From NCBI GenBank assembly GCA_029561105.1, contig JAKQJQ010000195.1:1-63759 (forward strand): a DNA stretch of 63,759 nucleotides. The letters are read 5' to 3'. Shown piece after piece: positions 1 through 63,759 of this stretch; the first letter of the stretch is position 1; each line of letters begins with the position of its first letter. Source of the stretch: Bacteroidota bacterium (GTDB taxonomy: Bacteria > Bacteroidota > Bacteroidia > Flavobacteriales > Flavobacteriaceae). The translations under genes were made by a program, and so were the position numbers. Under the pieces are notes generated by a model that did no database searches, had not been told where the DNA came from, and saw only the letters and a list, made by a program, of their open reading frames with translations.

Positions 1-34
1 AATCAGGAGTTCATCGAAAATTACACAGAAGAAA

Positions 35-60
35 GTAGACAGGCCCTAAAGCCTGCCTAC
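35..60. repeat. imperfect hairpin in the leftmost gene-free stretch
   Basis: The arms GTAGACAGGC and GCCTGCCTAC pair over 10 bp with one mismatch around a six-base loop. There is no T tract, so it is not a typical terminator. The rest of 1-180 holds nothing I can recognise; a gene may end just left of the window. Confidence 0.35.
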
Positions 61-183
61 ACAGGATGAATTCACAGAATCCTCCTTCTTTAAGAATACA
101 AATTTGCAAATTTATTTGCAGATTAGCACAGTACCTTTTGTATCAAGACAAAAGAAAGGTTTTGTTTCTTTTTCAAAAGAAAT

Positions 184-257
184 AGCCCCGATTGAAGCGG
201 ATATCCTTTTTAAACGACCAACGGGAGTTTAAAAAGATAGCAGCGGAAAGCGGGAAT
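184..257 (-). repeat. dispersed intergenic stem-loop repeat, copy A
   Basis: Read on the minus strand it begins TCCCGCTTTCCGCTGCTATC, then a 10-bp stem CTTTTTAAAC/GTTTAAAAAG, then GGATATCCGCTTCAATCGGG. Three more copies occur on the plus strand near 15.25, 19.42 and 43.61 kb with the same flanks but a different stem sequence. The repeat carries no open frame. Confidence 0.7.
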
Positions 258-260
258 CAG

Positions 261-530
261 CTCTAAAAAAACCTCTCGATTGAGAGATTTTAGCGAGGCA
301 TCAAGCGATTCCGTTACTTCATTTTTTCAAAAAATGACATAAAAGAAACGCTCTAAAAAGAGAGGTTCTAGTGCGGCATCAAGCAATTCCTTTCCCTCAT
401 TTTTTCAAAAAATGACATAAAAGAAACGCTCTAAAAAGAGAGGTTCTAGCGCGGCATCGAGCAATTCCTTTACTTCATTTTTTCAAAAAATGACATAAAA
501 AAACCTCTCTGAGAAGAGAGGTTCTAGTGA
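261..530 (-). repeat. 78-bp tandem array derived from tRNA-Cys 3' end plus terminator
   Basis: The hexamer GGCATC falls at 297, 375, 453 and 531, an exact period of 78. The last occurrence is the real 3' acceptor end of tRNA-Cys. Each of the three downstream units carries about 10 nt of the tRNA 3' end (GGCATC[A/G]AGC), a perfect CATTTTTTCAAAAAATG palindrome and a remnant of the tRNA terminator (AGAGAGGTTCTAG). A partial fourth terminator-like piece lies at 261-296. Unit-to-unit identity is high, so the duplications look recent. Confidence 0.85.
497..523 (-). terminator. Rho-independent terminator of tRNA-Cys
   Basis: On the minus strand AACCTCTCT, a four-base loop and AGAGAGGTT are followed by a run of T. 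It starts a few bases beyond the tRNA 3' end. The upstream-lying tandem units contain weaker versions of the same hairpin. Confidence 0.8.
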
Positions 531-600
531 GGCATCGAGCGGATTCGAACCGCTGTAGGAGCTTTTGCAGAGCCCAGCCTAGCCACTCGGCCACGACGCC
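530..600 (-). tRNA. tRNA-Cys (GCA)
   Basis: The 71-nt gene folds as a complete cloverleaf. The acceptor stem is GGCGTCG/CGATGCC with one G-U pair. The D arm contains GCC...GGC, and the anticodon arm is GGGCT-CTGCAAA-AGCTC with anticodon GCA. The T arm is AGCGG-TTCGAAT-CCGCT. The CCA end is not encoded, so it must be added after transcription. Its 3' end is the source of the tandem array just downstream. Confidence 0.95.
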
Positions 601-676
601 ATGATGGACGGCAAACTTAATAAATAATTTTGAATTTCAAATTTTAAATCTTGAATTTATTCCCGAATTGGCAAAG

Positions 677-1036
677 CTAGCTGCGGTATTCTTCCATCTC
701 GATCGTAACGGCCTCAACGTCACCACCAATCGGCGGGTTGATTTTGGAGACGGCCAATACGATCCTGGATATAGACGGAATTTCCCTGAAAATACGGGTG
801 ATGATTCGATGTGCCACGTGTTCGAGTAATTTAGAACGGATGGCCATTTCCTCAACGACAATGCGGTTCAAAACCACGTAATCTACAGTGTCTTCAAGAT
901 TGTCTGAAACAGAAGATCTGCGCAAATCAGTTTTTACTTCAAGGTCAACAGTGTAATCAGAGCCAATCCGGCCTTCTTCCTCGAGACAGCCGTGAAACGA
1001 AAAAGTACGTATGTTTTTGAGTTTTATAGTTCCCAT
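677..1036 (-). CDS. folB: dihydroneopterin aldolase
   Basis: FolB converts 7,8-dihydroneopterin to 6-hydroxymethyl-7,8-dihydropterin plus glycolaldehyde in cytoplasmic folate synthesis. The 119-residue product matches the family length. It has the N-terminal strand IKLKNIRTFSFHGC, the central LLEHVAHRI helix and the C-terminal SKINPPIGGDVEAVTIEM strand typical of the tunnelling fold. I chose the ATG at 1036 because the frame open further upstream adds ten residues unlike the family. A TAAAAGTA element at 1056-1063 (complement TACTTTTA) is a plausible minus-strand -7 box. It is divergent from glnS, with 89 bp between starts. Confidence 0.88.
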   Translation of the reverse strand: MGTIKLKNIRTFSFHGCLEEEGRIGSDYTVDLEVKTDLRRSSVSDNLEDTVDYVVLNRIVVEEMAIRSKLLEHVAHRIITRIFREIPSISRIVLAVSKINPPIGGDVEAVTIEMEEYRS

Positions 1037-1099
1037 AAGGCTTTTATTTATCGGATAAAAGTACAAAATTTAAGTGCATCCGGTTTTAAACTATTTTAA

Positions 1100-1107
1100 T
1101 AACTTTG
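1100..1107 (+). promoter_or_regulatory. -7 element TAACTTTG for glnS
   Basis: TAACTTTG matches the Bacteroidota sigma -7 consensus TAnnTTTG exactly and lies 18 bp before the glnS ATG. No clear -33 TTG was seen at the expected distance. Confidence 0.6.
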
Positions 1108-1125
1108 TCGCTCAAAATCCCAAAT

Positions 1126-3177
1126 ATGTCAACCGAGGAAAAATCACTCAATTTTATAGAGCAAATCATAGAAGATGATTTAAAGGCAGGGCTTTCGCAA
1201 AACAAATTACGCTTTCGTTTTCCGCCAGAACCTAACGGTTATCTGCACATTGGGCATGCCAGTTCGATAGCACTCAATTTTGGTTTGGGTATCGATTACA
1301 ATGCGCCGGTGAACCTGCGTTTTGACGATACCAATCCGGCCAAGGAAGAGCAGGAATTTGTCGATGCCATCAAACGCGACGTGCAATGGCTTGGATACCA
1401 ATGGGATCAGGAATTGTACGCCTCCGATTATTTCCAACAGTTGTACGATTGGGCGATAGAATTCATCAAAAAAGGAAAGGCTTATGTAGACAGCCAGACG
1501 TCCGAAGCGATGGCACAGCAGAAGGGAACTCCGTCGACAGAAGGAACCGATTCACCATACAGAAACCGCTCTGTTGAAGAAAACCTCGACCTTTTTGAAC
1601 GCATGAAGAATGGCGAGTTTGAAGAAGGCACTCATATCTTACGCGCCAAAATCGACATGAAATCCAAGAATATGCTCATGCGCGACCCCATCATGTACCG
1701 GATTTTGCACAAGCACCACCACAGGACTGGTGACCAATGGTGTATTTACCCCATGTACGACTGGGCGCATGGCGAAAGCGATTACCTCGAGCAGATTTCG
1801 CATTCGTTTTGTACACTCGAATTCCTGCCGCACCGCGAACTCTACGATTGGTTCTTAGATCAGGTTTACGACAATCAAAAAGTACGTCCCAAACAACGCG
1901 AATTTGCGAGAAGAAACCTTTCACATACGGTTGTGAGCAAACGAAAATTGCTCAAACTCGTTCAGGACAACCACGTCAACGGTTGGGATGATCCGAGGAT
2001 GTCTACCATTTCCGGACTTCGTCGCCGCGGCTATACGGCTGCATCGTTACGCAATTTTGCCAATACGATCGGGATTGCCAAACGCGATAATTTGATTGAT
2101 GTATCGGTTTTGGAGTTCTGCATCCGTGAAGACCTCAATAAAACCGCACCACGCGTCATGGCCGTGCTCGATCCGGTGAAACTTGTCATCACGAATTACC
2201 CTGAAAGACAGGAAGAATGGCTTGATGCCGAAAACAACCAGGAAGATGAAAGCGCCGGTTTCAGGAAGGTGCCTTTTTCACGCGAAATCTATATTGAACG
2301 CGAAGACTTTTTAGAGGAAGCGCCTGCGAAGTTTTTCCGCCTCAGTATCGGGAAAGAAGTGCGCCTTAAAAATGCCTATATCATCAAAGGCGAATCGGTG
2401 GTTAAGGATTTGGCCGGAAACATCACAGAGATTCATGCAACTTACGATACCGATAGCCTTAGCGGAAGCGGTACAGAAGCGAGCCTTAGAAAGGTTTCGG
2501 GGACTTTGCACTGGGTTTCAATCCCGCATGCGCTCCAGGCCGAAGTGCGTTTGTACGACCGTTTGTTTACCGACGAGGCGCCCGATGCACATAAGGAAAA
2601 AGACTTCCTCGAATTCGTCAATCCCGATTCGCTCAAAATCGTCACCGGGTATGTAGAACCGAGCTTGCAAACGGCAAAAAACGAAGACAAATTCCAGTTC
2701 CAGCGGATGGGTTATTTCACCGTTGATAAGGATTCTACAGCAGATAAACTCGTGTTCAATAAGACCGTTGGGCTTAAGGATGCCTGGGAAGAGAAAGGCA
2801 AGAAGGAAGAAAACGCCATCAACAATTCGCTCAAGGAAATCAACAAATACTTCAAGGTGGCTACTGATGAAGAAAGGAATGGAATTGAAAAAGCAATTGC
2901 AGAAAACATCCAATCTATTGCCAATTTCAGCTTGTTGCAAAATGCCATCCGTAAGAACGTGGCCAATAACAAAGCTTCGTTGTTGTTCGCCAATTGGATT
3001 TTAAAATACTCAGAAATAATTAAGTTTTCGGATGTTGACCAAGAGGTTTTAGAGAAACTATACAATATGTCGCTTAGAAGCGAATCGCCATTTGTTCGAA
3101 ATGAAGTAATGACAAACTTAAAAACGGATTCGACCAACTTCCAGAAATTCGAAAGCGAAATTTCTAAAATCAACTAA
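1126..3177 (+). CDS. glnS: glutaminyl-tRNA synthetase with C-terminal extension
   Basis: This class I synthetase charges tRNA-Gln with glutamine using ATP. It has the HIGH signature at residues 41-44 (PPEPNGYLHIGHASS) and the KMSKS-type loop VVSKRK near residue 270. The usual enzyme is about 550 residues; this one is 683. The family core appears to end around VGLKDAWEEKGK. About 125 residues follow, rich in Lys, Asn, Ser and Ile, probably helical, and visibly more AT-rich than the core. I do not recognise a named domain in that tail. The ATG at 1126 is preferred over the TTG at 1105 because the TAACTTTG box overlaps the latter. With gltX also present, GltX may be discriminating, although absence of GatCAB cannot be judged here. 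Confidence 0.93.
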   Translation: MSTEEKSLNFIEQIIEDDLKAGLSQNKLRFRFPPEPNGYLHIGHASSIALNFGLGIDYNAPVNLRFDDTNPAKEEQEFVDAIKRDVQWLGYQWDQELYASDYFQQLYDWAIEFIKKGKAYVDSQTSEAMAQQKGTPSTEGTDSPYRNRSVEENLDLFERMKNGEFEEGTHILRAKIDMKSKNMLMRDPIMYRILHKHHHRTGDQWCIYPMYDWAHGESDYLEQISHSFCTLEFLPHRELYDWFLDQVYDNQKVRPKQREFARRNLSHTVVSKRKLLKLVQDNHVNGWDDPRMSTISGLRRRGYTAASLRNFANTIGIAKRDNLIDVSVLEFCIREDLNKTAPRVMAVLDPVKLVITNYPERQEEWLDAENNQEDESAGFRKVPFSREIYIEREDFLEEAPAKFFRLSIGKEVRLKNAYIIKGESVVKDLAGNITEIHATYDTDSLSGSGTEASLRKVSGTLHWVSIPHALQAEVRLYDRLFTDEAPDAHKEKDFLEFVNPDSLKIVTGYVEPSLQTAKNEDKFQFQRMGYFTVDKDSTADKLVFNKTVGLKDAWEEKGKKEENAINNSLKEINKYFKVATDEERNGIEKAIAENIQSIANFSLLQNAIRKNVANNKASLLFANWILKYSEIIKFSDVDQEVLEKLYNMSLRSESPFVRNEVMTNLKTDSTNFQKFESEISKIN

Positions 3178-3466
3178 TAGTACTACTATCGATATTATCT
3201 TTTAAAAACTCCCGTTGCTATGGGAGTTTTTTATTATTGTGAAATTCTATTGAAAACAATAATCCTATTGAATCAAACAATAAAAAACAGCCTTCATAAA
3301 TGAATTTTAAGAAAGAAATTTTAGAAAAGAGACGTATACTGTCACTGGTTCAATTTCATTTAAAACACGCTACTTATTTGCGTTTCTATCGATTTTAACC
3401 AGTCATTAACAACACACGCACGAATTTGTCGCTACCTTTAAGAAAATAACTTTAAAACCCATCACC
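3178..3466. other. gap between glnS and YtxH gene
   Basis: Apart from the glnS terminator, the 289-bp stretch is AT-rich with no open frame I trust. TACCTTTA at 3433-3440 is a one-mismatch -7 candidate for the downstream gene. The region 3240-3400 shows nothing recognisable. Confidence 0.5.
3204..3234 (+). terminator. terminator of glnS
   Basis: AAAACTCCC and GGGAGTTTT form a nine-base-pair stem followed by a T-rich tail, 27 bp after the glnS stop codon. Confidence 0.8.
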
Positions 3467-3814
3467 ATGTCAACAGGAAATACCGTTTTAGGATTTGTGG
3501 CCGGAGCGGCCATTGGGGCAATTGCCGGAATTTTATACGCGCCCGCGAAAGGATCAGAAACCCGCGAAAAATTGCGCGATGGTTTGGATGATATCAAAAA
3601 CAACCTACAGGATAAGTTCGAGAATGCCACCGACGATTTGAAAGGGCAAATCTCGAACGCCAAATTCGACCTCGAGGAAACCTATGAAAATCTCGTCTCC
3701 ACGATGAGTCATAAAGCAGAAGACGTGATTGCGTTTCTCGAAACGAAACTCGCCGACCTCAAGGCACAGAACGCCAAATACCAGAAGGAAAATAAAACAC
3801 AGTATTCAGAATAA
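3467..3814 (+). CDS. YtxH-like small membrane protein
   Basis: The 115-residue product begins with a glycine/alanine-rich membrane segment (residues 6-25, VLGFVAGAAIGAIAGILYAP). The typical YtxH motif APAKGSETREKL follows, then a long amphipathic helix with repeated DLK/KF heptads. YtxH-domain (gas-vesicle-like) proteins are often stress-induced, but a precise role is not established. It stands alone between two terminators and is convergent with the SPFH gene. Function beyond membrane association is not inferable. Confidence 0.8.
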   Translation: MSTGNTVLGFVAGAAIGAIAGILYAPAKGSETREKLRDGLDDIKNNLQDKFENATDDLKGQISNAKFDLEETYENLVSTMSHKAEDVIAFLETKLADLKAQNAKYQKENKTQYSE

Positions 3815-3841
3815 AAAAAGAGGCGATAAGCCTCTTTTTTG
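3815..3841. terminator. bidirectional terminator between YtxH and SPFH genes
   Basis: AAAAAGAGGC, loop GATA and GCCTCTTTTTT form a symmetric A/T-flanked hairpin between two convergent genes and can serve both. Confidence 0.8.
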
Positions 3842-4843
3842 TTAAACGGTGATGTCTGGATTTTCGGGATTTTCAGGAGTTTCCCGAAAACGTGTTTCGG
3901 GTTTGGGCTGCTCGTCTTTTGGTTTGAGTTTCTTGGGATTGTTGCGTTTCATCATCTCACCCACTTGGTTCGACGCGCTGAACGATGCCACCATATTGTT
4001 AAGCATATCGCTTCCGGCTTGTGGGGAATTGGGCAGCAAAATCAAATTTGAATTCGCGTCAGAGCCAATGGCTTGCAACGTATCGTAATGTTGCGTCACT
4101 ACAATCAGTGCCGAAGCTTCCTGTGAGTTGATGCCCACATTGTTCAAAACCTCTACACTTTCTACCAAACCTCGTGCGATTTCTCGGCGTTGGTCGGCAA
4201 TACCTTGCCCTTGCAGGCGTTTGCTTTCGGCCTCTGCTTTGGCTTTTGCCACGATGCGGATACGGGAACTTTCGGCCTCAAATTCGGCGGCGGTTTTCTC
4301 ACGGTCGGCTGCGTTGATGCGGTTCATGGCGTTTTTCACCTGCAAATCTGGGTCGATGTCGGTCACCAGCGTGTTGATGATGTCATAACCATAGGTCATC
4401 ATCGCTTCGTTTAGTTCGCGCTTGACGGCGATGGCGATATCGTCTTTTCTTTCAAAAACATCATCGAGCTTGAGTTTGGGTACTTCGGCACGCACCACAT
4501 CAAACACATAAGCGGTAATCTGGTCGTGCGGATATTCTAATTTGTAAAAAGCATCGTACACTTTTTCCTGGATGACCTTGAACTGTACCGAGACTTTCAT
4601 CTTCACAAAAACATTATCCTTGGTCTTGGTTTCAATAATCACATCGAGCTGCTGTATTTTGAGGTTGACGCGTCCGGCGATGCGGTCAATGAGCGGAATC
4701 TTGAGCTGGAGACCCGAATTTCGCACGCTGAGGAATTTCCCGAATCGTTCTATAATGACCGATGTCTGTTGCTTTACCGTAAAAAAAGAGGAGAAGAAAA
4801 TGAACAGGGCAAATACGCCGAGGACAATTACTGGTACATTCAT
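3842..4843 (-). CDS. SPFH/Band 7 membrane protein (stomatin/QmcA-like)
   Basis: One N-terminal membrane segment (VPVIVLGVFALFIFFSSFF) is followed by the SPFH domain (TVKQQTSVIIERFGKF ... YGYDIINTLVTDIDPD). An Ala/Glu/Lys-rich coiled coil comes next (AADREKTAAEFEAESSRIRI, then AKAEAESKRLQGQGIADQRR). The 333-residue length and order fit stomatin/HflK-like proteins that form membrane microdomain scaffolds or regulate proteases. The Pro/Lys-rich tail is low complexity. The ATG at 4843 is preferred over a GTG nine codons upstream because it starts directly before the hydrophobic segment. No NfeD partner gene lies next to it. Confidence 0.85.
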   Translation of the reverse strand: MNVPVIVLGVFALFIFFSSFFTVKQQTSVIIERFGKFLSVRNSGLQLKIPLIDRIAGRVNLKIQQLDVIIETKTKDNVFVKMKVSVQFKVIQEKVYDAFYKLEYPHDQITAYVFDVVRAEVPKLKLDDVFERKDDIAIAVKRELNEAMMTYGYDIINTLVTDIDPDLQVKNAMNRINAADREKTAAEFEAESSRIRIVAKAKAEAESKRLQGQGIADQRREIARGLVESVEVLNNVGINSQEASALIVVTQHYDTLQAIGSDANSNLILLPNSPQAGSDMLNNMVASFSASNQVGEMMKRNNPKKLKPKDEQPKPETRFRETPENPENPDITV

Positions 4844-4892
4844 AAGGATATAATTAAGTTTGAAAATCACCGTTAAATTACAAAAAATATTC

Positions 4893-4900
4893 TAGGTTTG
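4893..4900 (+). promoter_or_regulatory. -7 element TAGGTTTG
   Basis: It matches TAnnTTTG exactly, 17 bp before the ATG of the outer-membrane protein gene at 4918. Confidence 0.55.
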
Positions 4901-4917
4901 CCCTTTATACCAACTAT

Positions 4918-5586
4918 ATGAAAACGAAACTCCTTAGCATTACTTTACTTTTTTTTACTGTCCTTGCATGGTCTCAGTATGGCGACCGAGATGCCAACAG
5001 GATTGGGATTATTGGTGGTGTCAACCAAATGACACTGAGCACCAAGAATTTTAACACCAGAGCCCAAACCGGCTGGAATGTAGGGCTTTCACTGCGCGGC
5101 AACTTCTATAACGACTTTGACATGGTCTACGCGATGCAGTTCAGCGAGACCAAGTTCTCGGTGCCCACCCGAAATGTTTTGCTGCAAAAGGAAGATGTCG
5201 CCTACAAATTGCCGGCAGCACAGATTTCATTGATGCTGAGCTACAAGATCGTAGAGAACCACCTCAGTATTGAGGCGGGCCCGGTTTTCCAGATCAATGA
5301 CAAACTTAAGATTGATGACGATGACAATACCGCCAACGTGATAGAAGGTGCCGACTTGAAGGACGACGGAACAGCTTTGCGCGCCGGCGACATTTTAAAA
5401 GTGTCACAGTTTAGCTTTTATCCGGCCGTTGGGATTACTGCGGGAGTACGACACGTTAGGCTCAATGTACAATACCTCATTGGGGTGACCAATTTGCTTG
5501 GCAAACTCAACGATTCCAACAACGCCATGAGTGGATTTAAAGGAAATGCCGGAATTTTGAACGGCAACCTGATCATCTACTTGTAG
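4918..5586 (+). CDS. outer-membrane beta-barrel protein (PorT-like type)
   Basis: The 222-residue product has a 19-residue signal peptide (MKTKLLSITLLFFTVLAWSQ). The rest is alternating amphipathic strands typical of the Bacteroidota OMP_b-brl family. Pieces such as GWNVGLSLRGNFYND, SFYPAVGITAGVRHVRLNVQ and the aromatic C terminus LIIYL support an eight-strand-type barrel in the outer membrane. No ligand or pathway can be assigned. It is monocistronic, with its own promoter and a terminator shared with gltX. Confidence 0.75.
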   Translation: MKTKLLSITLLFFTVLAWSQYGDRDANRIGIIGGVNQMTLSTKNFNTRAQTGWNVGLSLRGNFYNDFDMVYAMQFSETKFSVPTRNVLLQKEDVAYKLPAAQISLMLSYKIVENHLSIEAGPVFQINDKLKIDDDDNTANVIEGADLKDDGTALRAGDILKVSQFSFYPAVGITAGVRHVRLNVQYLIGVTNLLGKLNDSNNAMSGFKGNAGILNGNLIIYL

Positions 5587-5610
5587 AGAAATTTGAATTG
5601 CCACGAAATT

Positions 5611-5641
5611 AAAAAGCTCCCATTTCCGGGAGCTTTTTTTA
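5611..5641. terminator. bidirectional terminator between barrel gene and gltX
   Basis: AAAAAGCTCCC and GGGAGCTTTTTTT pair around a six-base loop. The T run overlaps the last bases of gltX. Confidence 0.8.
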
Positions 5642-7144
5642 TAAAGTGTTAATGGCTTTTTGGATTCTCGAAACCGTTTCGTCCTTACCGATCATTTCGG
5701 CAATGTCAAACAAATGCGGGCCTTTTAACGCGCCTACAAGGCTCAACCTAAATGGCTGCATGACTTTACCCATGCCGATTTCGTTTTGCGCCATCCAATC
5801 CTTCAGGATCGTTTCAATGTTGGCCGACGCGAAATCTTCAATCCCAGAAAGCACTTCGATTACGCGTTGCATCAATTGGGGCGTGTCTTCTTTCCAGTTT
5901 TTGGCAGCTTTTTCATCGTAAGAACTTGGTGCGACAAAGAAGTAATCGGCCAAATCCCAAAATTCAGAAACAAAATGCGCGCGTTCCTTGATTAGTGAAA
6001 CGATGCGTACCAAAGTAGAATAATCCACATCGATGCCTTTCGCGTAAAGGATAGGGGCAAAGGCTTTGGCCAAAGTTTCATCATCTTGTTTCACGAGGTA
6101 TTGGTGGTTGAACCATTTGTTTTTCTCAGGATCGAACTTCGCGCCCGATTTATGTACACGCGACAAATCGAAGGATTGTGATAGTTCGTCGAGCGAGAAA
6201 ATTTCCTTATCGGTGCCATCGTTCCAACCCAATAAGGCGAGGAAGTTCACGACTGCTTCGGGGAAAAATCCGGCTTCACGGTAACCCGATGAAATGCCTT
6301 CGGCGGTTTGCCATTCGAGCGGGAATACGGGAAATCCGAGCTTGTCACCATCGCGTTTGGACAATTTTCCGTTGCCGATGGGTTTGAGGATCAGCGGCAA
6401 ATGTGCAAATTCGGGTGCATCCCAACCAAAAGCGCGGTACAATAAAACGTGCAACGGCATAGACGGCAGCCATTCTTCGCCGCGAATCACGTGCGAGGTT
6501 TCCATCAGATGGTCGTCGACAATGTTGGCCAGATGGTAAGTAGGCATGCCGTCGCTTTTAAAGAGCACTTTGTCATCGAGCAGATTGGTCTCGAATTTTA
6601 CGTCTCCGCGGATGATGTCCTGCAAATGCAAAGTCTCGTTAACCGGCGTTTTGAAACGGATGACAAAATCTTCGCCGTTGGCAATCCTGGTTTGGGTTTC
6701 CTCAGCCGATAGTACCAGAGAATTGTCTAGTTTTTCGCGGTTGTGGTGGTTGTAAATGAAGGTCTTGCCGTGCTCTTCGTGTTGTTTGCGATGCGTGTCG
6801 AGTGCCTCGGCGGTATCAAATGCATAATAGGCATTTCCCGAAGCAATGAGCGCGTCGGCGTATTGTTGGTACATCGCTTTGCGCTCACTTTGTCGGTAAG
6901 GCCCGAATTTTTCATTCTTGCCTACGGTTTCACTTGGCGCAATACCCAACCAATCCAACGCCTCGAAAATGTATTGTTCGGCGCCGGGAACAAAGCGGTT
7001 CTGGTCGGTATCTTCGATCCTGAGATAGAAAACGCCGCCGTGTTTTTTGGCAAACAAATAATTGAACAAAGCGGTACGGACACCACCGATATGTAAAGGC
7101 CCGGTTGGGCTGGGTGCAAAGCGCACACGAACTGGCTTAGACAT
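5639..7144 (-). CDS. gltX: glutamyl-tRNA synthetase
   Basis: This class I synthetase charges tRNA-Glu. The HIGH-class motif is in RFAPSPTGPLHIGGVRTALF (residues 8-27) and the KMSKS-class motif is KLSKRDG near residue 265. The length of 501 residues is normal for bacterial GluRS. The ATG at 7144 directly starts the conserved N-terminal strand MSKPVRVRFAPSP. A perfect minus-strand -7 box lies 17 bp upstream. A separate GlnRS is encoded 4 kb away, so this enzyme may be the discriminating type (inference). Confidence 0.95.
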   Translation of the reverse strand: MSKPVRVRFAPSPTGPLHIGGVRTALFNYLFAKKHGGVFYLRIEDTDQNRFVPGAEQYIFEALDWLGIAPSETVGKNEKFGPYRQSERKAMYQQYADALIASGNAYYAFDTAEALDTHRKQHEEHGKTFIYNHHNREKLDNSLVLSAEETQTRIANGEDFVIRFKTPVNETLHLQDIIRGDVKFETNLLDDKVLFKSDGMPTYHLANIVDDHLMETSHVIRGEEWLPSMPLHVLLYRAFGWDAPEFAHLPLILKPIGNGKLSKRDGDKLGFPVFPLEWQTAEGISSGYREAGFFPEAVVNFLALLGWNDGTDKEIFSLDELSQSFDLSRVHKSGAKFDPEKNKWFNHQYLVKQDDETLAKAFAPILYAKGIDVDYSTLVRIVSLIKERAHFVSEFWDLADYFFVAPSSYDEKAAKNWKEDTPQLMQRVIEVLSGIEDFASANIETILKDWMAQNEIGMGKVMQPFRLSLVGALKGPHLFDIAEMIGKDETVSRIQKAINTL

Positions 7145-7160
7145 TGTCGTAAATTTTTGG

Positions 7161-7168
7161 CAAAGATA
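7161..7168 (-). promoter_or_regulatory. -7 element TATCTTTG for gltX
   Basis: The complement of CAAAGATA matches TAnnTTTG and lies 17 bp upstream of the gltX ATG. Confidence 0.6.
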
Positions 7169-7171
7169 GAG

Positions 7172-7243
7172 AAAAGGTGTAAGGTGCCGGGTTTTTACAT
7201 AGCGTTTTCCCTTAAAACTTGTACCCTGAACCCTGTACCTAAT
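7172..7243. repeat. inverted-repeat microrepeat element without gene (E1)
   Basis: A left arm AGGTGTAAGGTGCCGGG and a right arm TTGTACCCTGAACCCTGTAC are approximate reverse complements built from the same ACCCTG/CAGGGT unit. The element lies in the divergent gltX/DUF4175-like spacer. Its unit matches the element at 38342-38484. Confidence 0.55.
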
Positions 7244-7250
7244 TTAACAT

Positions 7251-7279
7251 TTTGTTATTCACATAAATTACTACTTTTA
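7251..7279 (+). promoter_or_regulatory. promoter TTTG-N17-TACTTTTA
   Basis: TTTG at 7251-7254 and TACTTTTA at 7272-7279 (one mismatch to TAnnTTTG) are spaced by 17 bp. They lie 26 bp upstream of the TTG-started membrane protein gene. Confidence 0.5.
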
Positions 7280-7305
7280 TCGGTTATTAACAAACGACTA
7301 TAAAA

Positions 7306-10300
7306 TTGGCGACTTCACCTATCATTTACCAAAAGCTTGAGGCTTTCATCAGGAAATATTACACCAACGAACTGATTCGTGGTATTATTTTCTTTGTCGG
7401 GCTGGGTTTGCTGTACTTGCTTTTTACCCTTTTTGTAGAGTATTTCCTTTGGCTCAAACCTGCGGGAAGAACCGTTTTATTTTGGGCGTTTATTGCCGTT
7501 GAGCTGTTGCTGTTGCTGCGATACATTTTGTTTCCGTTGTCGCGGCTTTTTAAATTGCAGCGAGGGATTGACTACAAACAGGCGTCGGCCATCATCGGCG
7601 ACCATTTCAATGAGGTGAGCGACAAGCTTACCAATTTCCTTCAACTCTCGGCCGACAATGGCCAATCCGAACTTTTAATTGCATCCATCGAACAGAAAGC
7701 CAACGCGTTGCAGCCAATTCCTTTTGGCAATGCCGTGAATTTCAACGCCAATAGGAAATACCTTCCGTTGGCCATCATACCCATTTTGTTTTTCGCATTC
7801 TTCTACATCTCAGGAAACAGCAGTATGATTTCGCAGAGTTTGAACCGCGTGGTACATTTTAAGGAACAGTTCATTCCGCCTGCGCCTTTTAAGTTTGTCA
7901 TCCTCAACAAGGAACTGCAAACTGAGCAGCACCAGGATTTTGTGTTGCGTGTGAAGACCCTTGGCAATGTGGTTCCAGAAAATGCGATGATCTTTATTGG
8001 CGATGAAAGCTATTATATGGAGTCGGCCGATAATGGCGAATTCGAGTTCAAGATTACCAAACCCATACAAGACGTTTCGTTTCACGTGGAAGCCAATACA
8101 ATCGTCTCGGCCCAGTACGAACTCAAAGTGGTTACGGTACCGACAATTGCCAATTTTGAAATGCAACTGCAATTCCCGGCTTACCTGAACAAAAAACCCG
8201 AAACCATCAAAGGCACCGGAAACGCTGTAATTCCCGAAGGTACAAGGGTAACCTGGAAAATGGACACGAAAGCCACACAAAACGTAGACTGGACCGATTT
8301 AAAATCGACACAGGCTTTTGCCAAATCTGACAACAGGTTTACGTTAAGCCGCAACGTTTCGCAGAACACGGCTTACAGCATCCTTACCTCGAACGAGAAA
8401 GTCAGGGCGTATGAGAAGCTCAATTACCAGATCTCGGTAGTCAAAGATCAGTATCCGACAATTAATGTGAACAACGCGCCCGACAGTCTCAAAACACAAA
8501 AGAACTACGTGCTAGGGCAGGTTTCTGATGATTATGGGCTGTCTAAGTTGCAGATTGTTTATTACGAGAAAGACAAGCCGCAGACCGCCAAACGCGGTAT
8601 CCTGAACGTCAAGAAAGACTTGTATGACCAGTTTGTGTTTGCGTTTCCGAGCCAGCTTCCGGTAGCGCAAGGCGTGTCTTATGATTATTATTTTGAGGTT
8701 TTCGACAATGACGCTTTGCACAATTTCAAGAGCACGCGTTCTTCTGTTTTTTCTGATCGCATTGCGACCGACTCGGAGAAACAAGATGAGGTGTTGAAAC
8801 AGCAAAACGACAATATCAACAGCTTGCAGAAGTCGCTTAAGAACCAGGACAAACAGCTTTCAGACATTGAGAAGCTACAGAAGGCCGGCAAGGAAAAGGA
8901 GAGCCTCGAGTTCAAAGATCAGCAAAAAGTCAACGATTTCATCAAACGCCAGAAGCAACAGGATGAAATGATGCGCGAATTTGCCGAGAAAATGAAGGAG
9001 AATCTCGATAAGTTTCAGGGCGAAAAGAAAGACGAATTCAAGGAAGCGCTTGAGAAGCGACTTGAAAACGCCGATAAGGATCTTGAGAAGAATAAGAAAT
9101 TGCTCGATGAACTCAAGGAACTCAATGACAAGATCAAGAATGAAGAGTTGTTTGAAAAAATGGATCAATTTAAGCAGAAAAGTAAAAACCAAACCAAAAG
9201 CCTCGAGCAACTGGTAGAGCTCACCAAACGCTATTATGTAGAGAAAAAAGCCGAGCAGATCGCGGATAAGTTAGAACAGTTGGCCGAAAAGCAAGACAAG
9301 CTGGCCGAGAATGAAAAGGAAAACAATTCTGACAAGCAAGAAAACATCAATAAGGAGTTCGATCAAATCCAGGAAGATTTAAAAGAGCTCGACAAAGAAA
9401 ATAAGGAACTTAAATCGCCAATGGACATCCCAAAGGACAGCGAGAAAGAGAAAAGCATAGACGAAGACCTCAAGAAGGCATCCGAGGAATTGCAGAAGCA
9501 AAATAAACCCAAAGCCAAGCCAAAGCAAAAAAGCGCGGCCCAGAAAATGAAGCAGATGTCTATGAAAATGGAGCAAAGCATGGAAGGCGCCGAGATGGAG
9601 CAGATGGAAGAAGACGTGAAGATGCTGCGCCAAATCCTCGACAATTTATTGGCATATTCATTTTCGCAGGAGAGCCTGATGGGCGAATTCAAGAACCTCA
9701 AACGCGTGTCGCCGTCATTCAACAAATACTTGCGTACCCAGCAAGACCTTAAGCTACAGTTCAAGCATGTCGACGACAGTTTATTTGCAATGTCCTTGCG
9801 CAACCCAAAAATCGCGGAGGATATTACCAAAGAAGTTGGGAACGTACATTACAACATGGATAAGGCGTTAGAAAGTCTTGTTGAGGCGCAAGTTCCTAAA
9901 GGGGTTTCCCATCAGCAATACTCCATTACGTCTGCCAACAAACTGGCCGATTTCCTGAGTGATTTACTTAACAATATGCAGATGCAGATGTCTGGTATGG
10001 GTATGGGAAAACCAAAACCAGGACAGGGCGAAGGTCAAGGCATGCAATTGCCCGACATCATTAAAAAACAGGAAGGGCTCGGCGAGAAAATGAAACAGGG
10101 CATGAAAGAAGGGAAAAAGCCTGGAGATGGTAAAAAGCCTGGCGAGAGTGGTGATAAACAAGGCGAGGACGGTAAGAAGCCTGGCGAGGGTAAAAAGCCT
10201 GGCGCTGGCGAGAAAGGCAAATCGGGCAAAGACGGTAAATCAGGTGGCGACGGAAAGGGAGAAGGAGAAGAAGGCCAAGATGGTGAAGGCGACGCGCGTG

Positions 10301-10692
10301 CGATTATGGAAATCTACAAAGAACAAAAGCAGTTGCGAGAGGCGTTACAGAATGAGCTCAATAAGAAGGGAATGGGCGGAAATGGGCAAAACGCACTCGA
10401 GCAAATGAAACAGATAGAAAAGCAATTGCTCAACAAGGGTTTCAACAACGAGACGATGCAAAAGGCGCTCAACCTAAAGTACGAACTTTTAAAGCTTGAA
10501 AAGGCAATTCAGCAACAAGGTGAGGAAAAGAAGCGCCAGTCAGAAACCAACAAGAAAGAGTTCAACAACCAAAGTATGGCCTTGCCGTCAAGTCTGCAGG
10601 ATTATCTGAACAGCATTGAAATTTTAAACAGACAAAGCTTACCTTTGCGCTCCAATTTCAACCAAAGGGTTCAGGAATACTTTAAACAATGA
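7306..10692 (+). CDS. large membrane coiled-coil protein (DUF4175-like)
   Basis: The 1,128-residue product has two N-terminal membrane segments (about 24-50 and 56-78) and a third near 150-168. An extracytoplasmic beta-rich region of about 300 residues follows, then very long charged coiled coils (about 480-830). A Gly/Lys/Pro-rich low-complexity stretch (about 900-1005, repeats of KKPGEG and DGK) ends in a final helical domain. This architecture matches uncharacterised DUF4175-type proteins common in Flavobacteriia; the function is unknown. The start is a TTG: no in-frame ATG precedes the conserved YQKLEAFIRKYYTNELIRG segment. The stop overlaps the ybeY start (ATGA), so the two are translationally coupled. 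Confidence 0.72.
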   Translation: MATSPIIYQKLEAFIRKYYTNELIRGIIFFVGLGLLYLLFTLFVEYFLWLKPAGRTVLFWAFIAVELLLLLRYILFPLSRLFKLQRGIDYKQASAIIGDHFNEVSDKLTNFLQLSADNGQSELLIASIEQKANALQPIPFGNAVNFNANRKYLPLAIIPILFFAFFYISGNSSMISQSLNRVVHFKEQFIPPAPFKFVILNKELQTEQHQDFVLRVKTLGNVVPENAMIFIGDESYYMESADNGEFEFKITKPIQDVSFHVEANTIVSAQYELKVVTVPTIANFEMQLQFPAYLNKKPETIKGTGNAVIPEGTRVTWKMDTKATQNVDWTDLKSTQAFAKSDNRFTLSRNVSQNTAYSILTSNEKVRAYEKLNYQISVVKDQYPTINVNNAPDSLKTQKNYVLGQVSDDYGLSKLQIVYYEKDKPQTAKRGILNVKKDLYDQFVFAFPSQLPVAQGVSYDYYFEVFDNDALHNFKSTRSSVFSDRIATDSEKQDEVLKQQNDNINSLQKSLKNQDKQLSDIEKLQKAGKEKESLEFKDQQKVNDFIKRQKQQDEMMREFAEKMKENLDKFQGEKKDEFKEALEKRLENADKDLEKNKKLLDELKELNDKIKNEELFEKMDQFKQKSKNQTKSLEQLVELTKRYYVEKKAEQIADKLEQLAEKQDKLAENEKENNSDKQENINKEFDQIQEDLKELDKENKELKSPMDIPKDSEKEKSIDEDLKKASEELQKQNKPKAKPKQKSAAQKMKQMSMKMEQSMEGAEMEQMEEDVKMLRQILDNLLAYSFSQESLMGEFKNLKRVSPSFNKYLRTQQDLKLQFKHVDDSLFAMSLRNPKIAEDITKEVGNVHYNMDKALESLVEAQVPKGVSHQQYSITSANKLADFLSDLLNNMQMQMSGMGMGKPKPGQGEGQGMQLPDIIKKQEGLGEKMKQGMKEGKKPGDGKKPGESGDKQGEDGKKPGEGKKPGAGEKGKSGKDGKSGGDGKGEGEEGQDGEGDARAIMEIYKEQKQLREALQNELNKKGMGGNGQNALEQMKQIEKQLLNKGFNNETMQKALNLKYELLKLEKAIQQQGEEKKRQSETNKKEFNNQSMALPSSLQDYLNSIEILNRQSLPLRSNFNQRVQEYFKQ

Positions 10693-11117
10693 TCAATTTT
10701 AATTACGAAACCGATTTTGTCCTTGCTAATGAGAAAGCCTTTCAACAATGGCTTTCAAGCGTGATTGTATCCGAAGGGAAGAAAGAGGGAGAAATCAATT
10801 ATATCTTCTGTGACGATGAATACCTACTTGAAATCAATCAGCAGTATTTGGGCCACGACACCTTGACAGACATCATTAGCTTCGATTATTCAGTAGGAAA
10901 AGAGCTACACGGGGATATTTTCATCTCAATCGAAAGAGTGCGTGAAAACGCAAAAGATTTCGAAGTTTCTTTTGAAGAAGAATTACTTCGGGTTCTTTCG
11001 CATGGCATTTTACATTACTGTGGCTACAAAGACAAAACGGAATCGGATGAAATGGTGATGCGCCAAAAAGAAGAAGAGAAAATGAAAATGTTTCACGTGG
11101 AACAACCAAAGAAATAA
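10689..11117 (+). CDS. ybeY: endoribonuclease YbeY, 16S rRNA maturation
   Basis: YbeY is a single-strand endoribonuclease acting in 16S rRNA 3' maturation and ribosome quality control. The 142-residue protein carries the LGHDTLTDIISFDY segment and the metal motif LSHGILHYCGYKD. The first two His ligands are present; the third, usually in GYDH, is replaced by the KDK form. I recall the KDK form from other Bacteroidota. The gene overlaps the upstream gene by 4 nt and mnmG follows after 3 nt. Its last codons (MFHVEQ) coincide with a perfect parS-like palindrome. Confidence 0.9.
   Translation: MINFNYETDFVLANEKAFQQWLSSVIVSEGKKEGEINYIFCDDEYLLEINQQYLGHDTLTDIISFDYSVGKELHGDIFISIERVRENAKDFEVSFEEELLRVLSHGILHYCGYKDKTESDEMVMRQKEEEKMKMFHVEQPKK
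11089..11104 (-). promoter_or_regulatory. parS-like ParB binding site 1 (perfect)
   Basis: The minus strand reads TGTTCCACGTGAAACA, identical to the bacterial parS consensus TGTTNCACGTGAAACA. It lies inside the ybeY coding frame, just before mnmG. ParB/Spo0J nucleates on such sites for origin segregation. Confidence 0.8.
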
Positions 11118-11120
11118 CCC

Positions 11121-12992
11121 ATGTTTGAGAATGAGTATGATGTAATAGTGGTGGGTGCGGGACATGCCGGATCTGAGGCTGCTGCAGCGGCAGCCAATCT
11201 TGGCTGCAAAACGCTGTTGGTTACAATGAGCTTACAAAACATTGCGCAGATGTCATGTAATCCTGCCATGGGCGGGATTGCCAAAGGGCAAATTGTTCGT
11301 GAGATTGACGCTTTGGGCGGATACTCGGGAATCGTTTCAGATAAGACGGCAATCCAGTTTAAGATGCTCAATAAATCCAAAGGGCCTGCAATGTGGTCGC
11401 CTCGCGTGCAAAGCGATCGGATGCGATTCGCCGAGGAGTGGCGGTTGATGCTGGAGCGAACGCCAAACCTTGACTTCTATCAGGAGATGGTTAAAGGGTT
11501 GATTATAGAAAATGGTAAGATAAAAGGCATCCGTACTTCTCTGGGCGTAGAGATCAAGGCTAAGACAGTCGTGCTTACCAACGGAACTTTTCTCAATGGA
11601 TTGATCCATATAGGTGAAAAACAGTTTGGCGGCGGTAGAGCAGGCGAAAGCGCAGCTTATGGAATCACCGAAGATTTGGTGAAAGAAGGGTTCGAGTCCG
11701 GAAGAATGAAAACAGGTACGCCTCCACGCGTCGACGGACGTTCGCTCGACTATTCAAAAATGAACGAAGAAAAGGGCGACGCCAAACCCGATAAATTCTC
11801 ATACTCTGATTTAACCAGGCCGCTGGAGCACCAAAAATCGTGTTATATGACCTATACGTCGTTGGATGTTCACGATATCTTACGCGAAGGATTTGACCGT
11901 TCGCCCATGTTTAACGGAAGAATTCAAAGTATAGGGCCACGCTATTGCCCTTCTATCGAAGATAAAATCAACCGTTTTGCCGATAAGGAAAGACATCAAC
12001 TATTCATCGAGCCCGAAGGCTGGAACACCGTAGAGGTTTACGTCAACGGATTCTCAACATCGCTGCCCGAGGACATTCAGTTTAAAGCGTTGCGTTCGGT
12101 GGTCGGTTTTGAGAAAGTCAAGTTTTTCAGACCAGGTTATGCAATTGAATACGATTATTTTCCGCCTACACAGCTCAAACATACTCTTGAAACCAAATTG
12201 GTCGAGGGATTGTATTTTGCCGGACAGATTAATGGAACAACAGGGTATGAAGAGGCTGCATCACAAGGTTTAATGGCTGGGATAAACGCTGCATTAAAAG
12301 TTAAAGACCAAGAGCCGCTCATCTTGAAAAGAGACGAGGCTTATATCGGTGTACTGATTGACGACTTAATAACCAAAGGAACCGAGGAACCGTACCGAAT
12401 GTTTACTTCGCGCGCAGAGTACCGCACATTGCTCAGGCAAGACAACGCCGATTTCAGGCTTACCCCAAAATCATACGCGATAGGACTGGCATCCGAAGAG
12501 CGGATGCGCCGGATGGAGCACAAAAAGAGCGAGTCTCATAAAATGGTCACATTTTTCAAGGAAACTAGTATTTCTCCAGCAGAAACCAATCCTATTTTAG
12601 AAGAAAAGGAGTCGGCGCCCATTGCACAATCCGATAAAATGTTTAAGGTGTTTTCACGTCCACAAATGACATTAGAAGACATGCTCAAGTTTGAGAAAGT
12701 TCAAGAATACGCAGAAGTCAATGCACTGGATCGCGAGATTTTAGAACAAGCAGAAATCCAAGTGAAGTATTCGGGCTATATTGAAAAGGAGCGTAACAAT
12801 GCCGACAAACTCACCCGTTTAGAAGATGTCAAGATTCCCGAGTTTTTCGATTACGAAAAAATCAAATCGATGTCTATCGAAGCCAAACAAAAACTCAGTA
12901 AGATACGTCCGGTTACGATATCTCAAGCGTCGCGTATTAGCGGTGTCTCGCCAAGTGACATCTCGGTATTATTAATTTACATGGGAAGATAA
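11121..12992 (+). CDS. mnmG: tRNA uridine-5-carboxymethylaminomethyl synthase, FAD subunit
   Basis: MnmG (GidA) acts with MnmE and uses FAD, NADH, methylene-THF and glycine or ammonium to modify wobble U34 in tRNAs. The 623-residue protein has the Rossmann FAD motif VVGAGHAGSEAA near residue 10. It also has the family signature SCNPAMGGIAKGQIVREID and the C-terminal GYEEAASQGLMAGINAA. The length is normal. It is tightly packed with ybeY (3 bp) and the lipoprotein gene (1 bp). parS-like sites lie at both ends, in keeping with the frequent origin-proximal position of gidA. Confidence 0.96.
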   Translation: MFENEYDVIVVGAGHAGSEAAAAAANLGCKTLLVTMSLQNIAQMSCNPAMGGIAKGQIVREIDALGGYSGIVSDKTAIQFKMLNKSKGPAMWSPRVQSDRMRFAEEWRLMLERTPNLDFYQEMVKGLIIENGKIKGIRTSLGVEIKAKTVVLTNGTFLNGLIHIGEKQFGGGRAGESAAYGITEDLVKEGFESGRMKTGTPPRVDGRSLDYSKMNEEKGDAKPDKFSYSDLTRPLEHQKSCYMTYTSLDVHDILREGFDRSPMFNGRIQSIGPRYCPSIEDKINRFADKERHQLFIEPEGWNTVEVYVNGFSTSLPEDIQFKALRSVVGFEKVKFFRPGYAIEYDYFPPTQLKHTLETKLVEGLYFAGQINGTTGYEEAASQGLMAGINAALKVKDQEPLILKRDEAYIGVLIDDLITKGTEEPYRMFTSRAEYRTLLRQDNADFRLTPKSYAIGLASEERMRRMEHKKSESHKMVTFFKETSISPAETNPILEEKESAPIAQSDKMFKVFSRPQMTLEDMLKFEKVQEYAEVNALDREILEQAEIQVKYSGYIEKERNNADKLTRLEDVKIPEFFDYEKIKSMSIEAKQKLSKIRPVTISQASRISGVSPSDISVLLIYMGR

Positions 12993-12993
12993 T

Positions 12994-13509
12994 ATGATGT
13001 TCCACGTGAAACCCATTGTCTTAAGCGCCGTCAATAAAGGAATCACCTTGTTTTTGCTGTTTGTGTTTTTAGGTTGTGGAATCGCAAGAGTGACACCACA
13101 GATTCCAGATTATCTATTGGTACCAAACGGGAAGGAACTCATCGGCACCCAACCACTTAACGCCTTTGTGTTTGAAAACAACCCTACCAAAATCCCCATT
13201 GAGCAGTTTCTTTCAGACAAGTTCAAAACCGATAATTATTCCCAAAAAGAATATTGGGTGACTGTAGACAAAGACAAGTATAAAATTATCGTTTACGATT
13301 ACTCGGAGTTTGAAAAGTATTTTGGCAGCGCGAATTATGCTGTCATGAACGAGTATCCAGACAATGCAAAAAAAGGAGATTTGCGCAAATTCATCGCCAT
13401 ATCGGTAATCAATTCGTACAACGAAGATTGCCTTTCAGACCGTTCGCTTTTTCAAAACACAACGGTTAAGTATCTCAAAAAACTAAAGGACGAATATTAC
13501 AACCAATGA
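12994..13509 (+). CDS. hypothetical lipoprotein
   Basis: The 171-residue product is not recognised. A positively charged, then hydrophobic N terminus (KGITLFLLFVFLGCG) ends in a lipobox FLGC near residue 29, so it is probably a lipoprotein. The mature part is charged and contains KEYWVTVDKDKYKIIVYDYSEFEKYF, suggesting a small alpha/beta domain. The first codons (MMFHVKP) are encoded by the second parS-like palindrome. It starts 1 bp after mnmG and overlaps the next gene by 4 nt, so it is part of the same transcript. No function can be inferred. Confidence 0.7.
   Translation: MMFHVKPIVLSAVNKGITLFLLFVFLGCGIARVTPQIPDYLLVPNGKELIGTQPLNAFVFENNPTKIPIEQFLSDKFKTDNYSQKEYWVTVDKDKYKIIVYDYSEFEKYFGSANYAVMNEYPDNAKKGDLRKFIAISVINSYNEDCLSDRSLFQNTTVKYLKKLKDEYYNQ
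12998..13013 (+). promoter_or_regulatory. parS-like ParB binding site 2 (15 of 16)
   Basis: TGTTCCACGTGAAACC differs from the parS consensus only at the last base. It lies in the first codons of the lipoprotein gene, 1.9 kb from site 1 and in opposite orientation. Confidence 0.7.
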
Positions 13510-14357
13510 CCCACCAACTATTCCTGAACGTAAAAGACCACTCGGTTTCTAAAGAATCATTCGATTTGTACCATGACACCGCACTCGATTTGGTTTACAC
13601 CCATCCGCAACCCGCCGCTACCGATTTGGGCCGTTACTACGAAAGCGATGACTACATTTCGCACACCGACGGCAAACGGTCTTTTTTTGAGAAAATGTAC
13701 CAGGCCGTAAAAAATATCGCCCTTAAGAACAAAGTAAGTCTTATCAACAAGCTACAACCCGCGAAAGGCACCTTACTCGATATCGGTGCAGGAACTGGGG
13801 ATTTCCTTATAACCGCAAAGCAAAGTGGCTGGCAAACGCTAGGTATAGAACCCAGCGAGAAAGCCAAAGGAATAGCCATAAAGAAAGGCGTTGATTTTAT
13901 CGAGAACACGGCAACAATCGCCAATCATTCTATAGATGCAATCACCATGTGGCATGTATTAGAACACGTGCCCGACGTTGAAAAGCAAATCCGCGAACTA
14001 AAAAGGATAATTAAGCCTACTGGGACAATCATAATTGCGGTGCCCAATTTCAACTCGTACGACGCCAAACACTATGGTAATTTTTGGGCAGCTTACGATG
14101 TACCTAGACATTTGTGGCATTTTTCTAAAACCGCGATCAAAACGCTTTTTGAAAGAGAAGGATTACAATTACAAAAAGTGCTTCCGATGCCATTTGACGC
14201 ATTTTACGTTTCACTATTGTCAGAAAAATACAAATCAGGGAACATGAATTTTGTCAAAGCTTTTTTCGTCGGTGCAACCTCCAATTGGAAAGCAAGCCAA
14301 ACCAAAGAGTATTCTTCGCACATTTACGTCATCGCGGCAGCCCAAAAGGTAATTTAA
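13506..14357 (+). CDS. class I SAM-dependent methyltransferase
   Basis: The 283-residue product carries the SAM-binding motif I LLDIGAGTGDFL near residue 95. The acidic loop motif GIEPSEKAK and the post-motif ITMWHVLEHVPD are characteristic of Methyltransf_23-type enzymes. The N-terminal part (VYTHPQPAATDLGRYYESDDYISHTD) resembles the accessory segment of small-molecule or glycan methyltransferases. The substrate is unknown. It is coupled to the preceding lipoprotein gene by an ATGA overlap and seems to be the last gene of the ybeY-mnmG transcript. The 230 bp that follow hold two AAAGCCGCTT direct repeats and no clear terminator. Confidence 0.82.
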   Translation: MTHQLFLNVKDHSVSKESFDLYHDTALDLVYTHPQPAATDLGRYYESDDYISHTDGKRSFFEKMYQAVKNIALKNKVSLINKLQPAKGTLLDIGAGTGDFLITAKQSGWQTLGIEPSEKAKGIAIKKGVDFIENTATIANHSIDAITMWHVLEHVPDVEKQIRELKRIIKPTGTIIIAVPNFNSYDAKHYGNFWAAYDVPRHLWHFSKTAIKTLFEREGLQLQKVLPMPFDAFYVSLLSEKYKSGNMNFVKAFFVGATSNWKASQTKEYSSHIYVIAAAQKVI

Positions 14358-14561
14358 ACAGCAACGGCAAACGATTGCGACCTGAAACGAGCCGTAAGCC
14401 GGGAAGAATGAGAAAGCCGCTTAAACCGCCTAAAATAAAGCCGCTTTCAATAACAGAAACAAATCGGCTTCTAAATCAACATAGACAAATCTTATACACC
14501 GGTAAAACCTAAAACATTGTGAAACTTTAACAGCAAAAATCCACCACGCTTAAAAAAATTA

Positions 14562-14569
14562 TATTTTTG
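14562..14569 (+). promoter_or_regulatory. -7 element TATTTTTG
   Basis: It is an exact TAnnTTTG match, 21 bp before the ATG of the Skp-like lipoprotein gene. Confidence 0.55.
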
Positions 14570-14590
14570 AACCGAATTAAAATTTAACAA

Positions 14591-15208
14591 ATGAAAAAAT
14601 CCCTTTTAATTATCGTATTGGCCATTTCTATCGTTTCTTGTAACCAGAAAGACAAACCGGCAACGACAGCAAAAGAAATGAAGACCGCTTATGTCGACAC
14701 CTCGAAATTGTTAGAAGAATATACAGAAGCCAAAGACATCGAGTCAAAATACAAAGCCAAATCGGAGGCGATGGGCAAAGAACTACAGTCAGAAATCAAT
14801 CGGTTCAAAGCCGACGCCAGCAATTTCCAAAAAAACGCACAAGCCAACGGGCAAGCCTGGGCTCAGGAAAATGGCGCCAAATTACAAAGAAGGGAACAGG
14901 AGCTCAGCTATGCACAAGATGCTATGCTGCAGCAAATCCGCCAGGAAAGCGGAGCAGAAATGGATTCGCTTGTAAGTAAAGTCAAAAAATTCGTCAAGGA
15001 TTACGGTAAGAAAGAAGGCTACTCGTACATCTTTGGGACTGGTGAGGCCGTTTCTATCCTCTATGCCCAAGACAAATACGACATCACCAAAGAAATCGTA
15101 AAGGCACTCAACGAGCAATACGCCTCCGATGGCAAGGCAACCGACAAAGAAGACGTCGACGCCCAAGCCAAAGCAGAGCTCAAGGACATCGAAAAGAAAA
15201 AGAAATAA
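14591..15208 (+). CDS. Skp/OmpH-family periplasmic chaperone-like lipoprotein
   Basis: The 205-residue product has a lipoprotein signal ending ISIVSC. The OmpH/Skp pattern follows: the strand TAYVDTSKLLEEY, two long Ala/Gln/Lys/Glu helices (about 50-135) and the strand YSYIFGTGEAVSILYAQDKYDIT. Skp-like proteins hold unfolded outer-membrane proteins in the periplasm. The lipid anchor and the long KEDVDAQAKAELKDIEKKKK tail are departures from classical Skp. It is monocistronic with a strong terminator. Confidence 0.82.
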   Translation: MKKSLLIIVLAISIVSCNQKDKPATTAKEMKTAYVDTSKLLEEYTEAKDIESKYKAKSEAMGKELQSEINRFKADASNFQKNAQANGQAWAQENGAKLQRREQELSYAQDAMLQQIRQESGAEMDSLVSKVKKFVKDYGKKEGYSYIFGTGEAVSILYAQDKYDITKEIVKALNEQYASDGKATDKEDVDAQAKAELKDIEKKKK

Positions 15209-15212
15209 AATC

Positions 15213-15238
15213 AAACCCTCAGTATTGAGGGTTTTTTT
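15213..15238 (+). terminator. terminator of Skp-like gene
   Basis: AAACCCTCA, loop GTAT and TGAGGGTTT followed by seven T, directly after the stop codon. Confidence 0.85.
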
Positions 15239-15247
15239 ATGGGAAGC

Positions 15248-15330
15248 CGGGAACCTGCTGTTTGCTTTATCTTTTGTTTCTTAAAGAAAGAAACAAAAGG
15301 ATGTCGCGCCCATCAGGGCTAGGCATCCGT
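15248..15330 (+). repeat. dispersed intergenic stem-loop repeat, copy B
   Basis: It shares the left flank AACCTGCTGTTTGCTTTATC and the right flank CCATCAGGGCTAGGCATCC with copies C and D. The central stem is CTTTTGTTTCTT/AAGAAACAAAAG, perfectly paired but different in sequence from the other copies. Confidence 0.75.
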
Positions 15331-15492
15331 GTCATTTTTAGCATTTCTTTTCAAAGCACAACTTTTTCAAAACCAGCACCATCCACGTAGAGCAAAATTT
15401 AAATAACCTTGCAGCGAAGTGGTCTTTCTTCTTTCAGTAAAGCGGTCTTTCTTCTAAAATTTTATACTTTTACGGCATCAATTATACGCCAC

Positions 15493-17814
15493 ATGGAAAA
15501 TTTATCAGAAACCGCCAACTACACGCTGCGATTCATCAACCAAACGCAGCGCTCTATTTTCCTTACCGGGAAAGCTGGCACCGGGAAAACCACCTTACTC
15601 CACGAAATCATTCGCACCACGCACAAGAATACTGTGGTGGTCGCACCAACAGGAATTGCCGCGCTCAATGCTTCTGGGGTAACCATCCATTCGCTATTCC
15701 AACTGCCTTTTGCGGCATTTGTCCCCGAGAACAAGGCCGTCAATTTTAATGACAGCGTACGCGTTGAAACCCGCGCTACTTTGAGCAGGCATTTTAAAAT
15801 GAGTGCACAGCGAAAAGCGGTGATCAGAAACATGGAATTGCTCATCATCGATGAAGTCAGCATGCTACGCGCCGACTTGCTCGATGCCATGGATTTCATG
15901 CTGCAAAGCGTCCGCAAAAACCAACAGCCGTTTGGCGGCGTTCAAGCGTTGTTCATAGGCGACTTATTGCAATTGCCTCCGGTAGTTAAGGACCACGAAT
16001 GGCGCGTCCTGCGGCAATATTACAAGGGGAAATTCTTTTTCCATTCGCATGTAATCCAGCAAAATCCGCCGTTGTATATTGAGCTTTCCAAGATTTTCAG
16101 GCAATCCGACGACAGGTTCATTGCCATACTCAACAATCTGAGAAACAACCGCATCACACAAGAAGACCTCGCCAATCTCAACGCTTTTGTCAAACCCGAT
16201 TTCGATCTCAAAAACAACAAAGGCTACATAACGCTCACTACCCACAATGCCAAGGCCGATGCGATGAACGAGGAGTCTTTGCACAATCTTGAAGGTGAAA
16301 TGTTCAGTTACCAGCCTGAAATTGTGGGCGATTTTCCCGATAAAATTTTCCCGGTCGAGGAGACACTTCGGCTTAAAGTAGGCGCGCAGGTGATGTTCAT
16401 CAAAAACGATCTGTCTTTTGACAAGCAGTATTTCAATGGCAAGATGGGTTTCATCCAATCGCTGTCTGACGAAGAAATCCTGGTGCGTTTCCCCGAAGAA
16501 AATAAAACTATAGCAGTAGATAAATACGAATGGCGCAACATCCGCTACAAATTAAACGAAATGACCAAGGAGGTCGAGGAGGAAACCCTCGGGACCTTTG
16601 TACATTATCCCATCAAACTTGCCTGGGCAATCACCGTACACAAAAGCCAGGGACTCACTTTTGACAAGGCTGCGCTCGATGTATCGCAGGTTTTTGCGCC
16701 GGGACAAGCCTACGTTGCCTTGTCGCGTTTGCGCGCCTTAAACGGGCTGGTTTTGCTTTCGCCGCTACAAATGACGGGCATTTCAAACGATCCAGATGTC
16801 ATGGATTACGAATCCAACAAAGCCACCGAGGATTTACTCGAGGAAACGTTGCAGTCGGCAACCCGGCAATACATGCTCGCTTATCTTAAAAAGGGTTTCG
16901 AATGGGCCAACCTCGCGCAGGAATGGCGCAACCACCGATACAGTTATCGCGAGAAATCCGAAGGCTCGATCAAAGCGGCGCACGAAAATTGGGCCATCGG
17001 CCATACTAAAAACGTGTCTGAATTGCTCGCGCCGGCCAGTAAGTTCCTGTCGCAGCTCGACAAGTTATTTGCCTCCGGGGATTTTGATATCCATTTCATA
17101 CAAACCAGGATTGACGCGGCTTACGATTATTTCTTTTCTACGATGAACAACCTTGTGGGCGAAATCCTCTGGAAACTAGAGGAAGTCAAACGCATGAAAA
17201 AAGCCAAGGCGTTTTTTGAAGAACTCGCAGTGCTCGAAGAACTCCAAACCAAAGCAGTGTTGCAATTGATGAAATCCAAGTTACTTGTAAAGATTTTGTG
17301 CTCGGGCGAAGCAATATCCAAGGAAAACCTCAATCCGCAGGACATCAGGGACTACCGCGCCAATAAGATTGCTTCTGTACAGGCGCATTTCAAACAAGCC
17401 AACATCACGCTCATCGACGACGACATCGATCTGGAACGCTACACTAAAAAGCGCGACAAGAAGTCAAAAGAACCCAAAAAGGCCACGGTAGAACTCACGC
17501 ACGAATTATGGCTTCAGGGAAAATCCATCAGGGAAATTGCTAAAGAACGCGTACTCACGCCGCAAACCATCAGCACGCACATCGCCAAATTAATCGAAGC
17601 AGAAGAAATCAAGATTGCCGATGTGCTGCCCGAAGAAAAGCTTCAGGATTTGGCCATGGCTTTCAGGGATTATAATGAAGAATCACTGGCTCCGATGAAG
17701 GAAAAACACGGCAGCGCCTTTACATGGGATGAACTCAAGTTGTTTCAGGCGGCGCGCAATTTGGTCCAACGCAAATTCAACTTAGCCAATACACCACCAT
17801 CACCGCCGGAATAA
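15493..17814 (+). CDS. Pif1/RecD-like helicase with C-terminal helix-turn-helix
   Basis: The 773-residue superfamily 1B helicase has Walker A GKAGTGKTTL near residue 30 and Walker B LLIIDEVSML. The late motifs are ITVHKSQGLTFDKA and YVALSRLRAL. The C-terminal third contains helical segments and a helix-turn-helix (ELWLQGKSIREIAKERV, then TPQTISTHI), as seen at the end of some RecQ and Pif1-type proteins. It probably unwinds DNA in repair or replication restart; exact substrates are unknown. The ATG at 15493 is preferred over an upstream TTG because conserved sequence starts there and TACTTTTA at 15465 is a possible -7 box. Its last 38 bp overlap the convergent DoxX gene. Confidence 0.85.
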   Translation: MENLSETANYTLRFINQTQRSIFLTGKAGTGKTTLLHEIIRTTHKNTVVVAPTGIAALNASGVTIHSLFQLPFAAFVPENKAVNFNDSVRVETRATLSRHFKMSAQRKAVIRNMELLIIDEVSMLRADLLDAMDFMLQSVRKNQQPFGGVQALFIGDLLQLPPVVKDHEWRVLRQYYKGKFFFHSHVIQQNPPLYIELSKIFRQSDDRFIAILNNLRNNRITQEDLANLNAFVKPDFDLKNNKGYITLTTHNAKADAMNEESLHNLEGEMFSYQPEIVGDFPDKIFPVEETLRLKVGAQVMFIKNDLSFDKQYFNGKMGFIQSLSDEEILVRFPEENKTIAVDKYEWRNIRYKLNEMTKEVEEETLGTFVHYPIKLAWAITVHKSQGLTFDKAALDVSQVFAPGQAYVALSRLRALNGLVLLSPLQMTGISNDPDVMDYESNKATEDLLEETLQSATRQYMLAYLKKGFEWANLAQEWRNHRYSYREKSEGSIKAAHENWAIGHTKNVSELLAPASKFLSQLDKLFASGDFDIHFIQTRIDAAYDYFFSTMNNLVGEILWKLEEVKRMKKAKAFFEELAVLEELQTKAVLQLMKSKLLVKILCSGEAISKENLNPQDIRDYRANKIASVQAHFKQANITLIDDDIDLERYTKKRDKKSKEPKKATVELTHELWLQGKSIREIAKERVLTPQTISTHIAKLIEAEEIKIADVLPEEKLQDLAMAFRDYNEESLAPMKEKHGSAFTWDELKLFQAARNLVQRKFNLANTPPSPPE

Positions 17815-18160
17815 AGTAAATAACGATCGTGCGTGCGCCGTCGTAATCCTTGGCGATGCGTTGGCCAAAAAGCAGCATGATCAGGGTGATGCACGAAAAA
17901 ATCCCGCCGTACAATCCAAAATTGCGACCGTTGTTGACCCACAATTGGATACAACCCACGATGCACAACACGCCAGAAATGAGTTCCATAACCAGGATGT
18001 GGAACAGCGCCAAAGGCACGTGGTTCTTAAGGTTCGTTTTTGCAAAATGTTCTTTGAGGAAAGCCACGTTGCCTTTCCAGTCCATGACTTTGTCGTAAGC
18101 CGATTGGATGAACGTGACCGCAAGCAAAACGAGAATCAGGATGGAGGCAATATTAAACAT
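17777..18160 (-). CDS. DoxX-like membrane protein
   Basis: The 127-residue product has four predicted membrane helices (about 3-20, 50-70, 78-98 and 108-125) and the pattern FIQSAYDKVMDWKGNVAFLKEHF typical of DoxX-like proteins. Its role is unclear; relatives have been linked to redox or sulfur metabolism. It is 43 bp downstream of holB on the same strand and may be cotranscribed. Its 3' end runs 38 bp into the convergent helicase gene. Confidence 0.78.
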   Translation of the reverse strand: MFNIASILILVLLAVTFIQSAYDKVMDWKGNVAFLKEHFAKTNLKNHVPLALFHILVMELISGVLCIVGCIQLWVNNGRNFGLYGGIFSCITLIMLLFGQRIAKDYDGARTIVIYFIPAVMVVYWLS

Positions 18161-18202
18161 AGTGGTATTTTTAGCTTATGGCCTAAAGCTTAATGCTTAC
18201 AG

Positions 18203-19351
18203 CTACTTTTTATGTATTAATCGCGTGAGTTTGATCGACAAATCGGTCAACACGATTTTCGCATTTCCGTTGCGCTCAATGTGGTACATCGCGTCCGAAA
18301 GTTCCCGAAAGATATCATTTATATTGTTCCCGTTAACGAAAGGCGCAAAATTTTCGAGCTTGAATTTCTCGATTTTTGGCTCCATAAAAACCAAACTGGT
18401 CGTCTGGTAATTGAGCAACAACGCCTGTCGGAACATGTCGATGCAGTAGGAGAGGAACTTTTTCTGCGTCTCGCGTCCCAAGCCGGCAATCTGCTCACTC
18501 CAGGCCACCAAATCCTGAATCGCGGCGGCATTTCCTTTGGCTCGAAAGGCGGCGCGTACCCAATCCACGAACCATTTTTCAAAAACCACATCTTCGCCGG
18601 TTTCCTGTAAAAGCTGCAATGCCTTGTTGTAATTGCCTTGTGCCTGATGTGCGATTTTAGAAGCTTTGCGCGGATCGATATTTTCACGTGAAACCAGAGC
18701 GTCGGCGATAACTGTTTCGCTGAGCCCCATAAAATGCAAGACTTGGCAACGCGAACGGATGGTTTGTATGAGGTCTTCTTCATTCTCGCAAATCAAAATG
18801 AAAAGCGTTTTGTCTGAGGGTTCTTCGAGCAATTTGAGCAATTTGTTAGATGCCGGAATGTTCATTTTGTCGGCCATCCAGACGATGGTGATTTTGTAAC
18901 CGCCTTCGTAAGATTTGAGCGCGAGTGACTTGAGGATTTCCTGCGCGTCCTCCACTCGGATTTCGCCTTGCTTGTTTTGCACGCCCAAAACCTGGTACCA
19001 ATCAAACAAACTGCCATACGGGTTCTGCGCTAGAAATTGACGCCAGTCGGCAATGAAGTCGAGGCTTTTGGGTTTGGTTTTGACCTCTTCGGTGGTCACT
19101 GTCGGGTAAATGAAATGCAAATCCGGGTGCGAGATCGAGTCGAATTTGAGGTTGCAGGCTTCGTTTCCGCCGTCATTTTCTGCGCCTTGGTTGTTGCATA
19201 AAATGAATTGCGCATAGGCGATGGCCATAGCCAAAGTGCCACTGCCTTCCGGGCCCACAAAAAGTTGGGCATGCGCAATTCTGCCCGAGGCCGCACTTCT
19301 GGTAAGATGGTTCTTGATGTAATCCTGCCCTAAAATTTCTGAAAACCGCAT
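18203..19351 (-). CDS. holB: DNA polymerase III delta' subunit
   Basis: The 382-residue clamp-loader subunit begins MRFSEILGQDYIKNHLTRS. It has AHAQLFVGPEGSGTLAMAIA in the P-loop position but no P-loop lysine, as expected for non-hydrolysing delta'. Two Cys remain of the zinc module (ILCNNQG...EACNLKF). The SRC-type helix SNKLLKLLEEPSDKTLFILI is followed by IRSRCQVLHF. It loads the beta clamp with DnaX and HolA. The ATG at 19351 starts the conserved sequence, and a perfect TATATTTG lies only 3 bp upstream of it, hinting at a leaderless transcript. A 13-of-16 parS-like palindrome lies inside at 18690. Confidence 0.92.
   Translation of the reverse strand: MRFSEILGQDYIKNHLTRSAASGRIAHAQLFVGPEGSGTLAMAIAYAQFILCNNQGAENDGGNEACNLKFDSISHPDLHFIYPTVTTEEVKTKPKSLDFIADWRQFLAQNPYGSLFDWYQVLGVQNKQGEIRVEDAQEILKSLALKSYEGGYKITIVWMADKMNIPASNKLLKLLEEPSDKTLFILICENEEDLIQTIRSRCQVLHFMGLSETVIADALVSRENIDPRKASKIAHQAQGNYNKALQLLQETGEDVVFEKWFVDWVRAAFRAKGNAAAIQDLVAWSEQIAGLGRETQKKFLSYCIDMFRQALLLNYQTTSLVFMEPKIEKFKLENFAPFVNGNNINDIFRELSDAMYHIERNGNAKIVLTDLSIKLTRLIHKK
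18690..18705 (-). promoter_or_regulatory. weak parS-like palindrome
   Basis: TTTCACGTGAAA is a perfect 12-bp palindrome. Over 16 bp it matches the parS consensus at 13 positions. It lies within holB, 5.7 kb from site 2. It could be chance, but the palindromic core is intact. Confidence 0.35.
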
Positions 19352-19354
19352 GCG

Positions 19355-19362
19355 CAAATATA
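19355..19362 (-). promoter_or_regulatory. -7 element TATATTTG at holB start
   Basis: It is an exact TAnnTTTG match on the minus strand, ending 3 bp before the holB ATG. The transcript start would fall on or next to the start codon. Confidence 0.45.
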
Positions 19363-19414
19363 ACGCAAAGTTTTAAAATCAGGAGCAGGAAATTCGGTGC
19401 TTTTAGGGTGTTTG

Positions 19415-19490
19415 GTCCCGCTGTACGCTATTATCTTTTCCGCCTTAAAGGAAGGCGAAAAAGGATAACCGCTGCCATCGGGGCTGGGTT
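19415..19490 (+). repeat. dispersed intergenic stem-loop repeat, copy C
   Basis: The left flank TCCCGCTGTACGCTATTATC and right flank GATAACCGCTGCCATCGGGG match the other copies. The central stem is CTTTTCCGCCTT/AAGGCGAAAAAG. It fills the divergent holB/pgk spacer. Confidence 0.75.
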
Positions 19491-19536
19491 ACAAGCGCCC
19501 GATTTCCTATCGGATTTTCCAAAGAAATTAAAATTG

Positions 19537-19544
19537 TATATTTG
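19537..19544 (+). promoter_or_regulatory. -7 element TATATTTG for pgk
   Basis: It is an exact match, 27 bp before the pgk ATG. Confidence 0.6.
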
Positions 19545-19571
19545 GGCGCATAAAATTAAACACAACACTCC

Positions 19572-20759
19572 ATGAAAACACTGTCAGACTTCAATTTTAA
19601 AGATAAAAAGGCCCTTGTCCGCGTTGATTTTAACGTACCACTTGACGAAAATTTTAAAGTGACCGACGCCACAAGGATTGAAGCTGCAAAGCCCACCATC
19701 GATAAGATTTTAAAGGACGGCGGTAGCGTAATTTTGATGTCGCATTTGGGTAGACCAAAAGGCATCGAGGAGAAATATTCGCTCCAACATATTCTGAAAA
19801 CCGCCTCGGAGATTTTAGGTGTAACCGTGAAATTCGCCAAGGACAGTATTGGTCCTGATGCCAAATCGGCTGCGCAGAACCTCAAACCAGGTGAGGTTTT
19901 ATTGCTCGAGAACCTGCGCTTCCACAAAGAAGAAGAAGCGGGTGATGTGGCTTTTTCAAAAGAATTGGCTTCACTTGGTGACATTTATGTCAACGACGCT
20001 TTTGGTACCGCGCACCGCGCACATGCATCAACTACAATCATCGCGCAGTTTTTCCCCGATGATAAATGCTTCGGGATTTTGCTCGCCAAAGAAATAGAAA
20101 GCCTGAACAAAGTTTTAAAGGATTCGGAGCAACCGGTAACAGCCATCCTTGGCGGTTCTAAAGTGTCTTCTAAAATCACCGTGATAGAGAACATCCTTGA
20201 TAAGGTAGACCACATGATTATTGGGGGCGGTATGACTTTTACCTTTGTCAAGGCGCTCGGCGGAAAAATCGGTGACTCGATCTGTGAAGACGACAAGCAG
20301 GAACTCGCACTCGAGATTCTAAAAAAAGCGAAGGAAAAAAATGTACAGATCCATTTGCCGGTTGACGTGATTGCAGCCGATGCATTCTCAAACGAGGCCA
20401 ACACCCAAACAGTAGCGGTAGACAGAATCCCAGACGGTTGGCAAGGATTGGACGCTGGCCCAAAATCGCTCGAGAATTTCAAAAAAGTGATTTTAGAGTC
20501 AAAAACCATTTTATGGAATGGTCCGCTCGGCGTCTTTGAAATGCCAAATTTTGCCAACGGAAGCATCGAATTGGGCAATTTCATCGCCGAGGCTACTCAA
20601 AACGGAGCCTTTTCTTTGGTTGGTGGTGGCGATTCAGTCTCTGCTGTAAAACAGTTTGGGCTCGAAGAAAAAATGAGCTACGTTTCTACCGGAGGCGGCG
20701 CTATGCTTGAAATGCTTGAAGGAAGAATATTGCCGGGAATAGCAGCCATACTCGACTAA
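19572..20759 (+). CDS. pgk: phosphoglycerate kinase
   Basis: Pgk transfers phosphate from 1,3-bisphosphoglycerate to ADP in glycolysis. The 395-residue protein has the substrate motif [13 protein letters not shown] near residue 15 and SHLGRPKG. It also has the hinge [24 protein letters not shown], and the nucleotide motif [13 protein letters not shown] near the C terminus. The length is typical. It is monocistronic with its own -7 box; no strong terminator follows in the 195-bp gap. Confidence 0.97.
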
Positions 20760-20851
20760 AAAACTCACAATTAACACTCGAGTCGACCATAAATTACAAT
20801 ATTTAGTATAATTTTAGGTTATTAGATTGCCCTGTTTTGTTATAAGATTTC

Positions 20852-20859
20852 TATTTTTG
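20852..20859 (+). promoter_or_regulatory. -7 element TATTTTTG
   Basis: It is an exact TAnnTTTG match, about 95 bp before the LysM transglycosylase ATG, leaving an unusually long leader. Confidence 0.5.
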
Positions 20860-20917
20860 CCCATTATAAGTGTTTGAATCCTAACGATTTGATAACACGA
20901 CTTTGTGAAAATAACAT

Positions 20918-20939
20918 CGGTCATGCCCTACTATGACCG
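20918..20939 (+). promoter_or_regulatory. 5'-UTR hairpin before the transglycosylase start
   Basis: CGGTCAT and ATGACCG form a perfect 7-bp stem with an 8-base loop, ending 15 bp before the ATG at 20955. It could modulate translation initiation; that is inference. Confidence 0.4.
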
Positions 20940-20954
20940 GTAAAAAGACAATTT

Positions 20955-23294
20955 ATGAGATTAAAAAATGCCACACTTACTGCGTTGTTATTGCTTGCCG
21001 GAACTGCGTTTTCGCAAGATTTGGCCAGCAGTTTCCAAAAACCCCAAACCAACATTTCCTATTTAGACTCGATCAAACAGACTTTTGTCAAGGACAATCT
21101 CGCCGCATGTGTGGATAGCCTTTGGCTCAAAGAACTGACGAGCCTGGATTTGTTCAATGATTTGGAACATGACATCAAAACCATCAACCTTGACCAGAAA
21201 GTAGATTACGAATTGTCTACAGAATTGCTCAAGGCGAGGCTCAAGGAAATGGATTCGAAATCCCCATTCAACATTGAGTACAATCCAGGACTGGAAAACA
21301 TCATCAAGTCATTTCTAAAAAATCGCAAGAAAGCTTATGAAAGGTTGATGGCGGTTTCTGAATATTATTTCCCACAGTTTGAAGAGGCATTGGCCAAACA
21401 AAATGTGCCGCTAGAAATCAAATACCTCGCAATTGTCGAGTCGGCATTGAACCCGAAAGCGGTATCAAGAGTGGGCGCCACCGGACTTTGGCAGTTCATG
21501 TACCAGACCGGGAAGCAGTACAACCTCGATATCGATTCGTATGTAGATGAACGCAGCGACCCGTTGAAAGCCAGTGAAGCCGCCGCGCAATATATGACCA
21601 ATATGTACAAGATTTTTGGCGATTGGGATTTGGTTTTGGCGTCGTACAACTCGGGACCAGGAAACGTGGCCAAAGCAATCCGCCGTTCGGGAGGCAAACA
21701 GAATTACTGGAACATCCGTAAGTATCTGCCCAACGAAACTGCAGGCTATGTTCCGGCTTTTTTGGCCACGATGTATATTTACGAGTACCACAAAGAACAC
21801 GGAATCGTTCCCGATCGCGCACTGGTAAAGCATTTCCAAACCGATACCATTATGATCAAAAAGGAAATGTCGTTCAAGCAGATTTCAGATTTGCTCAATA
21901 TGCCCATTGCGCAGTTGCAATTGCTCAATCCTCAGTTCAAAAGAAATGTGGTGCCGGCTTATTTCGACAAAAAGCATTTTTTGAGGCTACCCAATGATAA
22001 GATTGCCATCTTTACCTCTAACGAGGATAAAATCTACGCTTACATTGACCATGAAGCCACTTTGCGCGAAAGGCCATTTTCAAAAGGCTTGCAAGCTTTG
22101 GCTTATAGGGATTCTATGAAAAACCGCAATAGCGGAGACAGTACAGAGAGTGATGTGGTCACGCGAACCAAATTTCATAAGGTCCGCCGCGGAGACAACC
22201 TCAGTGAAATTGCCGACCGTTACAATGTTTCGATGTCTGATATCAAACGTTGGAACAAACTTAGAAACAACAAAGCGCCACTTGGCCGTAGCCTTAAAAT
22301 CGTAACCACCGAACGCATCGCCGCAAGGACACCCAAGAAAGCCAATGTGGATACGATTGCCGTGGCGGTCGTGAATAAATCAGAGAAAGAAACCAACACC
22401 AGCGTAACGCAGGTTTCAGCAAAAGAATCGGCGAGCCCAAAAGTGTATAAGGAAGAAAAAGTGGTGACGTTTAAAGATGTGACCAAATTCCACAAGGTGA
22501 AAAAAGGGGACAACCTAAGCGAGATTTCGGATAAATATGGTGTAACTATGGCCGATATCAAAAAATGGAACAAACTCAAAAATAACAATGTCGCACTAGG
22601 TAAAAACCTCAAGATTATCACCAACGAAAGGGTCGTGACCACCGTAAAAAAACTGGTTAAACAAGACAACACGGCTATTGCCGCTGCTGAGAAAAGCAAA
22701 AATGAGTCGGTTGACAATGAAGACAAACCATCCGATTTTTATATCGTCAAAGCAGGCGACAACCTTTCAAGTATTGCCAAGAAATACAATGTTTCTGTAG
22801 AGGATCTTAAAAAATGGAATGATTTGCCCAGTAACAGTATCCGTTTAGAAAGCAAGCTTAAAGTGGCCGATCTTACTGCCGACAACCAGGAAGCACAGGA
22901 AACGGTTGCCAAAACAGAGATCAAGAACGTAGAATACATCGTCCAAAATGGCGAAAACCTCGGAACAATCGCGCGCAAAAACGGCGTTACCGTGTCTGAC
23001 CTTAAAATGTGGAACGACCTAGAAGACGACAATGTTCAGTCTGGTGCCAGGATTGTCGTAGGCAAACGAATTATTGCTGATTCGAGCCAACAGGTCGTCG
23101 CCGAGAAATCGACCACCAAAAAAGAGAAAGCCACCAAAGCCAAAAATGAGGACCATTACTATGTTCAGAAAGGCGATTCGCTGTTCAGTATCGCCCGTAA
23201 ATATCCCGGAATTACAGTGTCGGATATCAAAAAATGGAACGGAATCCGCGGCAACGAACTAAAGCCCGGAATGAAATTGAAAATTAACGGCTAG
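20955..23294 (+). CDS. lytic murein transglycosylase with five LysM repeats (MltD-like)
   Basis: The 779-residue secreted enzyme has a signal peptide (LLLLAGTAFSQD). The SLT domain carries catalytic Glu in YLAIVESALNPKAVSRVGATG and the motifs GLWQFMY and ASYNSGPGNVAKAIRR. Five LysM modules bind peptidoglycan. They start near FHKVRRGDNLSEIADRY, FHKVKKGDNLSEISDKY, FYIVKAGDNLSSIAKKY, EYIVQNGENLGTIARKN and YYVQKGDSLFSIARKY. Modules 1 and 2 are nearly identical, suggesting recent duplication. It cleaves glycan strands during wall remodelling. The leader is long and structured. Confidence 0.92.
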   Translation: MRLKNATLTALLLLAGTAFSQDLASSFQKPQTNISYLDSIKQTFVKDNLAACVDSLWLKELTSLDLFNDLEHDIKTINLDQKVDYELSTELLKARLKEMDSKSPFNIEYNPGLENIIKSFLKNRKKAYERLMAVSEYYFPQFEEALAKQNVPLEIKYLAIVESALNPKAVSRVGATGLWQFMYQTGKQYNLDIDSYVDERSDPLKASEAAAQYMTNMYKIFGDWDLVLASYNSGPGNVAKAIRRSGGKQNYWNIRKYLPNETAGYVPAFLATMYIYEYHKEHGIVPDRALVKHFQTDTIMIKKEMSFKQISDLLNMPIAQLQLLNPQFKRNVVPAYFDKKHFLRLPNDKIAIFTSNEDKIYAYIDHEATLRERPFSKGLQALAYRDSMKNRNSGDSTESDVVTRTKFHKVRRGDNLSEIADRYNVSMSDIKRWNKLRNNKAPLGRSLKIVTTERIAARTPKKANVDTIAVAVVNKSEKETNTSVTQVSAKESASPKVYKEEKVVTFKDVTKFHKVKKGDNLSEISDKYGVTMADIKKWNKLKNNNVALGKNLKIITNERVVTTVKKLVKQDNTAIAAAEKSKNESVDNEDKPSDFYIVKAGDNLSSIAKKYNVSVEDLKKWNDLPSNSIRLESKLKVADLTADNQEAQETVAKTEIKNVEYIVQNGENLGTIARKNGVTVSDLKMWNDLEDDNVQSGARIVVGKRIIADSSQQVVAEKSTTKKEKATKAKNEDHYYVQKGDSLFSIARKYPGITVSDIKKWNGIRGNELKPGMKLKING

Positions 23295-23316
23295 TTCGCA
23301 AAAATCTGTATAAATT

Positions 23317-23353
23317 AGGGCTTTCTTTCGATTATGAAAAAAGCCCTTTTTTT
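23317..23353 (+). terminator. terminator-like hairpin overlapping the next start codon
   Basis: AGGGCTTT (23317-23324) pairs with AAAGCCCT (23340-23347), followed by seven T. The ATG of the DUF4837 gene (23334) sits in the loop. Confidence 0.5.
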
Positions 23354-24323
23354 ATGTCTTGCCATTGCGTGGGTATTCATCTCTTGTTTCAAGAAAAACC
23401 CACCCGAAGCCGAACAGGCCTCGGGCAAAATCAATACCATATCGGTCATCATCGACGATCAGCTCTGGAACGGTGAGGTGGGTGATAGTATTCGAAACAA
23501 GTTGGCGTCGCCGGTAATCGGGCTGCCCAAAGAGGAACCGCTTTTCACGATCAACCAATACTCGATCAAATTGCTCGAAGGTTTCAGGACCAATTCACGC
23601 AACATCATCGTCATTAAAAAAGAGGCACAGAACAACTTTAAGGTGACCGAGAACGAATATGCGTCGCCGCAAAATGTGTTTCATATTTCAGGGAAAAACT
23701 CAGCCGCGATTCTCGAGATGATAGAAACCCATTCGCCAGAGATAATTGCCAAGATACGCAGTACCGAGATTGCGCACAACCAGCTTATCCTGGACACTTC
23801 TAAAATAGACTCCAGAAGATTGCAGCGCAAATTCGGCATAGAACTCGACATCCCGAAAGGCTACAATTTTGTGGTACAACGCCGCAAGTTTGTATGGCTT
23901 AAAAAGGAAATCACAAGCGGCAATACCAGTTTGCTTATTTATCAGGTGCCAATCAGCGCGCTCAAGGACAACAATATCACCAAGAGCGTCATCCGGTTGC
24001 GCGATTCGATTGGCAGGTTGTACATTCGCGGCAGAAACCACAACACACAGATGGTGACCGAGGATTCGTATGCGCCTTATCTCTTTCACATCAACATCAA
24101 AGGCAAAGAAGCTTATGAAACCAAAGGCACCTGGGAACTCAGGAACGATTTTATGTCGGGGCCGTTTATCAATTACAGCATCATCGACCGCACCAATAAG
24201 CGCGTCTTAGTCATGGAGGGATTTTGCTACGATCCATCTAAGGAAAAGCGCGACTTGATGTTTGAGCTTGAGGCAATCATCAAGTCGGTCGAATTCGTCA
24301 AAAAGAAAACCAAAAAGAAATGA
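23334..24323 (+). CDS. DUF4837 family lipoprotein
   Basis: The 329-residue product has a lipoprotein signal ending VFISC (Cys near residue 18). The body pattern is NTISVIIDDQLWNGEVGDSI ... LDIPKGYNFVVQRRKFVWL, which I associate with the uncharacterised Bacteroidota DUF4837 family. It is probably anchored to a membrane facing the periplasm; the function is unknown. It overlaps elaA by 4 nt, so the two form an operon. Its start codon lies in the loop of a terminator-like hairpin. Confidence 0.72.
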   Translation: MKKALFLCLAIAWVFISCFKKNPPEAEQASGKINTISVIIDDQLWNGEVGDSIRNKLASPVIGLPKEEPLFTINQYSIKLLEGFRTNSRNIIVIKKEAQNNFKVTENEYASPQNVFHISGKNSAAILEMIETHSPEIIAKIRSTEIAHNQLILDTSKIDSRRLQRKFGIELDIPKGYNFVVQRRKFVWLKKEITSGNTSLLIYQVPISALKDNNITKSVIRLRDSIGRLYIRGRNHNTQMVTEDSYAPYLFHINIKGKEAYETKGTWELRNDFMSGPFINYSIIDRTNKRVLVMEGFCYDPSKEKRDLMFELEAIIKSVEFVKKKTKKK

Positions 24324-24784
24324 GCACACCACAATGGAAAATTAAGCGATTTGAGGCACTTTCTTTAAGTGAACTGTATGCAATTCTGCAATTGCGCAGT
24401 GAAGTGTTTATCGTTGAGCAAAATTGCCCGTATCAGGATGTAGATGGTAAAGACCAGAAAGCTTTACACCTCATTGGCGAATTCGAGGGGAAAATTGTGG
24501 CCTATGCACGCTTGTTCAAAGCCGGCGATTATTTTGAAAATGCTTCGATTGGTCGCGTGGTCATTGCTCAAAATTACCGCGAAAAAAAATGGGGACACGA
24601 GCTCATGCGTGAGGCGATTGCGGCAATAGGAACTTATTTTTACGCCACCAGGATTACCATCTCGGCACAATTGTACCTGCAGAAATTCTATGAATCGCAC
24701 GGATTTGTGACCGTTGGCGAAACGTATCTCGAAGACGATATTCCACACATCGAAATGCTTTCCGACACCGAACGTCAGCTGTAG
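24320..24784 (+). CDS. elaA: ElaA-type GNAT acetyltransferase
   Basis: The 154-residue product matches the ElaA subgroup: LYAILQLRSEVFIVEQNCPYQDVDGKD near the N terminus, then ASIGRVVIAQNYREKKWGHELM as the acetyl-CoA loop, and YLQKFYESHGFVTVGETYLEDDIPHIEM. It acetylates an unknown small molecule. It is coupled to the DUF4837 gene and convergent with the OmpA-like gene, with only 19 bp between stops. Confidence 0.88.
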   Translation: MSTPQWKIKRFEALSLSELYAILQLRSEVFIVEQNCPYQDVDGKDQKALHLIGEFEGKIVAYARLFKAGDYFENASIGRVVIAQNYREKKWGHELMREAIAAIGTYFYATRITISAQLYLQKFYESHGFVTVGETYLEDDIPHIEMLSDTERQL

Positions 24785-24803
24785 TTACCAGAAATTACCG
24801 GAA

Positions 24804-25619
24804 TCAGATTTTTGTCACCACCAATTCTACGCGGCGGTCGTATTCAGAGCCTTTGCCCAGCGGCACCGTGTTTCCGTAGCCTTTAAAAGTCATGCGGCTT
24901 TTGGCGATTTTCTTAAAAACCAAGTATTTGTAAACAGACTCCGCTCGATTCTGGGAAAGGTTTCTTTTTCGGGTTTCGCGGTCAATGGCTTCCTTTTGGT
25001 ACGGTGGCGTACAGCACACATGGCCCTGGATCACGAATTCTAATTTTTTATTCTTCATCAAATGCCGCGAAATGGCGTCGAGTTGCGTCTTGGCCTGAAA
25101 GGTAAGTTTGCTGCTGCCGCGCTCAAACAAGAGGTTTTCAAGATAAATGTGGTCGCCAACGATGTGCTTGCTTTGAATGCTCGTGTAAAATCCGGGCAAC
25201 TCGATTTTTGGCAGAGGCTTGAGATTGAGCACCAAATCCACGCGGCGGTTTTTTGAGCGTTTCTCGGGCAGATTCTCTACAATATCATCATCGATCATGA
25301 TGCGGCCTTTGCCTTCTATGGTGACGATAATTTTACTGGTGATACCGCTCGCCACGAGTTTGTTTTTGATTGTCGTGGCGCGGTTGGTAGAAAGTTTATA
25401 GTTGTAGGCTTCCTTGCCGATGTCATCGGTATAACCAAAGATTTCTACCGATTCGATACGTGTGGAATCGGTGTTCCTGATAAAATCTATTACTTCCTGT
25501 CCTTGTTTCTCGTCGAGATTGAATTTGCCCGAACCAAAATAAACCGATTGTACTTTTTCTTCCTGGGCATACACCAATCCGCAAAACAAAAGCGGCAGTA
25601 ACTTTAAAAATCGAACCAT
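24804..25619 (-). CDS. double OmpA-domain cell-envelope protein
   Basis: The 271-residue product has a signal peptide ending at LVYAQ. It then has two successive OmpA-like domains. The first (about 25-130) contains ESVEIFGYTDDIGKEAYNYKLSTNRA and ends KRSKNRRVDLVL. The second (about 160-270) contains LEFVIQGHVCCTPP, RNLSQNRAESVYKYLV and YDRRVELVV. Both keep the peptidoglycan-binding Asp/Arg pattern, so it may bind the wall at two points. It has no transmembrane barrel. Its start overlaps the S41 protease stop by one base. Confidence 0.82.
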   Translation of the reverse strand: MVRFLKLLPLLFCGLVYAQEEKVQSVYFGSGKFNLDEKQGQEVIDFIRNTDSTRIESVEIFGYTDDIGKEAYNYKLSTNRATTIKNKLVASGITSKIIVTIEGKGRIMIDDDIVENLPEKRSKNRRVDLVLNLKPLPKIELPGFYTSIQSKHIVGDHIYLENLLFERGSSKLTFQAKTQLDAISRHLMKNKKLEFVIQGHVCCTPPYQKEAIDRETRKRNLSQNRAESVYKYLVFKKIAKSRMTFKGYGNTVPLGKGSEYDRRVELVVTKI

Positions 25620-27256
25620 TATATTTTTAATATCTTATTGTATTCGGGCGCGTTGGCCAATATGGATACCGCTTTTTTAATCTCGGGATTGCTTTTGATG
25701 TAATACTGGTACAAGCCCTCTTTGTATTGGTAGCGTTTGATAATTTCGTCCAAAAGTAAATCTTTAATTTCTTTCTGATTCTCGTTGAGTTGATTTTCTT
25801 CGGATTTCTGTAAAGCCGCCAGTAATTGCTGATACTCTGCGGTAATCGACGCATCTATTTTTTCTTTTTTCGCTGCGGCGATGGTGTTGCGCAAAGCGAT
25901 TTCGGTTTCAGTATCGTAACTGAAATTCTGTTTTTTGAGATAGGCTTTAAAGTCGAGGAAATCGGCGTCGGAAATGGTTGGGATCTTGTCGCCCAAATTG
26001 GGGTTTTTGTAATAATAGTTGGTCACGTAATTGAAAATACCGTCGTTTTTCACAAGCGCATCGGCAATCGCGCTCGACTTGGCTTCCTCGAGAACCACAT
26101 CGGGCAGAATACCACCGCCATCATAAACAGTACGGCCTTTTTTGGTTTTGAACGCGTTGTAATTCTCAGAAGCCGTACGAATAGCCTTGCCGTCCTTGTC
26201 CTTGTGCAAATAATCCAAAGCTTGTATGCATCGGCCAGAAGGCGTGTAATAACGCGAAATGGTAATCTTGATTTGCGTGCCGTAGGTCAAATCTACCGGA
26301 CGTTGTACCAAGCCTTTGCCAAAACTCCGGCTGCCCACAATGACCGCCCGGTCCAGATCCTGTAGCGCGCCCGAAACGATTTCTGAAGCCGAGGCGCTTT
26401 TGCCATCTACGAGAATGGCCAGCGGAATCTGCGTGTCAATGGGCTCGCGCATGGTTTTATACGTGTTGTTGTGTTTTTCAATTTTTGATTTGGTGGTCAC
26501 AATCACCTCGTCTTTGGGTACAAACAGGTTGCAGATGCTTACCGCTTCGTTGAGCAGTCCACCGGGATTGCCGCGCAAATCCAGGACAATCCTTTCGGCA
26601 CCGTCGCGTTTGAGTTGTTCGAGGGCTTCTTTGGTTTCAAAAGCCGCTTTCTTGTTAAACTGCGCCAGCACGATGTAACCAGTCTTGTCGTCTATTTTCC
26701 CAAAGAACGGCACGGCTTTGATATCGACTTCATCGAGTACAATCTGCGTGGTTAACGTTTTGCCCTGGCGGATGTATTTCACTTCGATTTTGGTGTTTTT
26801 GGCGCCTTTGAGCAATTGAGAAGCGTCATCCTTGAAATCGCTCAAATCCACGTCGCCAATCTGGATGATTTCATCGCCTGCTTTGAGTCCGGCCTTATCG
26901 GCAGGAAAATTTTTGTACGGTTCCTTGATGATGAGCTTGCCTTCCTTGCGGGTGATCATCGCGCCGATTCCCGTGTATTCGCCGGTATTGTTGATCTTGA
27001 ACTTGACCACGTCGGCCTCATTAAAGTAATTGGTGTACGGATCAAGGTCGGCGAGCATACTTTTGATGGCATGGTTCATGAGTTCGCCCGGATTGGTGTC
27101 GTCTACATAATTGGCATTCACGGCCTTGAACAAGGTGGTGAAAATCTCGATTTGTTTGGCGACTTCAAAGAAATCTTCCTTGAAGCTCACGCCCACAAAT
27201 AAAAATGCGGCGGACACGGCAGGAATGATATATCGTTTTTTAAAAAATGCGTACAT
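25619..27256 (-). CDS. S41-family C-terminal processing peptidase with PDZ domain
   Basis: The 545-residue protease has an N-terminal hydrophobic signal/anchor (IIPAVSAAFLFVGVSF). A PDZ domain follows (about 80-165, GIGAMITRKEGKLIIKEPYK). The S41 domain contains LRGNPGGLLNEAVSI, the nucleophile segment DGKSASASEIVSGALQD and the catalytic Lys in GSRSFGKGLVQ. The C-terminal helical tail is about 130 residues. It cleaves C termini of envelope proteins. It is followed by the OmpA-like gene with TAATG coupling and lies downstream of rnpA. Confidence 0.92.
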   Translation of the reverse strand: MYAFFKKRYIIPAVSAAFLFVGVSFKEDFFEVAKQIEIFTTLFKAVNANYVDDTNPGELMNHAIKSMLADLDPYTNYFNEADVVKFKINNTGEYTGIGAMITRKEGKLIIKEPYKNFPADKAGLKAGDEIIQIGDVDLSDFKDDASQLLKGAKNTKIEVKYIRQGKTLTTQIVLDEVDIKAVPFFGKIDDKTGYIVLAQFNKKAAFETKEALEQLKRDGAERIVLDLRGNPGGLLNEAVSICNLFVPKDEVIVTTKSKIEKHNNTYKTMREPIDTQIPLAILVDGKSASASEIVSGALQDLDRAVIVGSRSFGKGLVQRPVDLTYGTQIKITISRYYTPSGRCIQALDYLHKDKDGKAIRTASENYNAFKTKKGRTVYDGGGILPDVVLEEAKSSAIADALVKNDGIFNYVTNYYYKNPNLGDKIPTISDADFLDFKAYLKKQNFSYDTETEIALRNTIAAAKKEKIDASITAEYQQLLAALQKSEENQLNENQKEIKDLLLDEIIKRYQYKEGLYQYYIKSNPEIKKAVSILANAPEYNKILKI

Positions 27257-27364
27257 GTTTTGAACTTTTTTGTTTGAATACTTGAAAAACGAAAATACAA
27301 ATTATATCGGTTGGGCACCTACAAGCAGCGGTTTTTCAGTGTCAATAACGCAAGCAGCTCCCTT

Positions 27365-27745
27365 TTATTTCTGGCTTTGTACCAGCTGCCTGAATTTTTC
27401 AAATAGCGCGATGGTTTTGAGGTTAATTTCCTGATAATCCAATCGGTCTTTGCTTTGGTAGAAAAACATAAAAGCATATTTTTTTTCGGTCTCCGACAAC
27501 AACAGTTCTTTGTTGTGCCGATAACTTTCCCGCAGCAACCGCTTGAAATAATTGCGATCTACCGCTTTCTTAAAGTATTTTTTAGAAACCGAAACGCCCA
27601 TTTTAATCGACTCGGCTTCAGACAAGTCAACAGGAACATACACGAGCCGCAACGGATACTTGGATACCGATTTTCCCTCAGAAAACAACAGGTCGATCGT
27701 ATTCTTGCGCTTTAATTTCTCGGATTTTGGATAGGTATTTCCCAT
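27365..27745 (-). CDS. rnpA: ribonuclease P protein component
   Basis: RnpA supports the catalytic RNA in 5' maturation of tRNAs. The 126-residue basic protein has the family pattern KLKRKNTIDLLFSEGKS near the N terminus and the RNR motif KKAVDRNYFKRLLRES in the middle. The ATG at 27745 is preferred over an upstream start because MGNTYPKSEKLK begins the conserved part. A perfect -7 box lies 18 bp upstream. No rpmH lies next to it. Confidence 0.92.
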   Translation of the reverse strand: MGNTYPKSEKLKRKNTIDLLFSEGKSVSKYPLRLVYVPVDLSEAESIKMGVSVSKKYFKKAVDRNYFKRLLRESYRHNKELLLSETEKKYAFMFFYQSKDRLDYQEINLKTIALFEKFRQLVQSQK

Positions 27746-27763
27746 AGGTTTTTTCCAACGCTG

Positions 27764-27771
27764 CAAAGTTA
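27764..27771 (-). promoter_or_regulatory. -7 element TAACTTTG for rnpA
   Basis: The complement of CAAAGTTA is an exact TAnnTTTG match 18 bp upstream of the rnpA ATG. Confidence 0.6.
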
Positions 27772-27856
27772 TCACAAATCAGTCTGTAAATGTTGTAATC
27801 CTATTTTAAAATCCTGTAAGCACTCGCGCTGATTGCCACCGTATCTTTACAAAAGC

Positions 27857-28001
27857 AAAATAATTTAAAATTGGGTTAAATTATAAGCAGTGTCCGCGGG
27901 TTGAAGAAACAACTGCTACAGTAAGCGGATAACATCAAAAACTAAGGAGCCGCATATGGCCGATTAGACAAAACCTCCGGCCTATCCAACCGGAGGTTTT
28001 T
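27857..28001 (+). ncRNA. candidate structured RNA with pseudoknot and tiny ORF
   Basis: The spacer contains AGCAGT (27886-27891) pairing with ACTGCT (27912-27917). GTCCGC (27892-27897) pairs with GCGGAT (27925-27930). The order A-B-A'-B' makes an H-type pseudoknot. An AAGGAG Shine-Dalgarno-like site (27944-27949), rare in this phylum, precedes ATG GCC GAT TAG. The stretch ends in a strong hairpin with T run. A possible -7 box TATCTTTA is at 27842. No family is recognised, and it could equally be spacer. Confidence 0.3.
27969..28001. terminator. strong hairpin terminator
   Basis: AAAACCTCCGG and CCGGAGGTTTT form an 11-bp stem with T tracts on both strands. It ends the minus-strand barrel gene and, if real, the plus-strand candidate RNA. 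Confidence 0.8.
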
Positions 28002-28005
28002 GATT

Positions 28006-28596
28006 TTAGAAACTGTACCCGATTTTGGCTTGTCCATCGATGGCGACCTCATTTCGATCACCACCGTAGAAATTACCGCCTTTATATAAATTGTGCTGCA
28101 AGCCCACGCCAAATGAAAACTCATAGAAAAATCTTTTTGCGAAACTCCGGCGAATACCATACGACGGAACAATGTACAGTGCCGAAGCAGGTTCAAACCG
28201 CGAGTCACTATTGGTGATTGCCCAGTCGGCTGCCGTAAATTGGGTCTTTAAAGAGAGATAGTTCGAGCTGTTGTTTTGCGTATTCTTGCCGCGGCGTTGG
28301 CGTCGGTCTAATCCGTAATAATAACGCGGTTCAACAATGAAGTAAGGCGAAGTAATGAATTCGGTTTTGTCGTCTAAAGTTGTGTAATTGCTAACCGTAT
28401 ACGGATTCAGTGAAACGCCAATTTCCGAGTGCAGCGCCCATTTTCTTGCCAATCGGCCTTCGTGTTGCACGCCTAGGGAAATGAGCCCGAATTGTACACC
28501 AAAAGTGCTTTTTAACACGGATGGCTTTTCATTTTCCTGACCGTGTAACTGTAACACTGCAAATACCAACAATGCGGCGAATAGTATATTTTTCAT
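28006..28596 (-). CDS. hypothetical outer-membrane beta-barrel protein
   Basis: The 196-residue product has a signal peptide (MKNILFAALLVFAVLQLHGQ). Aromatic-rich amphipathic strands follow (FGVQFGLISLGVQHEGRLAR, FIVEPRYYYGLD, FFYEFSFGVGLQHNLY) and a C-terminal GQAKIGYSF. This suggests a small outer-membrane barrel. I do not recognise a specific family. It starts one base into the stop of the M1 peptidase gene, so the two are cotranscribed. Confidence 0.68.
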   Translation of the reverse strand: MKNILFAALLVFAVLQLHGQENEKPSVLKSTFGVQFGLISLGVQHEGRLARKWALHSEIGVSLNPYTVSNYTTLDDKTEFITSPYFIVEPRYYYGLDRRQRRGKNTQNNSSNYLSLKTQFTAADWAITNSDSRFEPASALYIVPSYGIRRSFAKRFFYEFSFGVGLQHNLYKGGNFYGGDRNEVAIDGQAKIGYSF

Positions 28597-30494
28597 TATT
28601 TCTTGGGTTCGGGTTGTGGCTCAGGATATATGTTGTTGTTTCGCTTCACATCAGCCATCAGACCGCTTTCATCGATCGTGATTTTTTTGATGGCGCTTTT
28701 GGCTTTTGATATTTCAAAAAAGTAGGTCGGATACGCCCAAGCCCAGTCGGCAAGCGAGGTCCTTTTTACTGCCGGATTCGGGTTAGGTTTCTCAAAACTC
28801 ATCATACGCAGCGGGATGTAAAAGGTTTCTTTCGTACCATCGGTATATTCTACCGCAACATCGATAGGCATGGGCATGCGACCAATCCTTTCTAAAGTGA
28901 CGCCGGTACGTTGTACGCCATCGGTAGCCGATTCTACATTTTTGATTGCGTAATCAATAGTATTTGTGGTTTGCGTCCAATCGACGAGGTACCAGTCGAG
29001 GTTTGCGCCAGAAACCCTTTCGGCGGTACGTTTGATATCATTGGGCGTTGGGTGCTTGAATTTGAAATCATGGTAATAGCGTTTCAAGGTCTGCATCACA
29101 TTGTCCCTGCCGATGAGGTAAATGAGCTGGGCAAGGAATACATCACCCTTGCTGTAAGCGGCAATGCTGTACATCTGGTTGTAATCGTAACGGTCGCAAT
29201 GCGTAGACTGCGGTTGCTCTTTGCCAGAATTGACCATGAAATAATACCCGCGGTACGAACCTTCAAAAGGATTCTCTACTTTCTTCTCGGCGATTTCATT
29301 CATCCCCAAATCTTCCAGGAACGACGTGAAACCCTCATCCAACCAGCCGTGTTTGCTTTCGTTCGAAGCCAGGACATGCTGGAACCAAGAGTGCGCCATT
29401 TCATGCGCAATCACGCCAATCAATCCGTCGTAAGTGCCTTCGCCGAGGATCAGCGTACACATGGCATACTCCATTCCGCCGTCACCACCTTGTATCACCG
29501 AATATTGATCGTACGGATATTTGCCCACGGTTTTGTTGTAAAATTCCATGAGTGTGACCGTTTCCTTCTCGGCCTTTTTCCAGTTGTCAATAATCTTTGG
29601 GTTGTTCTTGTAGAGGAAATGCAAAGTAGCACCATTAGGAACTTGCACCGTATCATGCAGGTAATTCTTATCGGCTGCCCAAGTAAAATCGTGTACGTTG
29701 GGCGCGATAAAGTGCCAGGTCAGCGACTTTGTTTTTTTTGGGTAATTAACGACTATGCCATTGTCCTGATAACCATGTCCGATTTCATTTTTGTTTTGCA
29801 GATATCCGGTACCGCCCAGAACGTAATCTTTGTCGATGGTGATGTTCACGTCGAAATTTCCCCAAACACCGTGAAATTCGCGACCGATGTACGGGTCGGC
29901 ATGCCAGCCCTCAAAATCAAACTCGGCCATTTTTGGGTACCATTGCGCCATTGATAGTTCAACCCCTTCGGCATTGTTGCGCCCCGAGCGGCGGATTTGC
30001 AGCGGTGATTGTCCGTCGAAATCCAGGGTGAAGGTCGTTTTTTGGCCCGGCAAAATCGGCTTGGCCAAAGTCACTTCGAGTATGGTTCCCACTTCTTTGG
30101 CAACTGCCGAAATACCATCCTGCTTAAAATTGGAGACCTTCAGATAACCGATTTCATTGGGTTTGAGCTTGGCAATGCGGCTTTCCTTGACTTCCTTGTC
30201 GCCCACTTTGGTTTTGGTCACCATGCGCCTGTCGGGATCGGCAATCGAGAGCAAACGCGCGTCCATCTCGCTATTGGGTTGGAACGCGTTGTTGTATAAG
30301 TGGTAGAAGACGCGTCGCAACGTATCTGGCGAATTGTTGGTATAAACCAATTGCTGCTTGCCTTTGTATTGGTAATTTTTAACGTCCATCACGACGTCCA
30401 TCTTGTAGTCTACGTGTTGTTGCCAGTAGCCGTTGCTTTGCGAGAAAGCCATCGTGCCAACGAACAGCGAAAGGGAAATAATCAGTTTTTTCAT
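28596..30494 (-). CDS. M1-family zinc metallopeptidase
   Basis: The 632-residue secreted protein (signal peptide MKKLIISLSLFVGTMAFSQ) carries the zinc motif HEMAHSW with the third ligand Glu in WLDEGF, the spacing typical of gluzincins. GGDGGMEYAMCTLI stands in the GxMEN position. Such proteins are aminopeptidase-like and act in the periplasm or outside the cell. It is followed directly by the small barrel gene. A long open frame on the opposite strand (28911-29954) is a codon-bias shadow. Confidence 0.9.
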   Translation of the reverse strand: MKKLIISLSLFVGTMAFSQSNGYWQQHVDYKMDVVMDVKNYQYKGKQQLVYTNNSPDTLRRVFYHLYNNAFQPNSEMDARLLSIADPDRRMVTKTKVGDKEVKESRIAKLKPNEIGYLKVSNFKQDGISAVAKEVGTILEVTLAKPILPGQKTTFTLDFDGQSPLQIRRSGRNNAEGVELSMAQWYPKMAEFDFEGWHADPYIGREFHGVWGNFDVNITIDKDYVLGGTGYLQNKNEIGHGYQDNGIVVNYPKKTKSLTWHFIAPNVHDFTWAADKNYLHDTVQVPNGATLHFLYKNNPKIIDNWKKAEKETVTLMEFYNKTVGKYPYDQYSVIQGGDGGMEYAMCTLILGEGTYDGLIGVIAHEMAHSWFQHVLASNESKHGWLDEGFTSFLEDLGMNEIAEKKVENPFEGSYRGYYFMVNSGKEQPQSTHCDRYDYNQMYSIAAYSKGDVFLAQLIYLIGRDNVMQTLKRYYHDFKFKHPTPNDIKRTAERVSGANLDWYLVDWTQTTNTIDYAIKNVESATDGVQRTGVTLERIGRMPMPIDVAVEYTDGTKETFYIPLRMMSFEKPNPNPAVKRTSLADWAWAYPTYFFEISKAKSAIKKITIDESGLMADVKRNNNIYPEPQPEPKK

Positions 30495-30520
30495 AGGATA
30501 TTTTTGGTGGAATTGCGCCC

Positions 30521-30541
30521 AAAAGAATCGGGCCTGCCCGA
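30521..30541 (-). terminator. probable terminator of the subtilase gene
   Basis: On the minus strand TCGGGC and GCCCGA form a perfect stem with a two-base central gap, followed by TTCTTTT. It sits in the 94-bp gap between the subtilase and M1 genes. The loop is very short, so some stem pairs must open. Confidence 0.5.
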
Positions 30542-30588
30542 AAATACTAAAATTTCTGACAAGCCCGTTTCATTAATTATTAAAATGT

Positions 30589-32184
30589 TTAACCTCTTAC
30601 TTTTTTGCCTTTTTTCGCCGGTGTCTTTGACATTTTTTCGGCCATCACAAAAGCGTTATAGGCGTTCACGATTTTACCCGATTTAGACAACGATTCAAAT
30701 TTGCGCTTGTCCTTTGGATCTCCGCCAACGACCACATCGCCGGGAATTGAAGTGCCCGAATTCATGATAATGTACTTGACCTGTTTGGCCGTAAGTTTTG
30801 GGAAATACGAACGAATCAAGGCTGCGACACCCGCCACATTGGGCGATGCCATAGAAGTTCCTTGCTCATATTTGTACTCATTGTTGGGTGTGGTGGCGTA
30901 GATTTTAACTCCAGGCGAGAACACGTCTACATTGAGTTTCCCGTAGTTTGAGAAATCGGCTACGATATTTTCTCCGTATTCGTAATTGAGTGCGCCTACC
31001 GTGATGACGTTGTTTGCAAATTCGGTTTTTTTGTCATCCGAATCGTTGGGGAAATTGTTCTCCACATCGATGTCTTTTGAGTCGTTTCCTGCAGCGTGCA
31101 CAATCAAAACGTCTTTGCTTTCGGCATATTTAATGGCATCGTACACCCATTGTTTGTGCGGCGAATAGCTTTTCCCGAAACTGCCGTTGATGACTTTTGC
31201 GCCATTGTCTACCGCATAGCGTATACCGAGCGCAATATCTTTATCGTACTCGTCACCGTTTGGAACCGCACGCACCGTAAGGATTTTCACGTTGCTCGCG
31301 ATACCGTCGCCGCCTTTACCATTGCCGCGTTGCTGGGCAATGATTCCGGCTACGTGGGTTCCGTGTAAAGCGCCTTTTTTGTCGGGTCCGTAGACGATAT
31401 TGTTGCCGTAGTTTTTCACGGCGAAATTTTCTGGATCGTCGCCCAGCGCTTTACGCCCGTCAAAATCAACGTTGAGGTTGTAGTTGAGCATGTCATAGAC
31501 CTGTTCTTTGTATTCGCCGATTTCTTCACGGAAATTAGGACCAGCTTGCGGAATCACCTGCGACATCACCATTTTGCTTCGGTTAACCGCAGGATCGTCG
31601 GATACGATGGCTTTTACGTCTTCTAACGTATAATTTTCTTTTTTAAGGAATTGTTGCAGCGTCTTGTCGGCGTCAAGCAGGAAATCAACCTGCTGCTTGC
31701 CTTTTTTATATTCGTCGATTTTCTTTTCGAATTCGACTTTAGCTTCTTTGTAGGCAAGTGAACCGTCGTCTGGTTTCTTCATCATACGGGTCATCTCGAG
31801 GTTTTCATTATCGGAGTTCCCGAGGAAATTCCAACCGTGCACATCATCGATATAACCGTTTTTGTCATCATCAACGCCATTGCCGGCAATCTCCTTTGGA
31901 TTGGTCCAAACCACCGATTTCAAATCTTCATGATCAATATCCACACCCGAGTCAACGACGCCCACAATAACGTTTTTGCCGACTTTTCCCTTAAGCAATT
32001 CAGCATAAACGCGGTCTACACACATGCCAGGGATGCTGTCTTTCCCCAAGTCAAGATGGCTCCATCTTTTGAGCTGTTCTTCGGTGAGTTTTCCTTTTTT
32101 TGCTTGGAAAGTGGTGCCTTGTGCGCTTACCATTGCGGTACAAGCGAGCGCCATAGAAAGGCAGGAGAGTTTTAAAATTTTCAT
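30589..32184 (-). CDS. S8-family subtilisin-like serine peptidase
   Basis: The 531-residue secreted protease has a signal peptide (ALACTAMVSAQG) and the catalytic triad in GVVDSGVDIDHEDL (Asp), HGTHVAGIIAQQ (His) and GTSMASPNVAG (Ser). A long insertion of about 150 residues between Asp and His motifs contains coiled-coil-like charged sequence (KVEFEKKIDEYKKGK). The C terminus (TPAKKGKKVRG) is basic and lacks a recognisable type IX sorting domain. It has its own -7 box, TATTTTTG. Confidence 0.92.
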   Translation of the reverse strand: MKILKLSCLSMALACTAMVSAQGTTFQAKKGKLTEEQLKRWSHLDLGKDSIPGMCVDRVYAELLKGKVGKNVIVGVVDSGVDIDHEDLKSVVWTNPKEIAGNGVDDDKNGYIDDVHGWNFLGNSDNENLEMTRMMKKPDDGSLAYKEAKVEFEKKIDEYKKGKQQVDFLLDADKTLQQFLKKENYTLEDVKAIVSDDPAVNRSKMVMSQVIPQAGPNFREEIGEYKEQVYDMLNYNLNVDFDGRKALGDDPENFAVKNYGNNIVYGPDKKGALHGTHVAGIIAQQRGNGKGGDGIASNVKILTVRAVPNGDEYDKDIALGIRYAVDNGAKVINGSFGKSYSPHKQWVYDAIKYAESKDVLIVHAAGNDSKDIDVENNFPNDSDDKKTEFANNVITVGALNYEYGENIVADFSNYGKLNVDVFSPGVKIYATTPNNEYKYEQGTSMASPNVAGVAALIRSYFPKLTAKQVKYIIMNSGTSIPGDVVVGGDPKDKRKFESLSKSGKIVNAYNAFVMAEKMSKTPAKKGKKVRG

Positions 32185-32203
32185 GTCGTTGGATTTATGC
32201 GTT

Positions 32204-32211
32204 CAAAAATA
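32204..32211 (-). promoter_or_regulatory. -7 element TATTTTTG for subtilase
   Basis: The complement of CAAAAATA matches TAnnTTTG, 19 bp upstream of the ATG. Confidence 0.55.
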
Positions 32212-32251
32212 GACAGGTTTTGCAGTAAACAAAACAATACTTAACAATTAT

Positions 32252-33367
32252 TTAGTTTATGTCGGTTCGGTTTTCGAGTTTTTTGAGCAGGTTCTCAAGA
32301 TATTCCTTGTTGGTGGGATCTGGCGCCTGTTTGATGGCTTTTGCTGCGTAGTGTATGGCTTTTTTAAAATCGCCGTTGGCGGCGTACCCGCGCATGAGCC
32401 CAACATTCGTGGTGTAGACGTCGGGACTTTTTTTGTAATTCAGCTGGTAAACCTCAAGTGCCTGCTTGTTTTTTTTGTTGTTGAGCAATGAACGGGCGTA
32501 TTGGTGTAAATCGGTAACATTGCCCATCGGCAATGCCTCGGCCATGAGCTGGTCTGCTTGTTCGTTTTTGCCCATTTTAGAAAGAACGTAAGCTTTGGTA
32601 CTCAACGTCTGGAAATTTCGCTGTCCTACAAAACGTTCGGCAATCGCCTGGTCGGCCCAGGTAAGGGCTTGGTTCAAATCGAGGTTGTTGTCGGCGCAAT
32701 GTCGTGCGGCCTGTACATAACCCAACCAATTGAAACCCGGTGTGGTTTTGAGTTCGTTGGTGAACGACGCCAGCTGCAATTTATGGATGTCGGCTTCGAC
32801 CTTAAACGCAAACAATCGCTTTTCCCATCGCAAATTGATGTTGGCCGAATTTTTAGTCTGGCCCGTGAATTCGTATTTGAGCCATTCTTCGGACGTAGGA
32901 ACGGTTTGGTGCTTGATGCTCACCCGAAGTATATCTTCGGCGGGATCGTAATAGAAACTGCCCCAGGCATCGTTGCGCTTGGAGAAAATCAAGATGTCGT
33001 CGGATTCTCCCAGGATGATGAAAAAACCATAGGTTCCGGCAGCCAATTCCTTGCCTTCGACCTTGACATCGTGCGAAAACGAGATGGTTGTATTGTCGTT
33101 GGCACCCGCACGCCACGGACACTGTTTTGAAGTTCCGAAACCCAAATCCTGCAACCCGTAATGCGCCACATCGGTGCCCCATATTTTTCCTTCGCGTCCT
33201 TTCACGCCGGGACGGTCGTAATTGATGGTGATTTTTGCGAGCCCTATATTTTCTGAGACCGAGGCTTTTTTGTTATCACCATCGCCCACGGTGTGCAAAA
33301 TCCACTGCGCTTGAACGGGAATAGCCACAATGAGGCTAAAGAGGAATATGAAAATTATTCTTTTCAT
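32252..33367 (-). CDS. DUF2911 protein with TPR repeats
   Basis: The 371-residue secreted protein has a signal peptide ending PVQAQ. A DUF2911 domain (about 30-190) shows KITINYDRPGVKGREGKIWG and the WRAGANDNTTISFSHDVKVEG pattern. The C-terminal half has helical TPR-like repeats (LNQALTWADQAIAERFVGQR, KKNKQALEVYQLNYKKSPDV). The molecular role is unknown. A -7 box lies 33 bp upstream, and it is co-oriented with the alpha/beta hydrolase upstream of it (49 bp). Confidence 0.82.
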   Translation of the reverse strand: MKRIIFIFLFSLIVAIPVQAQWILHTVGDGDNKKASVSENIGLAKITINYDRPGVKGREGKIWGTDVAHYGLQDLGFGTSKQCPWRAGANDNTTISFSHDVKVEGKELAAGTYGFFIILGESDDILIFSKRNDAWGSFYYDPAEDILRVSIKHQTVPTSEEWLKYEFTGQTKNSANINLRWEKRLFAFKVEADIHKLQLASFTNELKTTPGFNWLGYVQAARHCADNNLDLNQALTWADQAIAERFVGQRNFQTLSTKAYVLSKMGKNEQADQLMAEALPMGNVTDLHQYARSLLNNKKNKQALEVYQLNYKKSPDVYTTNVGLMRGYAANGDFKKAIHYAAKAIKQAPDPTNKEYLENLLKKLENRTDIN

Positions 33368-33400
33368 GATTTTTGAGTTTGATTAGACTGCATTAGTAAC

Positions 33401-33408
33401 CAAAAATA
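33401..33408 (-). promoter_or_regulatory. -7 element TATTTTTG for DUF2911 gene
   Basis: It is an exact match on the minus strand within the 48-bp gap after the hydrolase gene, suggesting the DUF2911 gene can be transcribed separately. Confidence 0.5.
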
Positions 33409-33415
33409 AAATTTG

Positions 33416-34732
33416 TTACGTTTTGGATTTGAGCCACTTTATGGTTTCTTCGGCTATTTTTTGGTTGAAGTTTCCTTTGGCGTATTGCTGATCGGTGAAA
33501 TTTTTCACGGCTTCGGGCCAACTGTTGCTCTTCATCATGAAATGGTCTAGGTTTGGAATAGTGATCCAAGTGGCAAAACCCGGGTTTTTTTCATTCACGG
33601 TTTTCTCAATCAACATGGGCTCTACGAGCGAACATTGCTCATAATCGGTGCCGCCGTGCAACACCAAAACCGGGCAGTTCGATTCCTGCCAGCTTTTGGC
33701 CAGGTCGAGCGAATCGAGCTGTTGCCAGAATTTCCAATGGCGTCCCCACATATCGTTCGAGCCTTTTTTGTAGCCGAGTTCTGAAATGACGAGGTCCTTG
33801 TATTCGGGAATTTCTACGAGTTGCTCCGGCGATTTTTTCAAGACAAAAAATTCATAGTAAATCTTCTGGATCTTGCGTGTGAAATCTTCGGTCTGCTGGT
33901 ACGTCAAATGGTCGAGCAAAGGTTTTTGCACCCGATGCATCTCGAGTAGAAATTCGCTCCACGGCCTGAATACGCAACCAAAAACCATAATTCCTTTCGG
34001 ATGATGCAGCTTGGCCACTTCAGGAGCAATCGTTCCACCCATAGAATGACCCCAGATGAAAAGGTTCGCCGCATCAACGAAAGGTAATTTTTCCATGTAT
34101 TTATAACCCGCATCGAAGCTTTCAATGTCGGTCACGAGGTCTACTTCGCCGCAAGGTTGGCAGCCAAAACTGTCGCCAAGCCCAGATTTTTCTATCGTCA
34201 CCACAGCGTAACCGTTTTTGAGCCATTCGTCCATGAGCTTGCCATTGTAGCTTTTGGAGTAATTGTCGATGCTGCCGCAACCGTAACCGGGAATCAGCAG
34301 AATGCATGGAAGCTTGGTTTTATTTTTTGGTTTCCGGGTAATCGTGCGCAGGTATCCGTCGCGGAATTTTACCCAATCGTAGATGATATCGACGGTTTCT
34401 GATGTTTCATAAGGTTTCATCACGGCTTTGGTCTTTGCCGAAAGCATTTTGTCGCCCCGCAAATATTGAACTGCGATTTTATCATTGGCGCGAATTGGGC
34501 TCGCGGCTGCAACGTAATCGTCCATTTTTGGCGTTGGCAAACCGTTTACGGCGACCAGCACATCGCCTTTTTTGAGCCGGAGTTGGGCAAATGTTGAATT
34601 GGCGAAAACCGAATCCACCAAAATACCTTTGTCGTTCGCCTTGCCTTGCAAACCCAGGAATGCTTTGCGCTGAGGCATTTGCGCGAACACAAAAACCGGA
34701 ATCAGCAATAAAAATAAAAACCGCTTTTTCAT
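33416..34732 (-). CDS. secreted alpha/beta hydrolase with N-terminal PDZ domain
   Basis: The 438-residue product has a signal peptide (MKKRFLFLLLIPVFVFAQ). A PDZ domain follows (about 25-95, AQLRLKKGDVLVAVNGLPTP). The alpha/beta hydrolase fold has nucleophile elbow GHSMGG, acid in LHGGTDYEQ and His in IPNLDHFMM. The fold and triad support a periplasmic esterase or peptidase. The fusion to PDZ suggests substrate docking. The substrate is unknown. It lies directly downstream of the TonB-dependent receptor (10 bp), so the two are likely one operon and may process an imported compound (inference). Confidence 0.82.
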   Translation of the reverse strand: MKKRFLFLLLIPVFVFAQMPQRKAFLGLQGKANDKGILVDSVFANSTFAQLRLKKGDVLVAVNGLPTPKMDDYVAAASPIRANDKIAVQYLRGDKMLSAKTKAVMKPYETSETVDIIYDWVKFRDGYLRTITRKPKNKTKLPCILLIPGYGCGSIDNYSKSYNGKLMDEWLKNGYAVVTIEKSGLGDSFGCQPCGEVDLVTDIESFDAGYKYMEKLPFVDAANLFIWGHSMGGTIAPEVAKLHHPKGIMVFGCVFRPWSEFLLEMHRVQKPLLDHLTYQQTEDFTRKIQKIYYEFFVLKKSPEQLVEIPEYKDLVISELGYKKGSNDMWGRHWKFWQQLDSLDLAKSWQESNCPVLVLHGGTDYEQCSLVEPMLIEKTVNEKNPGFATWITIPNLDHFMMKSNSWPEAVKNFTDQQYAKGNFNQKIAEETIKWLKSKT

Positions 34733-34742
34733 AAATTAGAGT

Positions 34743-37184
34743 TTAACCATTAGACGAACCCGCACGTTGTTTGATGTCGTCAGCGCCGCCGGTTCGTCTT
34801 CGCATGGCACCGTTTGAGTTCCCGAAATTGTAGGTGTACGACAGCACGATGGTCTGTGTGTCGCGCTTGACCAGAAAATGTTCTGTATAACTCGTAAATC
34901 TTGTTGTCGCCTGGATTTCATTGCTGTTGAAAATGTCGTTTACGGCGAGTTTGAGCGTGCTTTTGTTCTCGAATTTTTTCTGCAAGCCGCAGTTGATAAA
35001 CCAAATGCGTCGGATGCGGTCGAAAGCGTAATTCTCGGGCGCCTGGTAATTCCCTGACAATTCGGCGAAGAATCCGTTGCCGAGCTTGAAATTGTTCTGC
35101 GAGTTGACATTCCACGTAAAATTCCCCGCGTTCTGCAGCGTGGTGTTAGACACTGTCCCTGAGTACGAGCCCACGTAAAAATTGAGGTTGTTGGTTGTAT
35201 CCCACCATTTGGTGACTTTCACAGGAACCACAAAAGCCAAACTGTACACATCCACATGATCCAGGTTGCGCGTGGTTTGTACCGTTACCCTTTCTTCGGT
35301 TTCTGAAGGAGAGATGGTTTCGGTGATGTTGTTTTGGGTACGTGAAAAACTCAAGGTCGTGAAAATTTTCTGGTTGAAAGTGTGCGTGAGTTCTACCGAA
35401 TGCGTGGTTTGTGGCTCTAGTTTTGGGTTTCCCGCTTTGTAGGTCGTCTGGTCGAGGAAGAACTTAAACGGGTTGAGCTGGTCGTAACTCGGGCGCTGGA
35501 TACGGCGGCTGTAATTGATCTCCAGACTGTTCTTTGGGTTAAGATTATACGATACCAGTGCGCTGGGGAAAAGTTGAACGTACGAGTCGTCAAAGAAAGT
35601 TCCGCCAAAGCGTTGTTCGCCCGAAATGTTGGTGTTCTCCATGCGTAAACCCAATTGCACATTCCATTTCCCGAATTCGCGCGACGCATTGGCATAGGCG
35701 GCATTGATGTTTTCCTTGTAGATAAAATGATTGCTTTTGGTGGTGTCGAAAATGTCGGTACCGTTGGATCGGTCGTAAAACGACAACGCGTTGTCGGCTT
35801 TGACATAGCTTGACTTTATACCGGTTTCAAACTTCACTTTGTTGCTGAAGGTCCTGACATAGTCGCTCTTGAGTGCGAAGATATTGAGATCACCACGCAA
35901 ATTTCCGTGTAAGATGTATGCCGGATTGGCGGGACTTTGATCGATATTGTAATAGGTCGTTGTAAAATCCTGGTTGTTTCGGTTGCCGTAATTGGCGTAG
36001 TCAAAATCGGCGGTGAATTCGGTGCCGGTTGTGTCAATCACCCATTTGTAATTGAGGTTGAGCGATCCGTTTTTCCAACGTTCCTTGGTGAGGCTGTTGG
36101 TTTGGAACAAGGAAAGTTTTTGGCGGTTTGGGTTGTACACATCCGACACATTTTCACCGGTTAGGTTGACGTTGTTGCTCACGCCGCTCACCAAAACGCC
36201 CAATGTGTGCTTGTCGTTGATAAAGTAATCCATTCCGCCACGCAAAATGTTGTTTTTCAGGGTAATGTTGAGGAAATTTCGTTGGTCGTAAGCACCGTCG
36301 AATAAGCCATTTTCATAGAAACTGCGGTCGAGCGTCAATCGGTTGAAGCCTTCGCGGTAGGCAAAACTGTAATTGCCGAACAAGTTGATTTTTTTGTTGC
36401 GGTGGTTCAGGCTTAACGTGTTGTTGCTTTTGGGATATCGGCCCTGACCGTAGGAAACCTGCACACTGCCGTTGGTTCCTTTGCGTTTGTCCTTTTTCAT
36501 TTTGATGTTGATGATGGCGGTTCCGGCGGCATCGTATTTTGACGACGGATTGGTAATGAACTCCATTTTCTCGACCGATCCTGATGGAATGCCACGCAGG
36601 TAATTGGCCAGGTTTTGCCCGCTCATCTGGACTTGCTTGCCGTCAATCTGGACAGTGACACCCGACTTGCCGCGCAAACTGATGTTGTCGTTTTGATCAA
36701 CGCGCACGCTAGGCGCTTTCTCAAGCACTTCAAAAGCCGACGAACCCGTTGCAGAAAGACTGTTTTCTAGGTTCACAATCATTTTACCGTCCTGTCTCTC
36801 AATGTAGGGTTTCTCTTTTTTGACGACGACTTCCTGTAAGTTATTCACCGAAGCAGCAATTGTAACGGTCATGTCCACGACGTCGTTGTTCGCGTCGAAA
36901 GCCGTGCCGGTGAATTTGGTTTTGCCGTTTTCAGAAACTTTGATGATGTAATTCCCTTTCGCTACATTTTCAAAGGCAAATGCGCCATTTTCTGAGAGTA
37001 GTTCGGTTTTGACGAGCGATTGGTTTGAATTCAGCAATAGCGAAATCACGGTATTCACGGATAATTTTTGTTCAGAATAGACAACGCCTTCGATAGCAAT
37101 CCTGTCTTGGGCGTTTTGGGCACTCAGCAGCGAAGAGATTGCGGTGACAGCCATAGTGGTGAGGAGGTAGATGACTCGTAACAT
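34743..37184 (-). CDS. TonB-dependent receptor, outer-membrane beta-barrel type
   Basis: The 813-residue receptor has a signal peptide (LLTTMAVTAISSLLSAQ) and a carboxypeptidase-regulatory-like domain (about 22-95, VAKGNYIIKVSENGKTKFTG). The plug has SFEVLEKAPSV-like sequence and VQIDGKQVQMSGQNLANYLRG. The large C-terminal barrel ends DIKQRAGSSNG after the strand IVLSYTYNFG. It takes up a ligand I cannot identify using TonB energy. The ATG at 37184 is chosen over a start 14 codons upstream because it leads straight into the signal peptide; a -7 box lies 25 bp upstream. Confidence 0.88.
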   Translation of the reverse strand: MLRVIYLLTTMAVTAISSLLSAQNAQDRIAIEGVVYSEQKLSVNTVISLLLNSNQSLVKTELLSENGAFAFENVAKGNYIIKVSENGKTKFTGTAFDANNDVVDMTVTIAASVNNLQEVVVKKEKPYIERQDGKMIVNLENSLSATGSSAFEVLEKAPSVRVDQNDNISLRGKSGVTVQIDGKQVQMSGQNLANYLRGIPSGSVEKMEFITNPSSKYDAAGTAIINIKMKKDKRKGTNGSVQVSYGQGRYPKSNNTLSLNHRNKKINLFGNYSFAYREGFNRLTLDRSFYENGLFDGAYDQRNFLNITLKNNILRGGMDYFINDKHTLGVLVSGVSNNVNLTGENVSDVYNPNRQKLSLFQTNSLTKERWKNGSLNLNYKWVIDTTGTEFTADFDYANYGNRNNQDFTTTYYNIDQSPANPAYILHGNLRGDLNIFALKSDYVRTFSNKVKFETGIKSSYVKADNALSFYDRSNGTDIFDTTKSNHFIYKENINAAYANASREFGKWNVQLGLRMENTNISGEQRFGGTFFDDSYVQLFPSALVSYNLNPKNSLEINYSRRIQRPSYDQLNPFKFFLDQTTYKAGNPKLEPQTTHSVELTHTFNQKIFTTLSFSRTQNNITETISPSETEERVTVQTTRNLDHVDVYSLAFVVPVKVTKWWDTTNNLNFYVGSYSGTVSNTTLQNAGNFTWNVNSQNNFKLGNGFFAELSGNYQAPENYAFDRIRRIWFINCGLQKKFENKSTLKLAVNDIFNSNEIQATTRFTSYTEHFLVKRDTQTIVLSYTYNFGNSNGAMRRRTGGADDIKQRAGSSNG

Positions 37185-37208
37185 AATTTTTGATTTTGGA
37201 TGATGGGC

Positions 37209-37216
37209 CAAATATA
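37209..37216 (-). promoter_or_regulatory. -7 element TATATTTG for TonB-dependent receptor
   Basis: The complement of CAAATATA is an exact TAnnTTTG match, 25 bp upstream of the chosen ATG. Confidence 0.6.
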
Positions 37217-37479
37217 AAGGAGGCAAATCAATAATTGATATATCAAATAAATATTTAACAGGATTTTAAAATTTGAGGTTGGGATTACCAGTAGGCAATT
37301 GTAGCGAATTAGTATCGCAACTATAAATTTAGTTACAGATGATGATGAAAAGATTTTTTGTCGACCTAGCGGATTTTTCGAACCTCATAATTTCGACGGC
37401 ATTTGGGTTTTGAGTTCTTTACGTGCGACGAACCCCGACGCCTAATGCTAGTACGTTTATCTTGTCAGTTTGCAGCGTG
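37217..37479. other. gap between receptor and MBL hydrolase genes
   Basis: The stretch is AT-rich up to 37360 and mixed after that. I see no open frame, tRNA or repeat in it and no terminator for the minus-strand MBL gene that ends at 37480. Confidence 0.5.
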
Positions 37480-38337
37480 TTAAAAAAGCTCACTGCACGA
37501 AAAAACTTCTTTCAAACGAACGCCTTTCTCGGTGTTCTCTACCGTGATGATTTCGTTGTGCGCGTCGTGTTCGAGCATGAGATAATAGTTGTTTTTGGCT
37601 GCTTCGGTGAGGAATTTCGCTTTTTCGGGCAAAGTCAACAGCGGACGTGTATCATATCCCATAACGTACGGCAACGGAATATGTCCGGCTGTTGGCAACA
37701 AATCGGCCATAAAGCAAATCGTTTTATCACCATATTGGATTTTTGGGATCATCATTTTCTCGGTATGGCCATCGGCGAAGAAAATGCCAAAACCCAATTC
37801 TGAATTTTCAAGTGTGTCGGCTTCGGGTCTTTTGATGAATTCAAGCTGTCCGCTTTGCTGCATCGGCAGAATATTTTCTGTCAAAAACGAGGCTTTTTCA
37901 CGTGCGTTTGGTTTTGTGGCCCACTGCCAATGATTGTCATTGCTCCAGAACCGGGCATTTTTAAAGGCGGGTTCGTAGCCGGTTTTTTCTTTATTCCATT
38001 GCACGCTGCCGCCACAGTGGTCAAAATGCAGGTGCGTCATGAACACGTCGGTGATGTCATCGCGCGAGAAACCGTATTTGGCGAGTGATTTGTCGATGGT
38101 GTCATCACCCCAAAGCGAGTAATAGCCGAAGAATTTTTCGGATTGCTTGTCGCCCATCCCCGTGTCGATGAGTATCAATCGATTCCCATCTTCAATAAGC
38201 AAACAGCGTGCGGCAATATCGATGAGGTTGTTGGCATCGGCAGGGTTGGTTTTGTTCCAGATGGTTTTGGGTACCACGCCAAACATGGCGCCGCCGTCTA
38301 GTTTGAAATTGCCGGCCATTATGGGATAGAGCTTCAT
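37480..38337 (-). CDS. MBL-fold metallo-hydrolase
   Basis: The 285-residue cytoplasmic protein has the metallo-beta-lactamase signature MTHLHFDHCGG plus downstream ligands in FADGHTEKM and LEHDAH. It also has the N-terminal pattern LIDTGMGDKQ. The family includes lactonases and other hydrolases; the MFGVVPKTIW start is like quorum-quenching-type lactonases, but the substrate is not decidable. It is divergent from sufA, and the spacer holds an inverted-repeat microrepeat element. Confidence 0.85.
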   Translation of the reverse strand: MKLYPIMAGNFKLDGGAMFGVVPKTIWNKTNPADANNLIDIAARCLLIEDGNRLILIDTGMGDKQSEKFFGYYSLWGDDTIDKSLAKYGFSRDDITDVFMTHLHFDHCGGSVQWNKEKTGYEPAFKNARFWSNDNHWQWATKPNAREKASFLTENILPMQQSGQLEFIKRPEADTLENSELGFGIFFADGHTEKMMIPKIQYGDKTICFMADLLPTAGHIPLPYVMGYDTRPLLTLPEKAKFLTEAAKNNYYLMLEHDAHNEIITVENTEKGVRLKEVFSCSELF

Positions 38338-38341
38338 AGTA

Positions 38342-38484
38342 AAAAAGGTTCAGGGTGCAGGGCACAGGGTTAAAATGTTGGCACGCAAGTTACAGAATTC
38401 CAAAACAAAATTCGAAACCTAAACGACCCGAAACGTTAACGTTTTTTATTTCACCCTGCACCTTGTTCCCTGCACCTTGTACCT
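38342..38484. repeat. inverted-repeat microrepeat element without gene (E2)
   Basis: The left arm GGTTCAGGGTGCAGGGCACA and right arm CCCTGCACCTTGTTCCCTGC are approximate reverse complements made of the same ACCCTG unit as E1. About 70 bp between the arms hold no gene. It sits between the MBL start and the sufA promoter. Confidence 0.6.
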
Positions 38485-38532
38485 TTTCGTTATAAAAATG
38501 TTACCCGATGCGACAAAAACCTTTTTATGACT

Positions 38533-38540
38533 TATCTTTG
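38533..38540 (+). promoter_or_regulatory. -7 element TATCTTTG for the suf operon
   Basis: It is an exact TAnnTTTG match, 29 bp before sufA. No other strong -7 box was seen before sufB, sufC or sufD, so this may drive all four. Confidence 0.6.
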
Positions 38541-38569
38541 CGGTTAATTTAGACAAAATCAATATAGCT

Positions 38570-38899
38570 ATGATCAAAGTATCTGATACGGCCAGCAAGA
38601 AAATTGTCTCCATGATGAGTGAAGACGGCTTTGATGCAGCCAAAGACTATGTGCGGGTTGGTGTAAAAAGCGGCGGTTGTTCAGGCTTGTCGTACGAACT
38701 CAAATTCGACAGGCAACTCTCAGAAAACGACAAGGTTTTTGAAGACAACAATGTAAAGATTGCCGTAGAGAAAAAGAGTTTCCTTTATTTGGCAGGCACC
38801 ATACTCGAGTTTTCGGGCGGGCTCAACGGCAAAGGATTTGTATTCAACAACCCAAATGCGACGCGTACTTGCGGCTGTGGGGAAAGTTTTTCATTATAA
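38570..38899 (+). CDS. sufA: iron-sulfur cluster carrier SufA (IscA/HesB family)
   Basis: The 109-residue A-type carrier has the three conserved Cys in VKSGGCSGLSYEL and TRTCGCGESF. It receives [Fe-S] clusters from SufBCD and passes them to target proteins. It is the first gene of the SUF locus. The stop codon TAA merges with the start of an inverted-repeat element, and sufB begins 97 bp later. Confidence 0.92.
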   Translation: MIKVSDTASKKIVSMMSEDGFDAAKDYVRVGVKSGGCSGLSYELKFDRQLSENDKVFEDNNVKIAVEKKSFLYLAGTILEFSGGLNGKGFVFNNPNATRTCGCGESFSL

Positions 38900-38990
38900 G
38901 TCGAAAGTGAAAAGAGAAAAGTCGAAAGAAGTCGCACGACTTTCTACTTTTGACTTTCCATTTCCCGCTTCTGACTTTCAACTTTAGACT
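38898..38990. repeat. inverted-repeat microrepeat element without gene (E3), sufA/sufB spacer
   Basis: The left arm contains GTCGAAAGTGAAAAGAGAAA and GTCGAAAGAAGTCG. The right arm contains CGACTTTCTACTTTTGACTT and CTGACTTTCAACTTTAGACT. They are reverse-complementary in unit (AGTCGAAAGT). The element fills the spacer from the sufA stop to 6 bp before the sufB ATG. Confidence 0.75.
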
Positions 38991-38996
38991 AAAAAC

Positions 38997-40445
38997 ATGT
39001 CAAAATACACCGAAGACGATTTAAAAGTCGAGCTCGAAAACAAAGAATACGAGTACGGATTTTACACCGATATTGAATCGGATACTTTTCCCGTTGGCCT
39101 CAACGAAGATATTGTACGCGCCATTTCAAAGAAAAAGGAAGAGCCGCAATGGATGACCGATTGGCGCATCGAAGCCTTTCGCGCGTGGCAGGAAATGACC
39201 GAGCCCGAATGGGCCAACGTACATTACGAAAAGCCCGATTTCCAGGCCATTTCGTATTATTCGGCACCGCTCAAAAAAGCCAAATACGAAAGTTTGGACG
39301 AAGTAGATCCTGAGCTTTTAGAAACCTTCAAGAAACTCGGCATTTCCATCGATGAGCAAAAAATGCTTTCGGGCGTAGCCGTAGATATTGTCATGGATTC
39401 GGTTTCGGTGGCCACGACTTTCAAAAAGACACTCGCTGAAAAAGGCATTATTTTCTGTTCGATTTCTGAAGCGATCAAAGAACATCCAGAATTGGTGCAG
39501 AAATACATCGGGTCGGTCGTTCCGCAAAAAGACAACTTTTACGCTGCGCTGAACTCGGCGGTTTTCTCCGACGGTTCGTTCTGCTACATCCCAAAAGGCG
39601 TGCGTTGCCCAATGGAATTGTCCACTTATTTCAGGATCAACCAAGCCGGAACCGGACAATTTGAAAGGACGCTCGTCATTGCCGACGAAGGCAGTTACGT
39701 ATCGTACCTGGAAGGTTGTACCGCACCAAGCCGTGACGAAAACCAATTGCACGCGGCCGTGGTAGAACTCATCGCTCTGGACGATGCCGAAATCAAGTAT
39801 TCTACCGTCCAGAACTGGTTTCCGGGCAACAAAGAAGGCAAGGGCGGCGTGTACAATTTTGTGACCAAGCGCGGACTTTGTGAGAAGAATGCGAAGATTT
39901 CATGGACTCAGGTAGAGACCGGTTCGGCCGTCACCTGGAAATATCCAAGTTGCGTTTTGAAAGGCGACAATTCTGTGGGTGAATTCTATTCGATTGCGGT
40001 AACCAACAATTTCCAGCAAGCCGACACCGGAACCAAGATGATCCACTTGGGTAAAAACACCAAATCGACGATCATTTCCAAAGGAATTTCTGCCGGAAAA
40101 TCTCAAAACTCCTACCGCGGACTCGTCCAGATTTCGCCACGCGCCGAGAACGCCAGAAACTTTTCGCAATGCGATTCGCTTTTAATGGGCAACAATTGCG
40201 GTGCGCATACTTTCCCGTATATCGAGAGCAAGAATCCATCGGCCAAGATTGAGCATGAAGCCACGACGAGTAAAATCGGCGAAGACCAGGTTTTTTATTG
40301 CAACCAGCGCGGCATCCCAACAGAAAAGGCAATCGCTTTGATCGTAAACGGTTTCAGTAAGGACGTACTCAACAAACTCCCGATGGAATTTGCCGTAGAG
40401 GCGCAAAAATTATTAGAAATTTCTTTAGAAGGAAGTGTTGGTTAA
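38997..40445 (+). CDS. sufB: Fe-S cluster scaffold SufB
   Basis: SufB is the scaffold subunit of the SufBC2D complex, where clusters are built. The 482-residue protein has the family core [40 protein letters not shown] and [21 protein letters not shown]. The C-terminal [21 protein letters not shown] carries a conserved Cys. The length is normal. The stop codon is fused to the left arm of an inverted-repeat element that carries a four-helix-bundle gene. Confidence 0.96.
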
Positions 40446-40896
40446 TTTGAAAATAAGATAATTTGAAAATTTGAAAATGGAGCGCAAGGAGAATATCATT
40501 GTACAATTGACTTTTAAATTTGCGCTCGAAATTATTAGCTATTCAGAATTACTCCAAGACCACAAAAAATATGTGATAGCCAATCAATTATTAAAAGCCG
40601 GCACATCCATTGGAGCTAATATAAGAGAAGCTCAAAATGCAGAGAGCAAACAAGATTTTATCCACAAGTTCAAGATAGCCGCCAAAGAAATTGAAGAGAC
40701 GTTTTATTGGTTGGAATTGTGTGAGTTTTCCGAAAATTATCCTTCGGTCAAAACTTTGAATGAACAATTGGAAAATATATCAAGAATCGTAAATAAAATA
40801 ATTATAACATCTAAACACCAATAAATAATTGAATTTTGGACCAAGGAGTGAATCGTCATTTCCAAATTTCCAAATTTCCAAATTTCCAAATCCACA
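40444..40896. mobile_element. inverted-repeat element carrying a four-helix-bundle gene (E4), sufB/sufC spacer
   Basis: The left arm (40444-40479) repeats AATTTGAAAAT. The right arm (40855-40896) repeats TTTCCAAA four times and is its approximate reverse complement. The gene ATG sits at the inner end of the left arm, and a mirror-image CAT starts the right arm. The element exactly fills the gap between the sufB stop and sufC start. No transposase and no target duplication were seen. Confidence 0.6.
40477..40824 (+). CDS. four-helix-bundle protein (23S rRNA intervening-sequence/Avd-like family)
   Basis: The 115-residue product shows the family pattern KFALEIISYSELL, then ANQLLKAGTSIGANIREAQNAESKQDF, then KIAAKEIEETFYWLELC. 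Members of this family occur inside 23S rRNA intervening sequences of some bacteria and resemble Avd of diversity-generating retroelements. They are thought to bind nucleic acid, but no activity is established. The ATG at 40477 lies in the left arm of the element. The gene is AT-rich compared with sufB and sufC, suggesting later arrival. It has no known role in Fe-S assembly. Confidence 0.85.
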   Translation: MERKENIIVQLTFKFALEIISYSELLQDHKKYVIANQLLKAGTSIGANIREAQNAESKQDFIHKFKIAAKEIEETFYWLELCEFSENYPSVKTLNEQLENISRIVNKIIITSKHQ

Positions 40897-41643
40897 ATGT
40901 TACAAATCAATAATTTACACGCGAGAGTAGAAGATAAAGATATTTTAAAAGGCATCAACCTCACGGTCAACGCCGGAGAGGTACACGCAATCATGGGGCC
41001 AAACGGTTCCGGGAAAAGTACACTTTCGGCCGTAATTGCCGGCAATGAGAACTATGAGGTTACCGAGGGCGAAGTGATCCTCGACGGTGAAGACCTCGCA
41101 GACATGGCGCCAGAAGAACGCGCGCACAAAGGCGTGTTCCTATCCTTTCAATATCCGGTAGAAATCCCAGGCGTTTCGGTGACCAACTTTATGAAAACGG
41201 CTATCAATGAAACCCGCAAAGCCAAAGGACTTGAAGAAATGCCGGCCAATGAAATGCTCAAATTGATCCGCGAGAAATCAGAATTGTTAGAAATTGACCG
41301 CAAATTCATGTCGCGCTCGCTCAACGAAGGTTTTTCTGGCGGTGAGAAAAAACGCAACGAGATTTTCCAGATGGCCATGCTCGACCCGAAATTGGCTATC
41401 CTTGATGAAACCGATTCCGGTCTCGATATCGACGCGCTGCGCATCGTGGCCAACGGTGTCAACAAACTCAAAAGCGAGAAGAATGCGGTGATTGTCATCA
41501 CGCACTACCAAAGGCTTCTGGATTATATCGTCCCTGATTTCGTGCACGTTTTATACAACGGAAAAATCGTGAAATCGGGTGGGAAGGAACTCGCTTATGA
41601 ATTGGAGGAAAAGGGATACGATTGGATTAAAGCGGAGAATTAG
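40897..41643 (+). CDS. sufC: Fe-S assembly ATPase SufC
   Basis: SufC is the ABC-type ATPase of SufBC2D that powers scaffold rearrangement. The 248-residue protein has Walker A GPNGSGKSTLS near residue 35 and the signature FSGGEKKRNEI. Walker B is PKLAILDETDSGLDIDAL, followed by the H-loop VIVITHYQRLL. The start ATG directly abuts the right arm of the preceding repeat element. The stop TAG is fused to the next one. Confidence 0.96.
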   Translation: MLQINNLHARVEDKDILKGINLTVNAGEVHAIMGPNGSGKSTLSAVIAGNENYEVTEGEVILDGEDLADMAPEERAHKGVFLSFQYPVEIPGVSVTNFMKTAINETRKAKGLEEMPANEMLKLIREKSELLEIDRKFMSRSLNEGFSGGEKKRNEIFQMAMLDPKLAILDETDSGLDIDALRIVANGVNKLKSEKNAVIVITHYQRLLDYIVPDFVHVLYNGKIVKSGGKELAYELEEKGYDWIKAEN

Positions 41644-42134
41644 TCGAAAGTGAAAAGTCGAAAGTCCAAAGAAAGGGACTTCGCGAATTGATAAGCCATT
41701 TTAAAATTTATAAGCCATGCAGAATTTTACCACTTTCGAGGAGATAATTTCCTGGAAGAAAGCCAGGTCGTTAAATCGGGAAATCTATTTAACAACAGAA
41801 GAAGTTTTTAAAAAAGATTTCGATTTAGCGAGGCAAATCAGGCGGGCATCCGTCTCGATTTCTTCAAATATCGCAGAAGGGTTCGAAAGACATACAGACA
41901 AAGAGTTTATTCATTTTCTCTATGTCGCAAAAGCATCCGCAGGAGAAGTTAGGTCACAATTGTATTTGATTTTTGATTTGAACTACATCCCAAAAGAAAC
42001 GTTAGAAAATTTACTTTTTAAAGTAACCGAAATATCAAAATTATTAGCAGGTTTTATCAAATACCTCGAAACTAAAAAACAGTAACAGTCTCCAAGTTAA
42101 GGTCTTTCGACTTTCGACTTTTGACTTTCGACTC
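41642..42134. mobile_element. inverted-repeat element carrying a second four-helix-bundle gene (E5), sufC/sufD spacer
   Basis: The left arm (from 41642) reads AGTCGAAAGTGAAAAGTCGA. The right arm (42101-42134) reads CTTTCGACTTTCGACTTTTG and further units, its near-exact reverse complement over about 30 bp. The unit is the same as in E3 and unlike E4. The element spans from the sufC stop codon to 5 bp before the sufD ATG. Confidence 0.65.
41717..42085 (+). CDS. four-helix-bundle protein (23S rRNA intervening-sequence/Avd-like family)
   Basis: The 122-residue product has the signature DFDLARQIRRASVSISSNIAEGFER near its middle, then KEFIHFLYVAKASAGEVRSQL and a C-terminal helix ending GFIKYLETKKQ. 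It belongs to the same family as the protein in the sufB/sufC spacer but is clearly diverged, so it is not a simple local duplicate. The nine-base direct repeat ATAAGCCAT occurs twice just before and at the start codon. Function is unknown. Its placement inside an inverted-repeat element is the only clue. Confidence 0.85.
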   Translation: MQNFTTFEEIISWKKARSLNREIYLTTEEVFKKDFDLARQIRRASVSISSNIAEGFERHTDKEFIHFLYVAKASAGEVRSQLYLIFDLNYIPKETLENLLFKVTEISKLLAGFIKYLETKKQ

Positions 42135-42139
42135 AACTA

Positions 42140-43456
42140 ATGGAACTTAAAGAAAAACTCATTTCGTCTTTCATGGCCTTCGAAGAAAGCGTCGACGTTC
42201 ACGCCGATTTGCACAACGCGCGCACCGAAGCCATCAAAAACTTCGAAGCCAAAGGCTTTCCCACCAAAAAGGAGGAAGCCTGGAAGTACACATCGCTCAA
42301 CTCGATTTTGAAGAACGATTTCAGCGTATTCCCCAAAGTAGAAAACGCCATAGAATTTGCCGATGTCAAGAAATATTTCCTGCATGAAATAGACACGTAC
42401 AAAGTCATTTTCATCGACGGGAAATTCAGTTCGTTCTTGTCTTCGACAACCCACGACGGCCTCGACGTTTGCTTGATGTCGTCGGCGCTCACCAAGCCCA
42501 AATACAAAATGGTCATTGATGAGTATTTCAACAAGATCGCGAGCAAAGAAGAAAGCTTGACAACGTTGAATACGGCGTTTTCTCTCGAAGGCGCTTACAT
42601 CAACATCCCAAAAAGCAAGGTGGTTGAAAAACCCATCGAGATCATCAATTTTTCTACGGGAACCGAGGCCGCACTTTTGGTACAGCCGCGAAATCTCATT
42701 ATTGTCAATGAAAACGCGCATGTACAGATTATAGAAAGGCACCAGAGCCTCAATGAAAACCCGGTGCTGACCAACTCGGTGACCGAGATTTTTGCCCGCA
42801 AACGCGCCATCGTAGACTATTATAAAATCCAGAATGACAACCTCGAAGCCTCGCTGGTAGACAACACTTACATCGCGCAGAAAGAGCAGAGTAACGTTTC
42901 TGTTCACACGTTTTCGTTTGGCGGAAACATCACGCGCAACAACCTCAATTTTTACCACCAAGGCGAACACATAGACAGCACCTTAAAAGGCATCACAATT
43001 ATAGAAGGCAAGCAGCACGTAGACCACCACACCTTGGTGCAACACGCCACGCCAAATTGCGAAAGCCACCAGAACTACAAGGGTATTTTTGGCGACCGCT
43101 CTACCGGGGTTTTCAACGGCAAAATCTTTGTGGAGAAAGAAGCGCAGAAAACCGATGCTTTCCAACAAAACAACAACATATTGCTTAGTGACAAAGCCAC
43201 AATCAACGCCAAGCCGCAACTGGAGATTTTCGCCGACGACGTGAAATGCTCGCACGGCTGCACCATTGGCCAGCTCGATGAAAAGGCCATGTTTTACATG
43301 CAATCTCGCGGGATTCCGCAGAAAGAAGCCAAGGCTTTGCTCATGTACGCGTTCTCGAACGAAGTGATAGAAAGCATTAAGATTCCTGAATTGAAGAAGC
43401 GCATTACGAAGATTATTGCGACGAAATTGGGAGTGAATATGGGATTCGATCTGTAG
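42140..43456 (+). CDS. sufD: Fe-S assembly protein SufD
   Basis: SufD is the SufB paralogue in the SufBC2D scaffold complex and is needed for iron entry. The 438-residue protein has the N-terminal helix region with FPTKKEEAWKYTSLNSI. The core beta-helix includes NNLNFYHQGEHIDSTLKGIT and VQHATPNCESHQNYKGIFGD. The C-terminal signature is DVKCSHGCTIGQLDEKAMFYM. The length is normal. It abuts the repeat element upstream. Its stop codon opens a run of six mini-hairpins. Confidence 0.95.
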   Translation: MELKEKLISSFMAFEESVDVHADLHNARTEAIKNFEAKGFPTKKEEAWKYTSLNSILKNDFSVFPKVENAIEFADVKKYFLHEIDTYKVIFIDGKFSSFLSSTTHDGLDVCLMSSALTKPKYKMVIDEYFNKIASKEESLTTLNTAFSLEGAYINIPKSKVVEKPIEIINFSTGTEAALLVQPRNLIIVNENAHVQIIERHQSLNENPVLTNSVTEIFARKRAIVDYYKIQNDNLEASLVDNTYIAQKEQSNVSVHTFSFGGNITRNNLNFYHQGEHIDSTLKGITIIEGKQHVDHHTLVQHATPNCESHQNYKGIFGDRSTGVFNGKIFVEKEAQKTDAFQQNNNILLSDKATINAKPQLEIFADDVKCSHGCTIGQLDEKAMFYMQSRGIPQKEAKALLMYAFSNEVIESIKIPELKKRITKIIATKLGVNMGFDL

Positions 43457-43563
43457 ACACGCTTCGCTTTGGACACGCCCTGCGGGCTTTAGACACGGCT
43501 GCGCCTTTAGAGACGCCCATCGGGCTATGGAGACGCTTCGCTTTAGAAACGCCTGCGGCTTCA
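43456..43563 (+). repeat. array of six 16-20 bp mini-hairpin repeats
   Basis: Units start at 43456, 43472, 43492, 43510, 43530 and 43546. Each begins GA[C/G/A]ACG. The following core is a small palindrome whose stem changes together on both sides: GCCC-TGC-GGGC, GGC-TGC-GCC, GCCC-ATC-GGGC, GCC-TGC-GGC, and GC-TTC-GC in units 1 and 5. The array starts on the last base of the sufD stop codon. Confidence 0.7.
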
Positions 43564-43608
43564 GAAGCTACACCTTACTGTAAAATTTGATTTTTTTTTA
43601 GGAGCTTT

Positions 43609-43716
43609 TTCCTGCTGTACGCTACACCCGAGGCCCAAGGCCGAACTGACCGAAGGTAATCTTTTGTTGCGTAAACTCCACAAAAGGATAGCCGCTGCCA
43701 TCAGGGCTAGGGCATC
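43609..43716 (+). repeat. dispersed intergenic stem-loop repeat, copy D
   Basis: TTCCTGCTGTACGCTAC at the left and GGATAGCCGCTGCCATCAGG at the right match copies A-C. The central stem is CTTTTGT/ACAAAAG. An extra segment of about 30 bp (43625-43656) lies between the left flank and the stem. Confidence 0.7.
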
Positions 43717-43744
43717 CAAACACAAACAGGCCTGGCTGGAAACG

Positions 43745-45100
43745 TCAGGCTTTTGCTTTTTTAAAACTTCCTGTCACTTCCTTTAAAAACGCATTGAAAT
43801 CAAACCCCGGATCTTCCTTGAGGCCCATACGTACAATAACCAGATCCATCGATGGGATGATGAAGACCCGTTGGCCCTGGAAACCATTGGCCGAGTACAT
43901 ATCTCGCGGCGCATCTGGATAATAACCACCGGCATTGAGCCAGAAATGCGCGCCGTATCTGCCGTTCGAATCTTCGGTTGGTGTGGCCACGTATTGGGCC
44001 CAGCTTTCGTCAAAAAGTCGCTCGCCGTTCCAGTTGCCTTTATGCAAATACAACAGCCCGAATTTTGCCCAGTCGCGTGTGGTGGCCCAACCGTAGGAAG
44101 ATCCCACGTAATTGCCCGACATATCGGTCTCGATAAACATGGAGTGCATCCCGATTTTGTCAATCAATTCGGCATACCAAAAATCAAGATATTCCTGTTG
44201 GGTTTTGAACTGCTGGCGCAGGATGCCCGACAATAAATTGCTGGTACCCGAAGAGTAATTCCAGTGGGTGTTGGGCTCGTGGAGTGCGGTTTTGTGACGT
44301 TGTACGGCCGTCATGTCCTTGGCCAGGAACAGCATTTTGGTCGCGTCAGAAATCGTGGCGTAGTCTTCGTTCCATTGCAAGCCGCTGTTCATGTGGAGCA
44401 AGTCGTTTGTGGTGATCTTGGCGCGGCGGTCGTTCTTCCATTCGGCAATTGGCGCGGGTTGATAAATATTGAACTTACCCTGCTTTTGCAAAATCCCAAA
44501 TATCGTCGCGGTGATGCTTTTGGTCATAGACCAACCCAGGATTTTTGATTTTTTAGAGAAACCGGGCTCATATTTTTCTGCGATTATCCGGTCTTTGTAA
44601 ACCACCAGTACAGCTCGTGTTCGTTTGATTTTATTCACATCATGGTCAAAAGCTTCATCGATGGCTTTTTGTAGTTTTCCGTAATTGATGCCGTCAAAGA
44701 AAGTGTCCTTTTGCTCGAGGTCGCCGTAAGGGAACGGTAGCATTTTAGGAGATTTATCGCGTTTGGGTACGTTGTATGGCGCATTTAGGTCGAACTCGTC
44801 GTCTATGAGCACTGCACCCAAACCTTCACGGTAAATCGCTTTGCGTTTCTTAAGCCCGTAAACACTGGATGTAGCGTATTTTTCTGTGTCATTGATTTCA
44901 TTATTGGCCAAATCCACTAGCGGAATGTCGTTGTCGCCTTCCTCAATCATGGGCAAAGTACGACCGTCGGCAAAATGCGCCGATGCCACACTTTTGGCGG
45001 CAAAGCCAGAAATCAGGTCGAGTTTTGGATAGTTGGCGTACACCAAATAGCCTAAGGCGAGTAAAAGGATAACCCCGATAATTCTCAGGAAACTTCTCAT
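43745..45100 (-). CDS. serine hydrolase of the beta-lactamase/DD-peptidase-like family
   Basis: The 451-residue product has an N-terminal membrane anchor (LRIIGVILLLALGYLVYA), so it is probably periplasmic. The penicillin-binding-type SxxK motif is SMTK in GWSMTKSITATIFG. The second motif is YSS in HWNYSSGTSNLLSG. The C-terminal segment GFQGQRVFIIPSMDLVIVRMG matches esterase/class C-like members. Substrate is unknown. It is transcribed against the suf genes and splits sufABCD from sufSET, an arrangement with no obvious functional link. Confidence 0.85.
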   Translation of the reverse strand: MRSFLRIIGVILLLALGYLVYANYPKLDLISGFAAKSVASAHFADGRTLPMIEEGDNDIPLVDLANNEINDTEKYATSSVYGLKKRKAIYREGLGAVLIDDEFDLNAPYNVPKRDKSPKMLPFPYGDLEQKDTFFDGINYGKLQKAIDEAFDHDVNKIKRTRAVLVVYKDRIIAEKYEPGFSKKSKILGWSMTKSITATIFGILQKQGKFNIYQPAPIAEWKNDRRAKITTNDLLHMNSGLQWNEDYATISDATKMLFLAKDMTAVQRHKTALHEPNTHWNYSSGTSNLLSGILRQQFKTQQEYLDFWYAELIDKIGMHSMFIETDMSGNYVGSSYGWATTRDWAKFGLLYLHKGNWNGERLFDESWAQYVATPTEDSNGRYGAHFWLNAGGYYPDAPRDMYSANGFQGQRVFIIPSMDLVIVRMGLKEDPGFDFNAFLKEVTGSFKKAKA

Positions 45101-45162
45101 CAGCGAATCGTTAAAGAATGAAATCCCGGTAAAGTTAGCAAGAAACCAATTATTAACAAGCG

Positions 45163-45197
45163 TTTGGCAAATACACCCTGCTATTTTATTACTTTTG
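45163..45197 (+). promoter_or_regulatory. promoter TTTG-N23-TACTTTTG for sufS
   Basis: TTTG at 45163-45166 and an exact TAnnTTTG box at 45190-45197 are 23 bp apart, 25 bp before the sufS ATG. It shows that sufS has its own promoter, independent of sufA. Confidence 0.65.
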
Positions 45198-45222
45198 TGG
45201 GTGAAAATGCTAAAATTTGAAG

Positions 45223-46437
45223 ATGTTTGACATTCAAAAAGTCAGGGCCGATTTCCCCATACTTTCCCAACAAATAAACGGAAAACCGCTCGTTTATTTT
45301 GACAACGGCGCCACTTCGCAGAAGCCGCAAATCGTGATTGACGCGATCTCAAAATATTACCAAACCACCAACGCGAATATACACCGCGGTGTGCACACTT
45401 TAAGCCAATTGGCTACCGATGCGTATGAAGCGTCGCGAAAAAAAGTGCAAAACCATATCAATGCAGAACTGTTGCATGAGGTCATTTTTACGTCGGGCAC
45501 CACGCACGGCATCAATATTGTCGCAAGCGGATTTACCTCGATTGTAAATCCGGGCGACGAGGTGGTGGTTTCAGGGCTCGAACACCACAGCAATATCGTG
45601 CCGTGGCAGATGCTGTGCGAGCGAACCGGAGCGGTTTTGAAAGTGATTCCGATTGACCAAAACGGCGAATTGATACTAGCCGAATTCGACCAGTTGCTCT
45701 CTAAAAAAACAAAGATCGTGGCGGTCAACCACATCTCTAATGCGCTTGGCGTCATCAACCCGATTGCTTACATCATTGAAAAAGCGCACGCGGTTGGCGC
45801 TGCTGTGCTCATTGACGGAGCGCAAGCAGTTCCCCATCTCAAACCAAACGTGCAGGAACTCGACTGTGATTTTTATGTTTTTTCAGGCCACAAAATGTGT
45901 GGCCCGACAGGCGTGGGAATCCTGTACGGGAAAGAAGCCTGGCTCAATAAACTGCCACCTTATCAAGGTGGTGGCGAAATGATCAAAGAGGTGACTTTTG
46001 CCAAAACCACTTACGCCGATTTGCCGCATAAATTTGAGGCCGGAACGCCCAATATTGAAGCGGGAATTGTACTCGGCACCGCCATCGACTATCTCAATAA
46101 CGTTGGTTTTGAGAACATCGCCAGGCAGGAAAAAGAACTGCTCGATTATGCAACAGAGCGGTTGTCTGAAATTGAAGGATTGAAGATTTTTGGGAACACC
46201 AAACAAAAAACTTCCGTAATTTCGTTTAATATTGCGGGCATCCATCCTTATGACATCGGGACAATTGTGGACAAACAGGGAATTGCCGTAAGGACGGGGC
46301 ACCATTGCGCCCAACCCATCATGGCGTTCTTTGGTATTCCCGGAACCGTGAGGGCTTCGTTTGCGTTTTATAATACCAAAGAGGAAATAGACGCGATGGT
46401 GGCAGCGGTCAAAAAGGCCAAACAAATGTTATCCTAA
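45223..46437 (+). CDS. sufS: cysteine desulfurase SufS
   Basis: SufS is the PLP-dependent enzyme that removes sulfur from cysteine and hands it to SufE. The 404-residue protein begins FDIQKVRADFPILSQQINGK. It has YFDNGATSQKP, the PLP lysine in FYVFSGHKMCGPTGVG and the catalytic Cys in RTGHHCAQPIM (group II desulfurase). The ATG at 45223 is preferred over a TTG two codons upstream. It is followed 5 bp later by a small lipoprotein gene and then sufE. Confidence 0.95.
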   Translation: MFDIQKVRADFPILSQQINGKPLVYFDNGATSQKPQIVIDAISKYYQTTNANIHRGVHTLSQLATDAYEASRKKVQNHINAELLHEVIFTSGTTHGINIVASGFTSIVNPGDEVVVSGLEHHSNIVPWQMLCERTGAVLKVIPIDQNGELILAEFDQLLSKKTKIVAVNHISNALGVINPIAYIIEKAHAVGAAVLIDGAQAVPHLKPNVQELDCDFYVFSGHKMCGPTGVGILYGKEAWLNKLPPYQGGGEMIKEVTFAKTTYADLPHKFEAGTPNIEAGIVLGTAIDYLNNVGFENIARQEKELLDYATERLSEIEGLKIFGNTKQKTSVISFNIAGIHPYDIGTIVDKQGIAVRTGHHCAQPIMAFFGIPGTVRASFAFYNTKEEIDAMVAAVKKAKQMLS

Positions 46438-46442
46438 TTATC

Positions 46443-46877
46443 ATGACTAAAATACTATCTATATTTTTTTTAACGATTGTCTTGGGAAAGGGCTGTAACG
46501 GCGAAAGCAAGCAAGACCTTGAGAGTGCCATTATAGAATACGTGGCCAACACCAGAGGGTTTTATCAGAAAATTTTAATCCAAAATGGTGTGGTTACTGT
46601 TTCCAGGGACAGAGAAGGAAATGACAGCCCAACGCCCACCAAGCTTTCTGAACCAGACAAAAAGGAACTGCTGGCGGGCTTTCAGGAAATTGAGCTAGAC
46701 GAGATGGCCAACCTTAAATCGCCAACGGAAAAACGTTTCTACGACGGTGCCGCCATTGCCTACCTCAAGATCACCTATAAGGAAAAGACCTATGAATCGG
46801 TACATTTTGACCACGGCAATCCGCCCGTTGAAATTGAAAGGCTGGTCACCAAAGTAACCTCTTACGGTAAAAGATAA
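46443..46877 (+). CDS. small hypothetical lipoprotein between sufS and sufE
   Basis: The 144-residue product is not recognised. A hydrophobic N terminus ending VLGKGC (Cys near residue 18) suggests a lipoprotein. The body is mixed alpha/beta with KKELLAGFQEIELDEMANLK and ITYKEKTYESVHFDHGNPP. It starts 5 bp after sufS and overlaps sufE by one base (TAATG), so it is translated with them. An envelope lipoprotein inside a cytoplasmic Fe-S operon is odd; a link to cluster assembly is not evident. Confidence 0.68.
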   Translation: MTKILSIFFLTIVLGKGCNGESKQDLESAIIEYVANTRGFYQKILIQNGVVTVSRDREGNDSPTPTKLSEPDKKELLAGFQEIELDEMANLKSPTEKRFYDGAAIAYLKITYKEKTYESVHFDHGNPPVEIERLVTKVTSYGKR

Positions 46878-47296
46878 TGCAGATCAAAGACATTCAGGAA
46901 GAAATAGTTGACGAATTTTCGATGTTTGATGACTGGGACGAGCGTTTCCAGTATGTGATAGACCTTGGCAAAAGCCTGCCGCTGATCGACCCGCAATACA
47001 AAGTCGAGGAAAATACCATCAAAGGCTGCCAATCTAAAGTGTGGCTGCACGCCGAGATGCAAGACGGCAACGTGGTTTTTACCGCCGACAGCGATGCCAT
47101 TATCACCAAAGGCATCATCGCTATTTTGATCCGGGCGTTCTCCAACCACAAACCGGCCGATATTTTAGAAGCCGATACCCAATTCATCGATGCCATCGGG
47201 CTCAAGGATCAACTCTCGCCTACGCGAGCCAACGGACTGGTATCGATGGTCAAACAAATAAAAATGTACGCGCTCGCGTTCAGCACTAAAAACTAA
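46877..47296 (+). CDS. sufE: sulfur acceptor SufE
   Basis: SufE takes persulfide from SufS and passes it to SufB. The 139-residue protein has the family pattern WDERFQYVIDLGKSLPLID. The active-site Cys is in NTIKGCQSKVWL near residue 50, and the C-terminal LSPTRANGLVSMVKQIK is typical. The length is typical. It is coupled to the preceding lipoprotein gene and is 4 bp from the SufT-like gene. Confidence 0.94.
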   Translation: MQIKDIQEEIVDEFSMFDDWDERFQYVIDLGKSLPLIDPQYKVEENTIKGCQSKVWLHAEMQDGNVVFTADSDAIITKGIIAILIRAFSNHKPADILEADTQFIDAIGLKDQLSPTRANGLVSMVKQIKMYALAFSTKN

Positions 47297-47300
47297 GATT

Positions 47301-47624
47301 ATGGAACAAGAAATAGACACCAACCAACTCGGCGAGGCAATCGTAAAAAAACTCAAAACCATTTACGACCCAGAAATCCCGGTTGACATATACGAACTCG
47401 GGTTGATTTACGATGTTATGGTCAACACCGATTACGAAGTGAAAATCCTGATGACACTCACTTCTCCCAATTGCCCTGTGGCCGAAAGCCTGCCGCGTGA
47501 AGTGGAAGAAAAAGTCAAAGGCATAGAGAACGTCAAAGCCGCCGAGGTAGAAATCACCTTTGATCCGCCGTGGAGCAAGGATTTGATGAGCGAAGAAGCC
47601 AAGCTTGAACTTGGAATGCTTTAA
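47301..47624 (+). CDS. SufT-like DUF59/MIP18 Fe-S assembly protein
   Basis: The 107-residue protein is a single DUF59 domain with KTIYDPEIPVDIYELGLIYDV. The conserved Cys is in LTSPNCPVAESLP and the C terminus is ITFDPPWSKDLMSEEAK. Members act as Fe-S maturation or carrier factors. The position directly after sufE supports such a role, and the name sufT is used for relatives. It lies 4 bp after sufE. Confidence 0.88.
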   Translation: MEQEIDTNQLGEAIVKKLKTIYDPEIPVDIYELGLIYDVMVNTDYEVKILMTLTSPNCPVAESLPREVEEKVKGIENVKAAEVEITFDPPWSKDLMSEEAKLELGML

Positions 47625-47663
47625 AAAAGGAGTTTTTAACGAACAACCAATGTTGCAGTTAAA

Positions 47664-48179
47664 ATGGAAGAAGAAGAAATCATCAACCGCGTAGCCAGTA
47701 GCGCACTCGAAGTCTTTGATCTCGAGGATTATTATCCTGCGGGAATGCGCACTGCAGTCGATATTTCGCAATGGCTGGATGAGGGATTTTTGTTGCGCGA
47801 GAAACAGTTCCGCGAACAACTTAAAAGCCACGACTGGCAGCAGTATGACGGGCATTTTGTAGCGGTTTATTGCAGTACTGATGCCATTCTTCCGGCTTGG
47901 GCGGCAATCCTGGTTACCTTGCAATTGGCACCTTATGCGAGAAAAATCGTTAGTGGAACGATAGCCGATTTGGATACCGCTTTGTATCAGGAGCTATTAC
48001 CAACACTTGATTACGCTGTGTATAAGGACAAACCGGTCATAATTAAGGGTTGTTCAAGCAAGCCGGTTCCGATGGGCGCCTATGTTTTAGCAGCGCAAAT
48101 TCTTCAACCGGTGGCCAGGAGTATCATGTATGGCGAGGCTTGTTCGGCTGTCCCGCTGTACAAGACTGTTAGAAAATAA
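47664..48179 (+). CDS. DUF2480 family protein
   Basis: The 171-residue cytoplasmic protein shows NRVASSALEVFDLEDYYPAG near the N terminus and LPTLDYAVYKDKPVIIKGCSSKPVPMGAY, which I associate with the Bacteroidota DUF2480 family. Its role is unknown, but the family often ends SUF operons of this phylum, and the lone Cys in KGCSSK is noteworthy. It follows the SufT-like gene by 39 bp with no terminator between. Confidence 0.78.
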   Translation: MEEEEIINRVASSALEVFDLEDYYPAGMRTAVDISQWLDEGFLLREKQFREQLKSHDWQQYDGHFVAVYCSTDAILPAWAAILVTLQLAPYARKIVSGTIADLDTALYQELLPTLDYAVYKDKPVIIKGCSSKPVPMGAYVLAAQILQPVARSIMYGEACSAVPLYKTVRK

Positions 48180-48211
48180 CAGTAAAATACTTCATAAATT
48201 GCTGTTTTTAA

Positions 48212-48219
48212 TATATTTG
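48212..48219 (+). promoter_or_regulatory. -7 element TATATTTG
   Basis: It is an exact TAnnTTTG match, 21 bp before the DUF3078 gene ATG. Confidence 0.6.
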
Positions 48220-48240
48220 TCTAAACAAACACTCCTAGAT

Positions 48241-49161
48241 ATGAAAAAAATAGTCTTCCTATTTTGTCTGGCGTTTGCCGCGATTGCTCAAGCCCAGAAT
48301 ACAGAAAAAGAACTGGCCAATAACACCGAAAAGGCGGTGAAGAAATTAGCCGACACTACAGAAACAGAAGGTTGGAAAAGCAAAGGCAACGTGTCGCTTT
48401 TGTTCAATCAATCCAGCTTTAGCAATTGGGTAGCGGGAGGTGAGAATAACCTTTCGGGTACTGCGGGAATCAACTACGATTTCAACTATAAGAAAAAAGA
48501 CATTACCTGGGACAACAAGGTTTTGGCTTCTTACGGACTCATCCAATCCCGCAACGCGCCTTATGAAAAAAAGACCGATGACCGTTTTGAATTCAATTCG
48601 ATTTTAGGTAAAAAGGCATTCGGAGAATGGTATTACTCTTTCTTTCTGAATTTCAGGACACAATTCACAAGGGGTTATAAATATGAGAATGATCCGGTGA
48701 CCAAAGTAGAATTCCGTACGCCGTATACCAATTTCCTGTCGCCTGCTTATTTAACGGCCGGGCCTGGTCTCTTCTGGAAAAAGAATGAAAATCTAAAGTT
48801 CAATCTGGCACCTGCCACTTCAAAAATCACGTTTGTTGATTCAGGTTTCACACTACCTGACGAAGCTTATTTTGGCGTAGAACAAGGTAAGAGCCTGCGT
48901 TACGAGTTTGGTTTTTACGCTTCGGGCTACTACAAGCTCAACATCATGACCAACATATCGGCAGAAAACACCTTGAACCTTTACACGAATTATCTCGAAG
49001 ATCCACAGAATGTTGATATCGACTACTCTTTGAACATTGTGATGCGAATCAATAAATACATGTCTACCAATTTATCCTTCCAGGCCATCTATGACGACAA
49101 CGCTTTTCGCGGATTGCAAACCAGGGAAGTTTTTGGATTGGGCGTCAATTTCGGATTTTAA
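48241..49161 (+). CDS. DUF3078 outer-membrane protein
   Basis: The 306-residue product has a signal peptide (MKKIVFLFCLAFAAIAQAQ). The DUF3078 pattern follows: GNVSLLFNQSSFSNWVAGGENNLSGTA with alternating beta strands, and the C-terminal aromatic FGLGVNFGF suits an outer-membrane barrel. The function is unknown. The ATG at 48241 sits right after its own -7 box, so an upstream in-frame extension into the DUF2480 gene is rejected. It is monocistronic with a strong terminator. Confidence 0.82.
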   Translation: MKKIVFLFCLAFAAIAQAQNTEKELANNTEKAVKKLADTTETEGWKSKGNVSLLFNQSSFSNWVAGGENNLSGTAGINYDFNYKKKDITWDNKVLASYGLIQSRNAPYEKKTDDRFEFNSILGKKAFGEWYYSFFLNFRTQFTRGYKYENDPVTKVEFRTPYTNFLSPAYLTAGPGLFWKKNENLKFNLAPATSKITFVDSGFTLPDEAYFGVEQGKSLRYEFGFYASGYYKLNIMTNISAENTLNLYTNYLEDPQNVDIDYSLNIVMRINKYMSTNLSFQAIYDDNAFRGLQTREVFGLGVNFGF

Positions 49162-49178
49162 GACATAAGCACGTATAT

Positions 49179-49211
49179 AAAAAGGCCTTCATTTACTGGA
49201 GGCCTTTTTTA
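49179..49211. terminator. bidirectional terminator between DUF3078 gene and hflX
   Basis: AAAAAGGCCT and AGGCCTTTTT form a 10-bp stem with T tracts on both strands between convergent genes. Confidence 0.85.
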
Positions 49212-49236
49212 TTGCGATTTGTTTGCAGATTGGTCG

Positions 49237-50466
49237 TTATTCCGAGTCTTTCTCGACAGCATCCTGATAATCGGGATACAGGAATTTGTTGTAAGGAAAC
49301 CTGGTCACGTGTATTTCCCTGACGGCTTCGTACACGCGTTCGCGGAATTCCTCGAAATTTTCTTTTTGCGTAGCCGAGATGAACAGCGCGTTTTTGGCAC
49401 CCACATCGTTCATCCAGGTTTGTTTCCACTCTTCTAAAGTGTAGTGCTTCTTGGTTTTTTCGGTGATGAGGTCGTCGTGGTCAATGGTGAGGTGTTTGTA
49501 CGCATCGATTTTGTTGAAAACCATAATCGTTGACTTGTCGTTGCTTTTGATGTCCTGAAGGATATTGTTTACCGATTCTATGTGGTCTTCAAAATCAGGG
49601 TGCGAAATATCTACGACATGCAGCAGCAAATCGGCTTCACGCACTTCGTCGAGTGTACTCTTAAAAGACTCCACCAATTGTGTGGGCAATTTGCGAATAA
49701 AACCAACGGTGTCCGAAAGCAGAAATGGCAAATTTCTAATAACGACTTTGCGTACCGTAGTATCTAAAGTGGCGAAAAGTTTGTTCTCCACGAAAACCTC
49801 ACTTTTACTGATGACATTCATCAAGGTCGATTTGCCTACGTTGGTATAGCCAATCAAAGCCACACGCACCATGGCACCGCGGTTACCGCGCTGCACCGAC
49901 ATTTGCTTGTCTATCACCTTGATTTTCTCCTTAAGTAATGCAATGCGATCGCGTACGATGCGTCGGTCGGTTTCAATCTCGGTTTCTCCTGGGCCGCGCA
50001 TCCCGATGCCTCCTTTTTGGCGTTCCAGGTGGGTCCACATACCCGAAAGCCTGGGCAAGAGGTACTGGCATTGCGCAAGTTCTACCTGCGTCCTTGCATA
50101 CGAAGTCTCGGCGCGTTGGGCAAAGATGTCCAGGATGAGGTTGGTGCGGTCCAGCACTTTGCAATTGAGGATTTTGGTGATGTTTTTTTGTTGCGATGGC
50201 GAGAGCTCGTCGTCGAAAATGACGGTCGAAATCTGATGCTGTTTGACATACAGGTTGATTTCTTCCATTTTACCGGTGCCCAAAAAGGTTTTTGGGTTGG
50301 GACGCTCCATTTTTTGGTAAAACCGCTTAACGACCTGCCCGCCGGCGGTGAAGGTCAGGAATTCGAGTTCGTCGAGGTATTCCATGAGCTTGTCTTCAGG
50401 CTGGGTCTGGGTAATAATACCCACAATTAGGGTTTTTTCGAATAGGATTGTTTCTTTCTCTAGCAT
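49237..50466 (-). CDS. hflX: ribosome-associated GTPase HflX
   Basis: HflX is a translational GTPase that splits or rescues stalled 70S ribosomes. The 409-residue protein has the N-terminal HflX domain with DELEFLTFTAGGQVVKRFYQ. The linker GGIGMRGPGETEIETDRR is diagnostic. The G motifs are GYTNVGKSTLM (G1), LSDTVGFIRKLP (G3) and VFNKIDAYKH (G4). The ATG at 50466 begins MLEKETILFEKTLIVG. An upstream start is rejected because a TAGCTTTG box lies there. Confidence 0.95.
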   Translation of the reverse strand: MLEKETILFEKTLIVGIITQTQPEDKLMEYLDELEFLTFTAGGQVVKRFYQKMERPNPKTFLGTGKMEEINLYVKQHQISTVIFDDELSPSQQKNITKILNCKVLDRTNLILDIFAQRAETSYARTQVELAQCQYLLPRLSGMWTHLERQKGGIGMRGPGETEIETDRRIVRDRIALLKEKIKVIDKQMSVQRGNRGAMVRVALIGYTNVGKSTLMNVISKSEVFVENKLFATLDTTVRKVVIRNLPFLLSDTVGFIRKLPTQLVESFKSTLDEVREADLLLHVVDISHPDFEDHIESVNNILQDIKSNDKSTIMVFNKIDAYKHLTIDHDDLITEKTKKHYTLEEWKQTWMNDVGAKNALFISATQKENFEEFRERVYEAVREIHVTRFPYNKFLYPDYQDAVEKDSE

Positions 50467-50478
50467 AATTTTAAGTTG

Positions 50479-50486
50479 CAAAGCTA
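50479..50486 (-). promoter_or_regulatory. -7 element TAGCTTTG for hflX
   Basis: The complement of CAAAGCTA is an exact TAnnTTTG match, 13 bp upstream of the ATG. Confidence 0.55.
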
Positions 50487-50592
50487 GTGAATAACCTGCA
50501 TTTAAAAATCAGTCATGGTTCGTTAATGTGTGGAATTTATTGCGTTAATTCGTTAAAATAGAAAATTCCGTTAATGGTTTCACAAATTTTGT

Positions 50593-50600
50593 TAAATTTG
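50593..50600 (+). promoter_or_regulatory. -7 element TAAATTTG for the type IX substrate gene
   Basis: It is an exact TAnnTTTG match, 48 bp before the ATG at 50649. Confidence 0.55.
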
Positions 50601-50648
50601 GAACTCAAAAATTACAAAACTATATTAAACCACCTAAACTTTTCATTT

Positions 50649-53600
50649 ATGAAAAAAATTATTTTACTCATTTTACTGTCTTTCATTTCGTTTGCAGGCT
50701 TTGCTCAAGATCTGAATGAAGGCTTTGAGGGAGCTCCGGCCACGGCCGATGCTGCCGGAGTATGGGCCTTGCCTTCTTCAGGAAACTGGTTGGTGAGAGA
50801 CAACAGGACCAACACCGGTATCAACTGGCGTTCTGGTGTTGCACCGCTCAATCCGCCAAACACGGGTACGAACTGCGCGTTTGTGGATCGTGAAAACACG
50901 GGAGCAGGCGTTCTGTCTGAAGAGTGGCTCATCACGCCACAAATCAATGTCGGAACCAACAGACAACTTCGGTTTTTTACAAGGCAGGGTTTCTCGGGAG
51001 ACTTGGGAACACATTATCAGGTTCGCGTTTCTAGCTCGCCAGACCAAACCGATTTGTCGGCATTTACTACCATCCTTGCGGACTATTCAGAATTTGACCT
51101 GAGTACCATCACCGCCGACCAACAGGACTATGAGGAAAAAATAATTAATTTAAGTTTTACAGGATTAAGATATTTCGCATTCGTTAAAGTTTTTACGCAA
51201 CCAGCGCTGTCAACAAGTGGTGACAAATGGTTGATTGACGATGTTAAAACTATTGAACGTTGTATTGACCCGATTGCTCCATTAGGAGTGACCAACGTTT
51301 CAGCGACAGGTGCTACTTTGACCTGGACCATGCCGGTTGGATCTGCCCAAACTTCATTTGAGGTTGAGGTGGGTGCCTCAGGATTTACACAAGGAGGTGC
51401 CGGTAGTTTGGGTGTAACTCCGGTAACTACAGCTGCAACCGGCGTCAGGACAACGCCGTATACCGGTTTGTTGCCTTCAACGTCTTATCAGTTTTATGTG
51501 CGATCGGTTTGTACGGGACCAAACGGTACCTCTACCAGTATTTGGGTAGGCCCGTTCAATTTTAACACCACGCCTTTAGGCTCTACTTGTGCGGCTCCGA
51601 TTGTGGTGACGCCATTGCCTTACTCTAATTCGAGCAATACCAATATATATGGTAACAACATCGGATTGGGAACACCCGGTACCAATTGCGGTGCAGGTGC
51701 TGGATTCTTAGGAGGAAACGATGTAGTGTATTCTTACACCGTTCCGGCAACAACTACCGGAATCATCAGCATTGATATGAACCCTAACGGACAAGCCAAT
51801 ACAGGTGTATTCGTCTATGACAGTTGCGCCAACATTGGCACCAACTGTATCGCCGGTGTGGGAAATAATACAGGAGGCATAAGAAGTATACCGGTGCTAA
51901 ATGTAGTTGCAGGAAACACCTATTATATAGTAATCTCTTCAACTGCTGCCGTAGGGACTTTTGCCTACACCTTAACCATACAAGATGTAAATTGTGCGCC
52001 GCCAACAGATTTGACTGCGGCTGCAATAGACACATCTAACGTAACCATCGGCTGGCAAGGTACTGCTCCAGGCTATCAATATTATGTACAGACCGCCGGA
52101 GCAACGATTCCATCAGGAGATGGAACTGCAAACGCAACAAACAGCGTCGTAGTAAACCAATTGACCGAAGGCGGAACTCCACTTGCAGTAGGCACCAACT
52201 ACCAATTTTGGGTAAGGGCCGATTGCGGTGATGGAACCTGGAGCCAATGGGCCGGACCATTCCCCTTTGTTACTACAAGTTGTACCACTGGTGGTTGTAG
52301 CTATAATTTCGTAATGACCGATTCATTCGGCGACGGATGGAATGGTGCCACCATGGAAGTAATACAAAATAGTGTTGTGGTACAAACCATAGGAAGCACC
52401 TTTACCGGCGGCGCAGGACCTGTAACAGTTTCTGTTCCGCTTTGTAACGGACCATTCTCTCTGCGCTGGGCCACCGGTGGTGGTTTCCCTGCTGAGGTTG
52501 CCGTTGCAATCGTAAACTCATTTGGGCAAACCATCTTTACCAAACCATCAGGAACAGGAGCCGCCAACACTGTTATATTTAACGGAACAGTTGATTGTTC
52601 TACCCCATTGTGTTTGGCGCCAACTTTATTGGTGGCTTCTGTGCCTACACCTAACGGAATCACTTTGAACTGGACCCCTAACGGGCCGACTCCATCAGGT
52701 GGTTATGACGTATATATAGTTTCACCACCAACTGCTCCGGCACCAACAGGTGCAACTCCACCAAGTTTCGCTGGCGTGGCAAATGGGTTTACAGTTCCTG
52801 GTACTTTGTTGCCAGACACGAACTATATTTTCTATGTACGTGCCGCTTGTGGGGCAGGTTCAACATCTCCATGGTCTGTCCCAACCACCGCAAACCCAGC
52901 AACATTCACGACATTACCAACTTGTCCTAAGCCGACAGGTGGAGTGCTTAGCAACTTTAACGAGTTCAGCATGGACTTCAGCTGGACACCGGGTTTCAAT
53001 GAAACACAATGGCAATATTATGTCACATTAGCGGGTGACCCAGCTCCAACAGCAGATGCTCCGGAATGGTCGGCACCAGTTAGTACGACTACAGTGCCGC
53101 TAACTTTCCTTCCGTCGGGAACTTGTTTCGATGTATATGTTAGGGGTATTTGTACACCCGACACAGATATTAGTACAGCAGCAGGACCATTCACAGGATG
53201 TACGCTAATTTGTCAAGCTGATCAACAATGCGACTACACTTTCACCCTTACTGATTCATTCGGCGACGGATGGAACGGTGCCAGGATGCAGGTAAGACAA
53301 AATGACGTGGTAATTGCTACTTTAGGTGCCAACTTCACCGCGGGCGCAGGGCCAGTTGTAGTAACGGTTCCTCTGTGTAACGGAGTGCCATTTGATTTGG
53401 TTTGGACTACAGCAGGAACTTTCCCTAATGAGGTAAGGATTAACGTTTCTAACTCATTCGAACAAACCTTGTACGCAATCACCACGGCCAGTGCAAACTT
53501 GGCTGGCACTACTCTTTACACAGGAATGGTTGATTGTGACAACCCTGTATGTTTGCCTCCAAACACTTTGACTTCAACAGACCCAACCATCCACGGAGCA

Positions 53601-56600
53601 ACTTTAAACTGGGTGCAGAACGGAACCGTGGCACCGGCATCATGGTCAATATACGCGGTAACTTCAGGGTCTCCGGTACCTGTTCCAGGAACCGATACAC
53701 CGATAGCAGTCGTCACGGATACCGATACGATTCCGCCATACGTACTTGATGATCCATCGATATTGCCAGACACAGACTACGTATTTTATATTGTAGCGAA
53801 TTGCAATGGAGCCAATCCAACGAGCAATATTTCGGCTGTCTCTACGATTTTCCATACGTTGCCAACTTGTCCTAAACCAACGGCATTGGCTACGTTGAAT
53901 CCCGATATGAACTCAATCGATCTCACCTGGACACCAGGCGGAACCGAAACGGCATGGGAATACATATGGGTACCAGCCGGAGATCCCGCACCAACCGCAG
54001 CAACCACTGGATGGATTGGAACAACTTCAACGACCGTTACCATTAATGATCTTCCATCGGCTACCGGTTTCGATTTCTACGTTAGAGGTATTTGTACACC
54101 GGATACCGACATCAGTACCATTACAGGTCCGGCAAATGGCAACACGACCATATGCGAGGCAGATACACAATGTCTTTACACTTTCATCATGACCGATTCA
54201 TTCGGCGACGGATGGAACGGCGCCAGGATGCAGGTGAGACAAAACGGTATTGTTGTCGCTACTATTGGAGCAACTTTTACCGCAGGTGCAGGGCCAGTTG
54301 CTGTTACTGTACCTATCTGCCCGGGTGTTCCTATGGATCTTTTCTGGGTAACCGGAGGAAACTTTGCCGGCGAGGTAAGGGTTGCCATAGAAAATACGTT
54401 TGGTCAATCTATTTATGCCTTAACAACCTCAAGCGCACCGCTTGTAGGAACAGTTCTTTATGCTAATGCAGCGCCAAGCTGTACGGTACCTGAATGTCAG
54501 GCACCCGCTTTAGCCACGCTTTCGGCGAATCCATTTACTTATAACGCCACATTGTCTTGGAATTCAATTCCTGGCGTGACGTATGATGTCTATTTGGTTC
54601 CGCAAGGCGATCCGGCACCGACTGACGCATCAACGCCTACTTACACCGGTGTTACTGCACCTTTTACTACTCCAACACAAGGAAATCCGGGAGCATTGAT
54701 CCAGTTGTCTAATTATACTTTTTATGTAAGGATGGTTTGCCCTACAGATCCGTTAGGACAAAGTGGATGGTCTTCAGGATTCAACTTCACAACTTTGCCA
54801 ACTTGTCCTGTACCACAGAACGTGGCGATTTCAACCACAACCACCGATGCTACCATTACCTTTAACGAGGTTGGCCCTGCAACGAGCTGGGAGGTTACCA
54901 TTTACCAATTGGGTGCCCCGATCGCGGGTATGCCGGTAGTGGTGAACCAAACGCCTGGGCCAGGTGGTCTAGTGACTATTAACACGGCTACCGATTTGGG
55001 ACTTACCTTGTTCCCGGGGCTTTATGAATTCTCGGTAAGGGCACTGTGTTCACCCACAGACACGAGTTTATCGACAGCGAACGTACAGTTCTTTATCCTT
55101 AACGCAGAAGTAAACTGTGCGAGCGTGAGCCCGCAAAATCCGGATATCAACTCAGACGGGATTATCAACCTTTGTCCAGGCGAAAACTGCGTTGCACTAT
55201 CGGCTGAATATGTTGAAAATAAAGAAACCACATCTTATGTAGTAGAATCAATTCCGTTTGCTCCGCCATTCCCATTTGATGGAGGTACCGAGCTTAACAT
55301 CGCTATTGATGATATTTGGGGACCTGTATTCGAATTGCCATTCAACTTCTGTTTCTTCGGAACCAACTATCCGACAGTTCAGGTAGGTTCTAACGGCGTA
55401 TTGTCATTTGGAAGTAACTTCCCTGCACTTGTAGGAGGCGGCTGTCCATGGAATACCAATCCAGCCGTAACAGTACCCGATCCGGCTTTCCCTATCAGGA
55501 ACGCTATTTATGGGGTGTATCAGGACATCGACCCTTCTGAGGAGACCACGGTACCACACACCATTAACTATCAGGTTTTGGGTACCGCACCCTGTAGGAC
55601 TTTTGTACTCAACTTTGTGAATGTAAGACAGTTCGGATTCAATTGTACCGAGGAAGAAATTGGTTTGCAAACCAGCCAGATTGTACTTTATGAAACCTCA
55701 AACAACATCGAAGTATATGTAAAAGACCGTACCGCTTGTCTAGACTGGAACGAAGGAAGCGGTGTAATAGGAATTCAAAATGCTGCCGGAACACTGGGTT
55801 ACACTCCTCCGGGAAGGAACCTTGGTCCTTGGGATGCTTCTCAAGAAGCTTGGAGATTCAAACCAGACGGTGCCTCTAACGTGGTATTCTCTTGGTTGAA
55901 AGACGGCGAGTTTTACAGCAATGACACTGACATTAACGTTTGCGTTTCTGAAACGACCAACATGACGGCGCAAGCGGTTTATAACGGTTGTGGCGGAGTT
56001 GTAACGACGTTATTCTCAGACGTACTCTTGAAAATCAATGAAATCGACGTTTCAGAAGTTCAGGATGTTACCACTTGTAACTGCTATACTTTGCCAACTT
56101 TGACTATAGGAAACTATTTTACAGAGCCAAATGGCCAAGGCACTCAAATTGCTGCCGGAACAGAAATCTGTACTTCTCAGACTATCTACGTGTTTGCTGA
56201 ATTGGTAACAACCGGTGCTACTTGTACAGATGAGGCGTCATTTGTTGTGACCATTAACCCTGTTGTGGCTCCAGAGCCTGCTGATGTCAGTGCCTGTACC
56301 AATTACATCTTGCCAGATTTGGGCAACCCGGATTTCAATTACTATACCGAGACCAACGGAGACGGCATCCAGTATGCCGGAACGGGTGGAGAGGTTATTT
56401 CGACATCAACCACCTTATATATATACGGAATGGTAGGTGATTGTAGCGCCGAAAGCAGCTTTGATATTACCATTGGTGATGTTGAGGCTCCAGTAATCCC
56501 AAATATTGCCGACTGTTTACCAGTTGTTTTACCAGCATTACTGCCGAATACCACTTATTATACTTTGCCTGGAGGCCCTAATGCTGCAGGACAAGTAGAA

Positions 56601-58637
56601 ATCACCGACTTTACAATCACCAGCACCCAAACCATATACGTATGGGCACAATCGGGTGATTGTACAGATGAGAGCAGCTTTACGGTTACCATAGACAGTC
56701 AAATCACGCCGACTTTCAATCCGGTTATCAATCCTTGCGTAGGAGACGTTCCGCCTGTATTGTCATTGATTTCCTTAGAAGGCGTTATTGGAACATGGGA
56801 TCCACTAATTGTCGCAACAGATACTGCCGGAACCACGACCTATACATTTACTCCAACCGCAGCATTCCCTTGTGCGGTTCCAACAACTGTTTCGGTTACT
56901 GTTAACGCGCCAATCCAGCCTACATTCAATCCGATTGCTGATGTATGCTTAGGCGCCGCTGCACCGACATTGTCAGCTACTTCATTAGAAGGCATCGCAG
57001 GAACCTGGAGTCCGTCTACGGTGGACACCTCTATTGTAGGAAACACATGTTATACTTTTACACCGACCTTGAGCTGCTTCTTGCCAGCGACACTCTGTGT
57101 AACGGTAACCGGACAAATCCTTCCAACATTCGACCCAATCGCCAATATCTGTGAAAACGGAACCGCGACTGCGTTGCCATTGACATCGTTGAACGGTGTG
57201 GCAGGAAGCTGGACGCCAACAGACATTAATACTACTGTTGTAGGACCAAGTGTGTATACCTTTAATCCGGACACTACACTTTCTCCATGTGCCATCCAAA
57301 CCACTCTTACCGTTACCATTGACCCATCGGTGTTGCCAACATTCAACACAATTGCAGATATCTGTCAAAACAGCGTTGCGCCAACCTTACCAACAACTTC
57401 ACTCAATGGAGTTACGGGAACCTGGAGCGCTATCGATACTACAGTAGTCGGATCGGCAACCATCAACTTTACCCCAGATGCGGGTCAATTGTGTGCGCTT
57501 CCTACGACGATGACCATCAACGTAATTGCGCCACTGGTTCCGAACTTCACCGATATCGCCCTATGTGCAGGACAAACCGCGCCAACATTGGCCGGAACTT
57601 CGCCGAACGGCATTACCGGAAGCTGGAGCCCATCTGCGATAGATAACACCCAAAACGGAAGCTATGTGTTTACACCAAACGTTGCTTGTGCATTGCCACA
57701 GACCATCAATGTTGTAGTGTCACCACAAGTAGCGCCAGACTTTGCGCCGATTGCCAATATTTGTTCGGGAGATACAGCGCCTGCTTTGGCTGCGACTTCA
57801 CCTAACGGTATTTCTGGTACTTGGTCACCAGCTACCATAAGCAACACCCAAAGCGGTTGTTATGTATTTACGCCTAACGCGGGACAATGTTCGCAACCGC
57901 AAACCGTTTGTGTAACGATAGATCCAAAACTTTCACCTAACTTCGCAGAAATCGGAACACTTTGTTCTGGAGTTACAGCGCCAGTTTTAGCGAATTCTTC
58001 TAACGGAGTTACTGGAACCTGGTCACCGTCGGTAGTAAGTACTACACAAAGCGACAGTTATGTCTTTACGCCAGACGCAGGACAATGTGCCAACGGTCAG
58101 ACTTTAGTGGTTACCGTGGTTACGCTGCCAGAGATTGAATTCAACCTTGGATGTGTGGGCGGAAGTTACTTGCTTAGCGTGAAAGATCCGATTGAAGGTG
58201 CTGCCTACTCTTGGTCGCATAACGATTCGCCAATCAGCAACCCGAGCGCTAATGGGCCAGGCATCAATCTTTCGCAATTGGGAACCGGAACTGGGCAGTA
58301 CACCGTTACAGCAACAGTTGGAGGTTGTACTACTGATGAAAGCATCGCAATTATGTCTGTTTCGTGCGATATCCAGAAAGGTATTTCACCTAAAGGAACC
58401 GGAGCCGGAGATAACAAGAATGACTTCTTTGACCTTGCCGGGCAAAATGTGAAGAAACTCGAGATTTTCAACCGCTACGGAACTAAAGTTTATTCTAAGG
58501 CAAATTATGTCAACGAATGGTACGGACAATCCGACAAGGGCGACGAATTGCCAGATGCGACTTACTTCTATGTCATAGAGTATAACGCTGGAGGAAGTGC
58601 AAAAACAGGTTGGATTTACATCAATCGCGAACAATAA
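50649..58637 (+). CDS. giant repetitive surface protein with type IX secretion type B sorting domain
   Basis: The 2,662-residue product has a signal peptide (MKKIILLILLSFISFAGFAQ), then a cleaved-adhesin/MAM-like domain (EGFEGAPATADAAGVW to WLIDDVKTI). Fibronectin-III-like modules follow. A unit of about 312 residues, marked by TDSFGDGWNGA, occurs three times (DNA near 52314, 53247 and 54189). After a nidogen-like region (FNFCFFGTNYPTVQVGSNGV) come three CxxY-LP modules. Seven Ig-like repeats of 65-71 residues (PTFNPIADVC...GTWSP) cover 56700-58125. The C terminus (GISPKGTGAGDNKNDFFDLA to WIYINREQ) is a CHU_C/type B domain that directs export and attachment by the type IX system. It is probably an adhesin. 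The downstream PorP/SprF gene is the expected partner. Confidence 0.9.
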   Translation: MKKIILLILLSFISFAGFAQDLNEGFEGAPATADAAGVWALPSSGNWLVRDNRTNTGINWRSGVAPLNPPNTGTNCAFVDRENTGAGVLSEEWLITPQINVGTNRQLRFFTRQGFSGDLGTHYQVRVSSSPDQTDLSAFTTILADYSEFDLSTITADQQDYEEKIINLSFTGLRYFAFVKVFTQPALSTSGDKWLIDDVKTIERCIDPIAPLGVTNVSATGATLTWTMPVGSAQTSFEVEVGASGFTQGGAGSLGVTPVTTAATGVRTTPYTGLLPSTSYQFYVRSVCTGPNGTSTSIWVGPFNFNTTPLGSTCAAPIVVTPLPYSNSSNTNIYGNNIGLGTPGTNCGAGAGFLGGNDVVYSYTVPATTTGIISIDMNPNGQANTGVFVYDSCANIGTNCIAGVGNNTGGIRSIPVLNVVAGNTYYIVISSTAAVGTFAYTLTIQDVNCAPPTDLTAAAIDTSNVTIGWQGTAPGYQYYVQTAGATIPSGDGTANATNSVVVNQLTEGGTPLAVGTNYQFWVRADCGDGTWSQWAGPFPFVTTSCTTGGCSYNFVMTDSFGDGWNGATMEVIQNSVVVQTIGSTFTGGAGPVTVSVPLCNGPFSLRWATGGGFPAEVAVAIVNSFGQTIFTKPSGTGAANTVIFNGTVDCSTPLCLAPTLLVASVPTPNGITLNWTPNGPTPSGGYDVYIVSPPTAPAPTGATPPSFAGVANGFTVPGTLLPDTNYIFYVRAACGAGSTSPWSVPTTANPATFTTLPTCPKPTGGVLSNFNEFSMDFSWTPGFNETQWQYYVTLAGDPAPTADAPEWSAPVSTTTVPLTFLPSGTCFDVYVRGICTPDTDISTAAGPFTGCTLICQADQQCDYTFTLTDSFGDGWNGARMQVRQNDVVIATLGANFTAGAGPVVVTVPLCNGVPFDLVWTTAGTFPNEVRINVSNSFEQTLYAITTASANLAGTTLYTGMVDCDNPVCLPPNTLTSTDPTIHGATLNWVQNGTVAPASWSIYAVTSGSPVPVPGTDTPIAVVTDTDTIPPYVLDDPSILPDTDYVFYIVANCNGANPTSNISAVSTIFHTLPTCPKPTALATLNPDMNSIDLTWTPGGTETAWEYIWVPAGDPAPTAATTGWIGTTSTTVTINDLPSATGFDFYVRGICTPDTDISTITGPANGNTTICEADTQCLYTFIMTDSFGDGWNGARMQVRQNGIVVATIGATFTAGAGPVAVTVPICPGVPMDLFWVTGGNFAGEVRVAIENTFGQSIYALTTSSAPLVGTVLYANAAPSCTVPECQAPALATLSANPFTYNATLSWNSIPGVTYDVYLVPQGDPAPTDASTPTYTGVTAPFTTPTQGNPGALIQLSNYTFYVRMVCPTDPLGQSGWSSGFNFTTLPTCPVPQNVAISTTTTDATITFNEVGPATSWEVTIYQLGAPIAGMPVVVNQTPGPGGLVTINTATDLGLTLFPGLYEFSVRALCSPTDTSLSTANVQFFILNAEVNCASVSPQNPDINSDGIINLCPGENCVALSAEYVENKETTSYVVESIPFAPPFPFDGGTELNIAIDDIWGPVFELPFNFCFFGTNYPTVQVGSNGVLSFGSNFPALVGGGCPWNTNPAVTVPDPAFPIRNAIYGVYQDIDPSEETTVPHTINYQVLGTAPCRTFVLNFVNVRQFGFNCTEEEIGLQTSQIVLYETSNNIEVYVKDRTACLDWNEGSGVIGIQNAAGTLGYTPPGRNLGPWDASQEAWRFKPDGASNVVFSWLKDGEFYSNDTDINVCVSETTNMTAQAVYNGCGGVVTTLFSDVLLKINEIDVSEVQDVTTCNCYTLPTLTIGNYFTEPNGQGTQIAAGTEICTSQTIYVFAELVTTGATCTDEASFVVTINPVVAPEPADVSACTNYILPDLGNPDFNYYTETNGDGIQYAGTGGEVISTSTTLYIYGMVGDCSAESSFDITIGDVEAPVIPNIADCLPVVLPALLPNTTYYTLPGGPNAAGQVEITDFTITSTQTIYVWAQSGDCTDESSFTVTIDSQITPTFNPVINPCVGDVPPVLSLISLEGVIGTWDPLIVATDTAGTTTYTFTPTAAFPCAVPTTVSVTVNAPIQPTFNPIADVCLGAAAPTLSATSLEGIAGTWSPSTVDTSIVGNTCYTFTPTLSCFLPATLCVTVTGQILPTFDPIANICENGTATALPLTSLNGVAGSWTPTDINTTVVGPSVYTFNPDTTLSPCAIQTTLTVTIDPSVLPTFNTIADICQNSVAPTLPTTSLNGVTGTWSAIDTTVVGSATINFTPDAGQLCALPTTMTINVIAPLVPNFTDIALCAGQTAPTLAGTSPNGITGSWSPSAIDNTQNGSYVFTPNVACALPQTINVVVSPQVAPDFAPIANICSGDTAPALAATSPNGISGTWSPATISNTQSGCYVFTPNAGQCSQPQTVCVTIDPKLSPNFAEIGTLCSGVTAPVLANSSNGVTGTWSPSVVSTTQSDSYVFTPDAGQCANGQTLVVTVVTLPEIEFNLGCVGGSYLLSVKDPIEGAAYSWSHNDSPISNPSANGPGINLSQLGTGTGQYTVTATVGGCTTDESIAIMSVSCDIQKGISPKGTGAGDNKNDFFDLAGQNVKKLEIFNRYGTKVYSKANYVNEWYGQSDKGDELPDATYFYVIEYNAGGSAKTGWIYINREQ

Positions 58638-58709
58638 CAGTAAAAAAATGTTGAATTGGAATTGCCGTCGTATATTTGGCGGCAATCCTTCAACACAAAA
58701 CATACACAC

Positions 58710-59639
58710 ATGAAGAAAATATTTTATACGGCATTAATCGCAAGCTTCGCATTTTTAGACGCTAATGCACAACAGGATCCACATTATACACAATACATGT
58801 ATAATATGAGCGTAGTCAATCCGGCGTATGCTGGTTCTAAAGAATCGCTATCCGGAGGACTTTTATACCGCAAACAATGGGTTGAAATCGAAGATGCGCC
58901 GTCGACCGGTACGTTTTTCATCCACAGCCCAGTAGGAAAGAATGTTGGTTTGGGTATCTCGTTCATCAATGACCAGATCGGACCAGTAGAAGAGAACAAC
59001 GTTTATGCTGATTTCTCGTACACCCTCAATTTGGGTGGTGAGCATAAGTTGGCTTTCGGGGTAAAGGGAGGTGCAACTTTTCAAAATGTTGGATTGTTGG
59101 ACATTAACCCAACGCTTCCCAATCAAGGGGACGAAGCGTTTTCGAGCAATGCCAACAACACCTTTTTGAATGTAGGTGCGGGATTCTTTTACTACACCAA
59201 TAAATATTATGTCGCGCTTTCGGTTCCAAACATGCTCAAGTCAGACCACCTAGAGGTACGAAGGGGAGCACAAGACGTAAAATTCGGAAGTGAGGCATTG
59301 CACTATTTCCTTACAGGAGGTTATGTATTCAATCTTTCACCAAATACCGAGCTCAAACCGTCGGCAATGTTGAAATCGGCGTTTAACGCGCCACTGTCGG
59401 TTGATGGATCGCTTAATGTTAGATTTTACCAGAAATTTGAGATTGGCGCTACCTACAGGTTAGAGGACTCTTTTGGAGGAATGATTAACTACGCCATTAC
59501 ACCGGGCTTGAGGGTAGGTTACGCGTACGACCACATCATTTCAGATTTGAATGTGACCACACCATCCTCTCACGAGTTTATGTTGTTGTTTGACTTGAAC
59601 TTCTCTAAAAAGGTATCACAATCACCAAGATATTTCTAA
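58710..59639 (+). CDS. type IX secretion membrane protein, PorP/SprF family
   Basis: The 309-residue outer-membrane protein has a signal peptide (IASFAFLDANAQ) and the family start QDPHYTQYMYNMSVVNPAYAGSKE. It also has SLSGGLLYRKQWVEIEDAPST and a C-terminal LRVGYAYDHIISDL. SprF-type proteins are required for secretion and surface attachment of type B sorted partners such as SprB. Here the partner is the preceding giant gene, 72 bp upstream. The ATG at 58710 leads into the signal peptide. Confidence 0.92.
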   Translation: MKKIFYTALIASFAFLDANAQQDPHYTQYMYNMSVVNPAYAGSKESLSGGLLYRKQWVEIEDAPSTGTFFIHSPVGKNVGLGISFINDQIGPVEENNVYADFSYTLNLGGEHKLAFGVKGGATFQNVGLLDINPTLPNQGDEAFSSNANNTFLNVGAGFFYYTNKYYVALSVPNMLKSDHLEVRRGAQDVKFGSEALHYFLTGGYVFNLSPNTELKPSAMLKSAFNAPLSVDGSLNVRFYQKFEIGATYRLEDSFGGMINYAITPGLRVGYAYDHIISDLNVTTPSSHEFMLLFDLNFSKKVSQSPRYF

Positions 59640-59659
59640 CGTATAAAGCAATAGTAAAA

Positions 59660-61531
59660 ATGAAAAATCTATATATAGCATTAAGTTTTGTGATAGCGAG
59701 TGCAAGTCTTTCTGCACAAAATAAGGACACTGCAAAAGCAGATAAATTGGTTGAACGTTACGAGTATGTTGATGCTGCAAAAGAGTATTTGAGCTTGGTT
59801 GAAAAAGGAAAAGGCGATCCATACGTATACAAGCAGCTTGCCGATACCTATTACAACATGTTTAATGGAGCAGAAGCAGTTAAATGGTACGCCAAGGCCA
59901 CAGAAACGCAACAAGATGCCGAAACCTATTACCGTTACGCACAAATGCTCAAGTCAAACGGTAAGTACGAGGAAGCCAATAAGCAAATGCAAAAATTTGC
60001 TGGCTTCGCGCCCAATGATTCTAGAGCCAAGACATTCAAAGAGAACCCAAATTACATCCCAAGATTGTTAGACAAGCAGAAGATGTATGATGTGAAATCG
60101 TTAGACGTCAGCAGCGATAAATCTGATTTTGGCCCTGTACTTTACGGTAATGAGTTCTACTTTACCAGTGCCAGAAACGGTGCCAGGAAAGAATACGGTT
60201 GGAATGATGAGCCGTTTTTAGACATCTACAAAGCCAGCTACAACGACGACGGTACTATCACCGCCGCAGAAACCGTAAACACATTGAATTCAAAATACCA
60301 CGATGGTCCTGTTACCATGAGTGCCGACGGTAACGTAGTGTATTTCACCAGCGACAGTTTCCGTGAAAAGGAATTTACCAGAGACCGCAAGAACCGTCTC
60401 AAACTGGGAAGAAACAACATTTTCCGCGCAACGCGAAACGGCGGAAGTTGGGACAACATCACCCCGATGCCGTTCAACAGCAATGCCTATTCAACCAGTA
60501 ACCCAAGCTTGAGCCGAGATGGTAAAACCCTTTACTTTTCATCTGACATGCCAGGCAGCCTTGGTGGTGTAGATATCTGGAAAGTGTCTATCAGTGCCGA
60601 CGGAACCTACGGAACCCCAGAGAACCTAGGTAAGAAAATCAATACTGAAGGCAACGAAAGTTTCCCTTTTATCGCCGATGACAACAGCACGTTGTACTTT
60701 GCTTCTGCCGGAAGACAAGGTTTTGGAGGTCTTGATATCTACATGATAGATCTGGCCAAAGGAACCGATGCTGTGAACTTGGGCAAGCCGGTTAACACAG
60801 AGAAGGACGACTTTTCGTTCACTTTCAATGAGGCCAAGAAAACGGGTTTCTTCTCTAGTAACAGGAATGGTAACGATGATATTTTCGGAGCCAATCCAAT
60901 CTGTGGCATCGATGTGTTGACTGTAGTGACCGACGCCAAAACAGGCGCTATCCTGGCCAACGCAAGCGTAGCAATTGTCGATGACAAGAAAAACGTGATC
61001 AGTACAGAAATGACCAACGCCAAAGGTGAAGTGACGTACAAAGTAGAGTGCAACAAGGCTTACACCATCCAAGCTTCAAAAGACGGATACGAAAGCAATG
61101 TGTTCCCGGTTGCGGCACAAAGCAAAGCCGGACAAACTAAAGTAGACGCTGCTTTACAACCTATCGAAAACATCATCACCGAGAACGAGATTTTGCTTAA
61201 ACCAATTTATTTTGAGTTTGACAAGAGCAACATCACCCAAGAAGGTGCTTTCGAGTTAGATAAAGTGGTACAGGTCATGAAAGGCAATCCCAACATGGTT
61301 ATCCTTGTAAAATCGCATACCGATAACCGTGGTTCTGATGCTTACAACATGAGCTTATCAGACAGAAGAGCTAAATCTACGGTTCAGTACGTGATCTCAA
61401 GAGGCATTAAAGCCGCAAGAATTACCGGAAAAGGAATGGGAGAAACAGAACCTAAAGTGGATTGTGGTGAAGCTTGTACAGAAGAGCAACATGCGCAAAA
61501 CAGACGTTCAGAATTCTTGATTGTTAAATAA
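59660..61531 (+). CDS. TPR / beta-propeller / OmpA-domain envelope protein (PorE-like)
   Basis: The 623-residue protein has a signal peptide (IALSFVIASASLSAQ) and N-terminal TPR repeats (about 25-120). WD40/PD40-like blades contain SADGNVVYFTSD, SRDGKTLYFSSD and FASAGRQGFGGLDIYMID. A carboxypeptidase-regulatory-like segment follows (AKTGAILANASVAIVDDKKN). The C-terminal OmpA domain (IYFEFDKSNITQEGAFELDK, then SHTDNRGSDAYNMSLSDRRAK) binds peptidoglycan. This order is that of PorE-type proteins that anchor type IX components. It lies 20 bp after the PorP/SprF gene and closes the operon. Confidence 0.9.
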   Translation: MKNLYIALSFVIASASLSAQNKDTAKADKLVERYEYVDAAKEYLSLVEKGKGDPYVYKQLADTYYNMFNGAEAVKWYAKATETQQDAETYYRYAQMLKSNGKYEEANKQMQKFAGFAPNDSRAKTFKENPNYIPRLLDKQKMYDVKSLDVSSDKSDFGPVLYGNEFYFTSARNGARKEYGWNDEPFLDIYKASYNDDGTITAAETVNTLNSKYHDGPVTMSADGNVVYFTSDSFREKEFTRDRKNRLKLGRNNIFRATRNGGSWDNITPMPFNSNAYSTSNPSLSRDGKTLYFSSDMPGSLGGVDIWKVSISADGTYGTPENLGKKINTEGNESFPFIADDNSTLYFASAGRQGFGGLDIYMIDLAKGTDAVNLGKPVNTEKDDFSFTFNEAKKTGFFSSNRNGNDDIFGANPICGIDVLTVVTDAKTGAILANASVAIVDDKKNVISTEMTNAKGEVTYKVECNKAYTIQASKDGYESNVFPVAAQSKAGQTKVDAALQPIENIITENEILLKPIYFEFDKSNITQEGAFELDKVVQVMKGNPNMVILVKSHTDNRGSDAYNMSLSDRRAKSTVQYVISRGIKAARITGKGMGETEPKVDCGEACTEEQHAQNRRSEFLIVK

Positions 61532-61548
61532 CAAAACGATGATAATAG

Positions 61549-61577
61549 AAAAACCGGGCCATACGCCCGGTTTTTTT
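61549..61577 (+). terminator. terminator of the type IX cluster
   Basis: AAAACCGGGC, loop CATA and GCCCGGTTTT followed by T, 17 bp after the stop codon. Confidence 0.85.
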
Positions 61578-61741
61578 GTTTTAGGTGATTCCGGGTCCCG
61601 AAATCAAGATTATTTCGTGAAGGGATTTATTATGCACGTTTTTGGCATGCTTCGACTTCCTAGCCAATGTTTCTGATCCAGCAAGCTACGCGGCGCCGGT
61701 ATTTGGAAAGATCCGCTGATTAAATTGAGATAGGGAGCCGT
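61578..61741. other. unexplained spacer next to the acetyltransferase remnant
   Basis: The stretch holds no full gene. One minus-strand frame of about 40 codons is open (containing SFQIPAPRSLLDQKHWLG), but I do not recognise it. It may be a further remnant of lost sequence. Confidence 0.4.
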
Positions 61742-62233
61742 TTATGCTCCTGCAAACCGGATGGTTTGGCGTCTATGAGTCGACTTTAAGTTTTCACCGG
61801 CCATTGGCAACTCGCTTATAAAGCTAAAACGCAATCGAGGCCGACAGAGTGCGTATTTTGACGCATTGCAACAGCAAGCAGCGAATTACTCTCCAGCCAA
61901 AGAAAGTGTCCTTAAAAGGCTGTTACGGCTTCAAGCGCGTTTGCTTTTCCTAGTAGTCAGACAGAAAAGCAAAACCAAGGTAATGAAGGTTAAATATTCC
62001 CTTTTGACCAGTGAAATAATACCGACAGGCGTTTTGGAATCCTTTAAACGAACCATCAAATAAATTACTTCGGCATGATCCAGAATCGACTGGGTATACT
62101 TGAGCACTGCTGACTCAGAATTCAGGTCTCGGTTGCCAATAACGCCAATCCAGTCACGGGTGCTAACCAGATTGCCTAGAAAGTCCGCATCCGTTAACGG
62201 CAACAGTTGCAACAACAGTCGATTGGATTGCAA
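61742..62233 (-). pseudogene. decayed GNAT N-acetyltransferase
   Basis: Read on the minus strand, the start MQSNRLLLQLLPLTDADFLG is followed by STRDWIGVIGNRDLNSES and TPVGIISLVKREYL in one frame. The match to RimJ/RimL-type GNATs then continues as LHYLGFAFLSDY in a second frame and LLGKANALEAVTAF in a third. SLLAVAMRQNTHSV follows after an in-frame stop, then RFSFISELPMAGENLK after another shift. At least three frameshifts and one stop lie within about 300 bp, so no functional enzyme can be made. The acetyl-CoA loop remains visible, so decay is fairly recent. Confidence 0.82.
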
Positions 62234-62301
62234 TATTTTTTATGGTTGCCGTTTGTTGGCAAAGTAATCCTATAAGAACCAACCACCGCCATTTGACACA
62301 A

Positions 62302-62331
62302 AAAAAGGCTGCTTGTTGGGCAGCCTTTTTG
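62302..62331 (-). terminator. terminator of the DUF5689 gene
   Basis: AAAAAGGCTG and CAGCCTTTTT form a 10-bp stem, with a T run on the minus strand, 18 bp downstream of the stop codon. Confidence 0.8.
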
Positions 62332-62348
62332 TATTGGGTGAAAAAGAA

Positions 62349-63674
62349 TTAGTTTCCTGAAATCTTTACATTGTCAATTTCCCAGGTAGAAGACTGCGCT
62401 GTGGTCGAAGTGTACTTGAAAGCCACACGTACATTAGTGTTTCCGGCACCTGTAAAAGCAGTGATGTCAAGCGGTCCTGAGTTTGCATAGATATAATTTC
62501 CGGTAGACAAAGTAGCTCCTGTCAGCGTAGTCCATGTAGCCGCATTAGGATCTCCCGATACATAATTGTTAGAAATCAAGGCAACAATTGCAGGCCCATC
62601 AAACTTGTATGCGTTGTCAAAAGATAGAGACGCAGTAGTCAAGGCTGTCAAATCTTGCACTGGTGAAATCAACCAATCTTCGTTTGCATTAGAGGAAGAA
62701 GCGAAACCAGACATTTTGGCCATACCACCTGGGTTACCGAATGTTGGGCTGTGTGTCCAAACTTGTGCGCCGGTTACGCTAAAAGCAGACCAACCATTAA
62801 GTGAAGAGGTGAATGCTTCGTTGAGCAGCGGTGTAAAACGAGCACCGTTAAGGTTGATATCGTTAATCGACCTTGCAATAAATTGGTAAGTGTCACCAAA
62901 TTTAGTCAACACTCCTCTAACGGTTCCTCTTCCGGTTGCTACTGGCTTAGCAGAGAAATTCGCAAAAGAACTCGTCCTGAAAATAACAGAATTTCCGTCG
63001 ATATCGGTAAGATTAAGGTTGGTGGCGCCTCCCAAATCGTTGTTTATGTCGTAGTAGGTTGAGGCAATCGCGGCATTATCGAACTGAACACCATCAACTT
63101 CAACCAATTTATTGATGTATGCGTCTGTATTTAAATCGGCCAAAGTAACGTTTTGAACCAACACATCTTCATTTACAATAGTACAAGATCTTTGAACAGA
63201 AGTCCTGAATTGAGCGAAAGGCAGCCTTCCTACTTCGGCACCGCCGGATGAATTGGCGTATAAACCACCGATTCTCAGACTACCGTCATTAATATCAGTA
63301 TACAAACCGTCCATTTTGATAAGCACTTTTCTTCCAGGCTCATAATTGATGAACAAAGAAGTCTGGTCTACTGGTATGGCAAAAGCCTTAGACCCGTCGA
63401 GGGTCTGGAAAGAAATTGATTTGAAAAAGTTACCGCCGACGTCGCTTGAAGTGATATACGCTTCAATCACGTCAGAAACGCCTGGCGTAATGTTTTCGTG
63501 CAACTTAACAGTTTCAGATGCTGCAATGTCAGAAACTTCTCTGTTTGCAACCAAGGTAGTCTCGGTACAAGCCGCAAGGGTAGGTGTCTTGTAGTCGTCA
63601 TCATTTACGCAACCGGTAAAGATACCGGCGGTAAGCGCGACTAAAAAGGCTGATTTTAAAAATGGTGTTTTCAT
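62349..63674 (-). CDS. DUF5689 lipoprotein with choice-of-anchor J domain
   Basis: The 441-residue product has a lipoprotein signal (VALTAGIFTGC, Cys near residue 22). An OB-fold-like DUF5689 region (about 50-280) contains VIEAYITSSDVGGNFFKSIS and YINKLVEVDGVQF. The C-terminal choice-of-anchor J/cleaved-adhesin domain (about 285-441) contains SLNGWSAFSVTGAQVW and NEDWLISPVQDL and ends WEIDNVKISGN. Such lipoproteins usually sit next to a TonB-dependent receptor, and a receptor tail ends just upstream on the same strand. They are thought to be surface-exposed; the ligand is unknown. Confidence 0.85.
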   Translation of the reverse strand: MKTPFLKSAFLVALTAGIFTGCVNDDDYKTPTLAACTETTLVANREVSDIAASETVKLHENITPGVSDVIEAYITSSDVGGNFFKSISFQTLDGSKAFAIPVDQTSLFINYEPGRKVLIKMDGLYTDINDGSLRIGGLYANSSGGAEVGRLPFAQFRTSVQRSCTIVNEDVLVQNVTLADLNTDAYINKLVEVDGVQFDNAAIASTYYDINNDLGGATNLNLTDIDGNSVIFRTSSFANFSAKPVATGRGTVRGVLTKFGDTYQFIARSINDINLNGARFTPLLNEAFTSSLNGWSAFSVTGAQVWTHSPTFGNPGGMAKMSGFASSSNANEDWLISPVQDLTALTTASLSFDNAYKFDGPAIVALISNNYVSGDPNAATWTTLTGATLSTGNYIYANSGPLDITAFTGAGNTNVRVAFKYTSTTAQSSTWEIDNVKISGN

Positions 63675-63693
63675 ATGTAATTTTATTATAATA

Positions 63694-63759
63694 TTAGAAG
63701 TTAACGTAAAGGTTCAAGAAATAAGTTCTTCCGTATCCGTAGAAATATTTCGGGGCAAA
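63694..63759 (-). CDS. C-terminal end of a TonB-dependent receptor (partial)
   Basis: The last 21 codons read FAPKYFYGYGRTYFLNLYVN and then F plus stop. An aromatic GRTYFLNL...NF ending is characteristic of Bacteroidota TonB-dependent receptors. The gene runs off the right edge. It is 19 bp upstream of the DUF5689 gene and surely cotranscribed with it. Confidence 0.75.
   Translation of the reverse strand, partial: FAPKYFYGYGRTYFLNLYVNF

Follow-up and report, generated by a model that had tools for sequence, protein, structure and literature searches.

Four-helix-bundle genes boxed by inverted repeat arms in a bacterial suf operon: a possible, largely overlooked type of mobile DNA

For decades, heptamer arrays have been familiar from cyanobacteria (as STRR), Xanthomonas and sulfur bacteria. 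The four-helix-bundle proteins of the PF05635/TIGR02436 family have had structures solved; to our knowledge their function is not known, and we know of no catalytic domain or activity in a PF05635 protein. Several described systems come close to the locus analysed here. The intervening sequence (IVS) in the 23S rRNA of Coxiella burnetii, a type of insertion with an S23/IVP frame, has a 28-bp terminal stem and is excised by RNase III, and before its ORF it carries GACAGAT heptamers in a copy number that differs between strains (PMC4990558). In REPINs and RAYTs, a gene with inverted-repeat flanks is accompanied by many dispersed gene-less doublets, each repeat class being tied to one gene (PMC3116915). 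The resemblance of PF05635 to Avd, a protein of diversity-generating retroelements, has been noted as well (PMC10053308). Finally, heptamers of Xanthomonas, Nostoc and Beggiatoaceae are intergenic with G-rich or fixed polarity, those of Xanthomonas form convergent pairs in 70 and 75 cases, and binding of TAACTGA heptamers by an unknown protein was raised as a possibility by the authors of PMC4679880; the consulted parts of the two sources concerned (PMC4692102, PMC4679880) hold no link to PF05635. Xanthomonas campestris, whose genus has such heptamer repeats, a published one being GGGAATC, also encodes a PF05635 protein, XCC0516.

The DNA studied is a window of 63,759 nt, contig JAKQJQ010000195.1 of the assembly GCA_029561105.1 from a Bacteroidota bacterium (Flavobacteriaceae), the genome being 97.8% complete. 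According to the original prediction, two spacers of its suf operon are each composed of a left arm, a small gene and an inverted right arm. The first spacer, from the end of sufB at 40445 to the start of sufC at 40897, holds the element E4, and the second, from the end of sufC at 41643 to the start of sufD at 42140, holds E5:

40444..40479, forward strand: E4 left arm, tandem AATTTGAA 8-mers with the gene's ATG (40477-40479) inside
40477..40824, forward strand: E4 gene, PF05635/TIGR02436 four-helix-bundle protein of a divergent subfamily
about 40857..40893, forward strand: E4 right arm, made of tandem ATTTCCAA 8-mers in inverted orientation to the left one, with a CAT at its opening
41642..41672, forward strand: E5 left arm, tandem AGTCGAA 7-mers with the G-rich strand towards the gene, overlapping the sufC stop codon
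41717..42085, forward strand: E5 gene, PF05635/TIGR02436 four-helix-bundle protein of 122 aa
42103..42133, forward strand: E5 right arm, reverse complement of the E5 left arm at 94%

The predicted layout is borne out by the coordinates, by Tandem Repeats Finder and by shuffling. The program reports arrays of period 8 at 40444-40478 and 40858-40891 for E4, and for E5 an array of period 14 (2x7) at 41642-41671 and one of period 7 at 42104-42133. The E5 arms, 31 nt each and 94% complementary with 430 nt between them, have a score of 27 that none of 2000 dinucleotide shuffles of the two flanks reached; E4 has the weaker arm pair of the two, its score of 21 being reached by 2/2000 shuffles of the two flanks and by 0/2000 with the spacer alone. 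The E4 start codon indeed lies in the left arm at 40477, with the mirror CAT opening the right arm at about 40857, and the E5 ATG is placed 44 nt inward from the left arm, outside the arm sequence. As RNA, E5 folds better than its shuffles (z -5.4); the E4 fold is not clearly better than shuffles (z -1.3) and its stem is not significant.

Both proteins are assigned to the family by the PF05635 profile (78 bits for E4, translated from its second codon, and 119 bits for E5, with a cut-off of 33.8) and by the TIGR02436 profile (89.5 and 120.9, with a cut-off of 24); at E <= 0.001 the only other domain match is a weak, sub-cut-off one to Laminin_I. The structure model of E5 (pLDDT 95.8) aligns with the four-helix bundles 2GSC, which is XCC0516 itself, at Z 20.1 and 2RLD at Z 18.2, and with Avd (4DWL) at Z 15.0, with an rmsd of 1.7 over 109 residues and 13% identity. 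The structure comparison, together with the Coxiella element (PMC4990558), thus backs the kinship to 23S rRNA intervening sequences and to Avd that had been claimed.

Set beside these systems, the locus shares with the 23S rRNA intervening sequences the protein family, the complementary, stem-forming ends around a reading frame, which are present in E5 and weaker in E4, and the tandem heptamers just before the gene, strain-variable in number in Coxiella. However, E4 and E5 are sited between protein genes of the suf operon and not inside an rRNA gene, and the genome also has scattered copies of the arms that lack the gene; the consulted part of PMC4990558 mentions neither an intergenic element nor such copies. 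With REPINs and RAYTs it has in common a repeat-flanked gene, inverted doublets without a gene at other genomic sites and a repeat class tied to one gene, so that the comparison drawn in the original prediction holds in anatomy, since gene-less arrays of matching unit are indeed dispersed; unlike them, the protein is a four-helix bundle instead of a Y1 transposase and the repeats consist of 7-8-mers in tandem (PMC3116915). The fold is that of Avd (4DWL, 8UB7), but suf genes flank E4 and E5 with no reverse transcriptase of a diversity-generating retroelement alongside, and many genomes that carry PF05635 have no reverse-transcriptase match. The Xanthomonas, Nostoc and Beggiatoaceae heptamers are likewise intergenic and of G-rich or fixed polarity (PMC4692102, PMC4679880). 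We found no description of such a gene-plus-arms element in the open-licence literature searched.

The arms are a property of the family rather than of two genes. Two points that would have spoken against the original prediction, a lack of arms at other members and non-repetitive flanks at the same site in all relatives, were followed up and did not refute it, arms being common family-wide. This genome yielded six PF05635 genes, all of them armed and each with its own unit (scores 17-34). With a threshold of at least 18 for the inverted-repeat score of the flanks, arms are found at 86 of the 122 PF05635 genes in the genus set, the other 36 lying below, and at 49/81 genes in the many-phyla set, with 32/81 below. 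The named set is the best 80 of at least 507 confirmed matches, picked by protein similarity. The threshold is reached by 4/302 control ORFs and, for cross-paired flanks, by 269/3019 in the genus and 42/2000 in many phyla; the high scores of L163, L175 and L195 come from coding-sequence alignments, not from microrepeats. No large-subunit rRNA match was found in 20 low-scoring loci, and location in rRNA was rejected as the cause of armless genes.

Arm polarity is nearly uniform, with 125 upstream arms G-rich, 4 C-rich and 6 ties (n=135). Periodicity is seen in 148/270 arms, the period being a multiple of 7 or 8 in 132, against 1/270 after shuffling. For sites whose flanks are not homologous, arm similarity is about 0.23 at protein identities below 50% and climbs to 0.45-0.48 once identity exceeds 60% (Mantel 1/500), and the claim that gene and arms form one unit is strengthened accordingly, as similar proteins tend to share an arm unit at unrelated sites. 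In the genus, the genes share the strand of the adjacent gene in ratios of 112:1 upstream and 116:4 downstream, with a baseline of 20:5 for adjacent non-IVP ORF pairs; the counts in other phyla are 66:8 and 55:21, with 212:76 for adjacent pairs. Co-directionality is therefore above ordinary gene order clearly in the genus only, and as a first argument it was weakened by this baseline. A phage collection gave no match to E5. Among plasmids, 25 records match the segment of XCC0516; 7 of the 10 scored reach 12 or less, and strong arms are found in three (L342, L343, L347), which are uninformative on movement because two of them sit on one shared plasmid backbone. One of the seven low-scoring plasmid relatives, L349, has its arrays in direct, not inverted, arrangement.

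Beyond E4 and E5, four further arrays lie in the window, none of them in the original prediction (strand not assigned):

38886..38996: convergent hairpin without a gene, carrying E5's unit (AGTCGAAAG) and located between iscA and sufB, RNA fold z -2.0
38343..38487: gene-less convergent hairpin with the unit GGTGCAG, which is that of L003, a PF05635 gene elsewhere in this genome, RNA fold z -5.0
about 7174..7240: small convergent pair without a gene, GGTGTAAGGTGCCGGGT / ACCCTGAACCCTGTACC, recognised by eye
43454..43553: array after sufD with units of about 18-20 nt, each with a small palindrome, resembling the arms of the PF05635 gene L002

In the whole genome, E5's unit has 182 matches vs 2 in the reversed control, and the 100 matches listed fall on 36 sites, one of which is E5 itself. 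The L003 unit has 113 matches vs 0 in the reversed control, while none of 100 other genomes has more than 23. GTTTCA arrays are absent from this genome, which has no matching GTTTCA gene. Single arrays without an inverted partner also exist. The polarity of gene-less hairpins is 38:4 with 3 ties (n=45), a biased count since many loci were fetched by an AGTC pattern and some matches are arms of genes. Across 101 genomes, PF05635 gene types go with matching arrays in a unit-specific way, and the association weakens to P 0.005 after removal of 6 matches per E5-type genome, in statistics that ignore kinship and are not phylogeny-corrected. Some genomes have many GTTTCA arrays without the tested GTTTCA-armed gene type, e.g. 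G064, G072 and G092.

That such genes insert in gaps between genes, as had been proposed, agrees with the near-empty versions of the suf and nuo gaps in relatives. For the sufC/sufD gap, 25 genus genomes comprise 7 full elements, 9 gene-less hairpins beating shuffles (at most 2/200 reach the score), 2 more hairpins seen by eye that do not beat shuffles (L090, L095), 4 near-empty gaps of 1-3 nt and 3 with neither. The nuoF/nuoG gap is a bare 18 nt in two genomes, holds a full E5-type element in six others, and in this genome a hairpin built of E5's unit but lacking the gene. Depending on the relative, several conserved gaps are near-empty, full or provided with a different unit; E5-type genes are also found in unrelated operons, and in one genome (G070) two of them, identical at 72/118 residues, occupy separate gaps within a single suf operon. 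No target-site duplication and no insertion polymorphism between strains was seen in these comparisons, every one of which sets species against species.

These sequence comparisons show a two-part element widespread in many phyla, in which a PF05635 gene stands between inverted arms of a tandem 7- or 8-nt unit with the G-rich strands towards the gene. Gene and unit are inherited jointly, with fixed polarity and in intergenic gaps; the same gap is found in near-empty, gene-less and full states, and many dispersed arrays bear units of the genome's own genes. The best reading is an intergenic relative of the 23S rRNA intervening sequences, accompanied by gene-less satellites in the manner of REPINs, and we somewhat favour that E4 and E5 are copies of this element working by the following steps. 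In the E5 transcript, the arms are predicted to pair into a stem of roughly 30 bp that encloses the gene; RNase III may excise this stem from the operon transcript, as it does with 23S rRNA intervening sequences, so that the neighbour genes would stay translatable. The protein, a ring-forming Avd-like bundle, would recognise its own unit as a hairpin or single strand and help the copying of arm hairpins, with or without the gene, into other intergenic gaps, the chemistry being left to host replication or repair enzymes. On this account the element would be mobile, and gene-less copies would be non-autonomous satellites, some of them arising by gene decay in place.

The same features might belong to an RNA-processing or regulatory cassette, i.e. 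a long-resident operon gene whose arms serve RNase III or mRNA stability as a signal, whose protein binds such hairpins and tunes operon expression, and whose arrays grow and shrink by replication slippage, with the dispersed arrays as further binding sites instead of mobile copies. The strong purifying selection on PF05635 genes (median dN/dS 0.075, 84 pairs), the strand shared with neighbours in the genus, the RNA stem of E5 and the protein binding suggested for TAACTGA heptamers (PMC4679880) would all suit it. However, the gaps that are near-empty, full or differently armed among relatives argue that no operon needs the element, and one gene type is found in unrelated operons with polarity and unit travelling along, which makes a cassette unlikely in our judgement. 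Alternatively, the repeats could spread themselves through host processes such as template switching, gene conversion between heptamer arrays or break repair, the gene being a passive hitchhiker between arrays. This would accommodate the single arrays, the arrays in genomes without the tested gene type and a protein of no known catalytic activity, but it sits badly with the unit-specific pairing over 101 genomes and with a genome in which two units of its own genes are dispersed while GTTTCA, common elsewhere, is absent; we give it a small chance.

Enzymes known from other systems fare worse. The anatomy shared with RAYTs (PMC3116915) would allow a Y1 transposase acting in trans on the arms, as in REP/RAYT or IS200/IS605-type elements, but this genome yields no PF01797 match and the E4 and E5 proteins match PF05635 and, weakly, Laminin_I only; the Y1 transposase was rejected as a general driver, and this reading is disfavoured as scarcely credible. 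A retro-mobile element, in which a host reverse transcriptase is assisted by the protein in the manner of Avd, would find its support in the fold and in the resemblance reported in PMC10053308. This genome has two RVT_1 matches, both on another contig (C22); yet 52/101 genus genomes sampled have no RVT_1 match though 99 carry PF05635, and one of them (G008) has 302 GTTTCA array matches. With co-occurrence failing, the reverse transcriptase was likewise discarded as a general driver, and the retro-mobile reading seems very improbable.

The favoured intergenic relative of the rRNA intervening sequences can be extended, tentatively and with more doubt than belief, to mobile DNA of a class of its own, whose driver would be a non-catalytic four-helix bundle that forms rings and reads a tandem heptamer or octamer. 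Each gene would keep its own unit as inverted arms, the protein would use host enzymes to disperse gene-less hairpins of that unit into intergenic gaps, and unit and protein would drift together; the 23S rRNA intervening sequences would then represent cases of landing in rRNA, and the heptamer arrays of cyanobacteria, Xanthomonas and sulfur bacteria their satellites. Both G-rich strands point inward in every pair, as they should if a break received repeats at each of its two 3' ends, which would make unit addition at breaks a conceivable copying mode. The function of PF05635 becomes testable, as the unit-specific, family-wide tie to inverted heptamer arms provides a direct ligand hypothesis. 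The tie also offers one origin for two puzzles, the rRNA intervening sequences and the dispersed heptamer repeats, and if movement is confirmed, repeats would here be spread by a system in which no transposase, recombinase or reverse transcriptase can be recognised.

The spacers between sufB and sufC (element E4) and between sufC and sufD (element E5) are each filled entirely by a left arm, a small gene and a right arm, which bears out the arm-gene-arm boxes of the original prediction; the source genome comprises 3.7 Mb in 416 contigs, of which the window is C104. The arms of E5 are 31 nt long and 94% complementary, and those of E4 are shorter and weaker, yet above shuffles. Both genes belong to PF05635/TIGR02436, and the structure model of the E5 protein is a high-confidence four-helix bundle whose nearest neighbours are 2GSC (Z 20.1) and 2RLD (Z 18.2), followed by Avd, the accessory protein of diversity-generating retroelements, at Z 15.0, so that the proposed likeness to Avd is upheld by fold comparison.

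The inverted-arm arrangement belongs to the gene family, beyond E4 and E5. All six PF05635 genes in this genome have inverted microrepeat arms, built of six different units, with arm scores (complementarity between the 150 nt 5' and the 150 nt 3' of the gene) of 17, 18, 25, 28, 31 and 34 when the gene's own bases are excluded. The score could be given to 203 of 205 genes, two being without flank; 122 are from the genus and 81 from other phyla, the latter from the 80 loci most similar in protein among at least 507 found by a cross-phyla protein-motif scan. Arms around other family members, as had been anticipated, are widely present: scores of at least 18 were reached by 86/122 genus genes and 49/81 genes of many phyla, against 269/3019 and 42/2000 mismatched flank pairs, the genus rate being high partly because related elements have common units, and 4/302 control ORFs (6/304 before removal of two that were E5 itself). 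Below this threshold are 36 genus genes and 32 of the others, and a few genes above it are chance alignments of coding sequence. The arm upstream of the gene is the G-rich one in 125 of the 135 scoring elements; 4 have a C-rich upstream arm and 6 are ties. Clear periodicity is seen in 148/270 arms (1/270 when shuffled), 132 of the 148 at 7, 8 or small multiples.

Other arrays and gene arrangements were also seen. Units of about 18-22 nt occur at window 43454-43553 and in the arms of the elements L002 and L005; that of L002 holds a small palindrome, and these look closer to REP sequences. One more array lies in the window:
282-540, 3.3 tandem copies of a 78-nt unit, and an inverted repeat inside.
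On the Pseudanabaena galeata plasmid pPg_01 (L349), a four-helix-bundle gene at 2483-2842 lies within a type I-D cas operon, flanked by cas6 and cas4 and accompanied by long AAAGCTA arrays that are direct instead of inverted. Five other cyanobacterial plasmid copies (L344, L345, L346, L350, L351) have in common a CAGAAGTCAGGAGTCAGAAT-type left array just 5' of the four-helix gene, for which no inverted partner reaching the score was found. A Polaribacter locus (L007) has two PF05635-type genes less than 3 kb apart (4040-4369 and 6783-7157), and a mismatched match of another pattern hit a long tandem array of AGGGTTA heptamers (G057:C1:4940498-4940727).

Gene and arm unit are, by sequence comparison, co-inherited. 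Where outer flanks are non-homologous, arms have a mean similarity of about 0.23 if the proteins are less than 50% identical and of 0.45-0.48 if they are more than 60% identical (76 and 13 pairs), and the correlation of arm with protein similarity was equalled in 1/500 Mantel permutations. The GTTGATGG unit is common to one Aequorivita and two genomes of the source genus, and GGACTGAG to one locus from a Thermodesulfovibrionales and one deltaproteobacterial locus. Two unit families are in use at sufC/sufD, GTTTCAGG in one protein clade and AGTC.AAAG in the clade of E5.

The arrays without a gene match the genes resident in the same genome. With up to 3 mismatches allowed, the E5 unit is matched 182 times here and the reversed pattern twice, and the 100 matches listed form 36 sites, one of them E5; in 18 loci inspected, eight close opposite-strand pairs besides E5 are convergent and some arrays are single. 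The unit of L003, another resident PF05635 gene, is matched 113 times here, and none of the 100 other genomes sampled has more than 23 matches. This genome has no match to GTTTCA, a unit often seen in other species, and no gene of that type. Across 101 genomes, kinship ignored, AAGTC arrays are associated with E5-type genes (22 genomes; median 13.5 vs 1.0, P 2.4e-6), which show no association with GTTTCA arrays (P 0.28); for GTTTCA-armed genes (11 genomes) the association is with GTTTCA arrays (median 143 vs 2, P 8.8e-6), and none is seen with AAGTC arrays (P 0.098). After own arms are subtracted (six matches per gene) within genome-size strata, kinship still ignored, the two positive associations have P 0.005 and 1e-4, respectively.

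The same gaps exist in several states. Of 25 genus genomes (G000-G024), 7 have a full element at sufC/sufD, 9 a gene-less hairpin above shuffles, 2 a weaker hairpin seen by eye and 3 none of these; in the other 4 the gap is 1-3 nt long, the near-empty spacer that had been sought. In the sufB/sufC gap, three relatives (L100, L101, L110) have decayed remains whose arms resemble those of E4, and a fourth (L109) has a full element different from E4. Within the genus this gap is a hot spot for insertions (L089-L091, L094, L096, L098, L099, L103, L104, L108); by eye, several relatives carry two short ORFs resembling a toxin-antitoxin-type pair there, and a flavodoxin-like gene stands there in L103, and in L089 and L091 at the far end. 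Between nuoF and nuoG, two relatives have 18 nt, this genome has a gene-less hairpin with the E5 unit, and six others have a full E5-type element, an arm of which provides a new nuoF stop codon. One genome carries E5-type genes in two gaps of one suf operon, one copy with an internal stop.

The median dN/dS of 0.075 (84 pairs) indicates that the protein is maintained. In the genus the gene and its upstream neighbour share a strand in 112:1 cases, and the gene and its downstream neighbour in 116:4, against 20 vs 5 for other adjacent ORF pairs; in other phyla the ratios are 66:8 and 55:21 against 212:76, thus without a downstream co-directional excess. The predicted fold of the E5 transcript has the arms as a long stem enclosing the gene (z -5.4); that of E4 is non-significant (z -1.3), and for the hairpins in the window that lack a gene, z is -2.0 and -5.0.

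In the Coxiella 23S element, a 28-bp terminal stem and two or three sets, by strain, of GACAGAT heptamers 5' of the ORF are described, and it is excised by RNase III (PMC4990558). Heptamer pairs in convergent orientation are reported in Xanthomonas (PMC4692102), and a mobile repeat-binding protein was suggested as a possibility (PMC4679880); PF05635 was not found named in the portions seen of the latter two papers, nor a link between PF05635 and heptamer arms in the open-licence literature searched. REPINs (PMC3116915) are nearest in logic. We file E4 and E5 as PF05635 members and intergenic relatives of 23S rRNA intervening sequences, working like RAYT/REPIN and outside its membership.

Reverse transcriptase was not found in 52/101 genomes, of which at least 50 carry PF05635, because only two of the 101 lack it, and no Y1 transposase was found in this genome; a model is therefore favoured in which host enzymes would copy the arm hairpins. 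The PF05635 protein would recognise its own unit and promote this copying, and the element transcript may be processed in the manner of 23S rRNA intervening sequences.
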